A DNA stretch of 64,000 nt, taken from contig NZ_JAHVIA010000006.1 of assembly GCF_019801965.1 (NCBI RefSeq), positions 62,001 to 126,000 of the forward strand, read 5' to 3'. The notes under the pieces are model-generated. The model did no database searches and had not been told where the DNA came from. It was given only the letters and a program-made list of their open reading frames with translations. Source of the DNA: Salipiger bermudensis (GTDB taxonomy: Bacteria > Pseudomonadota > Alphaproteobacteria > Rhodobacterales > Rhodobacteraceae). Shown here in pieces: positions 1 to 64,000 of this stretch. Position numbers and translations under genes: made by a program. Every line of letters starts with the position of its first letter. Position 1 is the first letter of the stretch.

Positions 1-1098
1 CCGCAGGTGAAGCGTGTGCAGCGCCGGATCATCCCGGACGGCAAGCTGCGGCATTATCCGATCGAGCCGCGCGACCTGCTGAAATGGCCCCGTCTCCAGC
101 TCGCGAAGGCCGTGGCAGGCATGGCATGGGCGCGGGCCACCAAGCGGCGCGACGGCACCCTCGAGGGCGCCTGCGTGGCACGGCTCGGCGATCCGTTCTT
201 CACGGGCACCGGCCTGAGAGACTACACGCGGCGCTTCAACGGGCTCGAACCGAGCGAGATCGACGAGGAATTCTACGATCACCGCATGAAGTTCATCCAC
301 AAGGCGACCGATCCCGGCAAGCTGGTGAAGGGGGCCTGGTCGGCCCTGCGGAAGAAATCCTACCGCATCGCCCCGCCGAAGCCGCTTCGGATCCGGCCGC
401 GGGCGGGCTATGCGCCGCTGTTCGATGCGGTCAGAGAGACACTGGAAGCGCGCGGCGTCGTGTTCAGGATGAACGAAACGGTGCTCTCGATGTCATCATC
501 CGAAGGGGCCACCACGGTGGTCACCGACAAGGGCCATCTGCGCGCCGAGGTGGTGGTGGGCGCCATCCCGCTGAGCGATATCCACCTCGCGCTCTTCGGC
601 GAGGAGAGCGGGCTCGAAACGCTCGATCTTCTGACCCTGTTCGTCTCGGCCGAGACCCTGCACAAGGAGGTCGGCAACGTCCTTTTCAATTTCCACCCGC
701 AAGGCGACTGGAAGCGCGCGACGATCTATTCGAATCTCTATCCCGAACCGGCGACGGAGCGCCCGTTCTTCGCGGTCGAGATCACCCTCTCCCCCGGCGA
801 GCAAGCGCGCCCTGAACAGGCCTTCGCGGATCTCGAGGCGCATCTTGGCGGGCTCGGCATCGTGACCGGGCTGCGGCTCGAGGGCCACGAGGTGACGAAG
901 GCCGCCTACCCGCTATACCGCCCCGGGCGCAGCGCGGAGCTGAACCGGGTCATCGAGCGCGTCTCCGAAGCCGGGATCGTGCTCGTCGGCAGGCAGGGCC
1001 GTTTCGAGTATCTTCCGACCTCGACCGGCGTGATCCGCCGCGTTCGCGAAGAGCTTGGCAACGCAGCCGACCGGATGAAAGCCGCAGCGCGTCCGTGA
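1..1098 (+). CDS. FAD/NAD(P)-dependent amine-oxidase-like protein, C-terminal part (cut by window edge)
   Basis: The reading frame is open from the first base, so the true start and the N-terminal GxGxxG dinucleotide-binding motif lie outside the window; about 365 residues remain. The C-terminal segment has the pattern VGRQGRFEYLPTSTG about 40 residues from the end, which resembles the FAD-contacting 'GR.G.F.Y' segment of protoporphyrinogen-oxidase / UDP-galactopyranose-mutase-like flavoproteins. Such proteins are frequent in surface-polysaccharide clusters, and the next genes here (glycosyltransferase, pyruvyltransferase, ExoF/ExoY-like) fit that setting. A role in modifying a sugar or lipid-linked sugar is inference only. 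The substrate cannot be read from the sequence. Confidence 0.6.
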   Translation, partial: PQVKRVQRRIIPDGKLRHYPIEPRDLLKWPRLQLAKAVAGMAWARATKRRDGTLEGACVARLGDPFFTGTGLRDYTRRFNGLEPSEIDEEFYDHRMKFIHKATDPGKLVKGAWSALRKKSYRIAPPKPLRIRPRAGYAPLFDAVRETLEARGVVFRMNETVLSMSSSEGATTVVTDKGHLRAEVVVGAIPLSDIHLALFGEESGLETLDLLTLFVSAETLHKEVGNVLFNFHPQGDWKRATIYSNLYPEPATERPFFAVEITLSPGEQARPEQAFADLEAHLGGLGIVTGLRLEGHEVTKAAYPLYRPGRSAELNRVIERVSEAGIVLVGRQGRFEYLPTSTGVIRRVREELGNAADRMKAAARP

Positions 1099-1130
1099 CG
1101 CGCTGCCGCTCCTGCCGGTCGGCAGGGTTC

Positions 1131-1847
1131 TTAGATGTAGGTCGTGGCGAGCGTGACCTCGGCCAGGGTCGCATTCTGCACCAGGCCTTCGAGCATACCG
1201 TCGACATAGATTTCGACATCCGCTCCTGCGGTGACAAGACCGACATCCGCGGGCGCGCTGGCAATCGCGATCGAGTCGATACCGGCCTCGAAATCCGCGA
1301 TTGTCGAGAAGCCGCCGTCGCCCAGGCCGTTGCCCTTGAACTCGAAGGTGTCGGCACCTTCGTTGCCGTAGAGCAGATCGTTGCCCATGCTGCCGTTGAT
1401 GACATCGTCGCCGTCGCCGCCATAGATGGTATCGTCGTCACGGCCGCCATGCAGCGTATCGTCTCCCCCCATGCCCTTGATGAGGTCGTTGTCCTGGTTG
1501 CCGAGCAGGAAATCGTCCTGATCTGCGCCGATCAAGGTGTCATCGCCATTGTCGCCGGCGATGATGCCGTGATTGTCTTCTCCAACGATGTAGAGCTGGT
1601 CGCCGTCGCCGAGCGCAATCTGCTCGAGCTCGCCGTCATTGTCCTGACCACCGATGCCGCCGCCGGGGCCGCCATCATCATCGTCATCGTCATCACCGCA
1701 ATCCCAATCGTCACGATCACGATCGCGATCACGGTCGCCAAACTTGAAGCCCCCGAACTTGGACTCACCGAAACAAAAGGCCGGCTTGGGGGGATTGAAA
1801 AAGGTCGTCGCGAATTTAAAGCAAAACGAGAATACGAAAGCTCGCAT
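1131..1847 (-). CDS. RTX-type calcium-binding repeat protein (238 aa)
   Basis: A small acidic protein with hemolysin-type nonapeptide repeats (GGDGDDVI, GNQDNDLI, GGRDDDTI and similar) at residues about 98-170. Each repeat is expected to bind Ca2+ in a parallel beta-roll. It has no Sec signal; proteins of this class normally leave by a type I secretion system using an uncleaved C-terminal signal, but no such exporter is in the window. The N-terminus is odd: an aromatic/Lys/Gly stretch (KFGGFKFG) followed by four Asp-Arg pairs and a run of seven Asp. I chose ATG at 1847 over the in-frame TTG at 1862 because GGAG lies 9 bases before it. It sits tail-to-tail with the upstream oxidoreductase and next to exopolysaccharide genes, so an extracellular matrix role is plausible but unproven. 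Confidence 0.75.
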   Translation of the reverse strand: MRAFVFSFCFKFATTFFNPPKPAFCFGESKFGGFKFGDRDRDRDRDDWDCGDDDDDDDGGPGGGIGGQDNDGELEQIALGDGDQLYIVGEDNHGIIAGDNGDDTLIGADQDDFLLGNQDNDLIKGMGGDDTLHGGRDDDTIYGGDGDDVINGSMGNDLLYGNEGADTFEFKGNGLGDGGFSTIADFEAGIDSIAIASAPADVGLVTAGADVEIYVDGMLEGLVQNATLAEVTLATTYI

Positions 1848-2145
1848 AGCTATTATCTCCAAAAAACTAATAAAGAGTTACACACCCAGACGTTACCACA
1901 TTTTCGCCACATTCACTGCTTTAACCTTTGCGAAAGGCCTTTTTTCTGTGTTTTTTCGAGGGTTTTCGTGCTTTCGATCGGCCTGAGACGGGTGAATTTC
2001 TCCGCGCGAAGACTGTGCCACAACCACCAAGTGCAGGCGAAAAGCCAGACACATCTTAAGCATTCTCTCATCGGAGAATCGATTCTCTCCGATTCCAATC
2101 CGGTGCAGCCTCCCCGAGTCTGCAGCGCAGCCAACGGAAGACCTG
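1848..2145. other. AT-rich divergent intergenic region with a 14-bp palindrome
   Basis: This region separates the leftward RTX gene from the rightward glycosyltransferase and must hold both promoters. It is clearly richer in A+T than the neighbouring genes. A perfect 14-bp palindrome, GAGAATCGATTCTC, is at 2074-2087, with a partial repeat of its arm (CATTCTCTC) just upstream; it could be an operator. No sigma-factor promoter could be assigned with confidence. Confidence 0.5.
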
Positions 2146-3363
2146 ATGACTCGAGTTGTAATCGTGAATGACGCCAGCATTGCCCGGGGCGGCGCGACGG
2201 GCCTGTCGCTTCTGCAGGCGCGCCTGCTGAAAGAGCGCGGCATCGACGTGGTGTTTGCGGCGGCCGATCGCGGCGGCAATCCCGAGCTAGAGGCGCTTGG
2301 CATCCGCACCTATCTCGCAGGCTCGGACCCGCTGATGAAAGCACCGCCGCACGTGGCCGCCACCCGCGGGCTCTACAACCGGGCGGTTCGCGACATGCTG
2401 GACAAGGTGATCGCCGCGGAAGATGGGCCCGACACCGTCTACCATGTGCATTCCTGGTCCAAGACCCTGACCCCGGCCGCCTTCTCTGCGCTTCAGGCGG
2501 TCGCGCCGCGCTGTTTCGTGCACGTGCACGATTTCTTCCTCGCCTGCCCCAATGGCGGGTTCATGGATTACCAGGCGATGGCGCCCTGCGACCGGATCCC
2601 GCTGTCGATATCCTGCCTCACGACCAATTGCGACAAGCGCAACTACGCCCAGAAGATGTGGCGGACCACGCGCCAGATGATCCTGCACAAATCCCTGCCG
2701 CGCAGCGCCGATTGGGCCGGCTTCCTGCTGATCCACCCCGACATGGCCCCGCGTCTCGAGGCCTCGGGCTATCCTGCCGAGCGGCTGGTCGCGCTGCGCA
2801 ATCCCGCCACGGCACTCTCCGACGCCCGGATCGAGGCGGAAGCCAATGACCGCATTCTCTTCATCGGTCGCGTCGAAGCCGAGAAGGGGGTCGAGGAACT
2901 CATCGCCGCCGCCAGCCGCGCCGCCGTGCCGCTGACCGTGGTCGGCGATGGTCCGCTGCGTGAGCCGCTCGCGGCGAAACACCCGGAGATCCGTTTCACC
3001 GGCTGGCTCGACCGCCCGCAGATGCTGGTCGAGGCGCGGCAGGCGCGGGCGCTGGCCATGCCGTCGCGCTATCCCGAGCCGTTCGGGCTCGTCGCCGCCG
3101 AGGCCTCGCTCTCTGGTCTTCCGGTCATCGTGTCGGACAGCGCCCTGCTGGCGAAGGAGATCGTCGAGAACCGTATCGGCTGGAGCTGTGATACGCGCAA
3201 TCCCGACAGCTTCGCCGGGCTGCTGCGCGAGGTGGCCGACGCGCCGGCCGAGACCATCGCCGCGATGAGTGTCGCGGGGGCGTCGGGCACGGCGGGGCTG
3301 TGCAATACCAGCGAAAGCTGGATCGACGCGCAGCTGGCGCTTTACCAGCGGGCCACCAGCTAG
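2146..3363 (+). CDS. Glycosyltransferase family 4 (GT-B fold)
   Basis: A 405-residue cytoplasmic or peripheral-membrane glycosyltransferase that would add a sugar from a nucleotide donor to a growing polysaccharide or lipid-linked acceptor. The N-terminal Rossmann half has VVIVNDASIARGGATG and HVHDFF. The C-terminal donor-binding half begins near residue 240 with ILFIGRVEAEKGVEELI, continues with LTVVGDGPLRE, and carries the family signature PSRYPEPFGLVAAEASLSG near residue 305, where the second Glu of the E-x7-E motif contacts the donor sugar. A Cys-rich insertion (CLTTNCDKRNY) lies around residues 155-165. The start is ATG at 2146 after a GGAAG ribosome site. It converges on the pyruvyltransferase, so both probably serve the same exopolysaccharide. 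Donor and acceptor are unknown. Confidence 0.88.
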   Translation: MTRVVIVNDASIARGGATGLSLLQARLLKERGIDVVFAAADRGGNPELEALGIRTYLAGSDPLMKAPPHVAATRGLYNRAVRDMLDKVIAAEDGPDTVYHVHSWSKTLTPAAFSALQAVAPRCFVHVHDFFLACPNGGFMDYQAMAPCDRIPLSISCLTTNCDKRNYAQKMWRTTRQMILHKSLPRSADWAGFLLIHPDMAPRLEASGYPAERLVALRNPATALSDARIEAEANDRILFIGRVEAEKGVEELIAAASRAAVPLTVVGDGPLREPLAAKHPEIRFTGWLDRPQMLVEARQARALAMPSRYPEPFGLVAAEASLSGLPVIVSDSALLAKEIVENRIGWSCDTRNPDSFAGLLREVADAPAETIAAMSVAGASGTAGLCNTSESWIDAQLALYQRATS

Positions 3364-3382
3364 GGCCGCGACCGAGCCCGCC

Positions 3383-4597
3383 TCAGGCGATCGCCTGGTA
3401 GAGCCGGCCGATGTCTGCCCGGGCTTCCGAGATCACCCGCGCATGGGTGGTCGGGTCGACGCCCTCCGCCGCCGCCGCCAACAGGCGGGCCGCCGCCTCT
3501 TCCGGGGCGAGGGTCGCCGGATTGCCCATCCAGTCGAGCCGATCCACCGAGTCCATGAAGGCGTCGAGCTTGTCGTCCCAGCTCAGCGCGAGCGCCGGAA
3601 TGGCATGGGAATAGGCCGCGATGACGGCGTGCATGCGGAATGCCACGAGCGCGTCGAAGCTCGCGACCGTGTCGGAGAGCGCGGCCGGGGTCTCCGGCTG
3701 GACATGGGCGACGCCGGCGGCGGCCAGCTCCGGCGCCAGTGCCTCGGCGGTCGCCCGGTCTTCGGGCGAGCCGTTGGTGAAGGCGGTGACGCGAGCGCCC
3801 TGCCCCACCAGGCAGCGCGCGAGCGCGAGATACCAGGCGTTGAGCTCGGCCTCGCTGATCGCGGTCTCGCCGTGGTAGCGCACGGCGACATGGCTCATCA
3901 GGCCAAGGCCCACATGCGGCGCCGCGTCGTTGCGCGCGCGCTCCGGCGTGCCCCAGGTGTCGCAAGCCAGCAGGCCCGGATCGCGCACGATCTCGGCGCG
4001 GCAGCCGCTGACATCGGCAAACCGGGCATTCCAGCGTTCGACCGACGCGCGATCGCGCAGGAACACCGCCACGGGCGGATGCGCGGCGAGCGCCGAGCGC
4101 AGGCGCCGATCGCCCTCCGAGGTCCAGCTTCCGGCCATGCCGCAGGCATAGATCGCCACCGGCAATCCGCGCGCCTGCGCCGCGCGCAGCGCGAGCGCGA
4201 GCTTGGTGGGAAAGTTGAGATCGTGATCCGAGAGCAGATTGCCGCCGCCGATCACCACCGCCTCGGCACCGTCGAGCCCCTGCTCGTAATGCGGCGCCCA
4301 TTTGCGGCGGCTCGCGAGCGCCAGCGGCAGCCGAACCGCGAGATGCCGCAGGCCATCGGGCATCGCGTCGAGAACCGACATGATCGTCCCGCGTCCGGCC
4401 ATGCTGTCGCCATAGGCGCCGCGCGCGGCCAGGTCGATCGAGCCCAGGCCCTCGGCGCCCCCCTGGCGGACCAGCGCCGCCTCGAGGCATTCCGACAACA
4501 GCCCGTCCCCGAGGTTGGGGCTGTATTTGACGTTCATGCAGCGGATGAGCCGCGCGGGTTGCGTCGCGGCGGCGGCCGCGGCCTGAGGCGTGCTCAT
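3383..4597 (-). CDS. Polysaccharide pyruvyl transferase family protein
   Basis: A 404-residue protein of the PS_pyruv_trans family, which moves pyruvate from phosphoenolpyruvate onto a sugar to form a pyruvate ketal, a negatively charged decoration of exopolysaccharides. Supporting motifs are NLGDGLLSE near the N-terminus, VIGGGNLLSDHDLNF in the middle, and a C-terminal FRMHAVIAAYSHAIPALALSWDDK, matching the family's 'R.H..I.....IP......DK' segment. It overlaps the upstream exoF-like gene by the ATGA at 4594-4597, so the two are translationally coupled. It is the last gene of the leftward exoY-exoF operon. The Ala-rich first 12 residues may be unstructured. Confidence 0.85.
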   Translation of the reverse strand: MSTPQAAAAAATQPARLIRCMNVKYSPNLGDGLLSECLEAALVRQGGAEGLGSIDLAARGAYGDSMAGRGTIMSVLDAMPDGLRHLAVRLPLALASRRKWAPHYEQGLDGAEAVVIGGGNLLSDHDLNFPTKLALALRAAQARGLPVAIYACGMAGSWTSEGDRRLRSALAAHPPVAVFLRDRASVERWNARFADVSGCRAEIVRDPGLLACDTWGTPERARNDAAPHVGLGLMSHVAVRYHGETAISEAELNAWYLALARCLVGQGARVTAFTNGSPEDRATAEALAPELAAAGVAHVQPETPAALSDTVASFDALVAFRMHAVIAAYSHAIPALALSWDDKLDAFMDSVDRLDWMGNPATLAPEEAAARLLAAAAEGVDPTTHARVISEARADIGRLYQAIA

Positions 4598-5877
4598 TGT
4601 CCGGAGGCGACCATCGGCGCGGCGTCGATCGACACGATCAGCGTATCGCCGGGCAACAGCCGCGTGGTCGGCGCGATCACCTCCGGCAGGTCACGCTCCT
4701 CACGCGGGGACGCCACCTCGTAGCGCACCTCGACCGCGTCGGTGGTCATCAGGGTGCCCATGCTGCCGCCGGTCAGGATGGCCTGCTGATCGAGCCGGCG
4801 GGCATAGCCCAGGAGCAGGTCGTCGAGGTCGACGCGCAGGTCCTGCAGCTGGCTCAGGCGCTGTTCCTCGCGGTTCGCGAGAAACTGGGCGCGGGCGCGC
4901 CGCGCATCGGACAGCGCACGGGTCGCGGCGATGCGGGCGGATTCGAGCTCGAGCACCCGCGCCCGCGCATCGGCATCACGCTGTTCGACCGTCGCCAGCC
5001 GGCCCGCGGTCGACAGACCGCGCTCCTGCAGCTGGCGCGCCGAGTCGAGCTCCCGCCCGGTCGACGCGATGATCGCCTCGGCGACCTCGATGCGCTCCTG
5101 GAACAGGCTCTGCTGGGTTTCGATCTGTTCGATTTCCTCGGCCCAGGAGGCCATGTTGGCGGCTTCGCGCTGGCGCTCGGCATCGAACAGCTTCTGCTCG
5201 GCATCGTTCAGCGCCTCGAGCGACACCGCGGCGACGCTCGGAATGCGGCTGACGAGGCGCTCGGGCAGATCGTAGCTTTCGGCGCCCGCCAGCGCCGCCT
5301 CGAGCCGCGCCATGCGGACCACGGTTGCCGCGATCTGGAGGTTGAGGCTGCGGATCAGGCCCTCGTTCTCGGTGCGGGCACGGTCGATCTCGAAGCGGCT
5401 CACCCCGGAAGCCTGCGTGCCGCCCGAAAGCGCCAACGCCGCCGCCACGGTCATCCCGGGGGAAAACTCGAAACGCCCCGGCCGGGTCACGTCTCCGGCC
5501 ACCATGACCGGCGAATACTCGAGGATCATCATCGAGATCTGCGGGTTGAGGTAGATCCCGGCCTCCTCGATGCGCCCCGAGAGCAGATCCTCGGCGGCAT
5601 CGAGCGTGAGCCCTTCGACGTCGACGCCACCGAGATCGCGGAGGCGAACCTGGCCATCGATATCGACGGTCATCTCTTCGGTGGTTCCCTGCGCCGAGAA
5701 GGTCAGGGCGATGCGGTCTCCGGCGACCAGGCGGTAGGGTTCTGCCGACAGCGCCGCTGCCGAGAGCGTCGTCATGGCGGCGGCGAAGGCAAGCGCCGGG
5801 CCGGCCTGCCCTACCGTTCTCCGCGTCACTCTCCGAAGCCCGGTTCTCAGGATTTGCCCGAAGCCGTCTCTACGCAT
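4594..5877 (-). CDS. Polysaccharide export protein, ExoF/Wza-like with SLBB domain and coiled coil
   Basis: A periplasmic/outer-membrane-associated polysaccharide export protein of 427 residues. After a long N-region and a signal-like hydrophobic segment ending near LSA-EPY (about residue 45) comes the Poly_export domain (YRLVAGDRIALTFSAQG) and an SLBB domain (VMVAGDVTRPGRFEF). Next is a long helical region rich in Glu, Arg and Ala (about residues 200-370), predicted coiled coil. This arrangement matches rhizobial ExoF rather than enteric Wza, which lacks the coiled coil. No lipobox cysteine is seen. I prefer ATG at 5877 to an upstream TTG at 5946 because the signal segment then lies nearer the N-terminus. 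It follows the ExoY-like gene after 99 bases and is coupled to the pyruvyltransferase by ATGA. Confidence 0.85.
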   Translation of the reverse strand: MRRDGFGQILRTGLRRVTRRTVGQAGPALAFAAAMTTLSAAALSAEPYRLVAGDRIALTFSAQGTTEEMTVDIDGQVRLRDLGGVDVEGLTLDAAEDLLSGRIEEAGIYLNPQISMMILEYSPVMVAGDVTRPGRFEFSPGMTVAAALALSGGTQASGVSRFEIDRARTENEGLIRSLNLQIAATVVRMARLEAALAGAESYDLPERLVSRIPSVAAVSLEALNDAEQKLFDAERQREAANMASWAEEIEQIETQQSLFQERIEVAEAIIASTGRELDSARQLQERGLSTAGRLATVEQRDADARARVLELESARIAATRALSDARRARAQFLANREEQRLSQLQDLRVDLDDLLLGYARRLDQQAILTGGSMGTLMTTDAVEVRYEVASPREERDLPEVIAPTTRLLPGDTLIVSIDAAPMVASGQ

Positions 5878-5915
5878 GTTCTGGTCCCGCAATTCGTGCC
5901 CTCTGGTCAGAAGAC

Positions 5916-5940
5916 GGCAGCGACCCCGGGGGCCGCTGCC
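5916..5940 (-). other. Intercistronic hairpin between exoY-like and exoF-like genes
   Basis: The arms GGCAGCG (5916-5922) and CGCTGCC (5934-5940) flank a self-complementary CCCCGGGG core, giving a strong RNA hairpin in the 99-base gap. No T-run follows on the minus strand, so it looks like an RNA-processing or expression-balancing element rather than a full terminator. Confidence 0.4.
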
Positions 5941-5976
5941 GTGCAAGATTCGTGTCCGTGAGATGTGGCGCCTGGG

Positions 5977-6657
5977 TCAGCAGCCGGTCCGGTTCATCAC
6001 CGCCCCGGCGGTGCGGAACAGGATGCGCAGGTCGCTGATCATCGAGAGCTCCTTGTAGTAGCTCACGTCCAGCTCGACGCGCTCCTCGTAGCTGACGTCG
6101 TTGCGGCCCGAAACCTGCCAGAGGCCGGTCACACCGGGACGCATCGACTGGTACACCCACTTCTGGCCGCCGTAGCGCTCGAGCTCGGGCTCGGTCACCG
6201 GGCGCGGACCAATCAGGCTCATCTCACCCTTCAGAACATTCCAGATCTGGGGCAGTTCGTCGAGCGAGCTCTTGCGAAGAAATGCACCAAGACGGGTAAT
6301 CCGGGGATCGTTGCGCAACTTGTGGTCGCGTTCCCACTCGGCACGGGCCTCCGGATCCGATTCCAGCAGCGCCGCGAGGCGTGCATTGGCATCGGGAACC
6401 ATGGTGCGGATCTTCCAGCAGCGGAAGGTCTTGCCGTCGCGGCCGACGCGGCGGTGGCCGAAGAAGCCCGGTCCGCCTTCGAGCCGAACGGCAATGTAGA
6501 GCAGTGCGATGACCGGCAGCAGGGCCGGCAGCATGATGATCGACAGGACGAGATCGAGAACCCGCTTCTGAACGCCGTTGTAGCGCGCTGCAGAGCCAAG
6601 TCCGATCACAACGCGGGCTGACGCTTCACCGCGCGAATTTGAGGTAGAATTGGTCAT
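5977..6657 (-). CDS. Undecaprenyl-phosphate sugar phosphotransferase (ExoY/WbaP C-terminal-type)
   Basis: A 226-residue bacterial sugar transferase that starts lipid-linked repeat-unit synthesis by moving a hexose-1-phosphate from a UDP-sugar to undecaprenyl phosphate at the inner membrane. It has one hydrophobic segment (VLDLVLSIIMLPALLPVIALLYIAV, about residues 32-56, a re-entrant helix in this family), the catalytic-region motif KIRTMVPDA, then LRKSSLDELPQIWNVLKGEMSLIGPRP and the C-terminal PGVTGLWQVSGRN and LDVSYY signatures. The length matches the minimal ExoY form without the extra N-terminal membrane domain of WbaP. It is first in the leftward exoY-exoF-pyruvyltransferase operon, with a large promoter region upstream. 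Confidence 0.9.
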   Translation of the reverse strand: MTNSTSNSRGEASARVVIGLGSAARYNGVQKRVLDLVLSIIMLPALLPVIALLYIAVRLEGGPGFFGHRRVGRDGKTFRCWKIRTMVPDANARLAALLESDPEARAEWERDHKLRNDPRITRLGAFLRKSSLDELPQIWNVLKGEMSLIGPRPVTEPELERYGGQKWVYQSMRPGVTGLWQVSGRNDVSYEERVELDVSYYKELSMISDLRILFRTAGAVMNRTGC

Positions 6658-7510
6658 AAAGACACCCCGACAAAAGAACTTCCAAAATAGCGATCAACCG
6701 AGATCCACAGGAGCTGCGGGCAATCCATTGCTCCTCGATGGGCAGGCAGCGGATCATTCGGCTGTTTTTCAAGTTGTAGCCCAAAGCGGTTCGAAAATCT
6801 CGCGCCTAAGGCTTGCGGCAATCACCCCGACGTGACCGCCAATGTTCCGTATTCCTCCAAAAATATCAGCATCTTAGAACATAAAATGCGCCGAGTTGGC
6901 ATGGTTGCCGGAACATGAAGTTTCTGCAACGCAGCTAACTGACAGCTACTTTTGTAGGTCATCGCACAATCTGTAGTCAAACTTGAAACCACATGATGAC
7001 ACAATTCGGCCAAAATTCTTCGACGTGGCCCTGATTGTTGACGTGTTTTCGCCTTTTGAGCGCACGAGTTCTCACGAGGACAAGCGTCTGAGGGGCGTTT
7101 TCGGCGAATCATTCGCGCTAGCCGCGAGGTGCTTTGCGGCTCGGAACCCCTCTTGGAGTCGGGATTTTTCTACCTAGGCGAGATTCCGCCACCCCATCAA
7201 CTCGCTGTAGGCGCTGAAGGCGGTGGGCGCGCTCGATTGGCGGGCTACGATTCCCGGGATCCGCGCCAACCGGATCGTTTCCCGGGCGTGGCGCGGACCT
7301 TCGCCACAATTCCCGCCTTCGCAGCTGCAGAATATGGCACGCATCGCCGCATTGGTCGCTCGCCACCGGTCGCGCCCGCGAGGCGCCGGTTCGCCAGCGC
7401 CGCGGGTGCCGCTTTTTCCCGCGCAGCGGTTCACAATCCCGCGCGAACCGCCCATATGTCGCCGGACACCGCCGCGCGCATGGACGCGGCGACAGGAGGA
7501 AGGACCACAG
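6658..7510. other. Long divergent intergenic region, no gene recognised
   Basis: About 850 bases between the leftward exoY-like and rightward ygiC-like genes. The first half (6650-7060) is distinctly A+T-rich and is the likely exopolysaccharide promoter region. The second half returns to high GC; frames here look like chance frames with poor codon use. An AGGAGGAAGG ribosome site at about 7495-7504 serves the GTG start at 7511. I see no RNA gene or repeat. Confidence 0.5.
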
Positions 7511-8716
7511 GTGCAGAAGCTCGACTTGCCCGAGCGCCCGGATTGGCGCGACAAGGCCGCAGACCAGGGCTTCACCTTCGCCGACATGCATGGCGAGCCC
7601 TATTGGGAGGAAAGCTCCGCCTACTGCTTCTCGCTGGCCGAGATCGAGGAGCGCGTCGAAGATCCCGCTACCGAGCTGCACGGGCTCTGCCGCGAAGCCG
7701 TCGCGCGGGTGATCGGCTCGGAAGAACTGCTCGACCGGCTCGACATCCCCGAGGGGCATCGAGACTACATCGCGCAAAGCTGGCAGGACGGCGAACCGGA
7801 GCTCTATGGCCGGTTCGATCTGGTCTACGACGGCGACGGCCCGGCGAAGATGCTGGAATACAATGCCGACACCCCGACCTCGCTCTATGAAAGTGCCGCC
7901 TTCCAGTGGCAATGGTTCGAGGATCAGCAGGAGCTCGGCGTTCTGCGCGCCGATGACGACCAGTTCAATGGCATCCACGAGGCCATCGTCGCGCGTCTCG
8001 GCGCCATGTTCGCTCCCGAGACGCAGCTGCATTTCACCGCCCTTTCCGGCGCCCCAGAGGATTATGCCACCGTCGAGGCGCTCGGCTGGGCGGCGCGCGA
8101 GGCGGGGCTCGGCGCGCATTACACCGATCTCGAGAAGATCGGCGTCAGCGAGGACGGCCAGTTCCTCGATGACGAGGACCGGGTGATCGGCACGCTATTC
8201 AAGCTCTACCCGTGGGAAGACCTGCTACGCGACGACTACGCCGCGCATCTCGCCACCGCGCAATGCCGGATGATCGAGCCGCCGTGGAAGGCGATCCTGT
8301 CCAACAAGGGCATCCTGCCGGTGCTGTGGGAGATGTTCGAGGATCACCCCAACCTGCTGCCCACCTTCTTCGAGGGCGACCTGAGCGATGCGTCGGGCGA
8401 GACCGCCGCGCGGCTCGAGCGCGCCTCCGAGGCAATGGCGCGGGGCCATGTCTCGAAGCCGATCTTCTCGCGCGAGGGAGCGTCGATCCGCATCATCGAG
8501 GGTGGGGAGCTCACCGAGGCCGCCAGCAACGACACCTATGCAAAGCACCCGCGCATCGCGCAGGCCTATCATCCGCTGCCGGTCTTCGGCGGCTTCCGCC
8601 CGGTGATCGGCGCCTGGATCGCCGGCGAAGCCTGCGCTGGCATCGGCATCCGCGAGGATCGCGGCCGCATCACCCAGGACCTGTCGCGCTTCAAACCCCA
8701 TTTCATCCGAGACTGA
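7511..8716 (+). CDS. Glutathionylspermidine synthase-family ATP-grasp ligase (YgiC-like)
   Basis: A 401-residue member of the glutathionylspermidine synthase C-terminal (ATP-grasp) family, similar in size to E. coli YgiC/YjfC (about 386). Landmarks are GRFDLVYDG, LEYNADTPTSLYESA and WEMFEDHPNLLPTFFE, with VSKPIFSREGASI and a C-terminal VIGAWIAGEACAGIGIRE. The family would join a carboxylate to an amine using ATP; it lacks the amidase half of true GspSA and its physiological substrate is not established. GTG at 7511 is chosen because a near-perfect AGGAGG ribosome site precedes it, although the frame is open further upstream. The ygiB-like lipoprotein gene follows after 11 bases, as in enterobacterial ygiBC. 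Confidence 0.85.
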   Translation: MQKLDLPERPDWRDKAADQGFTFADMHGEPYWEESSAYCFSLAEIEERVEDPATELHGLCREAVARVIGSEELLDRLDIPEGHRDYIAQSWQDGEPELYGRFDLVYDGDGPAKMLEYNADTPTSLYESAAFQWQWFEDQQELGVLRADDDQFNGIHEAIVARLGAMFAPETQLHFTALSGAPEDYATVEALGWAAREAGLGAHYTDLEKIGVSEDGQFLDDEDRVIGTLFKLYPWEDLLRDDYAAHLATAQCRMIEPPWKAILSNKGILPVLWEMFEDHPNLLPTFFEGDLSDASGETAARLERASEAMARGHVSKPIFSREGASIRIIEGGELTEAASNDTYAKHPRIAQAYHPLPVFGGFRPVIGAWIAGEACAGIGIREDRGRITQDLSRFKPHFIRD

Positions 8717-8727
8717 CGGAGACAGCC

Positions 8728-9312
8728 ATGACCAAACGCTCCCGCACAGCCGCCCTCGCCATCGTCGGCGCCGCCTCCTTCGCGCTCGCCGGATGCCGCG
8801 AGGAGCCGGTCGAGGCGCAGGCCTTCCCCGATCTCGAGAGCTGCCGCAGCGCGGTCGGCCCGACCAGCCTGTTCTCGGAGCAGGATTGCACCGCCGCCTT
8901 CGCCGAGGCCGAGACCCTGCACGCCGAGACCGCGCCGCGCTATGACAGCCTCGCAGTCTGCGAGGAGCAATATGGCGAAGGCAATTGCGGCTCCGAGGCG
9001 CAGGCCACCGGCGGCGGCTCTGGCAGCATCTTCATGCCACTGCTGGCGGGCTACCTGATCGGAAACATGCTCGGCGGCCAGCGCGGCCTCGCGGCCCAGC
9101 CGATGTATCGCAACGCCAATGGCCGCTTCACCACGCCGGCGGGCAATGCCAGCTACGCCAACAACACAGGCCGCGCGCAGCTCAACCCCAGCACCTTCAA
9201 CAAAGCCCCTGTGACCGCCGGCAAGCCGCCCCTCACCCGCGCCACCGCCGCCTCGCGCGGCGGCTTCGGCGGCTCGAAGACCGGCAGCGGGCTGCGCAGC
9301 CTCGGCGGCTGA
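8728..9312 (+). CDS. DUF1190 lipoprotein (YgiB-like)
   Basis: A 194-residue predicted lipoprotein. The N-terminus is a basic/hydrophobic signal ending in the lipobox FALAGC, so Cys near residue 21 would be lipidated. The mature part has the DUF1190 pattern: three Cys in the first 80 residues (ESCRSAV, EQDCTAA, AVCEEQYGEGNC), then MPLLAGYLIGNMLGG and a low-complexity tail rich in Gly, Ser and Thr ending KTGSGLRSLGG. Function is unknown; YgiB-type proteins co-occur with YgiC-type ligases, and that pairing is kept here (11-base gap, same strand). ATG at 8728 follows ACGGAGA. Confidence 0.82.
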   Translation: MTKRSRTAALAIVGAASFALAGCREEPVEAQAFPDLESCRSAVGPTSLFSEQDCTAAFAEAETLHAETAPRYDSLAVCEEQYGEGNCGSEAQATGGGSGSIFMPLLAGYLIGNMLGGQRGLAAQPMYRNANGRFTTPAGNASYANNTGRAQLNPSTFNKAPVTAGKPPLTRATAASRGGFGGSKTGSGLRSLGG

Positions 9313-9624
9313 ACCCGCGCGGGCCTGCCCCCGCGGCCATGCGTCGTCTGGCAGACTAGCGCCCATCATGCGAAACTCTACCGGCGCGCCGTGACACGGC
9401 GGCGCAAGGTGCTGCGCGTCTGCAAGGCGACGGGGCGATTCCCGCTCCCGCCCCGCGGCAGGCGGAGAAGATGCACGTAAATATTTCAGTAAATCTATTA
9501 TATCCAGCGACTTGCAGTCATATGATATGCATGCTCATCGGTTATTGACCGATTATAGTAAGTGTAGCTATCATCTAGGCCAATCGAGCAAGGGCTCGCA
9601 TCTGCACGATATGGAGGAGCAGTC
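9313..9624. other. Intergenic region upstream of the flavin hydroxylase with AT-rich inverted repeat
   Basis: The first half is GC-rich and featureless. The half nearest the hydroxylase (9480-9580) is A+T-rich and holds an inverted repeat ATCGGT-TATTG-ACCGAT (9537-9553) plus overlapping short palindromes CATATG and ATGCAT just before it. These may be promoter/operator elements. GGAGGAG before 9625 is the ribosome site. Confidence 0.45.
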
Positions 9625-11547
9625 ATGCAGTACTACCTGAACGGTTTCCGAGCCGGTGATCCCGATCTGAGCGATGCCGCCCCCTGCCGCCGCGAGTATG
9701 ATGCCTTCGCGCCGCTTCCCGAGAAGGTTGACGTGCTGATCGCCGGATGCGGCCCGGCCGGCCTCTGCCTCGCGGCGCAGCTGTCGCAATTCCCCGAGAT
9801 CGACGTGATGATCGTCGAGCCCAAGCCGGGCCCGATGGAGAAGGGCCAGGCCGACGGCGTCAACACCCGCACGATGGAGATGTTCCAGGCCTTCGGCTTC
9901 GGCGAGACCGTCAAGCGCGAGAGCTACTGGGTCAACCAGACCAACTTCTGGACCCCGGATCCGAAGAACCCCGCCCATGTCCGCCGCATCGGCCGGGTGC
10001 AGGACGTGGCCGATGACAGCTCCGAGATGCCCCACACGCTGATCAACCAGGCCCGCATCCACGAGCTGTTCCTCGACGTGATGCGCAAGTCGCCCAAGCG
10101 GCTTCAGCCCGATTACGGCTGGTCGGTCAAGGATCTCACCGTCGACGAGAGCACCGAGGATCACCCGGTGACCGTCACGCTCGAGAACACCGGCGTCAAT
10201 GCCGGCACGCTCAAGACGATGCGGGCGAATTACGTGGTCGGCTGCGACGGCGCACGCTCGAACGTGCGCAAGGCCATCGGCGGCACGCTGCACGGAGACG
10301 CGGCGCACCAGGCCTGGGGCGTGATGGACATCCTCGCCAACACCGATTTCCCCGACATCCGGCAGAAGTGCATCGTCGCCTCGAAGAGCGAAGGCAACGT
10401 GCTGATCCTCCCGCGCGAGGGCGGCTACCTGTTCCGCATGTATGTCGAGCTCGACAAGCTGAACCCAGATGAGCGCGTTGCCAGCCGCAACCTGACCTCC
10501 GAGCACATGATCGCGGCGGCCAACCGGATCATGGCGCCCTACACGATCGACGTGAAAGAGGTGGTCTGGTGGTCGGTTTACGAGATCGGGCACCGGCTCA
10601 CCGACCGGTTCGACGATGTCCCCGACGACCAGCGCGCAGAGCGCCAGCCGCGCGTCTTCACCGCAGGCGACGCCTGCCACACCCACAGCCCCAAGGCCGG
10701 CCAGGGCATGAACGTGTCGATGCAGGACTCGTTCAACCTCGGCTGGAAGCTGGCGCATGTGCTGCAGGGCCGCGCCGCCCCTGACCTACTGCACAGCTAT
10801 TCGGGGGAGCGCTGGCTCGAAGCCAAGCGGCTGATCGACACCGACCACAAATGGGCCCGCATCATGTCGGCCCCGCCGGGCGAATCCGAGCTCGACGGCA
10901 CCGATGTGCCGCGAGTTCAGGCGCAGTTCATCGAGAACCTCGAGTTCACCGGCGGGCTCGCGGTGAAATACGAACCCTCCGCCCTGATCGGCGAGCCGAC
11001 CCACCAGGCACTGGCCAAAGGCGAGGTCATTGGCAAGCGCTTCCACTCGGCGCCGGTGGTGCGTCTCTCGGACGCGATGCAGATGCAGCTCGGCCACGTG
11101 GCGCAGGCCGACGGGCGCTGGCGGATCTATGCCTTTGCCGGCGCGGAAGACAGCTCAGCCCCAGGCTCGGCGATCCACAAGCTGGCGGAATGGCTGGAGA
11201 GCGACCCCGCCTCGCCGGTGGTGAAATACACCCGCGCGGGCGAGGATATCGACAGCATCATCGACCTGCGCGCCGTGTTCCAGCAGACCTTCGACCAGCT
11301 CGCCTACGAGGACATGCCCGCGCTGCTGAAGCCGTTGAAGGGAAAGTACGGGCTGCAGGACCACGAGAAGGTCTTCTGCACCGACCACAAGGACTTGGGC
11401 GACATCTTCGACATGCGCGGCATCGACCGCGACGCCGGCTGCATGATCGTGGTGCGCCCGGACCAGTATATCGCCCAGGTACTGCCGCTCGACGGCTACG
11501 ACGCGCTGGCGGCGTTCTTCGACGGCATCCTGCTGCCGGCGACCTGA
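9625..11547 (+). CDS. FAD-dependent aromatic monooxygenase (3-hydroxybenzoate 4-monooxygenase / phenol 2-monooxygenase type)
   Basis: A 640-residue single-component flavin hydroxylase that would ortho-hydroxylate a phenolic substrate using NAD(P)H and O2. It has the N-terminal FAD motif VLIAGCGPAGLCLA, the DG motif VVGCDGARSNVRKAI and the FAD-ribityl motif FTAGDACHTHSPKAGQGMN. A C-terminal thioredoxin-like domain from about residue 440 is typical of the phenol hydroxylase family. Length and domains agree with MobA-type 3-hydroxybenzoate 4-monooxygenase (about 640 residues), but the exact substrate is inference. No ring-cleavage enzyme, transporter or regulator is adjacent, so the rest of the pathway must lie elsewhere. 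A strong ribosome site supports the ATG. Confidence 0.82.
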   Translation: MQYYLNGFRAGDPDLSDAAPCRREYDAFAPLPEKVDVLIAGCGPAGLCLAAQLSQFPEIDVMIVEPKPGPMEKGQADGVNTRTMEMFQAFGFGETVKRESYWVNQTNFWTPDPKNPAHVRRIGRVQDVADDSSEMPHTLINQARIHELFLDVMRKSPKRLQPDYGWSVKDLTVDESTEDHPVTVTLENTGVNAGTLKTMRANYVVGCDGARSNVRKAIGGTLHGDAAHQAWGVMDILANTDFPDIRQKCIVASKSEGNVLILPREGGYLFRMYVELDKLNPDERVASRNLTSEHMIAAANRIMAPYTIDVKEVVWWSVYEIGHRLTDRFDDVPDDQRAERQPRVFTAGDACHTHSPKAGQGMNVSMQDSFNLGWKLAHVLQGRAAPDLLHSYSGERWLEAKRLIDTDHKWARIMSAPPGESELDGTDVPRVQAQFIENLEFTGGLAVKYEPSALIGEPTHQALAKGEVIGKRFHSAPVVRLSDAMQMQLGHVAQADGRWRIYAFAGAEDSSAPGSAIHKLAEWLESDPASPVVKYTRAGEDIDSIIDLRAVFQQTFDQLAYEDMPALLKPLKGKYGLQDHEKVFCTDHKDLGDIFDMRGIDRDAGCMIVVRPDQYIAQVLPLDGYDALAAFFDGILLPAT

Positions 11548-11605
11548 TCGAGAGACGATGACGCGGGGCGGCTCCCGGGCCGCCTCGCGCTGATGCCTGT
11601 CGGAC

Positions 11606-12247
11606 TCAGCCCTGCTGCCAGGCGGTGACGAAGCGCTCCGCCTTGTCGGCCACCGTCGCGACGGTATCGCCCGGCTTGTAGAGCGCGCTGCCGAGGCCGA
11701 AGCCTGCAACCCCCACGCTCCGGAACGGCCCCATCGTGTCGGGCGCGATGCCGCCCACCGGGAAGAGCCGGGTGCCGGCGGGCAGGATGGTGCGGATCGC
11801 CTTGACCGCCGCCGGCCCCACCAGCTCCGCCGGGAACACCTTGAGCGCATTGGCGCCAGCGTTGAGCGCCGCGTAGGCTTCCGTCGGCGTGGCGATACCG
11901 GGGATGCAGATCATCCCTGCCGCCTTGGCCGCTGCGATCACCTCGGTATCCGCATGCGGCATCACCACGAGATCGGCGCCGATCGCGTCGAGCCGCGCCA
12001 CGTCGGCCTGGGTGGTGACCGTGCCGGCGCCCACCAGCGCCTCGGCGGGCAGCGCCGCGCGCACGGCGGCGATGCTGTCGAAGGGTTCGGGCGAGTTGAG
12101 CGGGATCTCGATCAGGCGAAAGCCCGCATCAAACAGAGCCTGCGCGATGCCCACCGCCTCCTCGGGGCGCAGCCCCCGCAGGATGGCGACGAGCGGCAGC
12201 GCCTCGCAGGCGGCGTCGAGACGTTGGGGGCGGGTCGGGTTGGTCAT
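11606..12247 (-). CDS. dgoA: 2-dehydro-3-deoxy-6-phosphogalactonate aldolase
   Basis: A class I aldolase of the KDPG/KDPGal family (213 residues) that splits 2-keto-3-deoxy-6-phosphogalactonate into pyruvate and glyceraldehyde-3-phosphate. It shows LVAILRGLRPEEA at the N-terminus, EIPLNSPEPF with the catalytic Glu, VGAGTVTT, and ALKVFPAE containing the Schiff-base Lys, then FPVGGIAPDTM for phosphate binding. The wording IPLNSPEP favours the DgoA branch over Eda. Two starts are possible: ATG at 12259, four bases after the dgoK stop, or ATG at 12247 with GAGAG before it; I chose 12247. It is the last gene of the leftward regulator-dgoK-dgoA group. Confidence 0.88.
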   Translation of the reverse strand: MTNPTRPQRLDAACEALPLVAILRGLRPEEAVGIAQALFDAGFRLIEIPLNSPEPFDSIAAVRAALPAEALVGAGTVTTQADVARLDAIGADLVVMPHADTEVIAAAKAAGMICIPGIATPTEAYAALNAGANALKVFPAELVGPAAVKAIRTILPAGTRLFPVGGIAPDTMGPFRSVGVAGFGLGSALYKPGDTVATVADKAERFVTAWQQG

Positions 12248-12260
12248 GTTGGCTCTCATG

Positions 12261-13208
12261 TCAAAGCAGGCCCGCATCGCGGGCGAAACGGTGAAGGCCC
12301 GCGGGGGCCGGGTTCTCGATGATGGCGGCGGGGCCTTGGCCCGAGAGCTGGCGCAGCGCCTCGGCGTAGCGGGTACAGAGCGCGCCGCTGCCGACGAGGA
12401 CGATGGGCGCCCCATCGCTGCCGCGCAGGCCCGAGACGATCTCGTGCCCGATCAGCAGGCCGGAGCAGTAATCGGCCAGCACGCCCCCCGGCAGCTGGCC
12501 GGTGAGGCCGAGCGTTCGGGTGCTGAAGATCTGCCGGGTGAGGTCGCCCGGCCCGGCCTCGGCGGCAAGGGCAATGCCACGCGCGAAGGCGTCGGCCCTG
12601 TCGCTCTCGCCCGTCGGCGCATCGCTCATCAACCGCCCGAGGATCGAATGGCCGCGCAGCAAAGCGAAGAGCTCGCCGGTCATGTAGGTGGCGAAACCGG
12701 CGACACTGCCCCCGCGGATGTCCGCCCATTTGCAATGGGTTCCGGGCAGCACGATGGTCGAGCCCGCCTGCCAGTCGGGCTGGCCGGCCAGCGTCCCGGC
12801 GATCTGGATCTCCTCGCCGCGCATCACCTCGGGCGTACCGCCCTCCGGCTCGAAGATCAGCCCCGGCGCCAGCAGGATCTCGACCCCTGCGCGGGTGATG
12901 ACCCTCTCGGCGGCCTCGTGCAGTCCCGCAAGCGGCGTCGGACAGGCGAGGTAGGGCACCTCGCGCCAGCCTTGCGCGCTGCCGACCATGCCGCCGGCCA
13001 CCACCGGCACCGGAGCGCCTTCCAGCCAGTCGCCGCAAAGCGCGCTGAAGGCCGCTTCGAACCCGGCCTCGCCGGGCTCAGGCAAATGCTGGATCCCGTG
13101 CCCCGAGGCGCGGGTCTCGAGCACTGCGCCGGAGGCCGAGAGGCGGAAGCCGCGAAGGCTTGACGTGCCCCAGTCCAGCGCGATCAGCGCGGTTGTCGTG
13201 TCACTCAT
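12261..13208 (-). CDS. dgoK: 2-dehydro-3-deoxygalactonokinase
   Basis: A 315-residue sugar-acid kinase of the DgoK family that phosphorylates 2-keto-3-deoxygalactonate with ATP, the step before DgoA. The ASKHA-type phosphate-1 motif LIALDWGTSSLRGF is at the N-terminus. Family blocks follow: VVAGGMVGSAQGWREVPYL, MRGEEIQIAG, VLPGTHCKWADIRGG and, near the C-terminus, LVGSGALCTRYAEAL. It lies directly upstream of dgoA (about 13 bases between stop and chosen start) and downstream of a LacI-family regulator, giving a compact catabolic unit. Confidence 0.9.
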   Translation of the reverse strand: MSDTTTALIALDWGTSSLRGFRLSASGAVLETRASGHGIQHLPEPGEAGFEAAFSALCGDWLEGAPVPVVAGGMVGSAQGWREVPYLACPTPLAGLHEAAERVITRAGVEILLAPGLIFEPEGGTPEVMRGEEIQIAGTLAGQPDWQAGSTIVLPGTHCKWADIRGGSVAGFATYMTGELFALLRGHSILGRLMSDAPTGESDRADAFARGIALAAEAGPGDLTRQIFSTRTLGLTGQLPGGVLADYCSGLLIGHEIVSGLRGSDGAPIVLVGSGALCTRYAEALRQLSGQGPAAIIENPAPAGLHRFARDAGLL

Positions 13209-13237
13209 GAAAGGGCCTCCCGCCCGGAGTTTCGTGG

Positions 13238-14269
13238 TCAGCGTGGCGCTGTGGACTCGCGTGCCACCAGCTCGTAGCCGAGATCGATGTGGCGCTCGGT
13301 CACCGATCCCGGCGCCTCGATCTCGGCCAGCAGCATGGCGATGGCGCGGCGCCCGATCTCGCGCCGGGGAGTGGCCACCGCGCTGAGCGCGGGCACCATG
13401 TGGCGGGCCATTTCGATATCGTTGTAGCTGCAGATGCCAAGCTGCTCGGGCACCGCGATATTGCGCCGGATCGCCTCCATCAGCGCACCCACCGCAAGGT
13501 CATCGTTGTTGCAGATCACCGCGTCGGTGTCGGGGGCGCGGGCCAGGAGTTGCTCCAGCAGGTGCCGCCCCATGCCCACCGAGGAGGGCTGCGGCGTGGT
13601 GATGATGCGCGCCTCGTCGAGCATGTCGTTGGCCGCCGCCTCCTCGCGAAACGCCCCGAGCCGGCGCTGCGCGCGTGGGTCCATCCGGGCACTGAGGAAA
13701 CCGGGCCTGCGATAGCCGCACTCGGCCACGTGCCGCGCCGCCGCCCGCACCGCCTCGAGCTGGTCGAACCCCACGCTCATGTCGACCGCGCCGGGGCTCG
13801 TTTCCATGATCTGCACCACCGGACAGGGCGCCTCCTCGAGCAGCTTGCGGCCCGCCGGCGTCTGGTCCATCGACGACACGATGAGCCCAGCCGGGCGCTG
13901 GCTGAGGAAGTTGCGGATCAGCCCCTCCTCCGACAGCGCACTGTAGCGGTAATTGCCGATCTGCACGAAGAAGCGCGTGCCCTCGACGCCTTCATAGACG
14001 CCGCGCAGCACGTCGGCGAAGACGTTGTTGGTCAGCGACGGCACCAAGAGACCGATGGTCGAGGTGCTGCGCGAGGCCAGCGCCGAGGCCGCAGGATCGG
14101 GGGTATAGCCGAGCTTGCGGATCGCCTCCTCGACCTTGTTGCGTGCGCGCTCCGAGACGATGTCGGGAGAGCGAATCGTCCGCGAGACGGTGATTGCGCT
14201 GACACCGGCTTCCCGGGCCACATCCACCAGTGTGGGACGGTCAGATTGGGTTTTGCTCTTGCGGGCCAT
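13238..14269 (-). CDS. LacI-family transcriptional regulator (GntR-subgroup of LacI)
   Basis: A 343-residue repressor with an N-terminal helix-turn-helix (TLVDVAREAGVSAITVSRTI, residues about 12-31), hinge helix PAASALASRSTSTIGLLVPSLTNNVFADV, and a periplasmic-binding-protein-like effector domain with CNNDDLAVGALMEA and CSYNDIEMARHMVPALS. The sequence style matches LacI-family regulators of gluconate and related sugar acids. ATG at 14269 is used because upstream in-frame codons precede the start of the conserved HTH by a non-conserved stretch. It is transcribed away from the TRAP transporter, so it most likely controls both the leftward dgoKA and the rightward TRAP-dehydratase genes in response to a sugar acid. 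Confidence 0.88.
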   Translation of the reverse strand: MARKSKTQSDRPTLVDVAREAGVSAITVSRTIRSPDIVSERARNKVEEAIRKLGYTPDPAASALASRSTSTIGLLVPSLTNNVFADVLRGVYEGVEGTRFFVQIGNYRYSALSEEGLIRNFLSQRPAGLIVSSMDQTPAGRKLLEEAPCPVVQIMETSPGAVDMSVGFDQLEAVRAAARHVAECGYRRPGFLSARMDPRAQRRLGAFREEAAANDMLDEARIITTPQPSSVGMGRHLLEQLLARAPDTDAVICNNDDLAVGALMEAIRRNIAVPEQLGICSYNDIEMARHMVPALSAVATPRREIGRRAIAMLLAEIEAPGSVTERHIDLGYELVARESTAPR

Positions 14270-14439
14270 AGGCGCGGTTCGGGTCCTTTCGTGCGAGCGC
14301 ATCATTGCCGAATGCAGGCATTTGTTCAAGAAAAACTGCGCCTCCGCGCGATCTTATCGGGCACCTCTCATCAAGCCACGCGCCAGGATCTGCCCACCTC
14401 CGACCCCCTCAAAGGCCCACCGAACTCTGCGCCTACCAG

Positions 14440-14476
14440 ATCATGTTACACAAAATGATTGCGCTGTCATCAGCGC
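14440..14476. promoter_or_regulatory. Candidate operators for the LacI-family regulator
   Basis: Two inverted repeats lie between the regulator and the TRAP gene: ATCAT-N10-ATGAT at 14440-14459, which contains ATGTTACA resembling half of a gluconate-repressor-type site, and GCGCTG-TCAT-CAGCGC at 14461-14476. Either could bind the divergently encoded repressor. This is inference from symmetry and position only. Confidence 0.35.
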
Positions 14477-14553
14477 GCATCTATCTTGCAGCCGACTCGC
14501 AGACGGGGCCAGTCCCCGGTTCGAGCCGGATTTCAAAAGGGAGGAGCCCTCAC

Positions 14554-15585
14554 ATGACGACCCTGACACGCCGCAGCCTTTTCCTCGCAACCGCCGCCGC
14601 GATCACCCTCGGCGGTGCCGCGCAGGCGCAGGAATACAGCTTCCGCTTCCAGTCCTCGGACCCGGCCGGCAACACCAACTTCATCCTGCAGAAGGAATGG
14701 GCCGAGACGGTCTCGGAGAAGACCGATGGCCGCGTCGCCGTCGAGATGCTCCCCGTCGAAACCATCGTCGCCCACTCCGAGACGATGGATGCGGTCGCCG
14801 CCGGCATCCTCGACGGCCACTTCACCGACACCTCCTACGCCTCGGGCAAGGACCCGGCCTTCGGCCTGATCGCCAACCCGGTGGGCGCGTGGTCCTCGCC
14901 GGAACAGATGTTTGATTTCATCGAGAACGGCGGCGGCAAGGAGCTGATGAACGAGATGCTCGAGCCCTACGGCCTGCACTTCATCGGCGCCACCACCCCG
15001 GGCCTCGAAGCCTTCGTCTCGAAGGTGCCGCTCGAGGGCGTCGACGATCTTCAGGGCCTGAAGCTGCGCGCTCCCGAGGGCATGGTGCAGAACGTCTTCG
15101 CCGCCGCGGGTGCCGCGCCGGTGAACCTGCCGGGCTCCGAGGTCTTCACCTCGCTCGACAAGGGCGTGATCGACGCGGCCGACTACAACACCTTCTCCAC
15201 CAACGCCGCGCAGGGCCTGCACGACGTCGCCAAGCACCCGGTCTACCCCGGCTTCCACTCGATGCCGCTGATCGAGGTCTCGATCAACAAGGCCAAGTGG
15301 GACGCGCTGCCCGAGGACCTGCAGACCGCGCTCGAGGAGTCGGTGAAGGAGTTCGCCACCTACCAGTCGCAGACCGTGCACGAGCGTGACATGGAAGCGG
15401 TGGAAGAGGCCAAGGCCGGCGGCGAGATCACCGTGCATGACTGGTCCGACGAGGACCGGGCCAAGTTCCGCGCCATCGCCCGCTCGCAGTGGGAAGAGGC
15501 CGCTGGCGCCTCGGCCAACTCGCAGAAGGTCTATGACACGCTCACGACCTACCTCGTCGACAAGGGCCTGATGGCGGCCGAGTAA
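14554..15585 (+). CDS. TRAP transporter substrate-binding protein (DctP family)
   Basis: A 343-residue periplasmic solute receptor of a tripartite (TRAP) transporter. It has an N-terminal signal with TRRSLFLATAAA and cleavage near AQAQ-EYS (about residue 26). The body shows LQKEWAETVSEKTDGRVAVEMLP, LKLRAPEGMVQNVFAAAGAAPVNLPGSEVFTSLDKGVIDAADY, which is the conserved receptor core including the Arg that binds the substrate carboxylate. A GGGAGGAG ribosome site precedes ATG 14554. It heads the operon receptor-small permease-large permease-dehydratase, divergent from the LacI-type regulator, so a sugar acid such as galactonate is the expected substrate. Confidence 0.9.
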   Translation: MTTLTRRSLFLATAAAITLGGAAQAQEYSFRFQSSDPAGNTNFILQKEWAETVSEKTDGRVAVEMLPVETIVAHSETMDAVAAGILDGHFTDTSYASGKDPAFGLIANPVGAWSSPEQMFDFIENGGGKELMNEMLEPYGLHFIGATTPGLEAFVSKVPLEGVDDLQGLKLRAPEGMVQNVFAAAGAAPVNLPGSEVFTSLDKGVIDAADYNTFSTNAAQGLHDVAKHPVYPGFHSMPLIEVSINKAKWDALPEDLQTALEESVKEFATYQSQTVHERDMEAVEEAKAGGEITVHDWSDEDRAKFRAIARSQWEEAAGASANSQKVYDTLTTYLVDKGLMAAE

Positions 15586-15603
15586 GCCCGCGCCAGACCC
15601 AAC

Positions 15604-15629
15604 GCCCCCGGCCAGCGCCGGGGGCTTTT
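15604..15629 (+). terminator. Hairpin with T-run between receptor and permease genes
   Basis: The arms GCCCCCGGC (15604-15612) and GCCGGGGGC (15617-15625) form a 9-bp stem with a CAGC loop followed by TTTT. It lies between the receptor and small permease genes of one operon, so it probably acts as a partial terminator or 3' stabiliser that makes more receptor than permease. Confidence 0.8.
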
Positions 15630-15656
15630 CCCTTCCGGACCGGAGGCCGCGCCCCC

Positions 15657-16217
15657 ATGACCGACGTCATCGACGAAACCCTCTCCTCGCACAACAAGAC
15701 GCCCGAACCGGTCCCCGAGGCCGGCATGTTCGGCCTCGCGGTCAACGCCGTAGGCATCGTCTTTGCCATCGGCATCCTCGTCTCGGCGGGCCTGCTGTTC
15801 TACGAGGTGGTGCTGCGCTACGTCTTCAACGCGCCCACCAAGTGGGTGCACGAGACCGTGGTCTTCCTCAGCGCCATCGCCTTCGTCTTCGGCGGGCTCT
15901 ATGCCGCCGCGATCGACAAGCACATCCGCGTGGTGCTGTTCTATGACCGGCTGAGCACCGGCATGAAGCGGCTGTTCGACGTCGCGATCTCGCTCGCCTG
16001 CCTCGTCGCCTCGCTGTTCTTCGCCTGGGCCGCCTGGCTCAGCGTGAAGCGCGCCGCCTGGACGCCGCAGGGCGATTTCCGCCTCGAGACCTCGGGCTCG
16101 GCCTGGAACCCGCCCTATCCCGGGCTGCTCAAGGTCTTCCTCTTCGTCATCATGATCCTGCTGGCCATCCAGTTCGCGATCTTCACGGTCAACTACCTGC
16201 GCAAGAAGGCCAAGTGA
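15657..16217 (+). CDS. TRAP transporter small permease (DctQ family)
   Basis: A 186-residue inner-membrane protein with four hydrophobic segments (about residues 25-48, 62-82, 105-125 and 155-178) as expected for DctQ. The family pattern VVLRYVFNAPTKWVHETVVFLSAIAFVFGG is present near residue 50. A GGAGG ribosome site lies 10 bases before ATG 15657. Its stop overlaps the start of the large permease (TGATG at 16215-16219), indicating translational coupling. It pairs with the large subunit to form the sodium-driven membrane domain. Confidence 0.88.
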   Translation: MTDVIDETLSSHNKTPEPVPEAGMFGLAVNAVGIVFAIGILVSAGLLFYEVVLRYVFNAPTKWVHETVVFLSAIAFVFGGLYAAAIDKHIRVVLFYDRLSTGMKRLFDVAISLACLVASLFFAWAAWLSVKRAAWTPQGDFRLETSGSAWNPPYPGLLKVFLFVIMILLAIQFAIFTVNYLRKKAK

Positions 16218-17533
16218 TGGAATTCCTCCCCGACTTTCAGGCCATGGGCATCGGCGGCGCGACCTTCGCGATGTTCGTCATGCTCATGGCGCTGCTGCTC
16301 ACCGGCATGCCGCTGGCCTTCGTCACGCTGCTCGTCGCCCTGATCTTCGCGCTCGGCTGGTTCGGCCCGATGGCTGTGCCGCTGATCACCTCGCGCATCT
16401 TCAGCTTCGTCAACAGCTTCGTCTTCGTCTCGGTGCCGATGTTCGTGCTGATGGCGGCAATCCTCGACCGCTCGGGCATCGCCCGCGACCTGTTCGATGC
16501 CATGAAGGTGCTCGCCGGCCGCATCCGCGGCGGCGTCGCCATCCAGACGCTGCTCGTCGCGGTGGTGCTGGCGGCAATGTCGGGCATCATCGGCGGCGAG
16601 GTCATCCTGCTGGGCCTGCTCGCCCTGCCGCAGATGCTCCGCCTGGGCTACGACCGCAACCTCGCGATCGGCGTCTGTTGCGCCGGCGGCGCGCTCGGCA
16701 CCATGGTGCCGCCGTCGATCGTTCTGATCATCTACGGCCTGACCGCCAACGTCTCGGTCGGCGACCTGTTCTCGGCCGCCTTCCTTCCGGGCCTAATGCT
16801 GGCGGGCTTCTACGCCGCCTACATCCTGATCCGCGCCTACATGAACCCCGCCCTCGCCCCCATCGCCGAGCCCGAGGACATGAGCCGCGGCGAGAAGCTG
16901 CGCCTGCTCAAGGGCCTGTTCCTGCCGATCCTCGTGGTGATCTTCGTGCTGGGCTCGATCTATGGCGGCATCGCCTCGGTGACCGAGGCTTCGGCCATCG
17001 GCGTGATCGGCGTGACGCTCTCGACCATCATCCGCGGCGAATTCAGCCTCGAGCTGCTGATCGGGGCCGCCAAGCAGACCCTGCGCACCGTCGGCATGAT
17101 CGTTTGGATCGGCATCGGCGCCTCGGCCCTTGTCGGCGTGTTCAACCTGATGGGCGGGATCAACTTCGTCTCGAGCCTGATTACCGGCATCTCGGACAAC
17201 CCCACCGTTGTCATCCTGTTCATGATGGCGATCCTCTTCGTGCTGGGCATGTTCCTCGACTGGGTGGGCATCGCGCTGCTCTGCATGCCGATCTTCGTTC
17301 CCATCGTCGTGCAGATGGGCTACGACCCGGTCTGGTTCGGCGTGGTCTTCGCGATGAACATGCAGGTGAGCTTCCTGTCGCCGCCCTTCGGCCCCGCCGC
17401 CTTCTACCTGAAATCGGTGGCGCCGCCGGACATCTCGCTGGGTGACATCTTCCGCTCGCTGCTGCCGTTCATCGGGATGCAGATCCTCGCCGTCGCCATG
17501 CTCATCGCCTTCCCCGGCATCACCGGCCACTGA
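16217..17533 (+). CDS. TRAP transporter large permease (DctM family)
   Basis: A 438-residue polytopic membrane protein of the DctM/ion-transporter superfamily with about a dozen hydrophobic segments. Typical features are LLTGMPLAFVTLLVALIFAL, the re-entrant-loop region CCAGGALGTMVPPSIVLIIYG, and the second half FLDWVGIALLCMPIFVPI and LSPPFGPAAFYLKSVAPPDI. ATG 16217 overlapping the dctQ stop is chosen over GTG 16214. The dehydratase gene begins 15 bases downstream, linking this transporter with sugar-acid breakdown. Confidence 0.9.
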   Translation: MEFLPDFQAMGIGGATFAMFVMLMALLLTGMPLAFVTLLVALIFALGWFGPMAVPLITSRIFSFVNSFVFVSVPMFVLMAAILDRSGIARDLFDAMKVLAGRIRGGVAIQTLLVAVVLAAMSGIIGGEVILLGLLALPQMLRLGYDRNLAIGVCCAGGALGTMVPPSIVLIIYGLTANVSVGDLFSAAFLPGLMLAGFYAAYILIRAYMNPALAPIAEPEDMSRGEKLRLLKGLFLPILVVIFVLGSIYGGIASVTEASAIGVIGVTLSTIIRGEFSLELLIGAAKQTLRTVGMIVWIGIGASALVGVFNLMGGINFVSSLITGISDNPTVVILFMMAILFVLGMFLDWVGIALLCMPIFVPIVVQMGYDPVWFGVVFAMNMQVSFLSPPFGPAAFYLKSVAPPDISLGDIFRSLLPFIGMQILAVAMLIAFPGITGH

Positions 17534-17548
17534 CCTCCGGAGACCTCC

Positions 17549-19345
17549 ATGACCGATACCACCCGCAAGCCGCTTCGCTCGGAGAGCTGGTTCAACGATC
17601 TGGGCGATCCGGAGATGACCGCCCTCTATCTCGAGCGCTATCTCAACTACGGGCTCACGCTCGAGGAGCTGCGCTCGGGAAAGCCGATCATCGGCATCGC
17701 CCAGACCGGCTCGGACCTGTCGCCCTGCAACCGCCACCACGTCGAGCTCGCCAAGCGCACCCGTGACGGCATCCGCGCCTCGGGCGGCATCCCGCTCGAG
17801 ATCCCGGTGCACCCGATCCAGGAAACCGGCAAGCGCCCGACGGCGATGCTCGATCGCAACCTCGCCTATCTGAGCCTCGTCGAGAGCCTGTTCGGCTACC
17901 CGATCGACGGCGTGGTTCTGACCATCGGCTGCGACAAGACCACCCCGGCGCTCCTGATGGCCGCCGCCACGGTCAATATCCCCGCCATCGCTTTCTCGGT
18001 CGGCCCGATGCTGAACGGCTGGCACAAGGGCGAGCGGGCGGGCTCGGGCGCGGTGATCTGGAAGGCGCGCGAGAAATACGCCGCCGGCGAGATCGACGGC
18101 GAGGGCTTCCTCAACATGGCCGCCGCCTCGGCGCCCTCGGTGGGCTATTGCAACACCATGGGCACCGCCTCGACGATGAACTCGCTGGCCGAGGTTCTGG
18201 GCATGCAGCTGCCGGGCTCGGCCTCGATCCCCGCGCCCTATCGCGAGCGCGGCCAGATGGCCTATTACACCGGCTGCCGCATCGTCGACATGGTGCACGA
18301 GGATCTCCGCCCGTCGCAGATCATGACCCGCGACGCCTTCGAGAACGCCATCGTTGTGAACTCCGCCATCGGCGGCTCGACCAACGCGCCGATCCACCTC
18401 GTCGCCATCGCAAGGCATCTCGGTATCGAGATCAGCAATGCCGACTGGGAGACCCACGGCTACAAGATCCCCCTGCTCGCCAACGTGCAGCCCGCGGGCG
18501 AATATCTGTCGGAGGATTTCCACCTCGCCGGCGGCCTTCCGGCGGTGGTGGCCGAGCTGCTGCGCGGCGGGCTGATCCCGCATCCCGATGCGGTGACGGT
18601 GACCGGCGAAGGCTTCGGCCAGCTCTACGCCGATGCCCCTTGCGAGAACGCTGACGTCATCCGCCCGCTCGACCGCGCGCTGACGCCGGAGGCGGGCTTT
18701 CTCAACATGACTGGCAACCTCTTCGACACCGCGATCATGAAGACCTCGGTGATCACGCAGGACTTCCGCGACCGCTACCTCTCGAACCCCGAAGACCCGA
18801 TGGCCTTCGAGGGGCCGGCCTTCGTCTTCGACGGGCCCGAGGATTTCCACAAGCGCATCGACGATCCCGCGCTCGACATCACCGCCGACAGCATCCTCGT
18901 GATGCGCGGCGCGGGGCCAAAAGGCTATCCCGGCGGTGCCGAGGTGGTGAACATGCGGCCGCCTTCCTACCTGATCAAGCAGGGCATCCGCGGCCTGCCC
19001 TGCATGGGCGACGGGCGCCAGTCGGGCACCTCCGGCTCGGCCTCGATCCTCAACGCCTCGCCCGAGGCGGCGGATGGCGGCAACCTCGCGATCCTGCGCG
19101 ATGGCGACCGGCTGCGCGTCGATCTCAACACGCGGCAGGTGATGCTCCAGCTCTCCGAGGCGGAGATCGCCGAGCGGCGCGCGGCGCTGGACGCCGAGGG
19201 TGGCTACAAGGTGCCCGAGAGCCAGTCGCCCTGGCAGGCGATCTTCCGCGACCGGGTGCGGCAGTTCTCCGAAGGCATGGTGCTCGACGGTGCCGACCAG
19301 TTCCGCGACATCGGCAACAAGACCATGCCGCGCCACAGCCACTGA
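17549..19345 (+). CDS. IlvD/Edd-family sugar-acid dehydratase (L-arabinonate/D-galactonate dehydratase-like)
   Basis: A 598-residue iron-sulfur dehydratase of the IlvD/Edd family that removes water from an aldonic acid to give a 2-keto-3-deoxy acid. Putative cluster cysteines occur in [41 protein letters not shown] and [21 protein letters not shown]; the Lys after GCD is the usual carbamylated Mg2+-binding residue. Length and the GCDKTTPA wording suit the pentonate/hexonate branch (arabinonate, xylonate, galactonate) rather than branched-chain amino-acid synthesis. With dgoK and dgoA across the regulator, it would supply 2-keto-3-deoxygalactonate in place of the enolase-type DgoD, which is absent from the window. 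Substrate preference is inference from this context. Confidence 0.85.
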
Positions 19346-19363
19346 GGCCCACGCAAGACTCTG

Positions 19364-19392
19364 AACGCCCCGCCCTCACAGCGGGGCGTTTT
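19364..19392 (+). terminator. Rho-independent terminator after the dehydratase
   Basis: The arms AACGCCCCGC (19364-19373) and GCGGGGCGTT (19381-19390) form a 10-bp stem with a 7-base loop, and the stem runs into TTTT. It ends the TRAP-dehydratase operon. Confidence 0.88.
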
Positions 19393-20026
19393 CCATTTCC
19401 GCGCCCGCGCGCCCGGACCGCGCGAAAGCGCGCCGGATCGCGACCGAGCGGGGCCTCCCCGGCGCCATTTCCGCAGCCTCCACGCACGAAATTTTCGTTT
19501 CTGTTCGTACACACCGAAAAACCGCGCATCTCCCTCCTGACGTTGGGGAATTTGGCCGCCTGAGCAGCCACGGATCGCCGATCCACTCGCGTTTCAGGAT
19601 CGGTGGAGGTCTATGATTAGCTTTACTATTTTGAATATACCGTCGCGAGAAGCGCGCATTTTCAGAGCCTTAGAGCAAAGCGAACATTCGCGAAAATTTA
19701 CGCTTGCGAACGCGCTCACAATCGAGCAAGTTATCGCTCACGCCAAGGTGAGGAGGAGCTTGTGCGTCACAGCCACGACATCGACAGGGCCAGGCCGGCC
19801 CCGGCTGACGACGACACCATCGTCCAGATCGACGCGCAGCAGCACGACATGTCGGCCCGGAACTGACCGGCCCCGACGCGCCGCCAGACGCGCTCACCGC
19901 CGGGAAATCCGGCATGGCAACGGAACACAACAGGGCTTGCGCGCACCGGGGGTGCGGTCGCGCGGCCCCACCGCCGCGGGCGTTCGCCGGACACTCGGCG
20001 CGACGGCGGAACAGGGAGGATCGCGG
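19393..20026. other. Glycerol transporter promoter region with possible GlpR-like half-sites
   Basis: About 630 bases without a supported gene. An A+T-rich patch (19600-19740) probably contains the promoter. GCGAACATTCGC at 19680-19691 is an inverted repeat containing CGAACAT, and TGTTCG near 19500-19507 is its complement; both resemble half-sites of the DeoR-family glycerol repressor GlpR. No glpR gene is in the window. A frame opening at 19613 runs into glpS, but its codon use is poor and the real start at 20027 has a strong ribosome site. Confidence 0.45.
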
Positions 20027-21115
20027 GTGACGCTGGAACTCAGGGGCGTATCGAAGGTCGTGGAGGGGCAGACCCATATCCACCCCACCGACCTGACGCT
20101 GGAAAAGGGCACGATGAACGTGCTGCTCGGGCCGACCACGGCCGGGAAGACCTCGCTGATGCGGCTGATGGCCGGGCTCGACGTGCCCAATAGCGGCCAG
20201 ATCATCTGGAACGGCGAGGATGTCACCGGCCAGCGTGTGCAGGACCGCAAGGTGGCGATGGTCTACCAGCAATTCATCAACTACCCGTCGATGAGCGTCT
20301 ACGACAACATCGCCTCGCCGATGAAGCTGATGGGCGTCTCCGCCAAGGAGATCGACACCCGCGTGCGCGAGACCGCCGAGCTGATGAAGCTGACCCCGAT
20401 GCTCGACCGCAAGCCGCTGGAGCTCTCGGGCGGCCAGCAGCAACGCTGCGCGCTGGCCCGGGCGCTGGTCAAGAACGCCGGTCTCGTGCTGCTCGACGAG
20501 CCGCTGGCCAATCTCGATTACAAGCTGCGCGAGGAGCTGCGGCAGGAGATCCCCAAGATCTTCGAGGCCTCGGGCTCGATCTTCGTCTACGCCACCACCG
20601 AGCCGGAAGAGGCGCTGCTGCTCGGCGGCAACGTCGCCACGCTCTGGGAGGGTCGCATCACGCAGTTCGGCCCGACGCCGCAGGTCTATCGCCAGCCGGT
20701 CGACGCCACCACGGCGCGGGTGTTCTCGGACCCGCCGATGAACTTCCTGCCGATCTCCAAGACCGGCGACCGGCTGATGTTCGGCGATGGCCAGAGCGCG
20801 CCGGCGCTCGGCAAGCTGGCCGAGCTGGCCGACGGGCGCTACACCGCCGGCTTCCGCCCCAACCATCTCGAGATCATGAGCCACGGCAGCGAGGCGATGA
20901 AATTCACCGCCAAGCTGCAGGTGACCGAGCTCACCGGCTCGGAGACCTTCGTGCATCTCGATCACCATGGCGAGCGCTGGGTCGGTCTGGTCCACGGCGT
21001 GCACGACCTGACGCTGGGTGCCGATCTCGACGTCTGGCTCGACGCGCGGCACGTCTACATCTTCGGCGAGGACGGCGCGCTGGTCGCCCCCGCCGCCTAC
21101 GCGCTGGCCGCCTGA
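20027..21115 (+). CDS. glpS: Glycerol ABC transporter ATP-binding protein GlpS-like
   Basis: A 362-residue ATPase of the sugar-type ABC importer class, with the nucleotide-binding domain in residues 1-235 and a C-terminal OB-like regulatory domain. It is one of two different ATPases in a rhizobial-type glpSTPQV glycerol importer. The Walker A is altered (GPTTAGKT, residues 35-42, Thr for the third Gly), Walker B is normal (D157 E158), the signature LSGGQ is intact (133-137), and the switch His is replaced by Thr191 in YATTEPEEA. Its own ATP site therefore looks weak, while its signature can serve the partner. GTG at 20027 follows AGGGAGGA. glpT begins 15 bases later. Confidence 0.85.
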   Translation: MTLELRGVSKVVEGQTHIHPTDLTLEKGTMNVLLGPTTAGKTSLMRLMAGLDVPNSGQIIWNGEDVTGQRVQDRKVAMVYQQFINYPSMSVYDNIASPMKLMGVSAKEIDTRVRETAELMKLTPMLDRKPLELSGGQQQRCALARALVKNAGLVLLDEPLANLDYKLREELRQEIPKIFEASGSIFVYATTEPEEALLLGGNVATLWEGRITQFGPTPQVYRQPVDATTARVFSDPPMNFLPISKTGDRLMFGDGQSAPALGKLAELADGRYTAGFRPNHLEIMSHGSEAMKFTAKLQVTELTGSETFVHLDHHGERWVGLVHGVHDLTLGADLDVWLDARHVYIFGEDGALVAPAAYALAA

Positions 21116-21129
21116 GGGGGGAGAGGACC

Positions 21130-22203
21130 ATGGCAAAGATCACGCTCGACAACCTCGCCCACAGCTACAAGCCCAACCCGGCGACCGAGGACGATTACGC
21201 GCTCAAGGAGCTCAACCACGACTGGGTCGATGGCGAGGCCTACGCGCTGCTCGGCTCCTCGGGCTGCGGCAAGTCCACGCTGCTCAACATCATCTCGGGG
21301 CTGCTGACGCCCTCGCAGGGGCGCATCCTCTTTGACGGCAAGGACGTGACCAACGCGCCCACCGCCGAGCGCAACATCGCGCAGGTGTTCCAGTTCCCGG
21401 TGGTCTACGACACCATGACGGTACACGACAATCTCGCCTTCCCGCTGCGCAACCGCGGCCGCGACGAGGCCTATGTCGCCGAGCGGGTGAACGAGATCGC
21501 CCGGATGATCGGCATGGAGCACATGCTCAAGCGCAAGGCGCGCGGGCTCGGCGCCGACGAGAAGCAGAAGATCAGCCTCGGGCGCGGCATGGTGCGCAAG
21601 GATGTCAACGCGCTGCTCTTCGACGAGCCGCTGACGGTGATCGATCCGCACATGAAATGGGAGCTGCGCACCCAGCTCAAGAAGCTGCACCACGAGTTCG
21701 GCCACACGATGATCTACGTCACCCACGACCAGACCGAGGCGCTGACCTTCGCCGACAAGGTGGTGGTGATGTATGACGGCCGCGTCGTCCAGATCGGCAC
21801 GCCGGAAGAGCTCTTCGAGCGGCCCGAGCACACCTTCGTGGGCTATTTCATCGGCTCGCCGGGGATGAACGTGATCCCGGCCCGGGTCGAGGGGTCGACC
21901 GCCCATGTCGGCGGCGCCGAGATCGCGCTCGGGCAAGGCTACGGCGCGCTGTCAGGCAAGGTCGAGATCGGCATCCGCCCGGAGTTTGCCCGCCTGTCGC
22001 AGAGCGAAGGCCTGCCGGTGAAGGTGCGCCGGGTCGAGGATGTGGGCCGGCACAAGATCATCCGCGCCGACATGTTCGGGCAGGAGATCAACATCATCGC
22101 CGGCGAGGACGAGCGCATCAGCCCCGACATGAACCGCGTGGCCTTCGATCCCGCGCAGGTCAACGTCTACGCCGATGACTGGCGCGTGAAGGGGGCGGCA
22201 TGA
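21130..22203 (+). CDS. glpT: Glycerol ABC transporter ATP-binding protein GlpT-like
   Basis: The second, 357-residue ATPase of the glycerol importer. It has a normal Walker A (GSSGCGKST, residues 42-50), Q-loop (FQFPV), Walker B (LLFDEP, D165 E166) and switch His199 in YVTHDQTEA. Its signature motif is degenerate: LGADEKQ at 140-146 in place of LSGGQ. Combined with GlpS this predicts one complete and one defective composite ATP site. A C-terminal OB-type domain (about 240-357) follows, as in maltose-type importers. ATG 21130 follows GGGGAGAGG. A palindrome-ended repeat separates it from glpP. Not to be confused with the E. coli glycerol-3-phosphate antiporter of the same symbol. Confidence 0.85.
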   Translation: MAKITLDNLAHSYKPNPATEDDYALKELNHDWVDGEAYALLGSSGCGKSTLLNIISGLLTPSQGRILFDGKDVTNAPTAERNIAQVFQFPVVYDTMTVHDNLAFPLRNRGRDEAYVAERVNEIARMIGMEHMLKRKARGLGADEKQKISLGRGMVRKDVNALLFDEPLTVIDPHMKWELRTQLKKLHHEFGHTMIYVTHDQTEALTFADKVVVMYDGRVVQIGTPEELFERPEHTFVGYFIGSPGMNVIPARVEGSTAHVGGAEIALGQGYGALSGKVEIGIRPEFARLSQSEGLPVKVRRVEDVGRHKIIRADMFGQEINIIAGEDERISPDMNRVAFDPAQVNVYADDWRVKGAA

Positions 22204-22222
22204 CCTTGAACGCCGCCACGAA

Positions 22223-22410
22223 GGCACGACTGCGCCAAGCCCGACCTCGGGTGGGCCGTGACGCTTGGGCGGGTGTCGCACTCCAAAGCCCCGGCGTCAC
22301 GGGCGCTGTCGATGAACCAACAAAAGCCCTCCCATCACGCCGGAGGCGTGTCGATGAAAAGCGGCGCCCATTCGGGGCGACGGGGAGGTCGGGCTTGGCG
22401 CAGTCGCGCC
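22223..22410. repeat. Palindrome-ended intergenic repeat, copy A (188 bp)
   Basis: Terminal inverted repeats of 26 bp (22223-22248 and 22385-22410) match at 25 of 26 positions and share the core TGCGCCAAGCCCGACCTC. The interior holds GTCGCACTCCA and CCAACAAAAGCCCTCCC, both also found in copy B between glpQ and the next gene. This copy has about 48 extra bases before the right end, with a small CACGCC/GGCGTG hairpin. As RNA the whole unit folds into a long stem between the ATPase and permease genes. It encodes no transposase. Confidence 0.85.
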
Positions 22411-22468
22411 GGGTGCAACGGGTGATCGAGGTCGCGCAGACCTCCGAAGGCGCTGGAGGGGCCGCGCG

Positions 22469-23338
<870 letters not shown>

Positions 23339-23339
23339 G

Positions 23340-24203
<864 letters not shown>

Positions 24204-24219
24204 TGACGGCCTTCACGAA

Positions 24220-24362
24220 GGCGCGCATGCGCCGGGCCCGACCTCGGGAGGGCGGCGTCGCCAGCCCGGCGGTCGCACTCCATAGCACCGCTGCCACGCG
24301 CGCATTCATCGACCCAACAAAGGCCCTCCCGGGGGGGAGGTCGGGCCTGGCGCATGCGCGCC
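24220..24362. repeat. Palindrome-ended intergenic repeat, copy B (143 bp)
   Basis: Terminal inverted repeats of 26 bp (24220-24245 and 24337-24362) match at 25 of 26 positions with the core GCGCGCATGCGCC. The inner side of each end, GGCCCGACCTC, is shared with copy A, as are GTCGCACTCCA and CCCAACAAAGGCCCTCCC in the interior. It begins 16 bases after the glpQ stop and lies before the DUF2160 gene. As RNA it forms a long intercistronic hairpin. Confidence 0.85.
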
Positions 24363-24401
24363 GGTTGCACCCGATGGCAAGCCTTCGAAAGGAGACCTGA
24401 C

Positions 24402-24677
24402 ATGGACTGGATGGCATGGACCTGGCCGACCGCGATCTTCTTCATGGTGATCGCCTCGCTGCTGATCGTCTTCACGATCCTCGCGATCAAGTTCCCGGAA
24501 ACGCCCCGCGTCGGCGTGCTGCGGATCGAGACCACGCGCGGCGACCGGCTCTTCATCACGCTTCTGGGCAGCGCCTTCATCAATCTCGCCTGGCTGGGCC
24601 TTGTCGGAGCCGACACCCAGCCCTGGGCGCTGGCGGTCTGCCTCGCCTATGCCGCGGCGGTGTTCCGCTGGGTCTAG
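24402..24677 (+). CDS. Small membrane protein of the glycerol transporter operon (DUF2160-like)
   Basis: A 91-residue protein with two or three hydrophobic segments: TAIFFMVIASLLIVFTILAI at residues 10-29, LFITLLGSAFINLAWLGLVGA around 49-69, and WALAVCLAYAAAVF at the end. A short membrane protein of this type (DUF2160) is found between the permease and binding-protein genes of glycerol ABC operons in rhizobia and Rhodobacterales, which is exactly its position here. Its role is not known; an accessory subunit of the permease complex is a reasonable guess. AAAGGAGA precedes ATG 24402. The binding-protein gene follows 83 bases later. Confidence 0.8.
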   Translation: MDWMAWTWPTAIFFMVIASLLIVFTILAIKFPETPRVGVLRIETTRGDRLFITLLGSAFINLAWLGLVGADTQPWALAVCLAYAAAVFRWV

Positions 24678-24760
24678 GCGACACGAGACGACCGGGGCAC
24701 GCGGCAGGAGACCGCAATCCCCGGAACCGGACACAACAAGTTCAAACTAGGGAGGACCAC

Positions 24761-26485
<1,725 letters not shown>

Positions 26486-26534
26486 GCCAGCGTTTGGCCG
26501 GTGCCCTCGCGGGCGCCGGTCCTGACGGCATCGG

Positions 26535-26560
26535 GCCGCGCCTTCGGGCGCGGCTCTTTT
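26535..26560 (+). terminator. Rho-independent terminator of the glycerol operon
   Basis: The stem GCCGCGCC / GGCGCGGC (26535-26542 and 26547-26554) closes a TTCG tetraloop and is followed by TCTTTT. It lies about 50 bases after the glpV stop. Confidence 0.9.
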
Positions 26561-26920
26561 CGTTTGGCGAAAGGCGTGCAGGCCGCTGCCGCGCCCACTC
26601 CGAGGTCGGCGCAAGCCGCGCATCGTCGGGCCACCGATCGGCGCGCCGACTGGGGAAGCCCTCGCAGTATCCCGGCCAAATCCGAAAGACCTCGAAACTG
26701 AGCGCCCAGCGTCACCAAATCGCCGGACCGGCGGGCGGATCATGGCGAAGGCATGCTCCTAGCATGACCGATGGCGCGCCTCTCGGCCCCTACTCGCAGA
26801 CGCCTGCCGGCATCACATCGCGGAATGCGACGCGTGAGAGGCGGCCTATGGCCATGCCCCCCCGCGGGATTTCCGCACGAACGCCAGTGCAAGCAGCGGG
26901 TCACTTTGCGGAAAGGACAA
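26561..26920. other. Convergent intergenic region, nothing recognised
   Basis: About 360 bases between the glycerol operon and the 3' end of the leftward dehydrogenase operon. No gene, repeat or RNA structure beyond the flanking terminators is seen. Frames crossing it lack ribosome sites and family resemblance. Confidence 0.5.
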
Positions 26921-26949
26921 GGGGCCGAAGCGTCTCCGCCACGGCCCCC
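26921..26949 (-). terminator. Probable terminator of the dehydrogenase operon
   Basis: GGGGCCG (26921-26927) pairs with CGGCCCC (26942-26948) around a 14-base loop, 23 bases beyond the cytochrome stop. On the minus strand the stem ends in CTTGTCC rather than a full T-run, so confidence is moderate. Confidence 0.5.
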
Positions 26950-26971
26950 TCTCTGATCTCTGCCGGAAGGC

Positions 26972-28324
26972 TCAGTGCCCGTGATCGGCCTCGCGCACCG
27001 CCGCCACGTCTGCGGCGCTCACGGGGGAGGCCTCGTTGCCCCACGCCCCGCGCAGCCAGGTCGCGAGCTCGGCCACCTCGTCATCCGACATGCGGTCGGC
27101 ATAGCCCTGCATCCGCAGCGCCATCGGACGCTTGGCGGTCGAGGGCACCTCGGCACCGTTGAGGATCACCGAGATCAGTGGCATGGTCTCGGACCCCACC
27201 ACCAGCGAGTTGCCCTGCAGCTCGGGGAAGATTTCCGGCGCGCCCTTGCCGGTCGCGAAGTGGCAGCCGACGCAGTTGTCCATGTAGAGGCGCGCGCCGA
27301 GCGGCATGTCGGGATCGGCCGAAGCCAGCATCGTGGTCGTCGCCTCGCCGGCGCTATCCGCACCCGGCACCTCGAGCGCGCCCGAGGCCGCGGCGAAGCT
27401 CTCCGGCAGGTCCACCGCGTCGCCGTCGATGCCCTTCAGGAAGGCGGCCATGGCGAGGTTGTCCTCGTCGGTCAGCTTCTGCAGCGAGTGCTCGACCACC
27501 AGACCCATCTCGCCATTGGCGGTGGAATGGGCGTTGCGGCCGGTGGCGAGATAGGCGGCAAGCTCGCCCACCGACCACTGGGAGAGGTCCGTGCCCTCAC
27601 CGCGCAGCGCCGGGGCGTTCCAGCCGTCGATCACGCCGCCTGCGAGGAAGCTGTCCTCGTCGGCGGTCACGCCGTCCTGCGCCATGAAGGTGTTGCGCGG
27701 GCTGTGGCAGGCGGCGCAGTGGCCCGGCCCCTCGACGAGGTACTGGCCACGCTGCTGCAGCTCCGACACATCCGCCGGGGTGAAGCCCGGACCGTGGGTC
27801 AGCGCCAGCCAGTTCCACGCCCGGATGCCGAAGCGCAGGTTGAACGGGAAGCTCAGCTCGGTTTCCGGCACCTCGTTCGAGACCGGCTCGACCTCTGTCA
27901 TGATGTACTCGTAGAGGGCGCGGAGGTCCTCCTCGGTCATCAGCCGGTAGTTCTCGTAGGGCATCGCCGGGTAGAGATGGGTGCCGTCGGGCTCGAGCCC
28001 GTCGATCATCGCGGCGCGGAACTCGGCAAAGGTCCAGTCGCCGATCCCGGTCTCGGAATCGGGGGTGATGTTGGTCGACCAGATCGTGCCCATCGGGCTG
28101 GCGATGGCGCGACCGCCGGCGAGGCTCTCGCCATCATCCGAAGTGTGGCAGGCGACGCAGTCCGAGGCGTTCAGGACGTATTCGCCCTGCCCCTCTGCCG
28201 GCTCCCAGTCGGCGGCCAGCGCCTCTGTCGGCTCGGTGCGCTGCACCGGCACGAAGATGAAGGCCAGAAGCGCGATCACGCCGACCGCGACGAGGCCCGC
28301 GACGATACGGAGAAAGGTTTTCAT
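26972..28324 (-). CDS. Triheme cytochrome c subunit of a membrane gluconate-2-dehydrogenase-type enzyme
   Basis: A 450-residue membrane-anchored periplasmic cytochrome with three heme-c sites: CVACH near residue 57, CAACH near residue 206 and CVGCH near residue 350. The N-terminal hydrophobic segment (IVAGLVAVGVIALLAFIFVPV, residues 7-27) serves as signal/anchor. The three-heme layout and length match the cytochrome subunit of gluconate 2-dehydrogenase and alcohol/aldehyde dehydrogenases, which pass electrons from the flavin subunit to ubiquinone. AGGAG lies before the ATG. It is third in the operon, 11 bases after the flavoprotein. Met ligands such as SPMGTIWSTNITPD fit the family. Confidence 0.9.
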   Translation of the reverse strand: MKTFLRIVAGLVAVGVIALLAFIFVPVQRTEPTEALAADWEPAEGQGEYVLNASDCVACHTSDDGESLAGGRAIASPMGTIWSTNITPDSETGIGDWTFAEFRAAMIDGLEPDGTHLYPAMPYENYRLMTEEDLRALYEYIMTEVEPVSNEVPETELSFPFNLRFGIRAWNWLALTHGPGFTPADVSELQQRGQYLVEGPGHCAACHSPRNTFMAQDGVTADEDSFLAGGVIDGWNAPALRGEGTDLSQWSVGELAAYLATGRNAHSTANGEMGLVVEHSLQKLTDEDNLAMAAFLKGIDGDAVDLPESFAAASGALEVPGADSAGEATTTMLASADPDMPLGARLYMDNCVGCHFATGKGAPEIFPELQGNSLVVGSETMPLISVILNGAEVPSTAKRPMALRMQGYADRMSDDEVAELATWLRGAWGNEASPVSAADVAAVREADHGH

Positions 28325-28335
28325 CGAAATTCTCC

Positions 28336-30105
28336 TCAGACCAGCGGACGCGGGTTGGACAGGTACTGGGTGCGGATGGCGTTCACCGTGTGATAGGCCA
28401 GACCGCCGACCAGACCGGTCGGGTTGTACTGGGTGTTCTGCACGAAGTTGCCCGCGCCCATCGCGAAGACGTTGTGCGCCTTCCAGCTCTGGCTGTAGCG
28501 GTTGACCGCGCCCTCGCGGGCGGTCTCGCCCATGATGTGGCCGCCGGTGTTGTGGGTGGTCTGGTAGGGACGCACGTCATACATCGCGCCCTCGCCCTTG
28601 AAGCCCGACTGCATCAGGTCGGGGTTCATCGAGGCCGCCAGCGGCTCCATCTTCGACTTCATGAACTGGTTCATCTTCAGGTCGTTGTCCTGCCAGTTGA
28701 ACGTCATCCGCATCAGCGGCCGGCCATGCCGGTCGGTGTAGGTCGGATCGAGGTCGAGGTGGTTGTTGGCGTAGGACATGTGCGAGCCGTGCGAGCCGAT
28801 CGACATGGCATGGCCGTAATTCTCGCCGATCGCCTGCTTCCAGCCCGCGCCCCAGCTCGGCGTGCCCTTGGGCAGCGGCATGTTGCGGATCGGCTGGCCG
28901 TTGAACGTGCCCGAGCGCCAGTAGGAGCCCCCGATGAAGCCCTCGGCGCCGAAATCGTTCTGGCTGATCGAGAAATCATCGATGCAGACGCCGTTTGCAC
29001 CATGGCCAACGAAGGGATTGAACTCCTCGTCGCGGAAGAACATCGTGACGCCGCCGTTCATCTGGTAGGCGTAGTTCTTGCCCAGCGTGCCCTCGCCGGT
29101 CAGCGGGTTGTAGGCCTCGCCCAGACCCGAAAGCAGCATCAGGTGCACGTTGTTGAGCTGGTAGCTCGACAGGATGACGATGTCGGCGGGCTGGAAGACC
29201 TCTTCCTGCGCCACGTCATCCCAGTAGGTGACGCCGGTCGCGGTCTGGCCATCTGCCGCCAGCTCCACGCGCAGCACCTCGGACTGGGTGCGGTACTCGA
29301 AATTCGGGTAGCGCTTGAGCGCGCCGAGGATCGCTGTCTGCGGCGAGGACTTGGAATACTGGTAGCAGCCGTAGCGCTCGCAGAAGCCGCAGAAGTTACA
29401 GGGGCCCATCTGCATGCCATACGGGTTCACGTAGGACGTGGAGGCGATGCCGGCGGGGGCGTGGAACGGGTGATAGCCCATCGCCGCGGCGGCGTCGCGG
29501 AACTTGGCGCTGTCATAGGTCGTCGGCATCGGCGGCATCGGGTAGTCTTCCGAACGCCAGCCCTCGAACGGGTTGCCGCCCTCGCGGATCTCGCCGTTGA
29601 GATTGCCGGCCTGACCGGAGATGCCGGCGACCTTCTCGAACTGGGTGAAGAACGGCTCGAGCTCGTCGTAGCTCACCGGGTAATCGCCGAGGTTCATGCC
29701 CTCGGGGATGATCTCTTCGCCCCAGTTCTCGACCACGTGGCTGCGCAGCTTCAGCTCGATTTCCTGCGGACGCCAGTTGAGGCCGTTCCAGTGCGTGCCG
29801 GCGCCGCCGACGCCGTTGCCGGGCAGGAACGAGCCCAGCGAGCGGTAGGGCAGCGCGGTCTCGCCGCCATCGCGGCGCACGGTCAGCGTCTGCTGCGACG
29901 GCTTCTGCATCATCTTCAGACGGACGCCATATTTCAGCTCGTCGATCTGCTGCGGGTATTCGAAATTCGGGACGGTGTTCTGGTCATGGCCGCGCTCCAG
30001 CGCGACGATGTCGAGCCCTTCCTGTGCCAGCTCGATGCCTGCGATCGAGCCGGTCCAGCCGAGGCCGACGATGACCACGTCCTTTTTCTTTTCCTGACGT
30101 GCCAT
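28336..30105 (-). CDS. GMC-family flavoprotein, gluconate 2-dehydrogenase large subunit type
   Basis: A 589-residue FAD enzyme that would oxidise a sugar or sugar acid in the periplasm. The FAD motif is VVIVGLGWTGSIAGIELA (residues 10-27). GNGVGGAGTHWNGLNWRPQ is the GMC signature and the C-terminal blocks THNTGGHIMG and MGAGNFVQNTQYNPTGLVGGLAYHTVNAIR hold the active-site His and Asn. A cysteine cluster CX2CX2CX4C at residues 236-247 (GPCNFCGFCERYGC) could bind an iron-sulfur centre, as in other GMC dehydrogenases working with cytochromes. It has no signal of its own; export is expected by piggyback on the Tat-bearing small subunit encoded just upstream. Gluconate as substrate is by family; other aldonates are possible. 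Confidence 0.88.
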   Translation of the reverse strand: MARQEKKKDVVIVGLGWTGSIAGIELAQEGLDIVALERGHDQNTVPNFEYPQQIDELKYGVRLKMMQKPSQQTLTVRRDGGETALPYRSLGSFLPGNGVGGAGTHWNGLNWRPQEIELKLRSHVVENWGEEIIPEGMNLGDYPVSYDELEPFFTQFEKVAGISGQAGNLNGEIREGGNPFEGWRSEDYPMPPMPTTYDSAKFRDAAAAMGYHPFHAPAGIASTSYVNPYGMQMGPCNFCGFCERYGCYQYSKSSPQTAILGALKRYPNFEYRTQSEVLRVELAADGQTATGVTYWDDVAQEEVFQPADIVILSSYQLNNVHLMLLSGLGEAYNPLTGEGTLGKNYAYQMNGGVTMFFRDEEFNPFVGHGANGVCIDDFSISQNDFGAEGFIGGSYWRSGTFNGQPIRNMPLPKGTPSWGAGWKQAIGENYGHAMSIGSHGSHMSYANNHLDLDPTYTDRHGRPLMRMTFNWQDNDLKMNQFMKSKMEPLAASMNPDLMQSGFKGEGAMYDVRPYQTTHNTGGHIMGETAREGAVNRYSQSWKAHNVFAMGAGNFVQNTQYNPTGLVGGLAYHTVNAIRTQYLSNPRPLV

Positions 30106-30108
30106 GTG

Positions 30109-30810
30109 TTATGCCCTTTCGCCGCTGATCGAGACCGGACCGAGCGGGTATTTTTCATTGTGGCGCTCGGGCCAGGCGCGATAGGCCGCGCGGGCGCCCG
30201 GGAAGCCGATATAGACCCAGGACTGCATCTCGTGGTTGCCGCCGTATTGCGGGTCCGCAAAGTAGCCTTCCTTGGTGTTGGCCAGCAGGATGGTGAAGAA
30301 GTCACGGATCTCGGAGGCAAGCCCGACATCGCCGTTCTGCAGCGCGGTCAGCGCCGCGTCCTGCAGCTCCTCGGAGAGCTCGGCGAAGGCCGCGCCGTGG
30401 GTTTCCTGGCACCAGGCGTCGAAGGCGGGGATCGCCTGGCGGTAGATCTCGGCCGGGCTCAGCGGTGTCTGCCAGCCACGGGCGGGCTCGGCATCGGGAT
30501 CGTGCGGGCCTTCCATGTACCAGTCGTCAGCACTGCCGTAATCGCCGGCAAGCTGGAGGTCGATGAAGACAGGCACGCGGGCCTCGATGGCGCCGGGGCC
30601 ATCGCCTTCGGAGGGGATCAGCCGCGCGCTCGCGGCCATCACGAAGGCCCACTCATCTGCGGTCAGATAGGAGCGGTCATACTCTTCGAGGGGAACGGGG
30701 GGCGTGGTCTCCTGCGCTTTCGCTTGGGCGGCCAGACCGGAGAGAGCGACACCTGCCGCCGACGCTTTGAGGAAATTGCGTCGGCTCGGGTATCCGGGGA
30801 GATCGGTCAT
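30109..30810 (-). CDS. Gluconate 2-dehydrogenase small subunit with Tat signal
   Basis: A 233-residue protein of the gluconate-2-dehydrogenase subunit 3 family. The twin-arginine motif SRRNFLKASAAG is at residues 9-20, followed by a hydrophobic stretch and a cleavage site near AKA-QET (about 33). The mature part includes FVMAASARLIPSEGDGPGAIEARVPVFIDLQLAGDYG, conserved in the family. It is thought to act as a chaperone-like subunit that escorts the flavoprotein through the Tat pore. It is the first gene of the operon small subunit-flavoprotein-cytochrome, with gaps of 3 and 11 bases. Confidence 0.9.
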   Translation of the reverse strand: MTDLPGYPSRRNFLKASAAGVALSGLAAQAKAQETTPPVPLEEYDRSYLTADEWAFVMAASARLIPSEGDGPGAIEARVPVFIDLQLAGDYGSADDWYMEGPHDPDAEPARGWQTPLSPAEIYRQAIPAFDAWCQETHGAAFAELSEELQDAALTALQNGDVGLASEIRDFFTILLANTKEGYFADPQYGGNHEMQSWVYIGFPGARAAYRAWPERHNEKYPLGPVSISGERA

Positions 30811-31499
30811 GTAGAATGTCCTGCCGGTATGGGTGGAACGTATGTGCGCTAACTATGCACTGCGTCGGACCTAGGCCGCGGCAGGGGGGCAAGCAAGCGA
30901 TTGTGTGGGCTTGCAAAAGCGATATGGCCAGCGGCGCTGACCAGCTCGGGCATGCACAGTGACGCGCGAGAGCCAGCAAATATAGTTTGAAAGCCCAATG
31001 AATATTGGGCCTGAGCGGTCACCTTTTAATGCCCGAACGTTCACCATGATCGCCCCTTCGGGCAATCCGCGCACAGTCAGTGTGCGTTTTTGCCGGGGCA
31101 GCGCGCCCATTGGTCGCGGTGAAAGGCGCTCCGCCGGGCCGGTTACGGCGACAGCGCACCAGGAACGGGAATCGGTCTTTGCCGGAGAGACAGGGCGCCT
31201 GTTGGCGCCGCGAGCGGCCGGTTCCCCGGCCTTGCGCTGCTGCCTGCCCAATCGCTGAGCAACGCCGCGAGGTGGGCGGCCCGCGTCGAGACGGTCCGCC
31301 ATCACGAAGCTGCCGCTAGGGCAACCGAGGATCCACGCCATCAAACAAGAACTGCCCAATCTGGCGGCGGAAAACTCCGGGAAACTGCGTAGCCGCGTCG
31401 GCAATTTCGGCAGGTCGGGTCTCTGCCATGCACATACCGCAAAGCGGGTCTGCAGCCTCGTGTGTTGAACGTCTCGGGAGGATGCTCCAAATGTACTGC
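30811..31499. other. Intergenic region upstream of the dehydrogenase operon
   Basis: About 690 bases. The leftward dehydrogenase promoter should lie at 30815-31000, where an A+T-richer patch occurs. The remainder (31000-31460) has no supported gene: frames on either strand show no family resemblance or ribosome site, and none encodes the small DUF1127-type protein that often precedes cuckoo RNAs. A possible rightward promoter is TTGAAC (31465-31470), 16 bases, CCAAAT (31487-31492). Confidence 0.45.
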
Positions 31500-31605
31500 A
31501 ACGAACATTGATAGATGTTCAGCAAGTTTCCTGAGGCTCTCTCCTCCTCCCTGAGCCTGGGAATCAGCGGCGACCCTCTCTCCTCCTCCCTGAGGGTCGC
31601 CGCGC
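31500..31605 (+). ncRNA. Cuckoo-family (CcsR-like) small RNA with two CCUCCUCCC hairpin loops
   Basis: Two hairpins carry the same 13-base loop, TCTCCTCCTCCCT, containing the anti-Shine-Dalgarno motif CCUCCUCCC. Hairpin 1 has stem AGGCTC/GAGCCT (31534-31558). Hairpin 2 has a perfect 12-bp stem GCGGCGACCCTC/GAGGGTCGCCGC (31567-31603). The stems differ while the loops are identical, which is the mark of a functional loop. A weaker hairpin GAACAT/ATGTTC precedes them (31503-31520). This matches the Rhodobacterales cuckoo RNAs (CcsR1-4 of Rhodobacter sphaeroides, stress-induced and RpoH-dependent), which also have two such loops per unit. The 5' end is guessed from a TTGAAC-N16-CCAAAT promoter-like sequence; the 3' end is uncertain since no T-run follows. 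Confidence 0.75.
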
Positions 31606-31657
31606 CTCCCCCCTCTCCCCCATCCCCACAAGGTCGAAGCGGAAGACGCGACGTCTC

Positions 31658-33157
31658 TTAGCTATAGCTTTCGCGCAGCTGGTTTTTCTGAACCTTGCCC
31701 ATGGTGTTGCGCGGCAGTGCATCGATGATCTCGTAGCGCTGCGGATGCTTGAAACGCGCCAGCGCGCCCTTCACCGTCGCGGCAATGGCGTCGAGATCCG
31801 GGGTCGCGCCAGGCTCGGCCACCACCAGCGCCAGCGGCGTCTCACCGAAATCCGCGTGCGGGATGCCAATGACCGCCGATTCCAGCACGCCCGGCTGGTC
31901 ATCGATCACCATCTCGATTTCCTTGGGATAGATGTTGTAGCCACCCGAGATGATCAGGTCCTTGTTGCGCCCGACGATCTGCACGTAGCCATCCGCGTCG
32001 AGCGTGCCGAGATCGCCGGTGATGAAGAAGCCGTCCGCGCGCAGCTCCTCGGCGGTCTTCTCCGGCATCTTCCAGTAGCCCTTGAAGACGTTCGGGCCGC
32101 GCACCTCGATCTGGCCGACCTCGCCCTGCGCGACCTCCTCGCCGGTCTCGGGATCGGTGATCTTGAGCTCGACCCCGGGAAGCGGAAAGCCCACCGTGCC
32201 GGCGCGGCGCTCGCCGTCATAGGGGTTGGAAGTGTTCATGTTGGTTTCGGTCATTCCGTAGCGCTCGAGGATGCGGTGCCCGGTGCGGGCCTCGAACTTC
32301 TCGTGCGTGTCCGACAGCAGCGGCGCGGAGCCCGACACGAAGAGCCGCATGTGCTGTGCCAGCTCGCGCGTGAAGCGCGGATCGTCGAGCAGGCGGGTGT
32401 AGAAGGTCGGCACCCCCATCATCGACGTGGCCTTCGGCATCCACTCGATGAGCTGGTCGATGTCGAGCTTCGGCAAAAAGACCATCGCCCCGCCCGCCAG
32501 AAGCATGATGTTGGACGCCACGAAAAGCCCGTGAGTGTGGAAGATCGGCAGCGCGTGCAGCAGCACGTCATCGCTTGTGAAGCGCCAGTGCTCGACCAGC
32601 GTCTCGGCGTTGGAGAGCAGGTTGTTCTGCGTCAGCATCGCCCCCTTCGAGCGCCCGGTGGTGCCCGAGGTGTAGAGGAAGGCCGCCAGATCCTCGCCGT
32701 CGCGATCGACGGTGTCGAAGGTGTCGGGCTTGCCGGCGGCGGCGTCGCTGAGACTGCCCGCACCATCCGCGTCGAGCGTCAGAAGCTGCGCGCCGAGCCC
32801 CTCGGCCACCGGGCGCAGCCCGGCCTCGCGTTTGGTTGCACAGACCACCAGCGACGCGCCGCTGTTCTCGATGAAATAGGTCAGCTCCTCGACGGTGTAG
32901 CCGGTGTTGAGCGGCAGGAAGACCACGCCGGCCTGCACGCAGGCGGCATAGAGCGCCAGCGCCTCGGGCGACTTGTCGACCTGCGCCGCAAGGCGCTCGC
33001 CGGGGGCGACGCCGAGATCGGCGATGACATGCGCGAAGCGCGCTGCGAGGCCGAGGAAGTCGGCATGGCTCAGCACGCGGCCATCGGCCAGCATCAGGAA
33101 CGGGGTGGTCTGTCCGGCATGGGCTCCGAAGAGGCGGTCATACAACGGGTTCGGCAT
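31658..33157 (-). CDS. matB: Malonyl-CoA synthetase
   Basis: A 499-residue acyl-adenylate-forming ligase that makes malonyl-CoA from malonate, ATP and CoA in the cytoplasm. The P-loop-like AMP-binding motif is FLYTSGTTGRSKGAML (about residues 158-173). RYGMTETNMNTSNPYDGERRAGTVGFPLPG is the diagnostic MatB region, with the Arg that selects the malonate carboxylate. The C-terminal hinge ITGDLGTLDADGYVQIVGRNKDLIISGGYNIYPKEIE and catalytic Lys in PRNTMGKVQKNQL are present. It lies 11 bases after matA and ends the matPQMAB operon. Malonyl-CoA can be used directly or decarboxylated by MatA. Confidence 0.93.
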   Translation of the reverse strand: MPNPLYDRLFGAHAGQTTPFLMLADGRVLSHADFLGLAARFAHVIADLGVAPGERLAAQVDKSPEALALYAACVQAGVVFLPLNTGYTVEELTYFIENSGASLVVCATKREAGLRPVAEGLGAQLLTLDADGAGSLSDAAAGKPDTFDTVDRDGEDLAAFLYTSGTTGRSKGAMLTQNNLLSNAETLVEHWRFTSDDVLLHALPIFHTHGLFVASNIMLLAGGAMVFLPKLDIDQLIEWMPKATSMMGVPTFYTRLLDDPRFTRELAQHMRLFVSGSAPLLSDTHEKFEARTGHRILERYGMTETNMNTSNPYDGERRAGTVGFPLPGVELKITDPETGEEVAQGEVGQIEVRGPNVFKGYWKMPEKTAEELRADGFFITGDLGTLDADGYVQIVGRNKDLIISGGYNIYPKEIEMVIDDQPGVLESAVIGIPHADFGETPLALVVAEPGATPDLDAIAATVKGALARFKHPQRYEIIDALPRNTMGKVQKNQLRESYS

Positions 33158-33168
33158 GGATCTGGCTC

Positions 33169-34416
33169 CTATCCGAAGGATTTTTCAGCATTCGCGGCCT
33201 GCGAGCGGATCTCGGGCGAGGCCGCGATCTGGTAGGAGGCTGCGAAATGTTCGTGGTTCTGCGACACGCGCGCGAGGTCGTAAAGGTAGTTCACCATCAC
33301 GCCGCCCGACTGGGCCATGCCCTTGTCGGAGGTATCGGCGCGGGCATGGACCTTGTGGACCAGCGCGCCGTTGCCGAGATGGAAGCGGGCGACCGGGTCC
33401 TGCGGGGCGCCGTTGCCGCGCCGCGCATGGGTCAGGTAATAGGCCGCGAGCTGCATCATCCGGGCATCGTCAGAGGGATCATGGGCATGACCCTCGGCCT
33501 CGAGCCAGCGGGTGAAGCCCGGGATCGGCGAGAGGGTGACGAAGGTGCCGAGCTGCGGCAGCTCGAGCGCGAGATCGGCGGCCACCTGCTTGATCAGCGA
33601 ATTGCCGAAGGAGATGCTCGCCAGCCCCGACTGGCAGTTCGAGATCGAGTAGAAGACCGCGGTGTCGGCCTCCTGCGGCGCGATCTTGTCGCGCTCCTCG
33701 GCCAGCAGCGTCTGGATCGAGCCTGGCACGCCCTTGGTCAGCGCCACCTCGACGAAGATCAGCGGCTCGTCGGGCATCGCGGGATGAAAGAAGGCAAAGC
33801 AGCGCCGGTCTTCCGGCTCGAGCCTGCGGCGCAGGTCGTCCCAGCTGTCGATGGCGTGCACCGCTTCGTAGGCGATGATCTTCTCGAGGATCTGCGCCGG
33901 GCTGTCCCAGTTCATCGGGCGCAGCACGAGAAAGCCCCGGTTGAACCAGCTCGCAAACAGGTGCCGGAAGTCGAGATCGAGCGCCTGCAGCGTGTCGTCG
34001 CCGCGGCTCAGGCGCAGCAGGTCGGCGCGCATGTGCACCAGCGCCTGCGTCGCCCCCGGCACCTGGTTGAGGCGGCGGATCAACTCCTGCCGCGGCGGCT
34101 CGGAGGCCTCCATGAAGGCGCGGTAGCTCGATTTGCTCTGGCCCTGCTCATAGGCGTCAAGCGCGCTGCGCACCGCCTCGGCGTCGATGGTCATGTCCTG
34201 CGCCAGATGCCGGAAGAAGGCGATCTTGGCGTCGTCGTCCATGCCCTCGTAGCGCTCGAGGATGCTGCGCGCCACGGTCTGGCCCGAGACCTCGCCGGAG
34301 GCGCCGATGAGATCGGAGGTCAGCGCCTCGAGCGGGCGGTTGTCGGGCTTGGCGCTGCCGCCGATGCGGTAGCGGCGCTCGAACACCGTCGAGAGAAGAT
34401 CGGCGAGAATGGTCAT
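33169..34416 (-). CDS. matA: Malonyl-CoA decarboxylase
   Basis: A 415-residue malonyl-CoA decarboxylase that converts malonyl-CoA to acetyl-CoA and CO2. An all-helical N-terminal region spans about residues 1-160. The catalytic GNAT-like half includes RPMNWDSPAQILEKIIAYEAVHAIDSWDDLRRRLEPEDRRCFAFFHPAMPDEPLIFVEVALT, with the family's Ser and His residues in FYSISNCQSGLASISFGN and SPIPGFTRWLE. The ATG at 34416 overlaps the stop of the upstream permease (ATGA), showing coupled translation. With MatB it channels imported malonate into acetyl-CoA. Confidence 0.93.
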   Translation of the reverse strand: MTILADLLSTVFERRYRIGGSAKPDNRPLEALTSDLIGASGEVSGQTVARSILERYEGMDDDAKIAFFRHLAQDMTIDAEAVRSALDAYEQGQSKSSYRAFMEASEPPRQELIRRLNQVPGATQALVHMRADLLRLSRGDDTLQALDLDFRHLFASWFNRGFLVLRPMNWDSPAQILEKIIAYEAVHAIDSWDDLRRRLEPEDRRCFAFFHPAMPDEPLIFVEVALTKGVPGSIQTLLAEERDKIAPQEADTAVFYSISNCQSGLASISFGNSLIKQVAADLALELPQLGTFVTLSPIPGFTRWLEAEGHAHDPSDDARMMQLAAYYLTHARRGNGAPQDPVARFHLGNGALVHKVHARADTSDKGMAQSGGVMVNYLYDLARVSQNHEHFAASYQIAASPEIRSQAANAEKSFG

Positions 34417-35729
34417 AGCGCAACCCCCATCACGAGATCGGGCAGCCAGGTGGCAAGCCCCGGGAACAGGCACAGCAGCACGATCGCCAGCACCATGCAG
34501 GCCACGAAGGGCAGCGACCCCACGAGGATGGTGCGCAGCGAGATGTCGGGCGCGATGCCGTTGATGACGTAGAGGTTGAGGCCGACCGGCGGCGAGATCA
34601 GGCCGATCTCCATGTTGATCGTCAGCACCACGGCGAACCAGATCGGATCGAAGCCGGCGGTGGTGATGATCGGCAGCAGGATCGGCGCCGCCATCAGGAT
34701 CACCGCCACCGGGGGCAGGAAGAAGCCCGCGATGATCAGGAAGACGTTGATCGTGCCCATCAGCACCCAGCGGTTGACGTCGAGCGTGCCGATCCACTCC
34801 GCGATGGCCTGCGTGATGAAGAGCGAGGACAGCATGTAGGAGAAGACGCCCGCGGCGGCGATGATGAACAGGATCATCACCGACTCCTTGGTGCTGTCGC
34901 GCAGGATCACCCAGATCGCCCGCGGATCCCACAGCTTGTAGATCACCACCGCGATGACGAGGCAGAGCAGCGCGCCCACCGCAGCCGTCTCCGAGGGTGT
35001 CGCGATGCCGCCATACATGGCGTAGAGCACGCCGATGATGATCGCCACGAAGGGCAGCACGCGGGGCAGGATCTCCATGCGCTCGCGCCACGTGTAGCTG
35101 CCCGCCGACAGCACCGAGGCCTCGCCCGAGCGCCAGGTCGACCACAGCGACCACAGCATGAAGAGGCCGACCAGCATCAGCCCCGGCACCACGCCGGCGA
35201 GGAACAGGCGTCCGATCGAGGTCTCGGTGGCGATGCCGTAGACGATCATCGTGACCGAGGGCGGAATGAGGATGCCGAGCGTGCCGCCGGCGGCGATGGA
35301 GCCCGCGGCGACGCCATCGGGATAGCCGCGCTTGCGCATCTCCGGGATGCCCATCTTGCCGATGGCGGCGCAGGTCGCGGGGCTGGAGCCCGACATCGCC
35401 GCAAAGAGAGCGCAGGCACCGAGGTTCGACACCACGAGCCCGCCGGGAATGCGGGTCAGCCAGCGCTCGAGCGCCTCGTAGAGATCGGCGCCGGCGCGGG
35501 TCGAGGCGATGGCGGCGCCCATGATGATGAACATCGGGATCGAGAGCAGGGCGAAATTGTCGAGCTTGCCAAAGAAGATCTCCGGGATCAGCGACAGCGA
35601 GGACATGCCGTCGAAGACGATCAGGAAGCCCGCCGAGACCACCAGCAGGCCGGCGGCAACCGAGATCCCCGAGAACAGCACGGCGATGGTCAGGACGGCG
35701 ACGAGCGCGCCAAGGGTGAGCGGATCCAT
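34413..35729 (-). CDS. matM: TRAP malonate transporter large permease (MatM-like)
   Basis: A 438-residue DctM-family permease with about twelve hydrophobic segments. It begins MDPLTLGALVAVLTIAVLFSGISVAAGLLVV and contains the family blocks AGGTLGILIPPSVTMIVYG and LFLAGVVPGLMLVGLF, then ISPPVGLNLYVINGIAPDIS near the C-terminus. It is linked by ATGA overlaps to matQ upstream and matA downstream. Malonate is the inferred substrate because the gene lies inside matPQMAB, an arrangement described for Sinorhizobium meliloti malonate uptake. ATG 35729 is preferred over an upstream frame extension without family similarity. Confidence 0.9.
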   Translation of the reverse strand: MDPLTLGALVAVLTIAVLFSGISVAAGLLVVSAGFLIVFDGMSSLSLIPEIFFGKLDNFALLSIPMFIIMGAAIASTRAGADLYEALERWLTRIPGGLVVSNLGACALFAAMSGSSPATCAAIGKMGIPEMRKRGYPDGVAAGSIAAGGTLGILIPPSVTMIVYGIATETSIGRLFLAGVVPGLMLVGLFMLWSLWSTWRSGEASVLSAGSYTWRERMEILPRVLPFVAIIIGVLYAMYGGIATPSETAAVGALLCLVIAVVIYKLWDPRAIWVILRDSTKESVMILFIIAAAGVFSYMLSSLFITQAIAEWIGTLDVNRWVLMGTINVFLIIAGFFLPPVAVILMAAPILLPIITTAGFDPIWFAVVLTINMEIGLISPPVGLNLYVINGIAPDISLRTILVGSLPFVACMVLAIVLLCLFPGLATWLPDLVMGVAL

Positions 35730-36331
35730 CAATCGGCCCTTTCGCTGGCCGCGTCGGCGGCGTGGGTTTCGGTGAGGGTGGCGTCTTCGTTGAGGCCGAA
35801 GGGCTTCTCGATGCCGGTTAGCATGGCGTAGAAATCGGCGGCCACCTGCAGGGTGTAGAGGCCGAAGCCCAGCGGGAGCGCAAGGTAGGGCACCCAGAGC
35901 TTGGGGTTCCACGGCGAGTTCGAGGTCTCGCCCCAGTCCCAGGCCTCGTGCCAGAACTCGTAGCCGTACCACAGCATGCCGCCAGAGACGGCGAGCGTGG
36001 CGAGCATCACTACGACGGCGAGCGCCCGGCGCAGGCCCGGCGCCAGCATCAGCGGCAGGAGGTCGACGTTCACGTGGCCGCGCAGGTATTGCACATATGG
36101 CAGGCCCAGCATGGTGGCGGCGATGACGATGTAGGTGACGCCCTCGGTCTGCCAGATGGTGGAGCCGTTGAGGACGAAGCGAACAAAGATCATCTGGCAG
36201 GTGATCACCACCGCCGCGACAATCATCAGGGCGGCCACGATGCCGCAGATGCGGCTGAGCAGCCCGATCAGCCGCAGCACGGGGTTGCCGCCGTGCCGGG
36301 CCGAGGGAATGGCGTGTAGGGAACCGGACAT
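35729..36331 (-). CDS. matQ: TRAP malonate transporter small permease (MatQ-like)
   Basis: A 200-residue DctQ-family membrane protein with four hydrophobic segments (about residues 20-48, 62-85, 100-122 and 145-168). The family pattern IFVRFVLNGSTIWQTEGVTYIVIAATMLGLPYVQYLRGHVNVDLL is clear. The last 25 residues are a polar cytoplasmic tail rich in Ala, Glu and Asp that has no obvious counterpart in the other DctQ of this window. It overlaps matM by ATGA. A hairpin lies between it and the receptor gene matP upstream. Confidence 0.9.
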   Translation of the reverse strand: MSGSLHAIPSARHGGNPVLRLIGLLSRICGIVAALMIVAAVVITCQMIFVRFVLNGSTIWQTEGVTYIVIAATMLGLPYVQYLRGHVNVDLLPLMLAPGLRRALAVVVMLATLAVSGGMLWYGYEFWHEAWDWGETSNSPWNPKLWVPYLALPLGFGLYTLQVAADFYAMLTGIEKPFGLNEDATLTETHAADAASERAD

Positions 36332-36422
36332 GTCGGGGCTTTCTTGTCAGGCGTCAGGGAAAGGGCGCCGAGAGCGCTGCCCGGGGCGCGGGCGCGCGGC
36401 GCTTTCTGTCAGGGTCGGAATG

Positions 36423-36446
36423 GGGCGGGCCGGTTCGGGCCCGCCC
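36423..36446 (-). terminator. Hairpin between matP and matQ
   Basis: A 9-bp stem GGGCGGGCC/GGCCCGCCC (36423-36431, 36438-36446) with a 6-base loop, just after the matP stop. No T-run follows, so it is better seen as a 3' stabilising or attenuating hairpin that favours receptor over permease expression. Confidence 0.55.
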
Positions 36447-36453
36447 GGTCAGG

Positions 36454-37440
36454 TCACTCGACGCTGAGCGCGAGATCGAGAAGGCGCTGGCCGTCCGGCG
36501 AGCCTTCGAGGAAGGCCTTGTAGGCGGTCTCCTTGGCGATCTCCTGCCAGGCGTTGAACTCTTCCTCGGTCATCTCGGCGATCTCGACACCGTTCTCGGC
36601 AAACACGTCGCGCGCGTTGCTGTCCTGCGCCTTGGCCTCTTCGAGGTAATAGGCCTCGGCCTTGGCCGATGCGTCGAGCAGCGCCTGCTGCTGCTCTTCG
36701 GTCAGGCCCTCGAAGGTCGACTTGGTCATCAGCAGCGGCTGGTACATGAACCACAGCGCGTATTCGCCCGCCGGGGTGAAGCAGGCGACCTGCTCGTAGA
36801 TGCGATACGACACGAAGGACGACGAAGAGGTATTGGCCGCGTCCAGAACGCCCGTCTGCATGGCGTTATAGATCTCTGCCGAGGACATCGAGGCGATCGA
36901 GGCGCCTGCACCGGCCAGCATCTGCTCGAAGGCTTTGCCCGCGGCGCGGGTCTGCTTGCCCTGAACGTCGTCGGGCGCGGTGATGCAGCCTTCGGTGCCG
37001 GCAAAGCCGCCCGCGAGATAGCCGTGCACCAGCGTCATCACGTCATCCTCGTTGAGGATCGACTCGATCTCGTCCATGAACTCGCTGTCGTTGAGGCGCG
37101 CGGCGTGATCGTGGTTCTTCACCAGCCCCGGCATCAGGGTCAGGTTGTAGGCGTTGCGCAGGCCGCCGGCATAGGCCAGCGGGAAGACGATCATGTCGAC
37201 CTGCCCACGGGCCAGCGGCTTGTACTGCTCGCGCGCCTTGAACAGCGATTGCGTCGGGAAAATCTTGATGTCGAGATCGACATCGGCAGCGGCGACCTCG
37301 TCGGCCACCATCTGGGCCACCTTGTGGCGCAGGTCGCTCTCGGAAAACTGGTGCGACAGGCGCAGCTCGGTGGCGTGCAAGGCGGACGTGCCAAGCAGAA
37401 CGGTCGCGGCGGCGGCCGCGAGGGTCTTGGTAAACTTCAT
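36454..37440 (-). CDS. matP: TRAP malonate-binding protein (MatP-like)
   Basis: A 328-residue DctP-family periplasmic receptor. A signal peptide ends near SALHA-TEL (residue about 22). The mature part has LRLSHQFSESDLRHKVAQMVADEVAAADVDLDIKIFPTQSLFK, EGCITAPDDVQGKQTRAAGKAFEQMLAGAGASIASMSSAEIYNAMQTGVLDAANT, which includes the receptor Arg for a carboxylate ligand, and PLLMTKSTFEGLTEEQQQALLDA. The start at 37440 follows GGAGGAG-type sequence (revcomp of CTCCTCC at 37445-37451). It heads the leftward matPQMAB operon opposite a GntR-family regulator. Confidence 0.9.
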   Translation of the reverse strand: MKFTKTLAAAAATVLLGTSALHATELRLSHQFSESDLRHKVAQMVADEVAAADVDLDIKIFPTQSLFKAREQYKPLARGQVDMIVFPLAYAGGLRNAYNLTLMPGLVKNHDHAARLNDSEFMDEIESILNEDDVMTLVHGYLAGGFAGTEGCITAPDDVQGKQTRAAGKAFEQMLAGAGASIASMSSAEIYNAMQTGVLDAANTSSSSFVSYRIYEQVACFTPAGEYALWFMYQPLLMTKSTFEGLTEEQQQALLDASAKAEAYYLEEAKAQDSNARDVFAENGVEIAEMTEEEFNAWQEIAKETAYKAFLEGSPDGQRLLDLALSVE

Positions 37441-37521
37441 GGTTTCTCCTCCCAGAGTTGACCGGGTTGTGCCCCCGGTCGAGGCCCAACCTCGCAATGA
37501 TTGTTTTTTCAGTCAAGTTTT

Positions 37522-37546
37522 TTGTATACAAGAATTACAATCTTGT
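37522..37546. promoter_or_regulatory. Palindromic operator for the GntR-family malonate regulator
   Basis: A perfect TTGTATACAA palindrome (37522-37531) extends on the minus strand as TCTTGTATACAA, close to the TCTTGTA/TACACGA site reported for rhizobial MatR. A second TCTTGT half-site is at 37541-37546, forming another inverted repeat with ACAAGA (37528-37533). It lies between the divergent matP and regulator genes, so both could be controlled from it. Confidence 0.75.
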
Positions 37547-37577
37547 CGGCCAGACGCCGCCGCTATAGGATCGCGCC

Positions 37578-38234
37578 ATGGAAAGAAAGCGTTCGGACAT
37601 CATTGCTGACGAGCTTGAGAGCCTGATCCTCGACGGCTCCTTCGCCGATGGCGAGCGGCTCGACGAATCCCAGCTGGCCGAGCGCTTCAACGTTTCGCGC
37701 ACGCCGCTGCGCGAGGCCTTCCAGCGGCTGGCGCTGTCGGGGCTGGCGGAGCAGATCCCGCGTCGGGGCGTCTTCGTGCGCCAGCCCGGCCCGGTCGAAC
37801 TCATCGAGATGTTCGAAGTGATGGCGGCACTCGAGGCGCTCTGCGGCGAGCTTGCCGCCGCGCGCATCACCGACGCGGCGCTCGAGGATCTGCGCGCCGC
37901 CAATGCGCGCTGCCAGCAGGCTGTGGAGGCGCGCGACACCGATGCCTATTACCGCGAGAACGAGTGCTTCCACGGCATTCTCTACCGCCAGTCCGGCAAC
38001 GGCTTTCTCGAGCAGGAGAGCCGCCGCCTGCACCGGAGGCTACAGCCGTTCCGGCGCTTGCAACTGCGCGTGAGGGGTCGGCTGGCGCAGTCGATGGCCG
38101 AGCACGAGGCCATCGTCGATGCGCTCGAGGCCGGCGATGCCAAGGCGGCGGCGGCGGCGCTCAAGAGCCATGTCGCTGTGCAGGGCGAGAAATTCCACCA
38201 CCTGATCGCGAGCCTGAGGCAGGCGGCGGAGTGA
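37578..38234 (+). CDS. matR: GntR-family (FCD-domain) regulator of malonate genes
   Basis: A 218-residue regulator with an N-terminal winged helix (ADELESLILDGSFADGERLDESQLAERFNVSRTPLREAFQRLALSGLAEQIPRRGVFVRQP, residues 7-70) and a C-terminal all-helical FCD ligand domain whose metal-binding His residues are visible in ECFHGILY and MAEHEAIVDALEAGDAKAAAAALKSHV. It is divergent from matPQMAB and adjoins a fitting palindrome. In rhizobia the equivalent proteins (MatR/GtrA) respond to malonate; that role here is by context. Confidence 0.88.
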   Translation: MERKRSDIIADELESLILDGSFADGERLDESQLAERFNVSRTPLREAFQRLALSGLAEQIPRRGVFVRQPGPVELIEMFEVMAALEALCGELAAARITDAALEDLRAANARCQQAVEARDTDAYYRENECFHGILYRQSGNGFLEQESRRLHRRLQPFRRLQLRVRGRLAQSMAEHEAIVDALEAGDAKAAAAALKSHVAVQGEKFHHLIASLRQAAE

Positions 38235-38256
38235 TCCCCGCCTGCCCGGCCGCGCT

Positions 38257-39024
38257 TCAGGCGCGGTAGTCGCTGCCCAGGCCGTCGATGGAGCGCAGAT
38301 GCGCCTCCCACTCGAGCTGCAGGTCGCCATCTTCTTCGTTCATCTGGACGTATTGGCCGTGAACGCGGTGTGCGATCTCGTCATCGACGAGGCGGAGCTT
38401 CTGCCCCGAAGAGGTCGCCGCGACCTGAATCTCGCAGGCGCGCTCCAGGTAGAACATGTTGTTGAACATCTCCGCCGCGCTGCCCCCCGTCGCGATGAGC
38501 CCGTGATTGCGCAGCACCAGAACCGGATGATCGCCGAAATCGGCCACGATGCGTTCGCGTTCCTCGAGATCGAGCGCGATGCCCTCGAAATCGTGGTAGG
38601 CAATGCGGTTGTGAAACTGCAGCGAGATCTGGTTGAGCGGCAGCAGGCCGTCTTCCATGCACGACACCGCGACGCCCGCGCGGGTGTGGGTGTGCATGAT
38701 CCAGGCCGCATCATGACGGTGCATGTGGACTGCGGAGTGGATGGTGAATCCCGCCGGGTTGACCCGGTGCGGGCTGCCGTCGACCTTGTTGCCGTCGACG
38801 TCGATCTTGACCAGCGAGGAGGCGGTGATCTCTTCCCAGCGCCAGCCATAGGGGTTGATGAGGAAATGGCCGTCCTCGCCCGGGACCCGGGCGGTGATGT
38901 GGGTGTAGATCAGGTCGGTGAACTTGTGCAGCGCCGCGAGGCGGTAGCAGGCGGCGAGCTCTTCGCGGGCGCGGCGCTCGGCCTCGGACATCTCGGACAG
39001 GGTGGGCTGGCTCTGGAAGGTCAT
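38257..39024 (-). CDS. Class II aldolase/adducin family protein
   Basis: A 255-residue protein of the class II aldolase/adducin fold (fuculose-phosphate aldolase-like). Likely zinc-binding His residues occur in AVHMHRHDAAWIMHTHTRAGVAVS and in VLVLRNHGLIATGG. Related proteins in proteobacteria are aldolases, epimerases or decarboxylase-like enzymes of uncertain substrate, so no reaction is claimed. AGGAG precedes ATG 39024. It converges with the GntR gene (22-base gap) and is not obviously part of the malonate operon. The end of the gene carries an acidic QMNEEDGDLQLEWEAHLR segment. Confidence 0.82.
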   Translation of the reverse strand: MTFQSQPTLSEMSEAERRAREELAACYRLAALHKFTDLIYTHITARVPGEDGHFLINPYGWRWEEITASSLVKIDVDGNKVDGSPHRVNPAGFTIHSAVHMHRHDAAWIMHTHTRAGVAVSCMEDGLLPLNQISLQFHNRIAYHDFEGIALDLEERERIVADFGDHPVLVLRNHGLIATGGSAAEMFNNMFYLERACEIQVAATSSGQKLRLVDDEIAHRVHGQYVQMNEEDGDLQLEWEAHLRSIDGLGSDYRA

Positions 39025-39272
39025 CGGAATCTCCTGTGAGGGCGCGGCACGGGCGCGGATGCGCGAGCCATAGCGCGAAGCCCGCCCGAGGTGCCACCGA
39101 AACCGATGTTTGCGCCCACACATTGCCCGCGCATTGCTGCAACACCGGGCTCTCGAAGGGCGATGCGGGCTGGCCTTCAGCGCCAGATAAGCTAGGTGGC
39201 CGCCCATCGTGCCCGCGGAGTGCCAGGCAAGCGGGACATGTCCGAAACTCAAAAGCCAAGAAACGTGGTGAC

Positions 39273-41603
39273 ATGACCTTTCCGAGACGCTGGATCGCAG
39301 CGATGCTGATCCTCGCGGCGCTTGTTTGCAGCGCCATCTTCCCGACACCGACACTGGCCCAAGAGGCCGACACCTCAACGCCCGCGCCGAGCAACCTCGA
39401 GCTGCTGCTCGACGTGATCGAGAACGACGACAGCCGCGCCGCCCTGATCGAAGAGCTGCGCGCGGCCCAGACCGAGGCCGAGACCCCGGTCGACGACCAG
39501 ATCGTCGACACGCTCGCCGGCGACGACGCGCCGCCCGAGGAGCTCTCGTTCAGCCGCCGGATCGCTCTGGTCACCCAGGAAGCGGCGCAGGACATCGCCT
39601 CCGGGCTCGAAAGCGCCTGGACCCAGATCACCCGCGCGCCGATGGTCTTCGAGGGGCTCAGCGGCGGCGAGGCGGGTGTTCTGCTCGAGGCCGCCAAGCA
39701 GCTGGCGCTGATCATCGCGGTGACCGTCGCGGTGTTCCTCCTGCTGCGGCGCTTCGGCAAATCGCTCTACGCCCGCATGGATGCCAAGGCCGAGGCCAGT
39801 GGCGCGCTGCGCACCGCACTGCTCTTCATGGCCTCGGCGCTGATCGACGCGCTGATCGTCATCGTTGCCTGGGCGGCGGGCTACCTGATCGCCACGCTCT
39901 TCCTCGGCAATTTCGGCGAGATCGGCATCCGCCAGACGCTCTACCTCAACGCCTTCCTGCTGGTCGAGCTGGCCAAGGTCGGCGTGCGGCTGATCCTGTC
40001 GCCGTCCTCGAGCAGCCTGCGCCCGCTGCCGGTCTCCGACGGCTCGGCGAAATACCTCTCCAGCCGACTCAACTTCATGGTCGGGCTGGTGGGCTATGGC
40101 CAGCTGCTGATCGTACCGATCCTCAACACCAACATCTCCTTCGCCGCCGGACGCGCCGTCTCGGCGCTGATCGCCCTAATCGTGGTCGCCCTGGCGATCT
40201 GGATGGTGCTGCGCAAGCGCCGCCGGGTGGCCGACTGGCTCGAGCGCGGCGGCCGCAGCGCCGGCGATGTCGCGCGCGAGAAGCGGCTCGAGGACGAGGG
40301 CGAGCCGGTCGTTTCCGGCGCTCCCGAGGAGTTTCCCATGGGCACTCCGGAGCCCGAGCCCAAGAAACGCAGCGGCTTGCAGGTGCTGGCCCGCAACTGG
40401 CACATCCCCGCCCTGCTCTACCTGCTGGTGATGCTCGTTCTGGTGCTGGTCCAGCCCGGCGACGCGGCTTTCCGCTCGCTGATCAATTCCGGGCAGGTGC
40501 TTCTCGTGGCGATCCTCGGCGTGGCGATCTCGGGCGTGATGACACGCACGATGGTCAACGGCGTGCAACTGCCAGACACCGTCAACGCCCGCCTGCCCGC
40601 GCTGGAGCGCCGGCTCAACACCTTCGTGCCCAAGGCCCTCTTCGTTCTACGGCTGGTGATCTTCGCCCTCGTGGTGGTTTTTGCGCTCAACGCCATCAGC
40701 CTGATAGACCTGCGCGGCTGGATGGCCGGGCAATTCGGCCGCGAGGTGACCGGGACGATCTTCTCGGTCGTGGCGGTGCTGCTGGTCTCCTTCGCGATCT
40801 GGGTCGGCATGACCTCCTGGGTCGATTACCGGCTCAACCCGGAATACGGCTCCGTGGCGACCTCGCGCGAGCAGACCCTGCTCACCCTGCTGCGCAACGC
40901 CGCGACGATCGCTCTGGTGGTGATCACGCTGATGTTCGTGCTCTCCGAGATCGGCCTCGACATCGCGCCGCTGCTGGCCTCCGCCGGGGTGCTGGGCCTC
41001 GCCATCGGCTTCGGTGCCCAGAAGCTGGTGCAGGACATCATCACCGGCATCTTCATCCAGTTCGAGAACGCGATGAACGTGGGCGACGTTGTCACCGCGG
41101 GCAGCACCACCGGCGTGGTCGAGAAACTGACCATCCGCTCGGTGAGTTTGCGCGACGTTAGCGGCGCCTATCACCTGATCCCGTTCTCGTCGGTCGACAT
41201 GGTGACCAACTTCATGCGCGAGTTCGGCTATTTCGTCTGCGACATGGGCGTGGCCTATCGCGAGAACATCGACGAGGTGAAGCAGGCCATGCTCGACGCC
41301 TTCGAGCAGCTGCGCGAAGATCCCGATCAGGCGGCCAACATCATGGGCGATCTCGAATGGTTCGGCATCAACGCCTTCGGCGACAGCGCCGTCGTGGTGC
41401 GGGCGCGGATCAAGTGCGTTCCGGGCACCCAGTGGGGCGTCGGCCGGGCCTATAACGGCGTGCTGAAAGAGGTGTTCGACGCGCGCAACATCGAGATCCC
41501 CTTCCCGCACCAGACGATCTACCTGGGCGAGTCGAAATCGGGCGCGACCCAGCCCTTCCACGTCGTCTCCGACGGCAGGGACGCGGGCGGCAGCGACGGC
41601 TGA
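39273..41603 (+). CDS. MscS-family mechanosensitive channel, YbiO type
   Basis: A 776-residue member of the MscS superfamily with a large N-terminal extension like E. coli YbiO (741). It starts with a signal peptide cleaved near TLA-QEA (residue about 30). An acidic periplasmic region with ENDDSRAALIEELRA follows, then many transmembrane segments between about 140 and 570. The conserved pore helix and beta domain are at the C-terminus: ALLASAGVLGLAIGFGAQKLVQDIITGIFIQFENAMNVGDVV. It would release ions and small solutes during osmotic downshock. It is monocistronic, with a strong inverted repeat after the stop. The C-terminal tail after LGESKSGATQP is short. Confidence 0.9.
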   Translation: MTFPRRWIAAMLILAALVCSAIFPTPTLAQEADTSTPAPSNLELLLDVIENDDSRAALIEELRAAQTEAETPVDDQIVDTLAGDDAPPEELSFSRRIALVTQEAAQDIASGLESAWTQITRAPMVFEGLSGGEAGVLLEAAKQLALIIAVTVAVFLLLRRFGKSLYARMDAKAEASGALRTALLFMASALIDALIVIVAWAAGYLIATLFLGNFGEIGIRQTLYLNAFLLVELAKVGVRLILSPSSSSLRPLPVSDGSAKYLSSRLNFMVGLVGYGQLLIVPILNTNISFAAGRAVSALIALIVVALAIWMVLRKRRRVADWLERGGRSAGDVAREKRLEDEGEPVVSGAPEEFPMGTPEPEPKKRSGLQVLARNWHIPALLYLLVMLVLVLVQPGDAAFRSLINSGQVLLVAILGVAISGVMTRTMVNGVQLPDTVNARLPALERRLNTFVPKALFVLRLVIFALVVVFALNAISLIDLRGWMAGQFGREVTGTIFSVVAVLLVSFAIWVGMTSWVDYRLNPEYGSVATSREQTLLTLLRNAATIALVVITLMFVLSEIGLDIAPLLASAGVLGLAIGFGAQKLVQDIITGIFIQFENAMNVGDVVTAGSTTGVVEKLTIRSVSLRDVSGAYHLIPFSSVDMVTNFMREFGYFVCDMGVAYRENIDEVKQAMLDAFEQLREDPDQAANIMGDLEWFGINAFGDSAVVVRARIKCVPGTQWGVGRAYNGVLKEVFDARNIEIPFPHQTIYLGESKSGATQPFHVVSDGRDAGGSDG

Positions 41604-41623
41604 TCCCCGCCCTCATCACGAAC

Positions 41624-41660
41624 GAGACGGGCCGCGCGGCAGAGCTGCGCGGCCCGTCTC
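41624..41660. terminator. Bidirectional hairpin between the channel gene and DUF2478 gene
   Basis: A perfect 14-bp stem, GAGACGGGCCGCGC (41624-41637) with GCGCGGCCCGTCTC (41647-41660), lies between converging genes. No long T-run is present on either side; its strength and site suggest a shared terminator. Confidence 0.7.
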
Positions 41661-41711
41661 ATGTCAGGCGCTCGGGATATGTCTTTCAGGCCCCGCCGCG
41701 GCGCGGTCGGC

Positions 41712-42233
41712 TCACGCCGCCGCCGCCTCGCGGATCCGCGCCAGGCACCAGTCGGTGACCGCGTCCGGCTCGGAGGGCAGAGGCTCGGCCAGCTCCTCGG
41801 CAAACGCAAGGAAGCCCGGCAGGTTGGTCTGGTTTACCGCCACCAGAACCGGCACCCCGGCCCCGATCGCCTCCGCGATCACCGGGCGAAAGCCGCGCCC
41901 GTCGAGCTCCTGCTTGCCGAACTTGTTGACCAGCAGCAGCGCCGCGCCCTTGTCGAGACCGGCGCTGACCAGCCCCACCACCCGCTCGAGCCCCTGCGGA
42001 TCGAGCCGGCAGCCGCGCGACAGCGCGCCGAGATCCTGGGAAATGCGCACCACGTCGGTGCCGGTCAGAACCTCGAGATCCATGTGGCACTTGGTGTCGG
42101 GCCCGGTCTCGATATTGTGCTGCACCGCGCCCGCAAGCGGCAGCCCATCGGCGCGCAAACGCTGCGCCACCTCGCGCATCAGGCCGTCGACCTCGCCGCG
42201 GCCAAGGCCCGTCACGTATCCAAGCATGCCCAT
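41712..42233 (-). CDS. DUF2478 protein linked to molybdenum genes
   Basis: A 173-residue cytoplasmic protein resembling DUF2478, a family with a nucleotide-binding-like fold found beside molybdate transport or molybdenum cofactor genes. Visible features are GYVTGLGRGEVDGLMREVAQRL at the N-terminus, in place of a true P-loop, LSRGCRLDPQGLERVV in the middle, and ALLLVNKFGKQELDGRGFRPVIAEAIGAGVPVLVAVN toward the C-terminus, reminiscent of the THEP1/P-loop core without a full Walker A. It is divergent from fdhD with 73 bases between starts. Its function is unknown; a role in molybdenum handling is inferred from neighbours. Confidence 0.75.
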   Translation of the reverse strand: MGMLGYVTGLGRGEVDGLMREVAQRLRADGLPLAGAVQHNIETGPDTKCHMDLEVLTGTDVVRISQDLGALSRGCRLDPQGLERVVGLVSAGLDKGAALLLVNKFGKQELDGRGFRPVIAEAIGAGVPVLVAVNQTNLPGFLAFAEELAEPLPSEPDAVTDWCLARIREAAAA

Positions 42234-42306
42234 CCCCTTGCAACTGGTCGGAGCACGTTACAAGATGCCCGGCGCACAGGCCAGAGGAGGCAAGAAAATC
42301 CAACCC

Positions 42307-43170
42307 ATGCCAGACTTGCCGCTGCTCCCCACCCCCACCGATCCGCGTCTCACCCGGCGCATCGCGGGCACCGACCAGACCGGCGCTCCGACCGAGATCG
42401 CGGTGGTCGAGGAGCGCCCGCTGACGATCTATCTCAACCGGCAGGAAATCGTCACCGCGATGACCATCGGCGACCATCCCGAGTATCTGGCGCTGGGGTT
42501 CCTGCGCAATCAGGGCATGCTGCGCGCCGATGACGTGGTGACCGGCGTCGATTACGACGACGAGATCGAGACCGTGGTGGTGCGCACCGCACGCGAGACC
42601 TCCTACGAGGAGAAGGTGCAGAAGAAGACCCGTACCTCGGGCTGCGCCGTGGGCACGGTCTTCGGCGACATGATGGAGGGGCTCGAGGGGCTCACCCTGC
42701 CGGACGCGCAGGTGCGCAGCTCGTGGCTCTATGCGCTTGCCAAGGAAATCAACACCACGCCTTCGCTCTATCTCGAGGCCGGCGCGATCCACGGCACCGT
42801 GCTGTGCCAAGGCGACAAACCCTTGGTCTACATGGAGGATGTCGGACGGCATAATGCGGTCGACAAGATCTCGGGCTTCATGTTTCGCCACGGGATCGGA
42901 GCGGAGGACAAGATCCTCTACACCACCGGCCGGCTGACCTCGGAGATGGTGATCAAAACCGCGCTTATGGGAATCCCGGTGCTCGCCTCGCGCTCGGGCT
43001 TCACCGCATGGGGCGTCGAGATCGCCCGGCAGGTGGGGCTGACGCTGATCGGCCGGATGCGCGGCCAGCGCTTCGTCTGCCTCTCGGGTGAGGAGCGGCT
43101 CTTGCGCGATGTCGACCCGGCGAGCATCCCCGACGAAGACCGCAAATCGCGCCGGAAGGCCGCGGAATGA
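42307..43170 (+). CDS. fdhD: Formate dehydrogenase accessory sulfurtransferase
   Basis: A 287-residue FdhD protein that passes sulfur to the molybdenum cofactor for insertion into formate dehydrogenase. Key blocks are IYLNRQEIVTAMTIGDHPEYLALGFLRNQGML, TRTSGCAVGTVFGD with the sulfur-carrying Cys at about residue 113 (one Cys in the loop rather than CxxC), YMEDVGRHNAVDKISG, TTGRLTSEMVIKTALMGIPVLASRSGFTAWGVEIARQ. ATG 42307 lies 16 bases after AGGAGG, a rather long spacing; ATG 42265 upstream is an alternative that would add 14 residues. It overlaps mobA by ATGA. It heads the fdhD-mobA-mobB-moeA operon. Confidence 0.93.
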   Translation: MPDLPLLPTPTDPRLTRRIAGTDQTGAPTEIAVVEERPLTIYLNRQEIVTAMTIGDHPEYLALGFLRNQGMLRADDVVTGVDYDDEIETVVVRTARETSYEEKVQKKTRTSGCAVGTVFGDMMEGLEGLTLPDAQVRSSWLYALAKEINTTPSLYLEAGAIHGTVLCQGDKPLVYMEDVGRHNAVDKISGFMFRHGIGAEDKILYTTGRLTSEMVIKTALMGIPVLASRSGFTAWGVEIARQVGLTLIGRMRGQRFVCLSGEERLLRDVDPASIPDEDRKSRRKAAE

Positions 43171-43817
43171 GCCGGGCCGTGCAACAGCCGCTCGGGGTCA
43201 TCCTCGCGGGCGGGCTCGCCACGCGCATGGGTGGCGGCGACAAGGGCTTGCTGGAGATCGGCGGCGCGCCGCTCTTGCAGCGGGTGATCGACCGGCTGGC
43301 GCCGCAGGTGGCCGAGCTGGCGCTCAACGCCAATGGTGACGCGGCGCGCTTCGAGAGCTACGGCCTGCCGGTGCTGCCCGACAGCATCGCGGGCTTTCCG
43401 GGGCCGCTCGCGGGCGTGCTCGCCGGTCTCGACTGGGCAGCCGAGCAGGGCGCCGACAGCATCGTCACCGTCGCCGCCGACACGCCGTTCTTCCCCTGCG
43501 ATCTGGTGCCGCACCTGCTGCTCGCCGCGGAAGGTGCGCCGCATCCGCTGGCGCTGGCCTGCACGCCGCGCTCGGGCGACGAGGCGCTGAAATCCGGCGG
43601 CGGCAAGCGGATCAACCGCCACCCCACCTTCGGCCTCTGGCCGGTGGCGCTGGCCGACGACCTGCGCGCCGCGCTGCAGGACGGGCTGCGCAAGGTCGTG
43701 CTCTGGACCGACCGCCACGGCGCCGGCGAGGCGCTGTTCCCCGCCGAGCCCTTCGACCCGTTCTTCAACGTCAACACGCCCGAGGATCTCGACCGGGCGC
43801 GCGAGCTCGCCGCATGA
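43167..43817 (+). CDS. mobA: Molybdenum cofactor guanylyltransferase
   Basis: A 216-residue nucleotidyltransferase that attaches GMP to Mo-molybdopterin to make the guanine dinucleotide cofactor used by DMSO-reductase-family enzymes such as formate dehydrogenase. The nucleotide-binding signature GVILAGGLATRMGGGDKGLLEIGG is at residues 10-33, with VTVAADTPFFPCDLV (Mg2+-binding Asp) near 100 and FNVNTPEDLDRA at the C-terminus. It overlaps both fdhD (ATGA) and mobB (ATGA), so all are translated together. Confidence 0.93.
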   Translation: MSRAVQQPLGVILAGGLATRMGGGDKGLLEIGGAPLLQRVIDRLAPQVAELALNANGDAARFESYGLPVLPDSIAGFPGPLAGVLAGLDWAAEQGADSIVTVAADTPFFPCDLVPHLLLAAEGAPHPLALACTPRSGDEALKSGGGKRINRHPTFGLWPVALADDLRAALQDGLRKVVLWTDRHGAGEALFPAEPFDPFFNVNTPEDLDRARELAA

Positions 43818-44305
43818 GGATCTACGGCGTCACCGGCAGCAAGAACTGCGGCAAGACCGGCCTGATGGAGCGGCTGGTGTCCGAGATAAGCGCGCGCGGC
43901 TTCACCGTCTCGACGATCAAGCACGCCCATCACAGCACCGATGTCGACCAGCCCGGCCGCGACAGCTTTCGCCACCGCGAGGCCGGCGCCCGGGAGGTGC
44001 TGCTCGCCTCGCCCCACCGCTGGGCCTTGATGCACGAACTGCGCGATGCGCCCGAGCCGCCGCTCTCCGAGCTGCTCGGCAAGCTCTCGCCCGTCGATCT
44101 GATCATGATCGAGGGCTACAAGCGTGAGGCCCATCCCAAGATCGAGGCGCACCGCGCCGAGACCGGCAAGCCATTGCTCTCACCCGACAATCCGAGCATC
44201 CGCGCCGTCGCCGCCGACAGCCTGATCGAGACCGCCCTGCCCTGCTTCGATCTCGACGACACCACCGCCATCGCCGATTTCATCCTGCGCGAGGTGGGGC
44301 TGTGA
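43814..44305 (+). CDS. mobB: Molybdopterin-guanine dinucleotide biosynthesis adaptor MobB
   Basis: A 163-residue P-loop GTP-binding protein that aids MobA. The Walker A is GVTGSKNCGKTGLMERLV (residues 5-22), followed by STIKHAHHSTDVDQPGRDSFRHREAGA and the family's DLIMIEGYKREAHPKIEAHR. Overlaps of four bases with mobA and moeA make it part of a single translational unit. Confidence 0.92.
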   Translation: MRIYGVTGSKNCGKTGLMERLVSEISARGFTVSTIKHAHHSTDVDQPGRDSFRHREAGAREVLLASPHRWALMHELRDAPEPPLSELLGKLSPVDLIMIEGYKREAHPKIEAHRAETGKPLLSPDNPSIRAVAADSLIETALPCFDLDDTTAIADFILREVGL

Positions 44306-46464
44306 GCTTCGACACCATCGCCGTGATCGACTGGTCCGGAGCCTCGTCGCCTTCGCCTGCGAAGCCCTCGAAAGACGCGATCTGGATCGGCGTCGCGCGC
44401 CGGGGCGCGGCAGAGGTCGAGACCAGCTACCACCGCACCCGCCACGACGCCTCCGAGACCCTCGCCGCGCTCTTCGAAGCCGAGCGCGCCGCCGGGCGTC
44501 GGGTGCTGGCCGGCTTCGACTTCCCCTTCGGCTACCCGCGCGGCTTTGCGAAAGCCGTCTGCGGCACACCCGACCCCCTGGCGCTCTGGCGCGCCCTGAG
44601 CGACCGCATCGAAGACACCCCCGACAACGCCAACAACCGTTTCGACGTCGCCGCAGCGCTCAACGATCTCTTCCCCGGCATCGGCCCGTTCTGGGGCTGC
44701 CCGGAGAGCCTCGACGACCCGCGCCTGCCGAGCAAGGGCACCCTGCGCGACGGCCACGGCATGACCGAGCGCCGCGCCTGCGACCGGGCCAAGGGCGCGC
44801 AGCCGGTCTGGAAGCTCTTCACCACCGGCTCGGTCGGCTCGCAGGCGCTGCTCGGCATCGCCCGACTGCAATCGCTGCGCGACCGCTTCGGCGCCGATCT
44901 CGCCGTGCGCCCGTTCGAGCGCCACGATACGCCCATCACCCTCGTCGAGCTCTTCCCATCGCTGATCGCGCCCACCGTGGCGGCGCTGACGGAAGAGAAC
45001 GAGATCAAGGACCGCGCCCAGGTCCGCGTGCTCGCCGGCGCGCTGGCCCAGCTCGAGCCGCGCCAGCTTGACGCCATGACCCGCGAGGGCGATGCCGAGG
45101 AGGGCTGGATCCTCGGGCTGGGCCACGAGACCCTGCTCGAAGCCGCCGCCCGCGCCGCCTTCCCTCCGCCCAACGCCTTGAAAGACATGTCCGACTCCGA
45201 CCTGATGCCGCCCCGCCTCCGCGATGATTGCTTTGCCATGCCGCAAGGCGTTGCCTGGGTGCCGGTCGACGAAGCGCTGGCCAAGCTGCGCGATGCGCTG
45301 CACCCGGTTACGGGCCTCGAGACCCTGCCGACCTCGCGCGCCGCGGGCCGGGTGCTGGCGGCGGATGTGGCGGCGAAACGCTCGAACCCGCCGATGCCCA
45401 ACTCGGCGGTGGATGGCTACGGCTTTGCCCACGCGGCCACCGGCGATGGCATCCAGCGCCTGCCGCTGGTGGCGGGCCGCGCCGCCGCCGGCCAGCCCTA
45501 CCCGCACGCCGTCTCCAAGGGCCACGCCATCCGCATCCTGACCGGAGCGATCCTGCCCGAGGGGGTCGACACCGTGGTGCTCGAGGAAGACACCAATACC
45601 GACGGCACCACCGTGGTCTTCGACGGACCCGCGAAGCCCCGCGCCAACACCCGCAAGGATGGCGAGGACGTGGCCGCCGGCGCGCCTGCTCTGCCGAAGG
45701 GCCGCCGCCTGCGCGCCCCCGATCTGGCGCTCGCCTCGGCGCTCGGCATCAGTGAGCTGCCGGTGCACCGCCCGCTGCGCGTTGGCGTGCTCTCGACCGG
45801 CGACGAGATCATCGCCTCTCCCGACCGCCCCGCCGAACCGCACCAGATCTGGGACGCCAACCGCCCCATGCTGCTGGCGCTGGCCTCGGGCTGGCAGTGC
45901 GAGGCGGTGGATCTGGGCCACGTGCCCGACGACCGCGCGCAGATCGCCGCGCGGCTCGCCGAAGGCGCGCGCAAGGCCGATGTCATCCTGACCTCCGGCG
46001 GCGCCTCGGCGGGCGACGAGGATCACGTCTCGGCCCTGCTGCGCGAGCGCGGCACGCTGTCGAGCTGGCGCATCGCGCTGAAGCCGGGACGGCCTCTGGC
46101 GCTGGCGATGTGGGAGGGCACCCCGGTCTTCGGCCTGCCCGGCAACCCGGTGGCGGCGCTGGTCTGCGCGCTGATCTTCGCCCGCCCCGCCCTGTCGCTG
46201 ATGTCGGGCGCGGGCTGGAGCACGCCGCGGGGCTTCACCGTCCCCGCCGCCTTCTCCAAGCGCAAGAAGCCGGGCCGGCGCGAGTACCTGCGGGCACGGT
46301 TGACGGAAGACGGCCACGCGGAGGTCTTCGGGTCGGAAGGCTCGGGGCGGATCAGCGGGCTATCGTGGGCCGACGGGCTGGTCGAGCTGCCCGACGGCGC
46401 CATGGAGATCGCCCCCGGCTCGCCGGTGCGCTACATCCCCTACGCCTCCTTCGGGCTGGTCTGA
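44302..46464 (+). CDS. MoeA-type molybdopterin molybdotransferase fused to an N-terminal DUF429-like domain
   Basis: A 720-residue fusion. Residues about 315-720 are a full MoeA, which inserts molybdenum into adenylylated molybdopterin: PMPNSAVDGYGF (about 365-376), RILTGAILPEGVDTVVLEED, VLSTGDEII, LTSGGASAGDEDHV (about 563-576) and VFGLPGNPVAALV. Residues 1-300 are a separate domain beginning FDTIAVIDWSGASSPSP with GFDFPFGYP at 71-79; the IDWSG start suggests an RNase-H-like/DUF429-type fold, but this is uncertain. Typical MoeA has about 400 residues, so the extension is unusual. The start is GTG at 44302, overlapping the mobB stop as GTGA. I leave the gene symbol blank because the N-terminal activity is unknown. 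Confidence 0.87.
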   Translation: MSFDTIAVIDWSGASSPSPAKPSKDAIWIGVARRGAAEVETSYHRTRHDASETLAALFEAERAAGRRVLAGFDFPFGYPRGFAKAVCGTPDPLALWRALSDRIEDTPDNANNRFDVAAALNDLFPGIGPFWGCPESLDDPRLPSKGTLRDGHGMTERRACDRAKGAQPVWKLFTTGSVGSQALLGIARLQSLRDRFGADLAVRPFERHDTPITLVELFPSLIAPTVAALTEENEIKDRAQVRVLAGALAQLEPRQLDAMTREGDAEEGWILGLGHETLLEAAARAAFPPPNALKDMSDSDLMPPRLRDDCFAMPQGVAWVPVDEALAKLRDALHPVTGLETLPTSRAAGRVLAADVAAKRSNPPMPNSAVDGYGFAHAATGDGIQRLPLVAGRAAAGQPYPHAVSKGHAIRILTGAILPEGVDTVVLEEDTNTDGTTVVFDGPAKPRANTRKDGEDVAAGAPALPKGRRLRAPDLALASALGISELPVHRPLRVGVLSTGDEIIASPDRPAEPHQIWDANRPMLLALASGWQCEAVDLGHVPDDRAQIAARLAEGARKADVILTSGGASAGDEDHVSALLRERGTLSSWRIALKPGRPLALAMWEGTPVFGLPGNPVAALVCALIFARPALSLMSGAGWSTPRGFTVPAAFSKRKKPGRREYLRARLTEDGHAEVFGSEGSGRISGLSWADGLVELPDGAMEIAPGSPVRYIPYASFGLV

Positions 46465-46471
46465 GGCAGGA

Positions 46472-46699
46472 TCAGGCCTTGCGGATCAGGTAGACCTGCG
46501 CGTCCTCGGCCTCGGTGCTGCCGAGGAAGGCGTGCCCGGCCTCGGTGCAGAAATGCGGCACGTCGATGACAGCCGCCGGGTCGGTGGCGACGATGCGCAG
46601 CACCTGCCCGCTCTGCATGCCCTGCAGGCGCTTGCGCGCCTTCAAAACCGGAAGCGGGCAGAGCAGCCCGCGCGCGTCGAGTTCGTGATCCCAATCCAT
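46472..46699 (-). CDS. TusA-family sulfur carrier
   Basis: A 75-residue TusA-like protein. The active-site motif is DARGLLCPLPVLKARKRL, with the sulfur-carrying Cys at residue 14 in CPxP. The small protein may carry sulfane sulfur for tRNA modification, cofactor sulfuration or other uses. ATG 46699 is preferred because it puts the conserved D-x-RG-x-x-CP at the usual distance from the start; ATG 46735 would add 12 residues. It is the last gene of the leftward ABC group and lies tail-to-tail with the moeA fusion, 7 bases apart. Its link to molybdenum sulfuration by the neighbouring FdhD is possible but not shown. Confidence 0.88.
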   Translation of the reverse strand: MDWDHELDARGLLCPLPVLKARKRLQGMQSGQVLRIVATDPAAVIDVPHFCTEAGHAFLGSTEAEDAQVYLIRKA

Positions 46700-46748
46700 G
46701 GCGCAGAAATAGTGCGTGGCCGTTGCGCTGTCCATCCGCTGCGCGCGC

Positions 46749-47546
46749 TCAGCCGCCCTTGCGGCGCCGCGTCATGCCGTAGGACGGATCGTAGCCCACC
46801 AGCGCCATGGCGAAGAAAAGCGCGAAGCTCAGGCAGACCCAGAGCAGCGACCAGCCGTTGAGCTCGGCATAGAGCGCGAAGCGGATCAGCTCGACCGCGT
46901 GGGTAAACGGGTTCCAGGCGCAGATGTCGCGCAGCAGGGTCGAGCTCTCGGCCATCTTCCAGAGCGGGTAGAGCGCCGTCGACAGGAAGAACATCGGGAA
47001 GATCACGAAGTTCATCACCCCCGCGAAATTCTCGAGCTGGCGGATCGTCGAGGAGATCAGCAGCCCCAGCGCACCGAGCATCAGCCCCGAAACCAGCAGC
47101 GCCGGCAAAACCAGCGCATAGCCCGCCAGCGGCAGCACGATGCCGAAGCCGGCGGCGATGGCGAGGAAGACATAGACCTGCAGGATCGACACCGCCACGC
47201 CCGCCAGCAGCTTGGAGAACAGCAGCCACCAGCGCGGCAGCGGCGAGGTCAGCAAGAGCCGCATCGAGCCCATCTCCTGATCGTAGACGAGGCTCAGCGA
47301 GGATTGCATGCCGTTGAAGAGCTGGATCATGCCGCAGAGCCCGGGCACGATATAGACCTCGTAGGTGATGTAGGTCTGGTAGGGCGGAATGATCGACAGC
47401 CCCAGCGCCGCGCGGAAGCCGGCGGCGAAGACCACCAGCCAGACCAGCGGCCGCACCAGTGCCGCGAGGAAGCGCGAACGCTGGTGGATGAAGCGCAGCG
47501 CCTCGCGCCGGATGATCGCGAGCATGGCGGTGAGGTAGAGGGTCAT
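46749..47546 (-). CDS. ABC-2 type permease associated with PQQ-dependent alcohol oxidation
   Basis: A 265-residue membrane protein with six hydrophobic segments, of the ABC-2/NodJ type. Blocks include YLTAMLAIIRREALRFIHQRSRFLAALVRPLVWLVVF, MQSSLSLVYDQEMGSMRLLLTSPLPRWWLLFSKLLAG, which is typical of the family, and NFVIFPMFFLSTALYPLWKM. Permeases of this kind sit next to PQQ alcohol dehydrogenase genes in several proteobacteria (the ped-type ABC system). It overlaps the ATPase gene by ATGA. Direction of transport and substrate are not known; ABC-2 systems usually export. Confidence 0.82.
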   Translation of the reverse strand: MTLYLTAMLAIIRREALRFIHQRSRFLAALVRPLVWLVVFAAGFRAALGLSIIPPYQTYITYEVYIVPGLCGMIQLFNGMQSSLSLVYDQEMGSMRLLLTSPLPRWWLLFSKLLAGVAVSILQVYVFLAIAAGFGIVLPLAGYALVLPALLVSGLMLGALGLLISSTIRQLENFAGVMNFVIFPMFFLSTALYPLWKMAESSTLLRDICAWNPFTHAVELIRFALYAELNGWSLLWVCLSFALFFAMALVGYDPSYGMTRRRKGG

Positions 47547-48265
47547 CGCACGTCCTCCCCGCCGGTCATCTCGATGAAGACCTCGGCCAGCGGGCGACCC
47601 TCGCGCAGTTTGGCGGCGGCACGGTGCGCCAGCACCCGGCCCCGGTGCAGCACCACCACGTCGTCGTAATCGCGGATCTCGTCGACCAGATGGGTCGCCC
47701 AGAACACCGTGAGCCCGCGTTCAGCCAGCCCGTGGACGTGCTCGACGATGGCCTGCCGGCTCTTGAAGTCGAGACCCACCGTGGGCTCGTCGAGCAGCAG
47801 CACCTCGGGCTCGTGGATCAGCGCGCGGGCGATCTCCATCCGCCTGCGGTGGCCGCCATTGAGGTCGCGCACCTTCTCGCCCGCCCGCTCTGCCATGCCG
47901 AGCTGGGCCAACGCGCGCTCGGACCGGGCATCAGCATCGCGCCCGGAGATGCCGTGCAGCGCCGCGAAATAGCGCATGTTGCGCATCACCGACATGTCGA
48001 GATCCAGCGTCGGCTGCTGGAACACCACGCCGATCTTCGACAGCGCCGCGCGCGGCTCGCGCGCCAGATCGTGCCCGGCGACCGAGATCCGCCCCTCGCG
48101 GCTGACGAAGAGCCGGGTGAGCAGCGCAAATAAGGTCGACTTGCCGGCGCCGTTCGGGCCGAGCAGCGCGGTGAACTTGCCCGGCCGCAGGGCAAAGCTC
48201 ACCCCGTCGAGGGCGCGCTTGGCGCCGTAGCTGTAGCCGAGATCCTTGATTTCCAGAGCGGTCAT
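47543..48265 (-). CDS. ABC transporter ATP-binding protein (PQQ alcohol-dehydrogenase system type)
   Basis: A 240-residue ATPase. Walker A is LLGPNGAGKSTLFALL (residues about 34-49), the Q-loop is VVFQQPTLDLDMSVMRNM, the signature is LNGGHRRRMEIARAL, Walker B is VLLLDEPTVGLD and the switch His is in FWATHLVDEI. The LNGG signature with HRRR is characteristic of the ATPase encoded with PQQ-dependent alcohol dehydrogenase clusters. It is paired with the ABC-2 permease by an ATGA overlap, and 48 bases follow the permease gene upstream. Confidence 0.87.
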   Translation of the reverse strand: MTALEIKDLGYSYGAKRALDGVSFALRPGKFTALLGPNGAGKSTLFALLTRLFVSREGRISVAGHDLAREPRAALSKIGVVFQQPTLDLDMSVMRNMRYFAALHGISGRDADARSERALAQLGMAERAGEKVRDLNGGHRRRMEIARALIHEPEVLLLDEPTVGLDFKSRQAIVEHVHGLAERGLTVFWATHLVDEIRDYDDVVVLHRGRVLAHRAAAKLREGRPLAEVFIEMTGGEDVR

Positions 48266-48313
48266 GCGAGCCTTATGCGTTGTGTTGTCTTGTCTCGGGG
48301 GGGCAGCGCGGGG

Positions 48314-49117
48314 TCAGCCCCGCCAACGCCGCACCCGGCGTTCCCAGGGCTGCAGCACCAGCCACTCCACCGCCAGCATCACCGCGATGAAGGAGAAGGC
48401 GTAGACCAGCACGTTGGCCACGTCGAAGAGCTGGAAATAGAGATGGATCTGGAAGCCGATGCCGTTGGAGCGGCCGAGGAACTCGACCACCAGCACGATC
48501 TTCCAGATCACCGCCACGCCAGAGCGTGCGGCGGCGGTAATGAAGGGGGCGAGCTGCGGCAGTACCACGTGGCGCATCCGAGTGGCCCAGGGCATGCGGT
48601 AGACCCCAGCCATGTCGTCGAGCTTCGGGTCGAGCGCCCGGGCGCCCTCGCGGATCACCGTGGCGACATTGGGGATCTTGTTGAGGGTGACGGCGGCGAT
48701 GGCGGCGGTCTCGGTGAGGCCGATCCAGAGGTAGCACAGCACGATCAGCACCAGCGCCGGCAGGTTGAGGAAGATCACCAGCCAGGGATCGAGCCAGCGA
48801 TCCACCGCCGGCAGGCGCCCCATCACCAGCCCCAGCGCGATGCCGAGGCTCATCGCCAGCACGAAGGCCCAGGCCACCCGTCCCAGCGTACGGCCGAGAT
48901 GGTAGACCAACTCGCCCGAGCGCAGCGCCCGCAGGAACGGGTCGACCAGGTCCCAGGGCTGCGGCAGGACCTGCGGATCGGCGGTCAGGGTCGCGGCGAG
49001 GATCCACAGCAGCACCAGCCCGCAGAGCGAGATCGCGGTGACCACGACGCCCCCCGGCGCGCGGCGCGCAGCCGGCCCTGTGCGCTGCCAGCGCTCTGCC
49101 GTGTCCTGTCCCTGCAC
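48314..49117 (-). CDS. ABC importer permease of the nitrate/sulfonate/taurine type (BPD_transp_1)
   Basis: A 267-residue SsuC/TauC-like permease with six hydrophobic segments and a cytoplasmic loop VIREGARALDPKLDDMAGVYRMPWATRMRHVVLPQLAPFITAAARSGVAVIWKIVLVVEFL, matching the EAA region of this class. No matching binding protein or SsuB/TauB-type ATPase is adjacent. The nearest ATPase belongs to a different ABC class. GTG at 49117 follows GGAGGA. It lies 256 bases downstream of the PQQ dehydrogenase gene on the same strand. Confidence 0.85.
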   Translation of the reverse strand: MQGQDTAERWQRTGPAARRAPGGVVVTAISLCGLVLLWILAATLTADPQVLPQPWDLVDPFLRALRSGELVYHLGRTLGRVAWAFVLAMSLGIALGLVMGRLPAVDRWLDPWLVIFLNLPALVLIVLCYLWIGLTETAAIAAVTLNKIPNVATVIREGARALDPKLDDMAGVYRMPWATRMRHVVLPQLAPFITAAARSGVAVIWKIVLVVEFLGRSNGIGFQIHLYFQLFDVANVLVYAFSFIAVMLAVEWLVLQPWERRVRRWRG

Positions 49118-49330
49118 GGGTGTCCTCCTCCCAGCCTCGGACGAGAAGCGTGGCCGCTTGTCTTGGCGGCGTCAATTGCTCCGAAGGGAGGAGAGGCGAT
49201 TTCGTTCCCGCCGCTGCGGCGTAGCCCGGATCCGCCGGTCCGAAGCAGACCCTCGCAGGCCTGCGCCAAACGCGATCGCGGCGAGCCGGGCAGCGCCCTG
49301 AACGGCTCCGCAAAATGCACGGCAGCAAGA

Positions 49331-49354
49331 GAGGCGCGCCCGCGGACGCGCCTC
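49331..49354 (-). terminator. Hairpin after the PQQ dehydrogenase gene
   Basis: GAGGCGCG (49331-49338) pairs with CGCGCCTC (49347-49354) about 20 bases past the stop. TCTTGC follows on the minus strand. It may partly separate dehydrogenase expression from the ABC genes. The rest of the 256-base gap shows nothing further. Confidence 0.5.
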
Positions 49355-49373
49355 CCGATCAATCAGCCGACGG

Positions 49374-51602
49374 TTACTCGACCGGCAGGCGGTAGACCGA
49401 GACCATGTCGCCCACCGAGGGCTTCAGGATCGAGTTCCCGCCCGAGACGAAGGCCACATATTGCGCCCCTTCGTGCTCGTAGATCGCCGGGTTGGCCACC
49501 GCGGGCGCCTCGGTGAGGTCTTCCCAGAGCTCTTCGCCGGTCTGCAGGTCATAGGCACGGACCTTGGCGTCCATCGTGGCACCGATGAAGATCAGCCCCG
49601 AGGCCGTCACCGCCGGGCCGCCGATGGTGGGGGAGCCCCACATCTCGGGCATGTAGAAGCCGTAGCGCTGCGACGAGCCAAAGGGCTTGCGCCAGACGAT
49701 CTCGCCGGTGCTCATGTCGATCGCCGCGAGCTCGCCGAAGGGCGGCTTCCAGCAGGGCATGCCCCAGCGGTTCAGCGCGGTTTTCAGCGACATGCCGTAG
49801 GGCGCACCGGTCTGCGGGTGGAAGCCGCTCTCGCCGGGACCCGCGGCGCCGTTGATCTCGTCGTATTCCTCGCGCTCGTAGAGCTGGATGTACTGCACCA
49901 CGTGGCTGAGATTGACCACCGCGAGCTGGCGCTCCGGGTCGAAGCCCACGCCGCCCCATTGCACCACGCCGGCGGAATTCGGGTAGGCCCCGGCCCCGGC
50001 GCCCTCGGTGGTGGGCGGCTGGTACATGCCCTCGTATTGCATCTCGTCCCAAAGCGCCGAGCACTCGCCGAAGGAGGCGAGATCGGCGATCGGCCAGACA
50101 TCGGGCAGCTTCGACTGGTCGAGCAGCGGCGCCGGCACCGTCGGGAAGGGCTGGGTCGGCGGATAGCGCTCGCCCTCGATGGTGCCCGCGGGCACGGCGC
50201 GCTCCTCGATCGGCCAGACATCCTCGCCGGTCTCGCGGTTGACCACGAAGAGGAAACCCATCTTGGTGGCCTGCATCAGCGCCGGGATCTCCTCGCCATC
50301 GACGGTGATGTCCATCAGCGTCGGCGCCGAGTTGATGTCATAGTCCCAGATGTCGTGATGCACCCATTGCCGCGACCAGATCACCTCGCCGGTCTCGATG
50401 TCGAGCGCCGTGGTGGAGGTGGCGTAGGGGATATCCTCGGTGCGGTTGCCGCCCCAGTAGTTGGGCGATGGCGAGGCCACCGGCAGGTAGACGATGCCGC
50501 GCTCCTCGTCGGCGCTCATCGCGGTCCAGACATTGGCGGTGCCGGTGCGCTCGCGGATCTCCTCGGGAATGGTGTCGAAGGTCCATTCCAGCTCGCCGCT
50601 CTGCGCGTTCACCGAGAACACCGAGCCCGGAGGCGCCTCGGCCCAGTCCCAGTCATTGCCGGCCCAACCGATGATCACGTGATCGCCGACGATGGTCGGC
50701 GGCTGCAGCAACGACAGCGGCCAGCGATCGTTGACGGTGTTCCACTGGTTGACGTCGAGCACACCGCCCTCCGCGAAGCCCTCGCAGAGCGCGCCGTCAT
50801 CGGCGTCGAGCGCGAAGAGCTGGGCGTCCATGGTGCCGAGATAGACGATGCGCTGGCAGGCTTCGCCCTCGACCGGTTCGGCGGCCTCCCAATAGGCAAC
50901 GCCACGGTTCTTCAGCGCCGGCTGGGTCAGGGCCTCGAGGGTCGACTGGCTGTCGAACGTCCAGACCTCCTCGCCGGTGGCGGGATCGACCGCCAGCACG
51001 CGGTAGAAGGGCGTGCCGATGTAGAGCAGATCGTTGGCGTAGATCGGCGTCGCCGACCAGACCGTCGCCGGCAGATCCCCGGAGCCGTCCGAGACGTCGC
51101 CGGTCTCGAGCCGCCAGGCAAGCTCCAGCTCGCCCACGTTCTCGGGGGTGATCTGCTCCAGCGGCGAATATTTCGCACCCGAGACCTGGCCGTGGAAGCT
51201 CGGCCAGCCGGTGCCGGGGATCGGCACCTTGGCGTCAGAGGACGGGCGGGCCGTCGCGGTTTCGGCCGGGGCGTCGGGCTCGGAATCGTCAGCGGTCTCG
51301 AGCGGGGCCTCCTCCGACGCTTGCGCATCGTCCTCGGGAGCCGGGGCAGCCTCTTCAACCGCTTCGGTTTCGTCGTCGGGCGCCGGGGCCGCCTCCTCGG
51401 CCGCCTGGCCGTCGCCCTCCGGGGCAGCCGGCTCGGCGGCGGGTGCCGCGTCTTCACCGCTTTCCGCCGGGGCCTCGGGCGCAGCCGTTTCCGGCGCGAC
51501 AGCCTCCGGCTCGCCGGTCGGGCCGGGTGTATCTTCCTGCTGGGCGAAGGCGGGCAGCGCCAGGAGCGTCAGCAGGGCGGTGGACCGAAGCAGGTGGGTC
51601 AT
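49374..51602 (-). CDS. Periplasmic PQQ-dependent dehydrogenase (membrane glucose/quinate dehydrogenase family, barrel part only)
   Basis: A 742-residue quinoprotein. A signal peptide (residues 1-20, cleaved near AFA-QQE) is followed by a strongly acidic Ala/Pro/Glu-rich linker to about residue 125. Then comes the eight-bladed propeller, starting WPSFHGQVSGAKYSPLEQI. Markers are FDSQSTLEALTQPALKNRGVAYWE, YLGTMDAQLFALDADDG, WVHHDIWDYDINSAPTL with the putative catalytic Asp, LMQATKMGFLFVVNRETGEDVWPIEERAVP with a Lys near PQQ, and GWFD-like end GATMDAKVRAYDLQTGEELW. The five-helix membrane part of mGDH is missing; a separate small membrane protein encoded immediately upstream with an ATGA overlap appears to replace it. 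The substrate (sugar, alcohol or cyclic polyol) cannot be fixed by sequence. Confidence 0.88.
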   Translation of the reverse strand: MTHLLRSTALLTLLALPAFAQQEDTPGPTGEPEAVAPETAAPEAPAESGEDAAPAAEPAAPEGDGQAAEEAAPAPDDETEAVEEAAPAPEDDAQASEEAPLETADDSEPDAPAETATARPSSDAKVPIPGTGWPSFHGQVSGAKYSPLEQITPENVGELELAWRLETGDVSDGSGDLPATVWSATPIYANDLLYIGTPFYRVLAVDPATGEEVWTFDSQSTLEALTQPALKNRGVAYWEAAEPVEGEACQRIVYLGTMDAQLFALDADDGALCEGFAEGGVLDVNQWNTVNDRWPLSLLQPPTIVGDHVIIGWAGNDWDWAEAPPGSVFSVNAQSGELEWTFDTIPEEIRERTGTANVWTAMSADEERGIVYLPVASPSPNYWGGNRTEDIPYATSTTALDIETGEVIWSRQWVHHDIWDYDINSAPTLMDITVDGEEIPALMQATKMGFLFVVNRETGEDVWPIEERAVPAGTIEGERYPPTQPFPTVPAPLLDQSKLPDVWPIADLASFGECSALWDEMQYEGMYQPPTTEGAGAGAYPNSAGVVQWGGVGFDPERQLAVVNLSHVVQYIQLYEREEYDEINGAAGPGESGFHPQTGAPYGMSLKTALNRWGMPCWKPPFGELAAIDMSTGEIVWRKPFGSSQRYGFYMPEMWGSPTIGGPAVTASGLIFIGATMDAKVRAYDLQTGEELWEDLTEAPAVANPAIYEHEGAQYVAFVSGGNSILKPSVGDMVSVYRLPVE

Positions 51603-51940
51603 GCGACATCTCCTTCCGGGCCGGTGACCGCGGCAAGCCAGCCCACGGCGCAGAGGCCGAGCGCGGCCAGCATCACCCATTGATGCAGCAACCAGGCCGC
51701 GAATGCGGTCAGCACGATGCCGAGCGCCAGAAGCAGCATCAGCACGACGCGCGCGCCACGGCTGCGGGCGCGCACCATCAGCGCCCCGCCAATCAGGATG
51801 CAGAGCGCGCCGAAGGCCGCCGCGAGCGGCCCCCAGACGCCGGTGACGCCGGTGAGCGGGGCAAAGTAGCCGTAGAGACCGCAGCCAATGGCGACGATCG
51901 CGAACACCATTATGACCGTGAGGCCGTGGCGATAGGACAT
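51599..51940 (-). CDS. Small membrane protein, probable separate anchor for the PQQ dehydrogenase
   Basis: A 113-residue protein with four hydrophobic segments (about residues 7-27, 35-53, 62-82 and 88-106) and the segment CGLYGYFAPLTGVTGVWGPLAAAFGALCILIGGALM. In size, position and pattern it resembles the N-terminal membrane domain of membrane-bound glucose or quinate dehydrogenase, which carries the ubiquinone site. It overlaps the dehydrogenase gene by ATGA. AGGAG lies before ATG 51940. Its role as anchor and quinone-reducing partner is inferred. Confidence 0.75.
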   Translation of the reverse strand: MSYRHGLTVIMVFAIVAIGCGLYGYFAPLTGVTGVWGPLAAAFGALCILIGGALMVRARSRGARVVLMLLLALGIVLTAFAAWLLHQWVMLAALGLCAVGWLAAVTGPEGDVA

Positions 51941-52147
51941 GAGTGGCTCCTGTTCATGCGTGGAGAGGGGGCGGAAGAGCTGCACGCCCCACACGCATGA
52001 GGAGTAGGGCGACATGACGCGCTGACAAATATTTGAGAGCTTTTCGTGAGAATTGCCCGCCAAGCACGAATGGCGGGAACCCGCTGCCGGGGTGCCGGGT
52101 TGGCTCTCGACACCCTCATACGCCCTGTCCGCAGCCCGGAGTCCCCC

Positions 52148-53089
52148 ATGCCCGCTGAAACCTCCTTCGCCACACGCCCCGCCGAGCTCGGAGCGGCCCG
52201 CTGGAAGAGCGCCGCTCTGAGGGTGAAGGATGGCATCGGCGAGGACCGTCTCAGCCTGATCGCCGCCGGGGTGGCGTTTTTCGGTCTGCTGGCGATCTTT
52301 CCGGCGATCACCGCGCTGATGGCGGTGGCCGGACTGTTCCTCACGCCCGCCGACGTCACCGACCAGATCCAGCAGATCTCGGCCATGCTGCCCGACCGCG
52401 CCGCCGAAATCGTCATCGACCAGGCGAAGAGCGTGGCCGGCTCCGATGAGGGCGGGCTCGGACTCGCCGCCCTTCTGGGTCTCGGGCTGGCGCTCTACTC
52501 GGCCTCCGCCGGGGTGGGCAATCTCGTGGCCGGGCTGAACGTGGCCTATGGCGAGCGTGAGAGCCGCGGGTTCGTGAAGCTCAAGCTCACCACCATCGCG
52601 CTGACCTTCCTGCTCATCGTCGGGCTGGTGCTGGCCTTCGCCGGGGTGCTGGTCCTGCCCGGGGTGCTGGCGGTGATCCCGCTCGGCCGCACGGCGGAAC
52701 TGCTGCTCTCCGGACTGCGCTGGGTGCTGCTGCTGGGCTTCACAATGCTCGCCGTGGCGCTGATCTACCATTTCGGCCCCGACCGCCGTCCGGCGCAATG
52801 GCGCTGGATCACGCCCGGTGCGGCGATTGCCTGCGTATTGTGGATCATCACCTCGGTCGGCTTTTCGATCTACGCGGAGAATTTCGGCAGCTACCAGGAG
52901 ACCTTCGGCTCTCTCGCCGGCGTCGTCATCCTGTTGTTCTGGCTGTGGATTTCCGCTTTCGTCGTGCTGCTTGGCGGCAAGATCAACGCCGAGCTCGAGC
53001 ATGGGACCTGCGCCGACACCACGCGCGGCCCCCGCCGCCCGATGGGCGAGCGCGGCGCGGTGGTCGCCGACAGCCTGCCCGAGGACTGA
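52148..53089 (+). CDS. YihY/UPF0761 family membrane protein
   Basis: A 313-residue inner-membrane protein of the YihY (formerly 'ribonuclease BN'/BrkB) family with about six hydrophobic segments. Family blocks are RLSLIAAGVAFFGLLAIFPAITALMAVAGLF, LLGLGLALYSASAGVGNLVAGLNVAYGERESRGFVKLKLTTIALTF and SYQETFGSLAGVVILLFWLWISAFVVLLGGKINAELEH. The biochemical function is unknown. It begins about 200 bases from the divergent PQQ dehydrogenase anchor gene and converges on the FAD oxidase with 3 bases between stops. Confidence 0.9.
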   Translation: MPAETSFATRPAELGAARWKSAALRVKDGIGEDRLSLIAAGVAFFGLLAIFPAITALMAVAGLFLTPADVTDQIQQISAMLPDRAAEIVIDQAKSVAGSDEGGLGLAALLGLGLALYSASAGVGNLVAGLNVAYGERESRGFVKLKLTTIALTFLLIVGLVLAFAGVLVLPGVLAVIPLGRTAELLLSGLRWVLLLGFTMLAVALIYHFGPDRRPAQWRWITPGAAIACVLWIITSVGFSIYAENFGSYQETFGSLAGVVILLFWLWISAFVVLLGGKINAELEHGTCADTTRGPRRPMGERGAVVADSLPED

Positions 53090-53092
53090 GCC

Positions 53093-54205
53093 TCAGCGCA
53101 CGCGCAGCCCGGCGACCCGCTCGGCAATCGCCAGAGACGCGGTGAGCCCGGGGCTCTCGATGCCGAAGAGGTTGACCAGCCCCGCCACCCCGTGCCGCTC
53201 GGGCCCGTCGATGCGGAAATCCGCCGCCGGCGCATCCGGCCCGGAGAGCTTCGGCCGGATGCCGCAATAGGTCGGCGCGAGCGCGCCCTCGGGCAGCCCG
53301 GGCCAGTACTTGCGGATTTCGCTCTGGAAATGCCCCGCGCGCGCGCCGTTGACGCGGTAATCGACATCGTCGATCCACTCGACGTCCGGGCCGAAGCGCA
53401 TGCCACCGCCGAGATCGAGCGTCAGATGCACGCCCAGCCCGCCGGGCTCGGGCACCGGATAGATCAGCCGTGAGAAGGCCGCGCGACCGGGCAGCGCGAA
53501 ATAGTTGCCGCGGGCGTAGCGCGTCTGCGGCACATGCGCCGCGCTCAACCCCTCGATGCCCGCCGCAAGCTCGGAGGCGTGCAGCCCGGCGGCATTGACG
53601 AACCGCCCGCAGCCCATGGTAAACCGCTCACCGCTCGCGACATCCTCGCTGGTGACCTCGAAGCCCGGGCCGGTTGCGCGCACCCCGATCACCCGTGTGC
53701 CCACGCTCAGGAGCGCGTCGGCTTGCTCGGCCTGCCCCAGCAGCGACAGCATCAGCGCGTGGCTGTCGACGATGCCGGTCGAGGGCGAAATCAGCGCCGC
53801 CTTGCAGGCCAGCTCGGGTTCCATCGCCTGCGCCTCCTCCGCCGGAATCAGCCGCAGATCATGCACCCCCGCCGCCTCGGCCTTGGCGCGGATGCCCTCG
53901 AGCGCCGCCACCTGATCGTCGGACGTTGCCACGATCAGCTTGCCGCAGCGCCGATGCGGTACGCCGAAGGCCTCGGCATAGTCGTAGAGCCGCGCCTTGC
54001 CCTCGACGCAGAGCTGAGCCTTCAGGCTGCCGGTCGGATAGTAGATCCCGGCATGGATCACCTCCGAGTTACGCGAAGAGGTGCCGGTGCCAAAAGCCTC
54101 CTCCGGCTCGAGGATCAGAACCTCGTCGCCGCGCTGTGCGAGCGTCCGCGCAATGGCGAGCCCGACAACCCCGGCGCCGGCGATGATGCAGTCGACCTTG
54201 TCCAT
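53093..54205 (-). CDS. FAD-dependent oxidoreductase, L-2-hydroxyglutarate oxidase (LhgO)-like
   Basis: A 370-residue DAO-family flavoprotein. The FAD motif [29 protein letters not shown] is at residues 4-32, followed by [32 protein letters not shown], the signature of the LhgO group. [24 protein letters not shown] and [21 protein letters not shown] complete the pattern. Such enzymes oxidise L-2-hydroxyglutarate or related 2-hydroxy acids and feed electrons to the quinone pool. ATG 54205 is chosen since the FAD motif follows at once. It stands alone, converging on the YihY gene. Confidence 0.87.
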
Positions 54206-54534
54206 GCGTCGGTCATGCCATCGCGCCCCGCGCCGGGCAAGCGGCAACGGCGAGTCGCCGGCCCGACGCTTGTTTCTTTATTGCGCGCCCGCGCGTGGCA
54301 TTCGCCTCCGCTTTTCAAGCCCCATTCAACTCTTTGTGCAATCCACGGCACAAAATAACAATGCTAACGTAAACACCGTTCAAATTACTTAGAACTGACT
54401 GATTTTTCGCGTTATTATTATGATCAAAATCCAAATCATGTATTTCCCGATCAATATTTCGCCCGGAAAACTTCAACCCTATATAGCCGTGGCCAGCCCA
54501 AAGAGACTGACAAAACAAGAAATGGAGCTGAACA
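54206..54534. other. AT-rich divergent promoter region
   Basis: This 329-base region separates the LhgO-like and outer-membrane-barrel genes. The part at 54330-54480 is very A+T-rich and includes TATATAG at 54480-54486, a likely minus-10 element region for the barrel gene. GGAG at about 54523-54526 is its ribosome site. No gene or hairpin of note is seen. Confidence 0.5.
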
Positions 54535-55137
54535 ATGGCACTCAAGAATGTTGCCCTCCCTGCCCTGCTCGCCGGCGCCATTGCCGCACCGGCCTTTGCA
54601 GGCAACCTCGAGCCCGTCGCGGCCGATCCCTATGTCCTGCCCGTGTCGAGCCAGTCGGCCGGCCGCGACTGGACCGGCTTCTCGCTCGGCGGACAGATCG
54701 GCTACGGTGGGTTCGACACCGACGGCGCAGCCAACACCTCGAAGGACAAAGGTCTTTACGGCATCAAGGCGGGCTATGACCGCGACTTCGGCAACTGGGT
54801 CGGTGGCGTGGGCATCCAGTATGACTGGACCGATGCGGACCTCGGCTCGGCCGGGACCGTCGACGGCCTGCTGCGCATCGGCGGCCGTGCCGGTGTCGCC
54901 CCGCGCGACACCTTCTTCTACGGCACCGCAGGCTATGCGAAGGCCTATACCAGCGGCGGCAGCCTGAACGCCAAGGACTCCGATGGCTACTACCTCGGCG
55001 TCGGCGCGGAGACCTTCGTCACCGACAACTGGACCCTCGGCACAGAGGTTGTCTACAACCGCTTCGAGGATTTCAACGCCAAGAAACTGGGACTGGACGC
55101 GACCACGCTGAACGTCTCGCTCAACTATCGCTTCTGA
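54535..55137 (+). CDS. Outer-membrane beta-barrel protein (Omp25/OmpW-like porin family)
   Basis: A 200-residue protein with a clear signal peptide (cleavage AFA-GNL at about residue 22). About eight amphipathic strands follow, for example WTGFSLGGQIGYGGF, GLYGIKAGYDRDFGNWVGGVGIQYDWTDADL and TTLNVSLNYRF. It ends in Phe, the usual recognition signal for barrel insertion. This is the common small outer-membrane barrel of Alphaproteobacteria (Omp25/31, RopB type). It is followed by a good terminator and is probably monocistronic and well expressed. Confidence 0.88.
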   Translation: MALKNVALPALLAGAIAAPAFAGNLEPVAADPYVLPVSSQSAGRDWTGFSLGGQIGYGGFDTDGAANTSKDKGLYGIKAGYDRDFGNWVGGVGIQYDWTDADLGSAGTVDGLLRIGGRAGVAPRDTFFYGTAGYAKAYTSGGSLNAKDSDGYYLGVGAETFVTDNWTLGTEVVYNRFEDFNAKKLGLDATTLNVSLNYRF

Positions 55138-55156
55138 TCCCCCAGAGGCGAATTGA

Positions 55157-55190
55157 GGTGCCCATTCCGAATATCGGGATGGGCGCCTTT
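55157..55190 (+). terminator. Terminator of the outer-membrane protein gene
   Basis: The arms GGTGCCCATTCCGA (55157-55170) and TCGGGATGGGCGCC (55174-55187) form a 14-bp stem with two G-T pairs and a 3-base loop, followed by TTT. Confidence 0.85.
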
Positions 55191-55330
55191 AATTGCTAAG
55201 TTGGAAAACCAAAACGGAATCTGATTTAGTAAATATAGCGCCGTTGTAATTAATTACCCACCCAAACCAAGCCTTCACGAATATTATTCTCCAATTCGCT
55301 CCGAGAAACGCCGCAGGAAAACCCTACCCG

Positions 55331-56575
55331 TCAAACCGGGGCGGTCCGGGAGCGCGCCATGACACGGCCGCTCAGCATCAGCAGCAGAAGCACCGGCGCC
55401 GGTTGCAGGCTCCAGGCGAAGGCGGCGAGATAGCAGAGATAGGGCAGGAACCACGCCGCGTACCAAGCGATCTGCGCCACTGCCTGCGAGCGCGTCGGGA
55501 ACAGCGCCCTCGGCTCTCCCACCCAGAGCACCAGCATGACCTGAAGGATCACGAGGTCGTAGTAGAAGCTGTAGGGCAGCAGCAGGAAGGTCCCGAGGCT
55601 GAACCAGGTGATCCAGTCGCGCAGCGTTCCTCCCTGCCCCGGCCAGCTGCGCCAGAGCAGCAGCAGCGTCAGCACCGCAACGCCCCCGTGCAGCAGGTAG
55701 GCCGTGCCGGTCTCGAGCCCGGCGAGCCGCCCGGCGATGAAGGTGGTCGGCATCAGCTTCAGCAACAGCCCGCGCCATTGCTCGACCACAACCCGCTGCT
55801 GCGCGGTGGTCTCGGTGAAGAAGAGCTGCCACGGCTCGGCTCCGTAGAGCGCCAGCGTCAGGGCGACGATCACCGACAGGCAGACCGCTCCCGCCGCCAC
55901 GATGCGCCATTGCCGGCGCAGCAGCACCATCGGCAGCGCCAGAAGCCCCAGATGCGGCTTCACCGTGAGGAGCGCCCAGCACAGCCCGGCCCCGAGCCAG
56001 CGGCGGCGCTCGGCCAGCACCAGCGCCAGCAGCAGCAGCCCGGCGGTATAGGTGCCGTTCTGCCCGGCCAGCAGGTTCACGGTCACCGCAGGAGACAGTA
56101 CCACCGGCGCGAGCCAGACAAGCGGCACCCCGGCGAGCCGCGCGCCGAGGCAGGTCAGTGCCAGCCCGCCGAGGGTCCAGAGCCCCAGCGCGACGAAATA
56201 CGGCAGCCACGCCGCGAGCTGCGCCAACGGAAACATGTGCGGCGGGTAGGACCAGTTGTGGACCGTGTAGTCGCGCCCGAGATGCGCCTGCATTGCCTCG
56301 ACATAGGCTGCCTGGTCGAAAAGCGTCGGCATCTCCCCCTGCCCCAGCAGCGTTCCGGCGAAATGCAGGTTGAGAAAATCCCGCCCGAGCAGCAGCCCGG
56401 CGGCGTCGTATCCGCTCGCCTGAAGGCCCGAGAGATAGAATAGGTAGAGCGCGCCGCTCGAGACCAGCGTCAGCAGCAGCGTTGCGGCGTAGGCAAGGGA
56501 AAGCGGATTTCCTGACGGCACGACGGCCCCCTGACAAAGAACTTCCGGGGAAACCTGTCGAAGGGTCGGGTGCAT
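55331..56575 (-). CDS. Glycosyltransferase family 87 (DUF2029), polyprenyl-phosphate-mannose type
   Basis: A 414-residue polytopic membrane protein with about ten hydrophobic segments, of the GT-C fold class GT87/DUF2029. Characteristic pieces are LGRDFLNLHFAGTLLGQGEMPTLFD with the acidic residue in the first outer loop, NWSYPPHMFPLAQLAAWLPY, VNLLAGQNGTYTAGLLLLALVLAERRRWLGAGLCWALLTVKPHLGLLALPMVLLRRQW, and YSFYYDLVIL near the C-terminus. Such enzymes transfer mannose or similar sugars from a polyprenyl phosphate donor at the outer face of the inner membrane. The acceptor is unknown. It is a single gene between icd and the outer-membrane protein. Confidence 0.82.
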   Translation of the reverse strand: MHPTLRQVSPEVLCQGAVVPSGNPLSLAYAATLLLTLVSSGALYLFYLSGLQASGYDAAGLLLGRDFLNLHFAGTLLGQGEMPTLFDQAAYVEAMQAHLGRDYTVHNWSYPPHMFPLAQLAAWLPYFVALGLWTLGGLALTCLGARLAGVPLVWLAPVVLSPAVTVNLLAGQNGTYTAGLLLLALVLAERRRWLGAGLCWALLTVKPHLGLLALPMVLLRRQWRIVAAGAVCLSVIVALTLALYGAEPWQLFFTETTAQQRVVVEQWRGLLLKLMPTTFIAGRLAGLETGTAYLLHGGVAVLTLLLLWRSWPGQGGTLRDWITWFSLGTFLLLPYSFYYDLVILQVMLVLWVGEPRALFPTRSQAVAQIAWYAAWFLPYLCYLAAFAWSLQPAPVLLLLMLSGRVMARSRTAPV

Positions 56576-56649
56576 CGCAACCGCTGCAGGAGCGCGGCGC
56601 GGACGTGGCCGGGAAGGTGTCGCGTTTTTGCCCTCGACCGGGCCTGAGC

Positions 56650-56677
56650 CCCCCGCCCTCGCACGCGAGGACGGGGG
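56650..56677 (-). terminator. Terminator of icd
   Basis: CCCCCGCCCTCG (56650-56661) pairs with CGAGGACGGGGG (56666-56677) with one mismatch around a CACG loop, 15 bases after the icd stop. No strong T-run follows on the minus strand. Confidence 0.6.
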
Positions 56678-56692
56678 TAGATCAGCGAAGGA

Positions 56693-58897
<2,205 letters not shown>

Positions 58898-59053
58898 GTT
58901 TTCAGAGCCCCTCCAAGGTCATGGGAAAACGCCGGCAAGGATCCCGGCGGCGGATTACGCGCAAGGCATTAGCATCCCGAGCCCCGGTCTTAAAGCGCCT
59001 ATCGGGGGCTTGGGGGCGCTGTTTGCGCCGGACAGTGCCGAAGCGGGGGCCGT

Positions 59054-61000
59054 TCAGGCCGCGAATGGCAGCCAGACCGTGAACACCGCGCCGCCCTCGG
59101 GCGAGTTGGCGGCCGAGATGATCCCGCCCGCGCCCTGCACGATGCTCTGCGAGATCGACAGGCCCAGCCCGGTGCCCTCGCCGCGCCGCGTGGTGAAGAA
59201 CGGGTCGAACAGCGAGGCCAGCGCCTCCTCGGCAATTCCCGGTCCGCTGTCACGCACGGTGAGCGCCACGCCCACGATGCCCTCGCGCGTCTCTTCCGCG
59301 AGGCTCAGCCAGAGATGGCCACGCCCGCCCATCGCCTGCGCCGCGTTGAGGATCAGGTTGATCGCCACCTGCTGCATCTCGCCCGCATCGATCGCCACCG
59401 GCGGCAGCTCCGGCAGCTCTGTCTCCACCTCGATGGCGCCCTTGCTCAGCGCATGGTCTACCAGCATCAGCGCATCCTCGACCACCGGCGCCAGCGCCAC
59501 AGTCTCGGCGCAGTCGGAATACTCGGAAGGTTGCGCGAATTTCAGCAGCTTGCCGACGATCGCCTCCATCCGCATCACCTGCCGATCGATCAGAGAAAGC
59601 TCGGTCTCGACCCGGGCGGCCTCCTCGCCAAGCTCCATGCGGATGACATCGACATTGCCCTGAATGACGGCCATCGGGTTGTTGATCTCATGCGCCACGC
59701 CGGCGGTGATCTCGCCGATGGCGGCGAGCTTCTCGCTCATCACCAGCTGGCGGAAGGTCTGCTCCAGCTTGGCATTGGCCTCGCGCAGCTCGGCGGTACG
59801 GGTGTCGACCCGGTCTTCCAGCTCCTCGGCCCAGGCGCGCAGCTTGAGGTCGCGGTCCTGCACCTGGTCGAGCAGGTCATCGAGATGGCCCGCGACCTGT
59901 CCGATCTCGTCGCGCGCGCCGACCGGGCCGATGCGCGCCGCGAGATTGCCGCGCCCGACCCGGCGCATGGTCTGGGTCATGCGCTCGAGCGGCGCGAAGA
60001 TGCCCTTGGCCAGCCAAAGAAACACTGGCGCGGAAAGCAGCAGCACGCCCGCGAAGGCCGCCATCATCCACAGGTAGGCATCGCGCTTGGCCTGCGCGAA
60101 GGGCGCCTCGAGCATCCCCACATAGAGCATCCCGACCCGCTGCCCGAAGCTGTCGGAGAGCGGCAGATAGCCCGAGATGTACCAGTCGTTGACCACGAAG
60201 GCGCGGTCGAGCCATGTCTGGCCCTCGTCGAGCACCGCCTGCCGCACCGAGGCTGAGACCCGCGTGCCGAGCGCCCGCACATCCTCGAAGAGCCGCACGT
60301 TGGTCGAGATGCGCACGTCGTCGAGAAACAGCGTCGCGGTGCCCTGCCGTGTGCCGCCGGTGACCGGGTTGAGATAGACCAGCGCGTTGATCGCGTCGAT
60401 GAAGCCGAGATTGCCGTTGAGCAGGATGCCCCCCACCAGCACGCCCTCATGGCCCGGCAGGCGCACCGGGCTCGCCGCGTGCACGACCATGCCGCGATCC
60501 TCGACCCGCCGGTCGGTGGGCACCGCGGCGGTGGTCTCGATCAGGTCGATGCGGGCGCGGGTCTCGAGATTGCCCGGCAGCGCCGCCAAGACCTCGGGCG
60601 GGAAGATGTCGATGGCGGTCTCGGCGCGCCCCCGGCGGGCGGCGTCGATCACCGGCCAGCGGCTGCCGATGCCGTCGCTCGGAGCCGATGGCAGGTAATA
60701 GAGGAAATCCAGACCCAGCTCGGTGCGCTTGGCGTCAAGAAAGCGCGGATCGGGGCCGTTGCCACCGAAGGCGGTGTCGAAGGCCAGCGACTCCGCCACC
60801 CCGGTCAGTTCCTCGCCAGTGCGGGTCATCAGCTGCGAGAGATATTGCTCGGCGATGCGCAGGTCGCTCTGCACGTTGGCCGCCAGAACCTTGTCGTAAT
60901 CGCCGGTCCAACGGGTCATGCCGAGCAAGAGCAGCAACGGCATCAACAGAACCAGCGGCGCCAGCGCAAGGATCAGCAGGCGCAGGCGAACGGTGGTCAT
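59054..61000 (-). CDS. Membrane sensor histidine kinase with extracytoplasmic Cache-like domain
   Basis: A 648-residue kinase. Transmembrane segments are at about residues 6-28 and 312-332. Between them is a large periplasmic sensor domain (about 280 residues, consistent with a Cache-type fold). A HAMP domain (about 332-385), a coiled coil, a dimerisation domain with the phospho-accepting His437 in EITAGVAHEINNPMAVIQGN, and an ATPase domain with NLILNAAQAMGG (N box), RDSGPGIA (G1), FFTTRRGEGTGLGLSIS (F/G2) follow. No receiver domain or response regulator is adjacent, so its partner is not known. ATG 61000 is chosen; ATG 61021 would add seven residues. icd lies about 155 bases downstream. Confidence 0.88.
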   Translation of the reverse strand: MTTVRLRLLILALAPLVLLMPLLLLLGMTRWTGDYDKVLAANVQSDLRIAEQYLSQLMTRTGEELTGVAESLAFDTAFGGNGPDPRFLDAKRTELGLDFLYYLPSAPSDGIGSRWPVIDAARRGRAETAIDIFPPEVLAALPGNLETRARIDLIETTAAVPTDRRVEDRGMVVHAASPVRLPGHEGVLVGGILLNGNLGFIDAINALVYLNPVTGGTRQGTATLFLDDVRISTNVRLFEDVRALGTRVSASVRQAVLDEGQTWLDRAFVVNDWYISGYLPLSDSFGQRVGMLYVGMLEAPFAQAKRDAYLWMMAAFAGVLLLSAPVFLWLAKGIFAPLERMTQTMRRVGRGNLAARIGPVGARDEIGQVAGHLDDLLDQVQDRDLKLRAWAEELEDRVDTRTAELREANAKLEQTFRQLVMSEKLAAIGEITAGVAHEINNPMAVIQGNVDVIRMELGEEAARVETELSLIDRQVMRMEAIVGKLLKFAQPSEYSDCAETVALAPVVEDALMLVDHALSKGAIEVETELPELPPVAIDAGEMQQVAINLILNAAQAMGGRGHLWLSLAEETREGIVGVALTVRDSGPGIAEEALASLFDPFFTTRRGEGTGLGLSISQSIVQGAGGIISAANSPEGGAVFTVWLPFAA

Positions 61001-61064
61001 GGGGCGGGTCCCGAAGCTCATCGGGGCCGAGCGTAGCACGGCCCCGGCGCGTGGTCAGCGCGGA

Positions 61065-61559
61065 TCAGTGATGATGCGGCTCGTCGTCGAGCGAGCCGTG
61101 AATGGCGAACTGGTCGAGCCCCGCGTCGCTGGACTCGATGACCCGGTAGGCCTCGCGCACGCCGGACTCGCTGAGCTCCCGCGCCACGGTCAGCAGCGTG
61201 TTGGGCGCGTGGTCGTCGCAGAGCGCGACCATCTGGGCCAGCTCTTCCTGCGCCACCGGCCGTGCGGCCTCGGTGGAGGGCGCGCCGTAATAGGTCACGA
61301 AATGCTCGGCCAGCCGGTCGGTCAGCGCCTCGAGCTCGGCGGGCTCCAGCGCGGTCACGGCGACAAAGGTCACCCGGCCGAATGTCTCGAGCCCGAGCCA
61401 GCCGTTGGAGAAAGCCTGACGCGGCTTGCCGGTCAGGTCGCCCTCGGTCCAGTTGGAGAACTCGAACCCGCCCGAGATGCACCACTCGCCGGTGCGGGCC
61501 GGCGAGGCATAGACGCGCATGTCGCTCTCGTCGAAATGGATGGCGCGGGCGAGCTTCAT
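61065..61559 (-). CDS. DUF6505-type protein of the formate dehydrogenase region
   Basis: A 164-residue protein that begins MKLARAIHFDESDMRVYASPARTGEWCISGGFEF and carries FSNWTEGDLTGKPRQAFSNGWLGLETFGRVTFVAV and an alpha-helical C-terminal half ending in His residues (DDEPHHH). I recognise it as DUF6505, a family common in Rhodobacteraceae near formate-dehydrogenase maturation genes. Its function is unknown. It overlaps the upstream biotin/lipoate-ligase-like gene by ATGA and is the last gene of the cluster that enters from the right edge. The His tail might bind a metal, but that is speculation. Confidence 0.75.
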   Translation of the reverse strand: MKLARAIHFDESDMRVYASPARTGEWCISGGFEFSNWTEGDLTGKPRQAFSNGWLGLETFGRVTFVAVTALEPAELEALTDRLAEHFVTYYGAPSTEAARPVAQEELAQMVALCDDHAPNTLLTVARELSESGVREAYRVIESSDAGLDQFAIHGSLDDEPHHH

Positions 61560-62266
61560 GGGGCGGGCTCCAGAACGGTTGTCAGCGGGATGAGATGGGT
61601 GGTCTCGCCATCGCGCAGCAGCATGCCGAAGGCCTCGTCGACGCCGAGGAAGGTGCCGGTGAGGCCGTCGCGGGAGATCTCCTCCCCGATGTCCTGCGCC
61701 AGACCGCGCCACTCGGAATGCAGGGCGCGGTTGCCTTCCTCGTCCCAGCGGTTGATCCAGTTGAGGCTGTGCCGTGCCCAGGCCTCGATCAGCGCCGGCG
61801 GCGAGACCTCTGCGCAGCCCTCGGCATAGAGCGAGGTCTGGTCGGGCGTGTCGCCGGGGCGGTCGCTGGCGGGGATCAGCGGCAAGGTGAAGCCAATGAC
61901 CAGCCAGTCGGGAACGGCGTCGGGATCGGTGACCGAGGCCATGGCGCGGAAGCGCCCGCAGGCGGCACCGTTGACCCGGATGCCGCCATCCCAGTCGAGA
62001 TGTACCGCGACCTCGGGCGGCGCCATCACGCCAAGCGCGTTCTGGAAGCCCACGCCGCAGAGCGGCAGCATCGCCATCGCCTGCGCGAGCGGCACCTCGG
62101 GGGCAAAGACCAGCGCCGCCTGCGCCACGCTGGCGTTGACGCGATAGGCCACCAGCCCCGCGTCGCAGCCCAGCAGCGCGCGCTGGCAGGCATGGTCGAA
62201 GGCGTCGGTCGAGACCTCCTCGCCCCAGAGCAGCGGCGGAAACGCCAGTGCCTCGGCCTCGCTCAT
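61556..62266 (-). CDS. Biotin/lipoate protein ligase-family protein with DUF4444-like C-terminus
   Basis: A 236-residue protein. The N-terminal two thirds resemble the biotin/lipoate protein ligase fold (FPPLLWGEEVSTDAFDHACQRALLGCDAGLVAYR, DWDGGIRVNGAACGRFRAMAS), although the catalytic GRGRxGR of BirA is not evident. The C-terminal third, beginning near WINRWDEEGNRALHSEWRGL and containing GTFLGVDEAFGMLLRDGETTHLIPL, matches the DUF4444-type segment. It overlaps mrp (ATGA) upstream and the DUF6505 gene downstream. Its acceptor protein is unknown, and it may not be a true ligase. Confidence 0.78.
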   Translation of the reverse strand: MSEAEALAFPPLLWGEEVSTDAFDHACQRALLGCDAGLVAYRVNASVAQAALVFAPEVPLAQAMAMLPLCGVGFQNALGVMAPPEVAVHLDWDGGIRVNGAACGRFRAMASVTDPDAVPDWLVIGFTLPLIPASDRPGDTPDQTSLYAEGCAEVSPPALIEAWARHSLNWINRWDEEGNRALHSEWRGLAQDIGEEISRDGLTGTFLGVDEAFGMLLRDGETTHLIPLTTVLEPAP

Positions 62267-63327
62267 GCCACCCCCTTCGCCACCAGCGCCGCGGCGACGT
62301 CGTGAAACGCCTTGGCCTGCCCGCTGTCGGGCTGGCTTACCACGATGGGCGCGCCGCCGTCGGAGGCCAGCCGGATCTGCAGGTCGAGCGGGATCTCGGC
62401 CAGCAGCGGCACGCCGAGCTTGGCCGCCTCGGAGGCGACACCGCCATGGCCGAAGACATGCTCCTCGTGGCCGCAGGCCGAGCAGATATGCGTCGACATG
62501 TTCTCGATCATGCCAAGCAACGGCACGTTGAGCTGCTTGAACATGTCGATGCCCTTGCGCGCATCCAGAAGCGCCACGTCCTGCGGCGTCGAGACCACGA
62601 TGGCGCCGTCGACCTGCGCCTTCTGGCTCAGCGTCATCTGCACGTCGCCGGTGCCGGGCGGAAGATCGACCAGCAGCACGTCGAGCGCGCCCCATTGCAC
62701 CTGCATCATCATCTGCTGCAGCGCGCCCATCAGCATCGGCCCGCGCCAGACCACCGCCTGATCATCGTTGGTCATCAGGCCGATTGACATCATGGTGACG
62801 CCGTGGTTGCGCAGCGGCAGGATGGTCTTGCCATCCGGGCTCGCCGGGCGGCCCGAGACGCCAAGCATCCGCGGCTGGCTCGGCCCGTAGACATCGGCAT
62901 CGAGCAGACCGACGCGCCGGCCCTGCTGCGCCAGCGCGCAGGCGAGGTTCGACGACACGGTCGACTTGCCCACCCCGCCCTTGCCGCTGGCAATGGCGAT
63001 GATGTGGTTGACGCCGGGGATCTTCTGCGGCCCCTGAGGCTCGGCCTTGCGGGCGCGCAGCTCGGGCGGCGCTTTCTCGGTGTGGCCGGTCATCACGATC
63101 GACACCGACGCGACGCCCTCGGCGGCCTTCAGCGCCGCCTCGGCCTCGTCCTTCACCTTGGTGTAGGCGGTGCTGGCGCTCGGCGGGATCTCCATGACGA
63201 AACGCACCGCGCCCGCCTCGTCGACGTTGAGCGCGCGGACCACGCCGCTCGAAAGGATATCGCCGCCCGCGACCGGGTCGGCGATGCTCTTCAGGACGGC
63301 CTGAACCGCCTCTCTGCTGGCTGGCAA
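62263..63327 (-). CDS. mrp: Iron-sulfur carrier ATPase Mrp/ApbC
   Basis: A 354-residue MRP/NBP35-family P-loop ATPase that carries iron-sulfur clusters to target proteins. An N-terminal DUF59/MIP18-like domain (residues 1-90) is followed by the deviant Walker A IAIASGKGGVGKSTVSSNLA (about 110-129). VDLPPGTGDVQMTLSQ, VSTPQDVALLDARKGIDMFKQLNVPLLGMIENMSTHICSACGHEEHVFGHGG then follow, with the CxxC that holds a bridging 4Fe-4S cluster. In this cluster it probably serves assembly of the multi-cluster formate dehydrogenase. It is 3 bases after the DUF6494 gene. Confidence 0.92.
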   Translation of the reverse strand: MPASREAVQAVLKSIADPVAGGDILSSGVVRALNVDEAGAVRFVMEIPPSASTAYTKVKDEAEAALKAAEGVASVSIVMTGHTEKAPPELRARKAEPQGPQKIPGVNHIIAIASGKGGVGKSTVSSNLACALAQQGRRVGLLDADVYGPSQPRMLGVSGRPASPDGKTILPLRNHGVTMMSIGLMTNDDQAVVWRGPMLMGALQQMMMQVQWGALDVLLVDLPPGTGDVQMTLSQKAQVDGAIVVSTPQDVALLDARKGIDMFKQLNVPLLGMIENMSTHICSACGHEEHVFGHGGVASEAAKLGVPLLAEIPLDLQIRLASDGGAPIVVSQPDSGQAKAFHDVAAALVAKGVA

Positions 63328-63330
63328 GGT

Positions 63331-63522
63331 TTACTCCTGTCCCTTGATCTCGCCGTCGACCTCATGGGTCAGACCAAGCTCTTCAATGGTCACCACCGCC
63401 TTGACCTTGAAGGTCTTGCCGGCGGTGTCGGCGCCGCGCATGGCCTCCTCGATGGCCTGCTGCGAGGTGACGCCCACCTGCTTGAGGAACTTGCGCATGG
63501 ACATGTTGAAATCGTCGCTCAT
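63331..63522 (-). CDS. Small DUF6494-type protein
   Basis: A 63-residue protein, MSDDFNMSMRKFLKQVGVTS at the N-terminus followed by QQAIEEAMRGADTAGKTFKVKAV and VTIEELGLTHEVDGEIKGQE. I recognise the DUF6494 family, found in Rhodobacteraceae and relatives beside mrp and formate dehydrogenase genes. The function is unknown. A GGGAGG ribosome site (revcomp of CCTCCC at 63526-63531) precedes the ATG. Its tight spacing to mrp (3 bases) and conserved order support it being a real gene despite its size. Confidence 0.82.
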   Translation of the reverse strand: MSDDFNMSMRKFLKQVGVTSQQAIEEAMRGADTAGKTFKVKAVVTIEELGLTHEVDGEIKGQE

Positions 63523-63545
63523 CGTGGCCTCCCTGTCTGGCGCGC

Positions 63546-64000
63546 TCAGTGGTCGCGCCGCTTGCTGAGATAATCGTCGGTGGTGCGCGGCCGCCTCGGC
63601 TCGCCCACCGCGAAGGGGTTGTTGTCGGAATGATACTGCGCGTTGACGCGGCAGTCGTCACACATCTGGATCATCCGCAGCTTGTCGCCGTCGAACATCG
63701 GATGGGCCTGAAGCTTTTCGGTGATCCGGTCAATGGTCGATTTCACCCCGAAGAGCGTACCGCATTCGACGCAAGGGAACGGCTCTTCCTCGTTCAGCAC
63801 TCGCTGGTCGAAGGCCTCCTCGGTCAGCAAGAGCCGCGGCTCGTAGGCGATGGCGTCCTCGGGGCAGACATTGGCGCAGAGCCCGCATTGCAGGCAGGCG
63901 TCTTCCTGGAAGCGCAGCTGCGGCAGGTCGGGGTTGTCGCCAAGCGCGCCCGAAGGGCAGAGCGAGACGCAGGAGAGACAGAGCGTGCAGGCGTCCTGGT
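63546..64000 (-). CDS. 4Fe-4S ferredoxin-type protein, C-terminal part (cut by window edge)
   Basis: The frame is open to the right edge, so only the C-terminal 150 residues are here. Reading leftward from the edge, two ferredoxin-type motifs appear: CTLCLSCVSLCP and CLQCGLCANVCP, each a CxxCxxCxxxCP, so two 4Fe-4S clusters are expected. These are followed by a pair of CxxC sites (CVECG and CDDC) that could bind a further metal, then NPFAVGEPRRPRTTDDYLSKRRDH. Proteins of this kind precede DUF6494 and mrp in Rhodobacteraceae formate dehydrogenase clusters. Its length and N-terminal domains cannot be seen. Confidence 0.85.
   Translation of the reverse strand, partial: QDACTLCLSCVSLCPSGALGDNPDLPQLRFQEDACLQCGLCANVCPEDAIAYEPRLLLTEEAFDQRVLNEEEPFPCVECGTLFGVKSTIDRITEKLQAHPMFDGDKLRMIQMCDDCRVNAQYHSDNNPFAVGEPRRPRTTDDYLSKRRDH

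Follow-up and report, generated by a model that had tools for sequence, protein, structure and literature searches.

RNAs of the CcsR type are known to arise by processing from DUF1127 genes under RpoH control; the 3' region of the DUF1127 mRNA is their source, and at the CcsR/CIN1 locus they mature from a precursor through RNase E and CcaF1. The CcsR1-4 operon of Rhodobacter sphaeroides is transcribed from an RpoHI/RpoHII promoter (PMC10253847), among the RpoH elements of that organism the -35 TTG matters most (PMC3441632), and the consensus for RpoH1 of S. meliloti is CTTGAA-N15-16-CCTATAT (PMC4843759). NfeR1 (alpha-r14) is present in six copies in S. meliloti and has a sigma70/LsrB promoter (PMC10746234, PMC7143759); the LsrB box lies at -72 to -60, expression requires LsrB, the anti-Shine-Dalgarno (aSD) loops block the ntrB ribosome-binding site, and the RNA is predicted to prefer transporter mRNAs (PMC10746234). 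The cuckoo RNA family of Reinkensmeier and Giegerich (2015) is described as having two to four hairpins whose helix sequences are unconserved and whose loop motif is conserved (PMC4504443). In the VtlR/LsrB regulon, which includes AbcR1 and AbcR2, a LysR-type box (GCAT-N3-TG-N3-T or CAATGCAGCCATGCA) serves the activation of small RNAs and DUF1127 genes (PMC7486931, PMC12595884), and VtlR of Brucella activates DUF1127 genes as well as AbcR2 (PMC12595884).

Results

The unit described here lies on the plus strand within a 64,000-nucleotide stretch of the Salipiger bermudensis genome (the window). It is flanked by an operon pointing away from it, with a gluconate 2-dehydrogenase subunit 3 gene (30109-30810, minus strand; Pfam PF13618), and by a convergent malonate operon with an AMP-binding acyl-CoA synthetase gene of the malonyl-CoA synthetase type (31658-33157, minus strand; PF00501). 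The promoter position and the covarying structure suggest a gene at 31499-31625, with a putative start near 31499 and a predicted end within a pyrimidine-rich tail, giving an RNA of about 120 bases. Two aSD hairpins carry the identical 13-nucleotide loop TCTCCTCCTCCCT, as the initial annotation had noticed. Hairpin 1 (31534-31558, loop 31540-31552) has a 6-bp stem with an outer UUCC/GGAA extension (31528-31531 paired with 31560-31563), and hairpin 2 (31567-31603, loop 31579-31591) has the perfect 12-bp helix reported for it. That annotation took the locus for a single two-hairpin unit, and both hairpins stand; the unit is not complete with them, since a further hairpin at the 5' end (GAACATT-GATA-GATGTTC, 31503-31520) makes a three-hairpin transcript. 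This hairpin, the LysR-type box and the sibling copies described below, and the tail (31604-31629) had all escaped notice. The tail is G-poor, C/T-rich in nearly all related units, and could possibly act as a third aSD stretch or as a Rho site; it lacks a U run, and no T run is present in the unit on either strand. The folding energy of positions 31490-31620 is -51.6 kcal/mol, whereas shuffled sequences average -31.9 (z -5.6) and none of 200 reached the native value. We also note a palindrome, GCCCAAT-GAAT-ATTGGGC (30993-31010), about 180 bases ahead of the gluconate 2-dehydrogenase operon, which is a possible operator.

The sequence CTCCTCCTCCCT occurs 13 times in the genome, at four places. 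One is a classical locus in which a 69-residue DUF1127 gene (Pfam, 47.7 bits) is followed by five two-hairpin units; another, on contig C3, is an orphan two-hairpin unit nearly identical to that of the window, which is itself the third. In addition to a normal CcsR-type locus, the genome thus has at least two orphans, of which the window unit is one. As had been claimed, no DUF1127 gene precedes it: Pfam found none among the upstream open reading frames, and the DUF1127 gene, behind which CcsR/CIN1 units are co-transcribed, is at the other locus. The fourth place is a lone hairpin with the loop sequence TCTCCTCCTCCCTT (L016:2310-2345, minus strand; G000:C7), where a second hairpin was not found and the surrounding small genes may be prophage-like. 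About 650 bases past the C3 orphan there is in addition a more diverged aSD-hairpin locus (L015:1395-1518, minus strand; G000:C3) with CCTCC-type loops, a sub-threshold match to ar14 (38.5 bits) and an upstream ATGC/GTTTGCA pattern resembling that of the orphans.

A covariance-model check had been suggested at the outset. Rfam gave nothing at the gathering threshold, and a permissive search returned both CcsR1 and ar14 over 31523-31618. The CcsR1 (RF02791) score is 52.7 bits (E 9e-12), under the cut-off of 65.3, and that for ar14 (RF02344) is 46.6 bits, under 58.8; the DUF1127-linked CcsR units of the same genome are also below the cut-off, at no more than 52.4 bits. By architecture the unit has the features of the cuckoo family, with a hairpin number within two to four, a conserved CCUCCUCCC loop, and stems that are diverged but paired. 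These loops and stems support the original assignment to a cuckoo or CcsR-type aSD RNA lacking DUF1127.

In a DNA search of 61 relatives, most Salipiger genomes proved to have orphan units at scattered sites, with a maximum of six per genome; the named contigs carrying the window-type unit are all Salipiger, one of them labelled Citreicella. We aligned 52 distinct orphan units with their flanks from 17 Salipiger genomes. The 5' hairpin, whose loop is often GNRA, and the two aSD hairpins are predicted in all 52, with 31 distinct stem sequences for the former and 23 and 22 for the latter. Paired cells amount to 94.9% under a named structure, changes on both sides of a pair are seen in 105 cells (36 in shuffles, at most 25 when slid), and double changes affect 17 of the 23 pairs; the window copy's 5' hairpin sits one column out of register, which slightly lowers the count. 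A common layout, pairing and covariation in 52 orphans rule out chance, and they bear out the earlier view of a conserved loop on diverged yet paired stems.

In S. bermudensis AmN7-7 the unit is kept at the equivalent place, so that the loops are conserved in a syntenic region as had been anticipated, with 90% identity over the stretch that runs from the -10 region to the end of the RNA. An empty site in S. bermudensis HTCC2601 was considered and rejected, because a run of N covers the RNA between conserved flanks, and the copy is simply unread. The run (L112, G019:C5) spans the small RNA and the core promoter region; the hairpins probably gave rise to a sequencing gap here. In more distant Salipiger the malonate loci have no unit at that place. 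A covariance model built from the 52 orphans finds units in 292 of 395 genomes of the family; outside Salipiger, the units examined are mostly DUF1127-type arrays, and orphans of like build and promoter elements are present in a few other genera (G134, G136 and G268).

The orphans also share promoter elements at fixed places, namely ATGC-N-GCA, a GGTCTGCA-like element, TTG, and a CTA-like element. In the window copy these correspond to a LysR-type box of the form TGC-N7-GCA (T-N11-A), TGCACATACCGCA, at 31429-31441, about -70 to -58 if transcription starts at 31499; to the upstream element GGTCTGCA at 31447-31454, situated within a diverged VtlR-like motif (CAAAGCGGGTCTGCA, 31440-31454); to a -35-like TTGAAC at 31465-31470 in the column of the conserved TTG; and to a -10-like CCAAAT at 31487-31492, aligned with the CTA-like element. 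The conserved elements support the proposal that the unit would have its own promoter, and with a box around -65 it appears to share a trait of alpha-r14/NfeR1. Each orphan has such a conserved promoter of its own, from which we infer independent transcription of the window gene.

The exact TGC-N7-GCA sequence is found at the expected place in 28 of the 52 orphans, compared with 0.6% of shuffles. At DUF1127-CcsR loci across the family, paired boxes 39-40 bp apart occur in 25 of 30 (0.02% in shuffles), and the Brucella VtlR motif CAATGCAGCCATGCA is present with at most two mismatches in 21 of the 30 and in no shuffle. The VtlR-like 15-mer of the window copy has five mismatches to that of Brucella and is not significant alone, and its second box is degenerate; control by the regulator is therefore better supported for the siblings and the DUF1127-CcsR loci than for the window copy.

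Among 42 LysR-type matches in the genome, one (G000:C7:264795-265697; L156:1495-2397, plus strand) stands much nearer to A. tumefaciens LsrB than any other, scoring 241 bits with the next at 126. Its best PDB match is 9HH1, A. tumefaciens LsrB, to which it is 40% identical overall and 75% (48 of 64 residues) over the DNA-binding region; NCBIfam gives it no name. Of 100 family genomes, 96 have one copy of it, although LsrB has been called unique to Rhizobiales in a 2025 study (PMC11975290). The two redox cysteines conserved in LsrB are missing from the aligned protein, and its signal may therefore differ. The Rhizobiales arrangement, with the regulator next to trxB, was looked for and rejected, the neighbour being an Lrp/AsnC-like gene. 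No box precedes the LsrB-like gene itself, and an autoregulatory box is absent from 10 of 11 readable promoters. Cuckoo units occur in none of nine genomes whose regulator is below 70% identity and in 36 of 41 at 78% or above, a relationship that agrees with such control but is confounded by kinship. The promoters of the orphan copies are probably controlled by a regulator hitherto unconnected with them, and we infer that this is the LsrB-like protein, acting at the boxes.

The loop sequence is the complement of ribosome-binding sites of the GGAGG type. One candidate target is the ribosome-binding region GGGAGGAGAAACC (site GGGAGGAGA; 37441-37457, minus strand) of a TRAP periplasmic-protein (dctP-like) gene beside the malonate operon, with its start codon at 37440-37438 on the minus strand. 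The predicted loop duplex with this leader has -17.5 kcal/mol and ranks third among the 43 start regions tested in the window, for which the median is -8.3; that with a gene starting at 21130 reaches -19.2 kcal/mol. The dctP-like target is only a prediction, and agrees with the transporter preference predicted for NfeR1.

Discussion

We have described here a real and conserved small RNA gene, a variant of the cuckoo family and not a new kind of RNA, whose 5' hairpin, two same-loop hairpins, C/U-rich tail and fixed-place promoter elements are retained together in copies scattered throughout Salipiger. We consider it likely, judging from sequence, that 31499 to about 31625 on the plus strand encodes an independently transcribed, trans-acting RNA of the cuckoo (CcsR/alpha-r14) type, a LysR-activated blocker of ribosome-binding sites. 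A LysR-type regulator, most plausibly the LsrB-like protein G000:C7:264795-265697, would activate transcription through the TGC-N7-GCA box. The 5' hairpin would shield the 5' end of the RNA, and we propose that an end protected in this way needs no cutting from a DUF1127 transcript. The loops would pair with GGAGG-type sites and block translation of many mRNAs, those of transporter genes first, as NfeR1 does; the RNA probably shuts off other genes by covering their ribosome sites. As the operator is common to the orphans and the DUF1127-CcsR locus, we propose that the orphans represent extra gene doses within one regulon.

The core promoter of the window copy offers a rather different interpretation, in which the RNA is an RpoHI/RpoHII-dependent stress RNA and TTGAAC-N16-CCAAAT an RpoH promoter like that of ccaF1-CcsR1-4. 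The RpoH-type promoter of that operon (PMC10253847) and the weight of the -35 TTG (PMC3441632) speak in its favour, as does the presence of the TTGAA...CCAAAT pattern in both the window copy and its orthologue (TTGAAA-N16-CCAAAT). However, these two are the only orphans among the 52 to have it, and even there the match to the CTTGAA...CCTATAT-type consensus of S. meliloti RpoH1 (PMC4843759) is partial; the other 50 have a TTG...CTANNT-like core, yet share the LysR-type upstream elements with the window copy. We thus regard the RpoH interpretation as doubtful. It is nonetheless compatible with control by a LysR-type regulator, and the core promoter of the window copy may have drifted to an RpoH-like form that adds a stress input, such an input being possible for this copy only.

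Three further explanations were considered. The window copy could be a decaying, unexpressed duplicate, with the functional RNAs coming from the DUF1127-CcsR locus and the C3 orphan; its promoter, among the most diverged of the orphans and with the second box lost, would be in keeping with this, and in S. meliloti clear expression is known for only one of the six NfeR1 copies (PMC7143759). Both loops are exact, however, both aSD stems are fully paired, and the shared promoter elements are kept between two species where the intervening bases have changed, and we think decay improbable. If the units were a small mobile or repeat element that multiplies in Salipiger genomes by means of the RNA structure, this would account for up to six dispersed copies per genome at different sites, those at C3 and in the window being unrelated, but the copies carry a promoter and covarying stems. 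Moreover, several sequence types are common to multiple species, so that the duplications look mostly old, and we give a mobile element little credence. Lastly, the unit lies about 50 bp past the synthetase gene's 3' end, and its hairpins, one of them strong and G+C-rich, might serve the convergent malonate operon on the minus strand as a terminator or 3' structure, with no RNA gene at all. We rejected this as extremely improbable, since there is no T run on either strand, the strand-specific loop and upstream promoter are kept in all four neighbour orientations (18, 12, 12 and 8 cases, from a simple gene caller), and other Salipiger malonate loci have no unit there.

The shared LysR-type operator is a more interesting result than the small RNA gene. 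What appears to be new here is the TGC-N7-GCA box in orphan promoters, placed nearly as the LsrB box of NfeR1. The operator points to a testable candidate regulator of the family-wide DUF1127-CcsR system, which it would connect to the circuit of LsrB/VtlR, DUF1127 and small RNAs in rhizobia and Brucella. The orphan copies would also provide a natural test of CcsR-type RNAs working without DUF1127 coupling.

The initial annotation regarded independent transcription as unusual for the family, but this does not hold, as NfeR1/alpha-r14 has its own sigma70/LsrB promoter and Salipiger has up to six orphans per genome. The resemblance to NfeR1/alpha-r14 (PMC10746234, PMC7143759) extends to dispersed multiple copies, CCUCCUCCC loops on diverged stems, apparent independent transcription, and a LysR-type box at nearly equal distance from the start, although NfeR1 has three aSD hairpins whereas the window unit has two together with a 5' hairpin free of the motif. 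It resembles R. sphaeroides CcsR1-4 (RF02791; the ccaF1/DUF1127 operon, CIN1 locus) in its two-hairpin unit and identical loops, but differs in having no DUF1127 gene and in its putative own promoter and 5' hairpin. In hairpin number, diverged helices and conserved loop motif it agrees with the cuckoo family as described (PMC4504443). As with AbcR1/AbcR2 and the VtlR/LsrB regulon, a LysR-type box is found ahead of both small RNAs and DUF1127 genes. We tentatively suggest, with somewhat less than even confidence, that a core LsrB-like regulator controls a family-wide regulon comprising the DUF1127 protein, the tandem CcsRs and, in Salipiger, stand-alone aSD RNAs that their own promoter and 5' hairpin have freed from DUF1127-coupled processing.

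Follow-up and report, generated by a model that had tools for sequence, protein, structure and literature searches.

The last gene of a four-gene operon in Salipiger bermudensis joins an N-terminal domain, here called X, to a MoeA that very likely inserts tungsten. The full explanation proposed, to which we assign an even chance, is a tungsten cofactor operon in which the insertase MoeA carries a tethered X hydrolase. Its parts differ in strength: the tungsten assignment of the MoeA half is the firmest, and the substrate of X is the most tentative.

The operon and its terminal fusion gene

The window, the whole 64,000-nucleotide stretch of DNA that was analysed, contains the operon fdhD-mobA-mobB-X/moeA on the plus strand, with overlapping genes and the fusion gene last. 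The features are as follows.

41712-42233, minus strand: DUF2478 gene, divergent from the operon (PF10649, 169.4 bits)
42307-43170, plus strand: fdhD (PF02634, 247.9 bits)
43167-43817, plus strand: mobA (TIGR02665, 193.2 bits against a cut-off of 151.85)
43814-44305, plus strand: mobB (PF03205, 161.6 bits; TIGR00176 above cut-off)
44302-45177, plus strand: X domain, residues 1-292 (AlphaFold2 pLDDT 95.3 alone; separate in the full-length model; 77-row alignment; NF011066)
45178-45231, plus strand: disordered linker, residues 293-310 (pLDDT below 50 in the full-length model)
45232-46464, plus strand: MoeA, residues 311-720, then the stop (three Pfam domains; tungsten-type signature R597 and A618)
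46472-46699, minus strand: TusA-like sulfurtransferase, 75 aa (from its translation; 79% identity to an Alloyangia gene annotated as TusA family)

In several relatives, the DUF2478 gene is located between tupBCA and fdhD.

The fusion reading frame extends from a GTG at 44302 to a TGA at 46464 and encodes 720 amino acids. Its GTG start belongs to a GTGA shared with the stop codon of mobB, and four-base overlaps are also found at fdhD/mobA and mobA/mobB. Within the 720-residue protein, Pfam identifies solely MoeA_N, MoCF_biosynth and MoeA_C, which jointly span residues 320-713 and all score above their curated cut-offs (PF03453, 130.3 bits; PF00994, 99.2 bits; PF03454, 57.4 bits). In the full-length AlphaFold2 model (overall pTM 0.56), X and MoeA form separate, confidently predicted globular units on either side of the low-confidence linker. 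Modelled alone from the 77-row alignment, X reaches a mean pLDDT of 95.3 and a pTM of 0.91.

With a GC3 of 0.917 and a mean log relative codon frequency of -0.717, X uses codons just as the other operon genes do, and on par with the MoeA part (GC3 0.923; -0.762). In the out-of-frame control, the codon score of X falls to -1.70 and -1.99. Because codon use matches the operon and this match is lost out of frame, X is a coding sequence and not an artefact of start choice. A first-pass annotation made from the sequence had proposed a complete MoeA behind a separate 300-residue domain, with the start set by the GTGA overlap and with codon use in the two parts equally well conserved. The start, the extent of the reading frame, the codon use and the two-part architecture are all confirmed, including by the fold prediction, which finds a separate globular domain; the size is corrected to about 292 residues plus a linker.

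The MoeA half and tungsten

Tungsten formate dehydrogenases are CO2-reducing catalysts of interest, and the making of their cofactor is named as an obstacle (PMC13197769). The available text of that 2026 report describes a tungsten formate dehydrogenase of Methylorubrum extorquens that needs MoeA1, MobB and FdhD, with MoeA1 residues R291 and A312 favouring tungstate. It also describes a moeA1-mobB-tupBCA cluster and an interaction between MoeA1 and MobB (PMC13197769). In the Salipiger fusion protein, R597 and A618 correspond to these two residues, at the same spacing of 21. To place this signature, 118 MoeA rows were compared: 78 tied to a mobB operon (including the gene from the window and one gene counted three times) and 40 others. 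Every mobB-tied row carries both R and A (78/78, in the motifs KPGR and GNPVA), with or without X. Among the other rows, K occupies the first position in 40/40 and S the second in 39/40, the exception being L163.

The distribution of this MoeA type follows that of the tungstate transporter component TupA. An ordinary MoeA is encoded away from the operon in all 36 same-family genomes, and it is the only type present in 11. The tungsten-type MoeA and TupA occur in the identical 25 of the 36, and neither occurs in the other 11 (Fisher p 1.7e-9, a value that is overstated because the genomes are related); all of these TupA matches fall below the curated NCBIfam cut-off of 400 bits, and the three of these proteins that were scanned hit no NCBIfam family besides TupA. 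One genus, g7, holds both states, with the MoeA type and TupA present in G287 and neither in G160. G267 is the single genome that has MobB and lacks the tungsten-type MoeA, and TupA is absent from it. The first-pass view of the MoeA half as a molybdenum inserter is replaced: this MoeA is of the tungsten-linked type, and the ordinary molybdenum MoeA is a second gene elsewhere.

The likely clients are formate dehydrogenases. Among the 25 tungsten-type genomes, 21 encode an FDH1-type fused beta subunit and 17 an FDH3 beta subunit; at least one of the two is found in 25/25, and in 0/11 of the others. The S. bermudensis genome lacks FDH1, but 22-33 kb downstream of the fusion gene the same contig carries an FDH3 operon and tupBCA. 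In several relatives tupBCA is a neighbour of the operon, and in one plasmid record each from Alloyangia and Salipiger a TusA gene and a two-subunit formate dehydrogenase come after the operon. In the plasmid records examined, the MoeA of the putative tungsten line is labelled only as 'gephyrin-like molybdotransferase Glp'. FDH-N alpha (TIGR01553) was rejected as a client; it is found in one of the 36 genomes, and that genome has no TupA.

The same residues would also be expected if the operon MoeA were a second molybdenum insertase and R and A were lineage markers of a MobB-associated paralogue. The genomes with this paralogue are all related and the residues are fixed in all 78 rows, leaving residue and ancestry inseparable; moreover, the available text on the Methylorubrum mutagenesis describes work done with endogenous MoeA2 present (PMC13197769). 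Set against this are the agreement of TupA with the paralogue in 36/36 genomes (25 with both, 11 with neither), which extends to the split within g7, and the placement of tupBCA beside the operon in several relatives. We regard a second molybdenum insertase as improbable, and tungstate insertion by the MoeA half as strongly favoured.

If so, the operon would serve the tungsten cofactor, and the fusion gene would encode its last step-enzyme. On a platform formed with MobB, the MoeA half would insert tungstate into molybdopterin; MobA would then add GMP; and FdhD would sulfurate the resulting W-bis-MGD and deliver it to formate dehydrogenases.

The occurrence of X does not go along with tungsten. 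X is present in 15 and absent from 10 of the 25 tungsten-type genomes, and in G287 it lies far from the operon; it is also present in 6 of the 11 genomes that lack TupA and the tungsten-type MoeA. Since it is both missing from tungsten-type genomes and present in others, X is not needed for tungsten insertion, and its assignment as a tungsten-specific part was rejected on its presence in those 6 TupA-negative genomes. In five of the six (G164, G179, G199, G259 and G355) there is no MobB, MoeA is of the ordinary type only, and X comes immediately after mobA. For G287, the length of a reading frame had suggested a fusion of MobB to MoeA; this was discarded, as the upstream part is out of frame.

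Fold, relatives and partners of X

In the AlphaFold2 model, X has strands at residues 5-10, 27-33 and 39-44, a helix at 47-63, a strand at 68-72, a helix at 178-199, a strand at 212-216 and helices at 219-229 and 236-250. This succession is the core order of RNase H-like proteins. A conserved insert of about 100 residues, lying between positions 73 and 177, separates strand 4 from the core helix that follows. Four acidic residues, D10, D73, E216 and D237, are invariant in 77/77 aligned X sequences. In the predicted model, D10 and E216 close strands 1 and 5, D73 comes just after strand 4, and D237 sits at the start of a late core helix. Further positions identical in all 77 rows are S12, D25, R47, D105, R113, N121, W131, R158, Q181, Q240 and E267. 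Taken in aggregate, the model and the alignment suggest that a putative metal-binding carboxylate site of X is probably intact.

Foldseek returned no PDB match to X at E 0.001 or better, and a search of the X sequence against solved structures gave no meaningful match. In VIA-align, the first match is the phage RuvC 4ktw (Z 7.0 over 128 residues at 3.4 Å, where Z below 8 can reflect a common arrangement), and further matches include Tex (2oce, Z 6.8), Spt6 and Cas9. Because the best Z of 7.0 is under the caution level of 8 for this tool, the RNase H fold is likely rather than proven, and on the predicted model X likely belongs to the RNase H-like superfamily.

The first-pass annotation had drawn attention to the motifs IDWSGASS (from residue 9) and GFDFPFGYP (from residue 71) and had suggested an RNase-H-like/DUF429 fold. 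The first half of this suggestion is supported by the strand order and the invariant acidic residues; membership of DUF429 is not supported. X could nonetheless be a divergent DUF429 protein, which we consider doubtful but not far-fetched. Both share an order of short motifs, namely a strand-1 Asp, (I/F)D-x-P-x-G-x-P at strand 4, E-x-(H/Y)-P and a late-helix Asp, and a 2014 survey, in its available text, places DUF429 itself in the RNase H-like superfamily with a predicted nuclease activity (PMC3985635). Against this, PF04250 (DUF429) matches neither the fusion protein at E up to 1, nor anything in the whole host genome, nor seven distant X relatives at E up to 10. Profile comparison by hhalign of X with 12 DUF429 sequences gives a probability of 0.6% with small alignments, and two broader comparisons give 2.5% and 4.9%. 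As far as sequence and profile comparison reaches, X is not filed under DUF429, and the likeness is one of motifs.

No Pfam family matches X even at E up to 1, and residues 2-279 match positions 166-447 of NCBIfam NF011066 with 274.8 bits; the fusion protein misses the whole-protein cut-off of that model, 596 bits, as the domain part matches alone. Another set of stand-alone proteins, the 'IDWSG' group, is clearly related to X (hhalign probability 99.6%). A phage origin was rejected, with no match among 50,697 phage records.

The partners of X were surveyed in a scan of one genome per species across 84,980 species, which gave 501 relatives among the pattern matches; the best 80 of the 501 were analysed. 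X is fused to MoeA in 45 of these 80, well beyond the single genome of the window, and to MobB in two. As a gene of its own, it accompanies mobA, mobB and moeA in seven, mobA and mobB at a contig end in one, and mobA only in 12. In three further cases X is fused to the precorrin-8X methylmutase CobH, and in one it is a separate gene of a cobalamin cluster. The remainder comprise two fusions to a hydantoinase-like protein and seven copies with no such neighbour. Pfam confirmed the partners in the four fusions that were scanned (two CobH, as CbiC; one hydantoinase; one MobB). X is thus not exclusive to molybdenum or tungsten cofactors, as it also occurs with CobH and alone. A riboswitch or other RNA that would connect the molybdenum setting with the cobalamin one was rejected, as Rfam gave no match at the gathering threshold in the window or in seven loci.

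Among 397 genomes sampled evenly across the phylum, 56 match X at E 0.001 or better. Forty of these matches are stronger than 1e-50, and all 40 are in the class to which Salipiger belongs. On a tree of 93 X domains, built by a quick method with the root not inferred, the X-MoeA label needs at least 10 changes, the mobA-only group is nested inside the larger operon group, and cobalamin-linked copies fall on both sides of the deepest drawn split.

Candidate roles of X and known systems

The favoured description of X, from its modelled structure, is a self-contained hydrolase of RNase H fold, probably catalytic, that belongs to an alphaproteobacterial family and was recruited to operons for cofactors. 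Such a fold points to phosphoester chemistry that depends on metal, and X would be a divalent-metal-dependent phosphoester hydrolase acting beside cofactor assembly on a nucleotide-bearing substrate, for example guanylylated pterin that is in excess or wrongly made, or a nucleotide by-product. Fusion to MoeA would merely tether it. Catalysis is favoured over scaffolding because the carboxylates are invariant, including in the mobA-X copies, and we rate it as somewhat more probable than the scheme as a whole. A cofactor or nucleotide substrate is plausible because X adjoins or is fused to proteins of nucleotide-bearing cofactors; it is put forward with considerable reserve. Nucleotide or cofactor hydrolysis, which the first-pass annotation had offered as an example, would be a possible activity.

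In the main rival account, X would be an ordinary nuclease of RNase H fold with nucleic acids as substrates; its operon placement would be historical and its fusions the result of gene overlap, with no role in cofactor assembly. Consistent with this, distant X genes in other alphaproteobacterial families stand alone among unrelated neighbours with no molybdenum or cobalamin genes, and the proteins with which X aligns closely in structure are nucleases and others that handle nucleic acids. X is also retained at three loci of the mobA-X clade (L011, L026 and L029) with no neighbouring mobA, of which L026 apparently keeps the last mobA residues; the lack of an adjoining mobA at these loci speaks against a strict MobA role of X. 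The molybdenum-operon context may, in addition, represent a single gain (5 changes in all on the tree). What this account fits less well is the fusion of X to two members of the same pathway (MoeA and MobB) and, on separate branches, to CobH, and its retention in a mobA cluster in 20 of the 21 X-bearing genomes of the family. We consider a nuclease without a cofactor role a serious but minority possibility.

A third reading makes X a non-catalytic scaffold or binding module that joins MobB and MoeA where the metal cofactor is handed over. X is encoded between the two and fused to one or the other, G197 and G271, both without X, have a direct MobB-MoeA fusion, and the Methylorubrum interaction noted above (PMC13197769, in its available text) would fit. 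Invariance of the candidate catalytic carboxylates in 77/77 sequences, mobA-X loci included, is not required of a pure scaffold, however, and the sampled mobA-X genomes have neither MobB nor a tungsten-type MoeA. A scaffold is rated unlikely, below both the nuclease reading and the favoured hydrolase.

The hydrolase reading has a bolder extension, which we regard as a long shot: X would found a class of RNase H-fold enzymes acting on nucleotide-bearing cofactors, trimming or proofreading the guanylyl tail of Mo/W-bis-MGD, with the CobH-fused sister branch doing the equivalent for cobalamin. If X does serve cofactors, it represents a step common to molybdenum/tungsten and cobalamin operons, with candidate catalytic residues already named. 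If the tungsten assignment is correct, marine Rhodobacteraceae have a tungsten cofactor line that can be flagged by two residues and TupA.

Two elements of this picture are already known: the domain is recorded as an unknown domain in NCBIfam, and tungsten-type MoeA-MobB systems have been described. Among open-licence PMC papers, none was found that describes the X-MoeA fusion. As far as searched, it is new to place this domain with RNase H-like proteins, to find it fused repeatedly to MoeA, MobB and CobH, and to assign the Rhodobacteraceae operon to tungsten.

Among known folds, X resembles DUF429 (PF04250) in the order of its short motifs and in its predicted superfamily, and differs in giving no significant sequence or profile match. 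It resembles the RuvC/YqgF/Tex branch in core strand order, carboxylate positions and best VIA alignments, and is set apart by its conserved insert after strand 4. Among the closest recorded proteins is NF011066/PRK14495, a MobB/unknown domain fusion whose positions 166-447 are the same domain as X. This MobB-X architecture is seen in Cereibacter and Luteovulum loci, whereas in Salipiger MobB has a gene to itself and X is joined to MoeA.

For the operon, a close counterpart is Methylorubrum MoeA1-MobB, which shares a MobB-associated second MoeA with R and A, tupBCA nearby and a formate dehydrogenase client; the available text of that report mentions no X domain, whereas in Salipiger X is fused to the MoeA (PMC13197769). 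The MoeA-PBP fusions offer a further parallel, as a MoeA paralogue with an extra domain linked to the tungstate transporter TupA (PMC11733289). There, the added domain is C-terminal with a periplasmic-binding-protein fold (PMC11733289), whereas X is N-terminal and predicted to be RNase H-like.

Formate dehydrogenase and tungstate genes near the operon

The likely tungsten client of the fdhD-mobA-mobB-X/moeA operon, in which X is the N-terminal, probably RNase H-like domain of the MoeA fusion, is an FDH3-type formate dehydrogenase encoded on the same contig (C6).

window 59060-63995 and locus L237 1867-8962: FDH3-type formate dehydrogenase region with its lead-in genes
window 41712-42233, (-) strand: DUF2478 gene, divergent from fdhD

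Upstream of the FDH3-type operon lie Cache-domain, DUF6505, DUF4444, Mrp, DUF6494 and 4Fe-4S genes. The operon itself includes DUF3305, DUF3306 and TorD, and is followed by the tungstate transporter genes tupBCA. Relatives including L034, L058 and L067 carry tupBCA just past the DUF2478 gene, which may therefore be part of tungsten handling.

Elsewhere, genome G160 encodes an FDH-N alpha subunit (L224, G160:C11:1351034-1354072) containing one in-frame TGA, which probably specifies selenocysteine. The tungstate-binding protein TupA was not found in G160.

X with other partners

In two MAG records from Alphaproteobacteria (L073 3033-6047; L076 5992-9006), X and a hydantoinase/oxoprolinase-like protein form a single fused polypeptide. 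Within cobalamin clusters, X forms the N-terminus of CobH (precorrin-8X methylmutase) at L071, L077, L078 and L116; on the X tree, these fusions occupy two branches that lie far apart. The cobalamin clusters of L059 and L121 carry X as a separate gene.

Stand-alone relatives and MoeA variants

Hosts from other families of the same class encode stand-alone 'IDWSG' proteins of ~300 aa (L131-L142, L149, L150), a related family that carries the motif DD-x(3)-DA. The two members scanned gave no RNase H-like Pfam match.

Among genomes without X, G197 (L183) and G271 (L189) each encode a tungsten-type MobB-MoeA fusion that is in frame. A third MoeA (L163, G287:C21:22000-24400), with no adjacent MobB, bears an intermediate signature, KPGK plus GNPVA.
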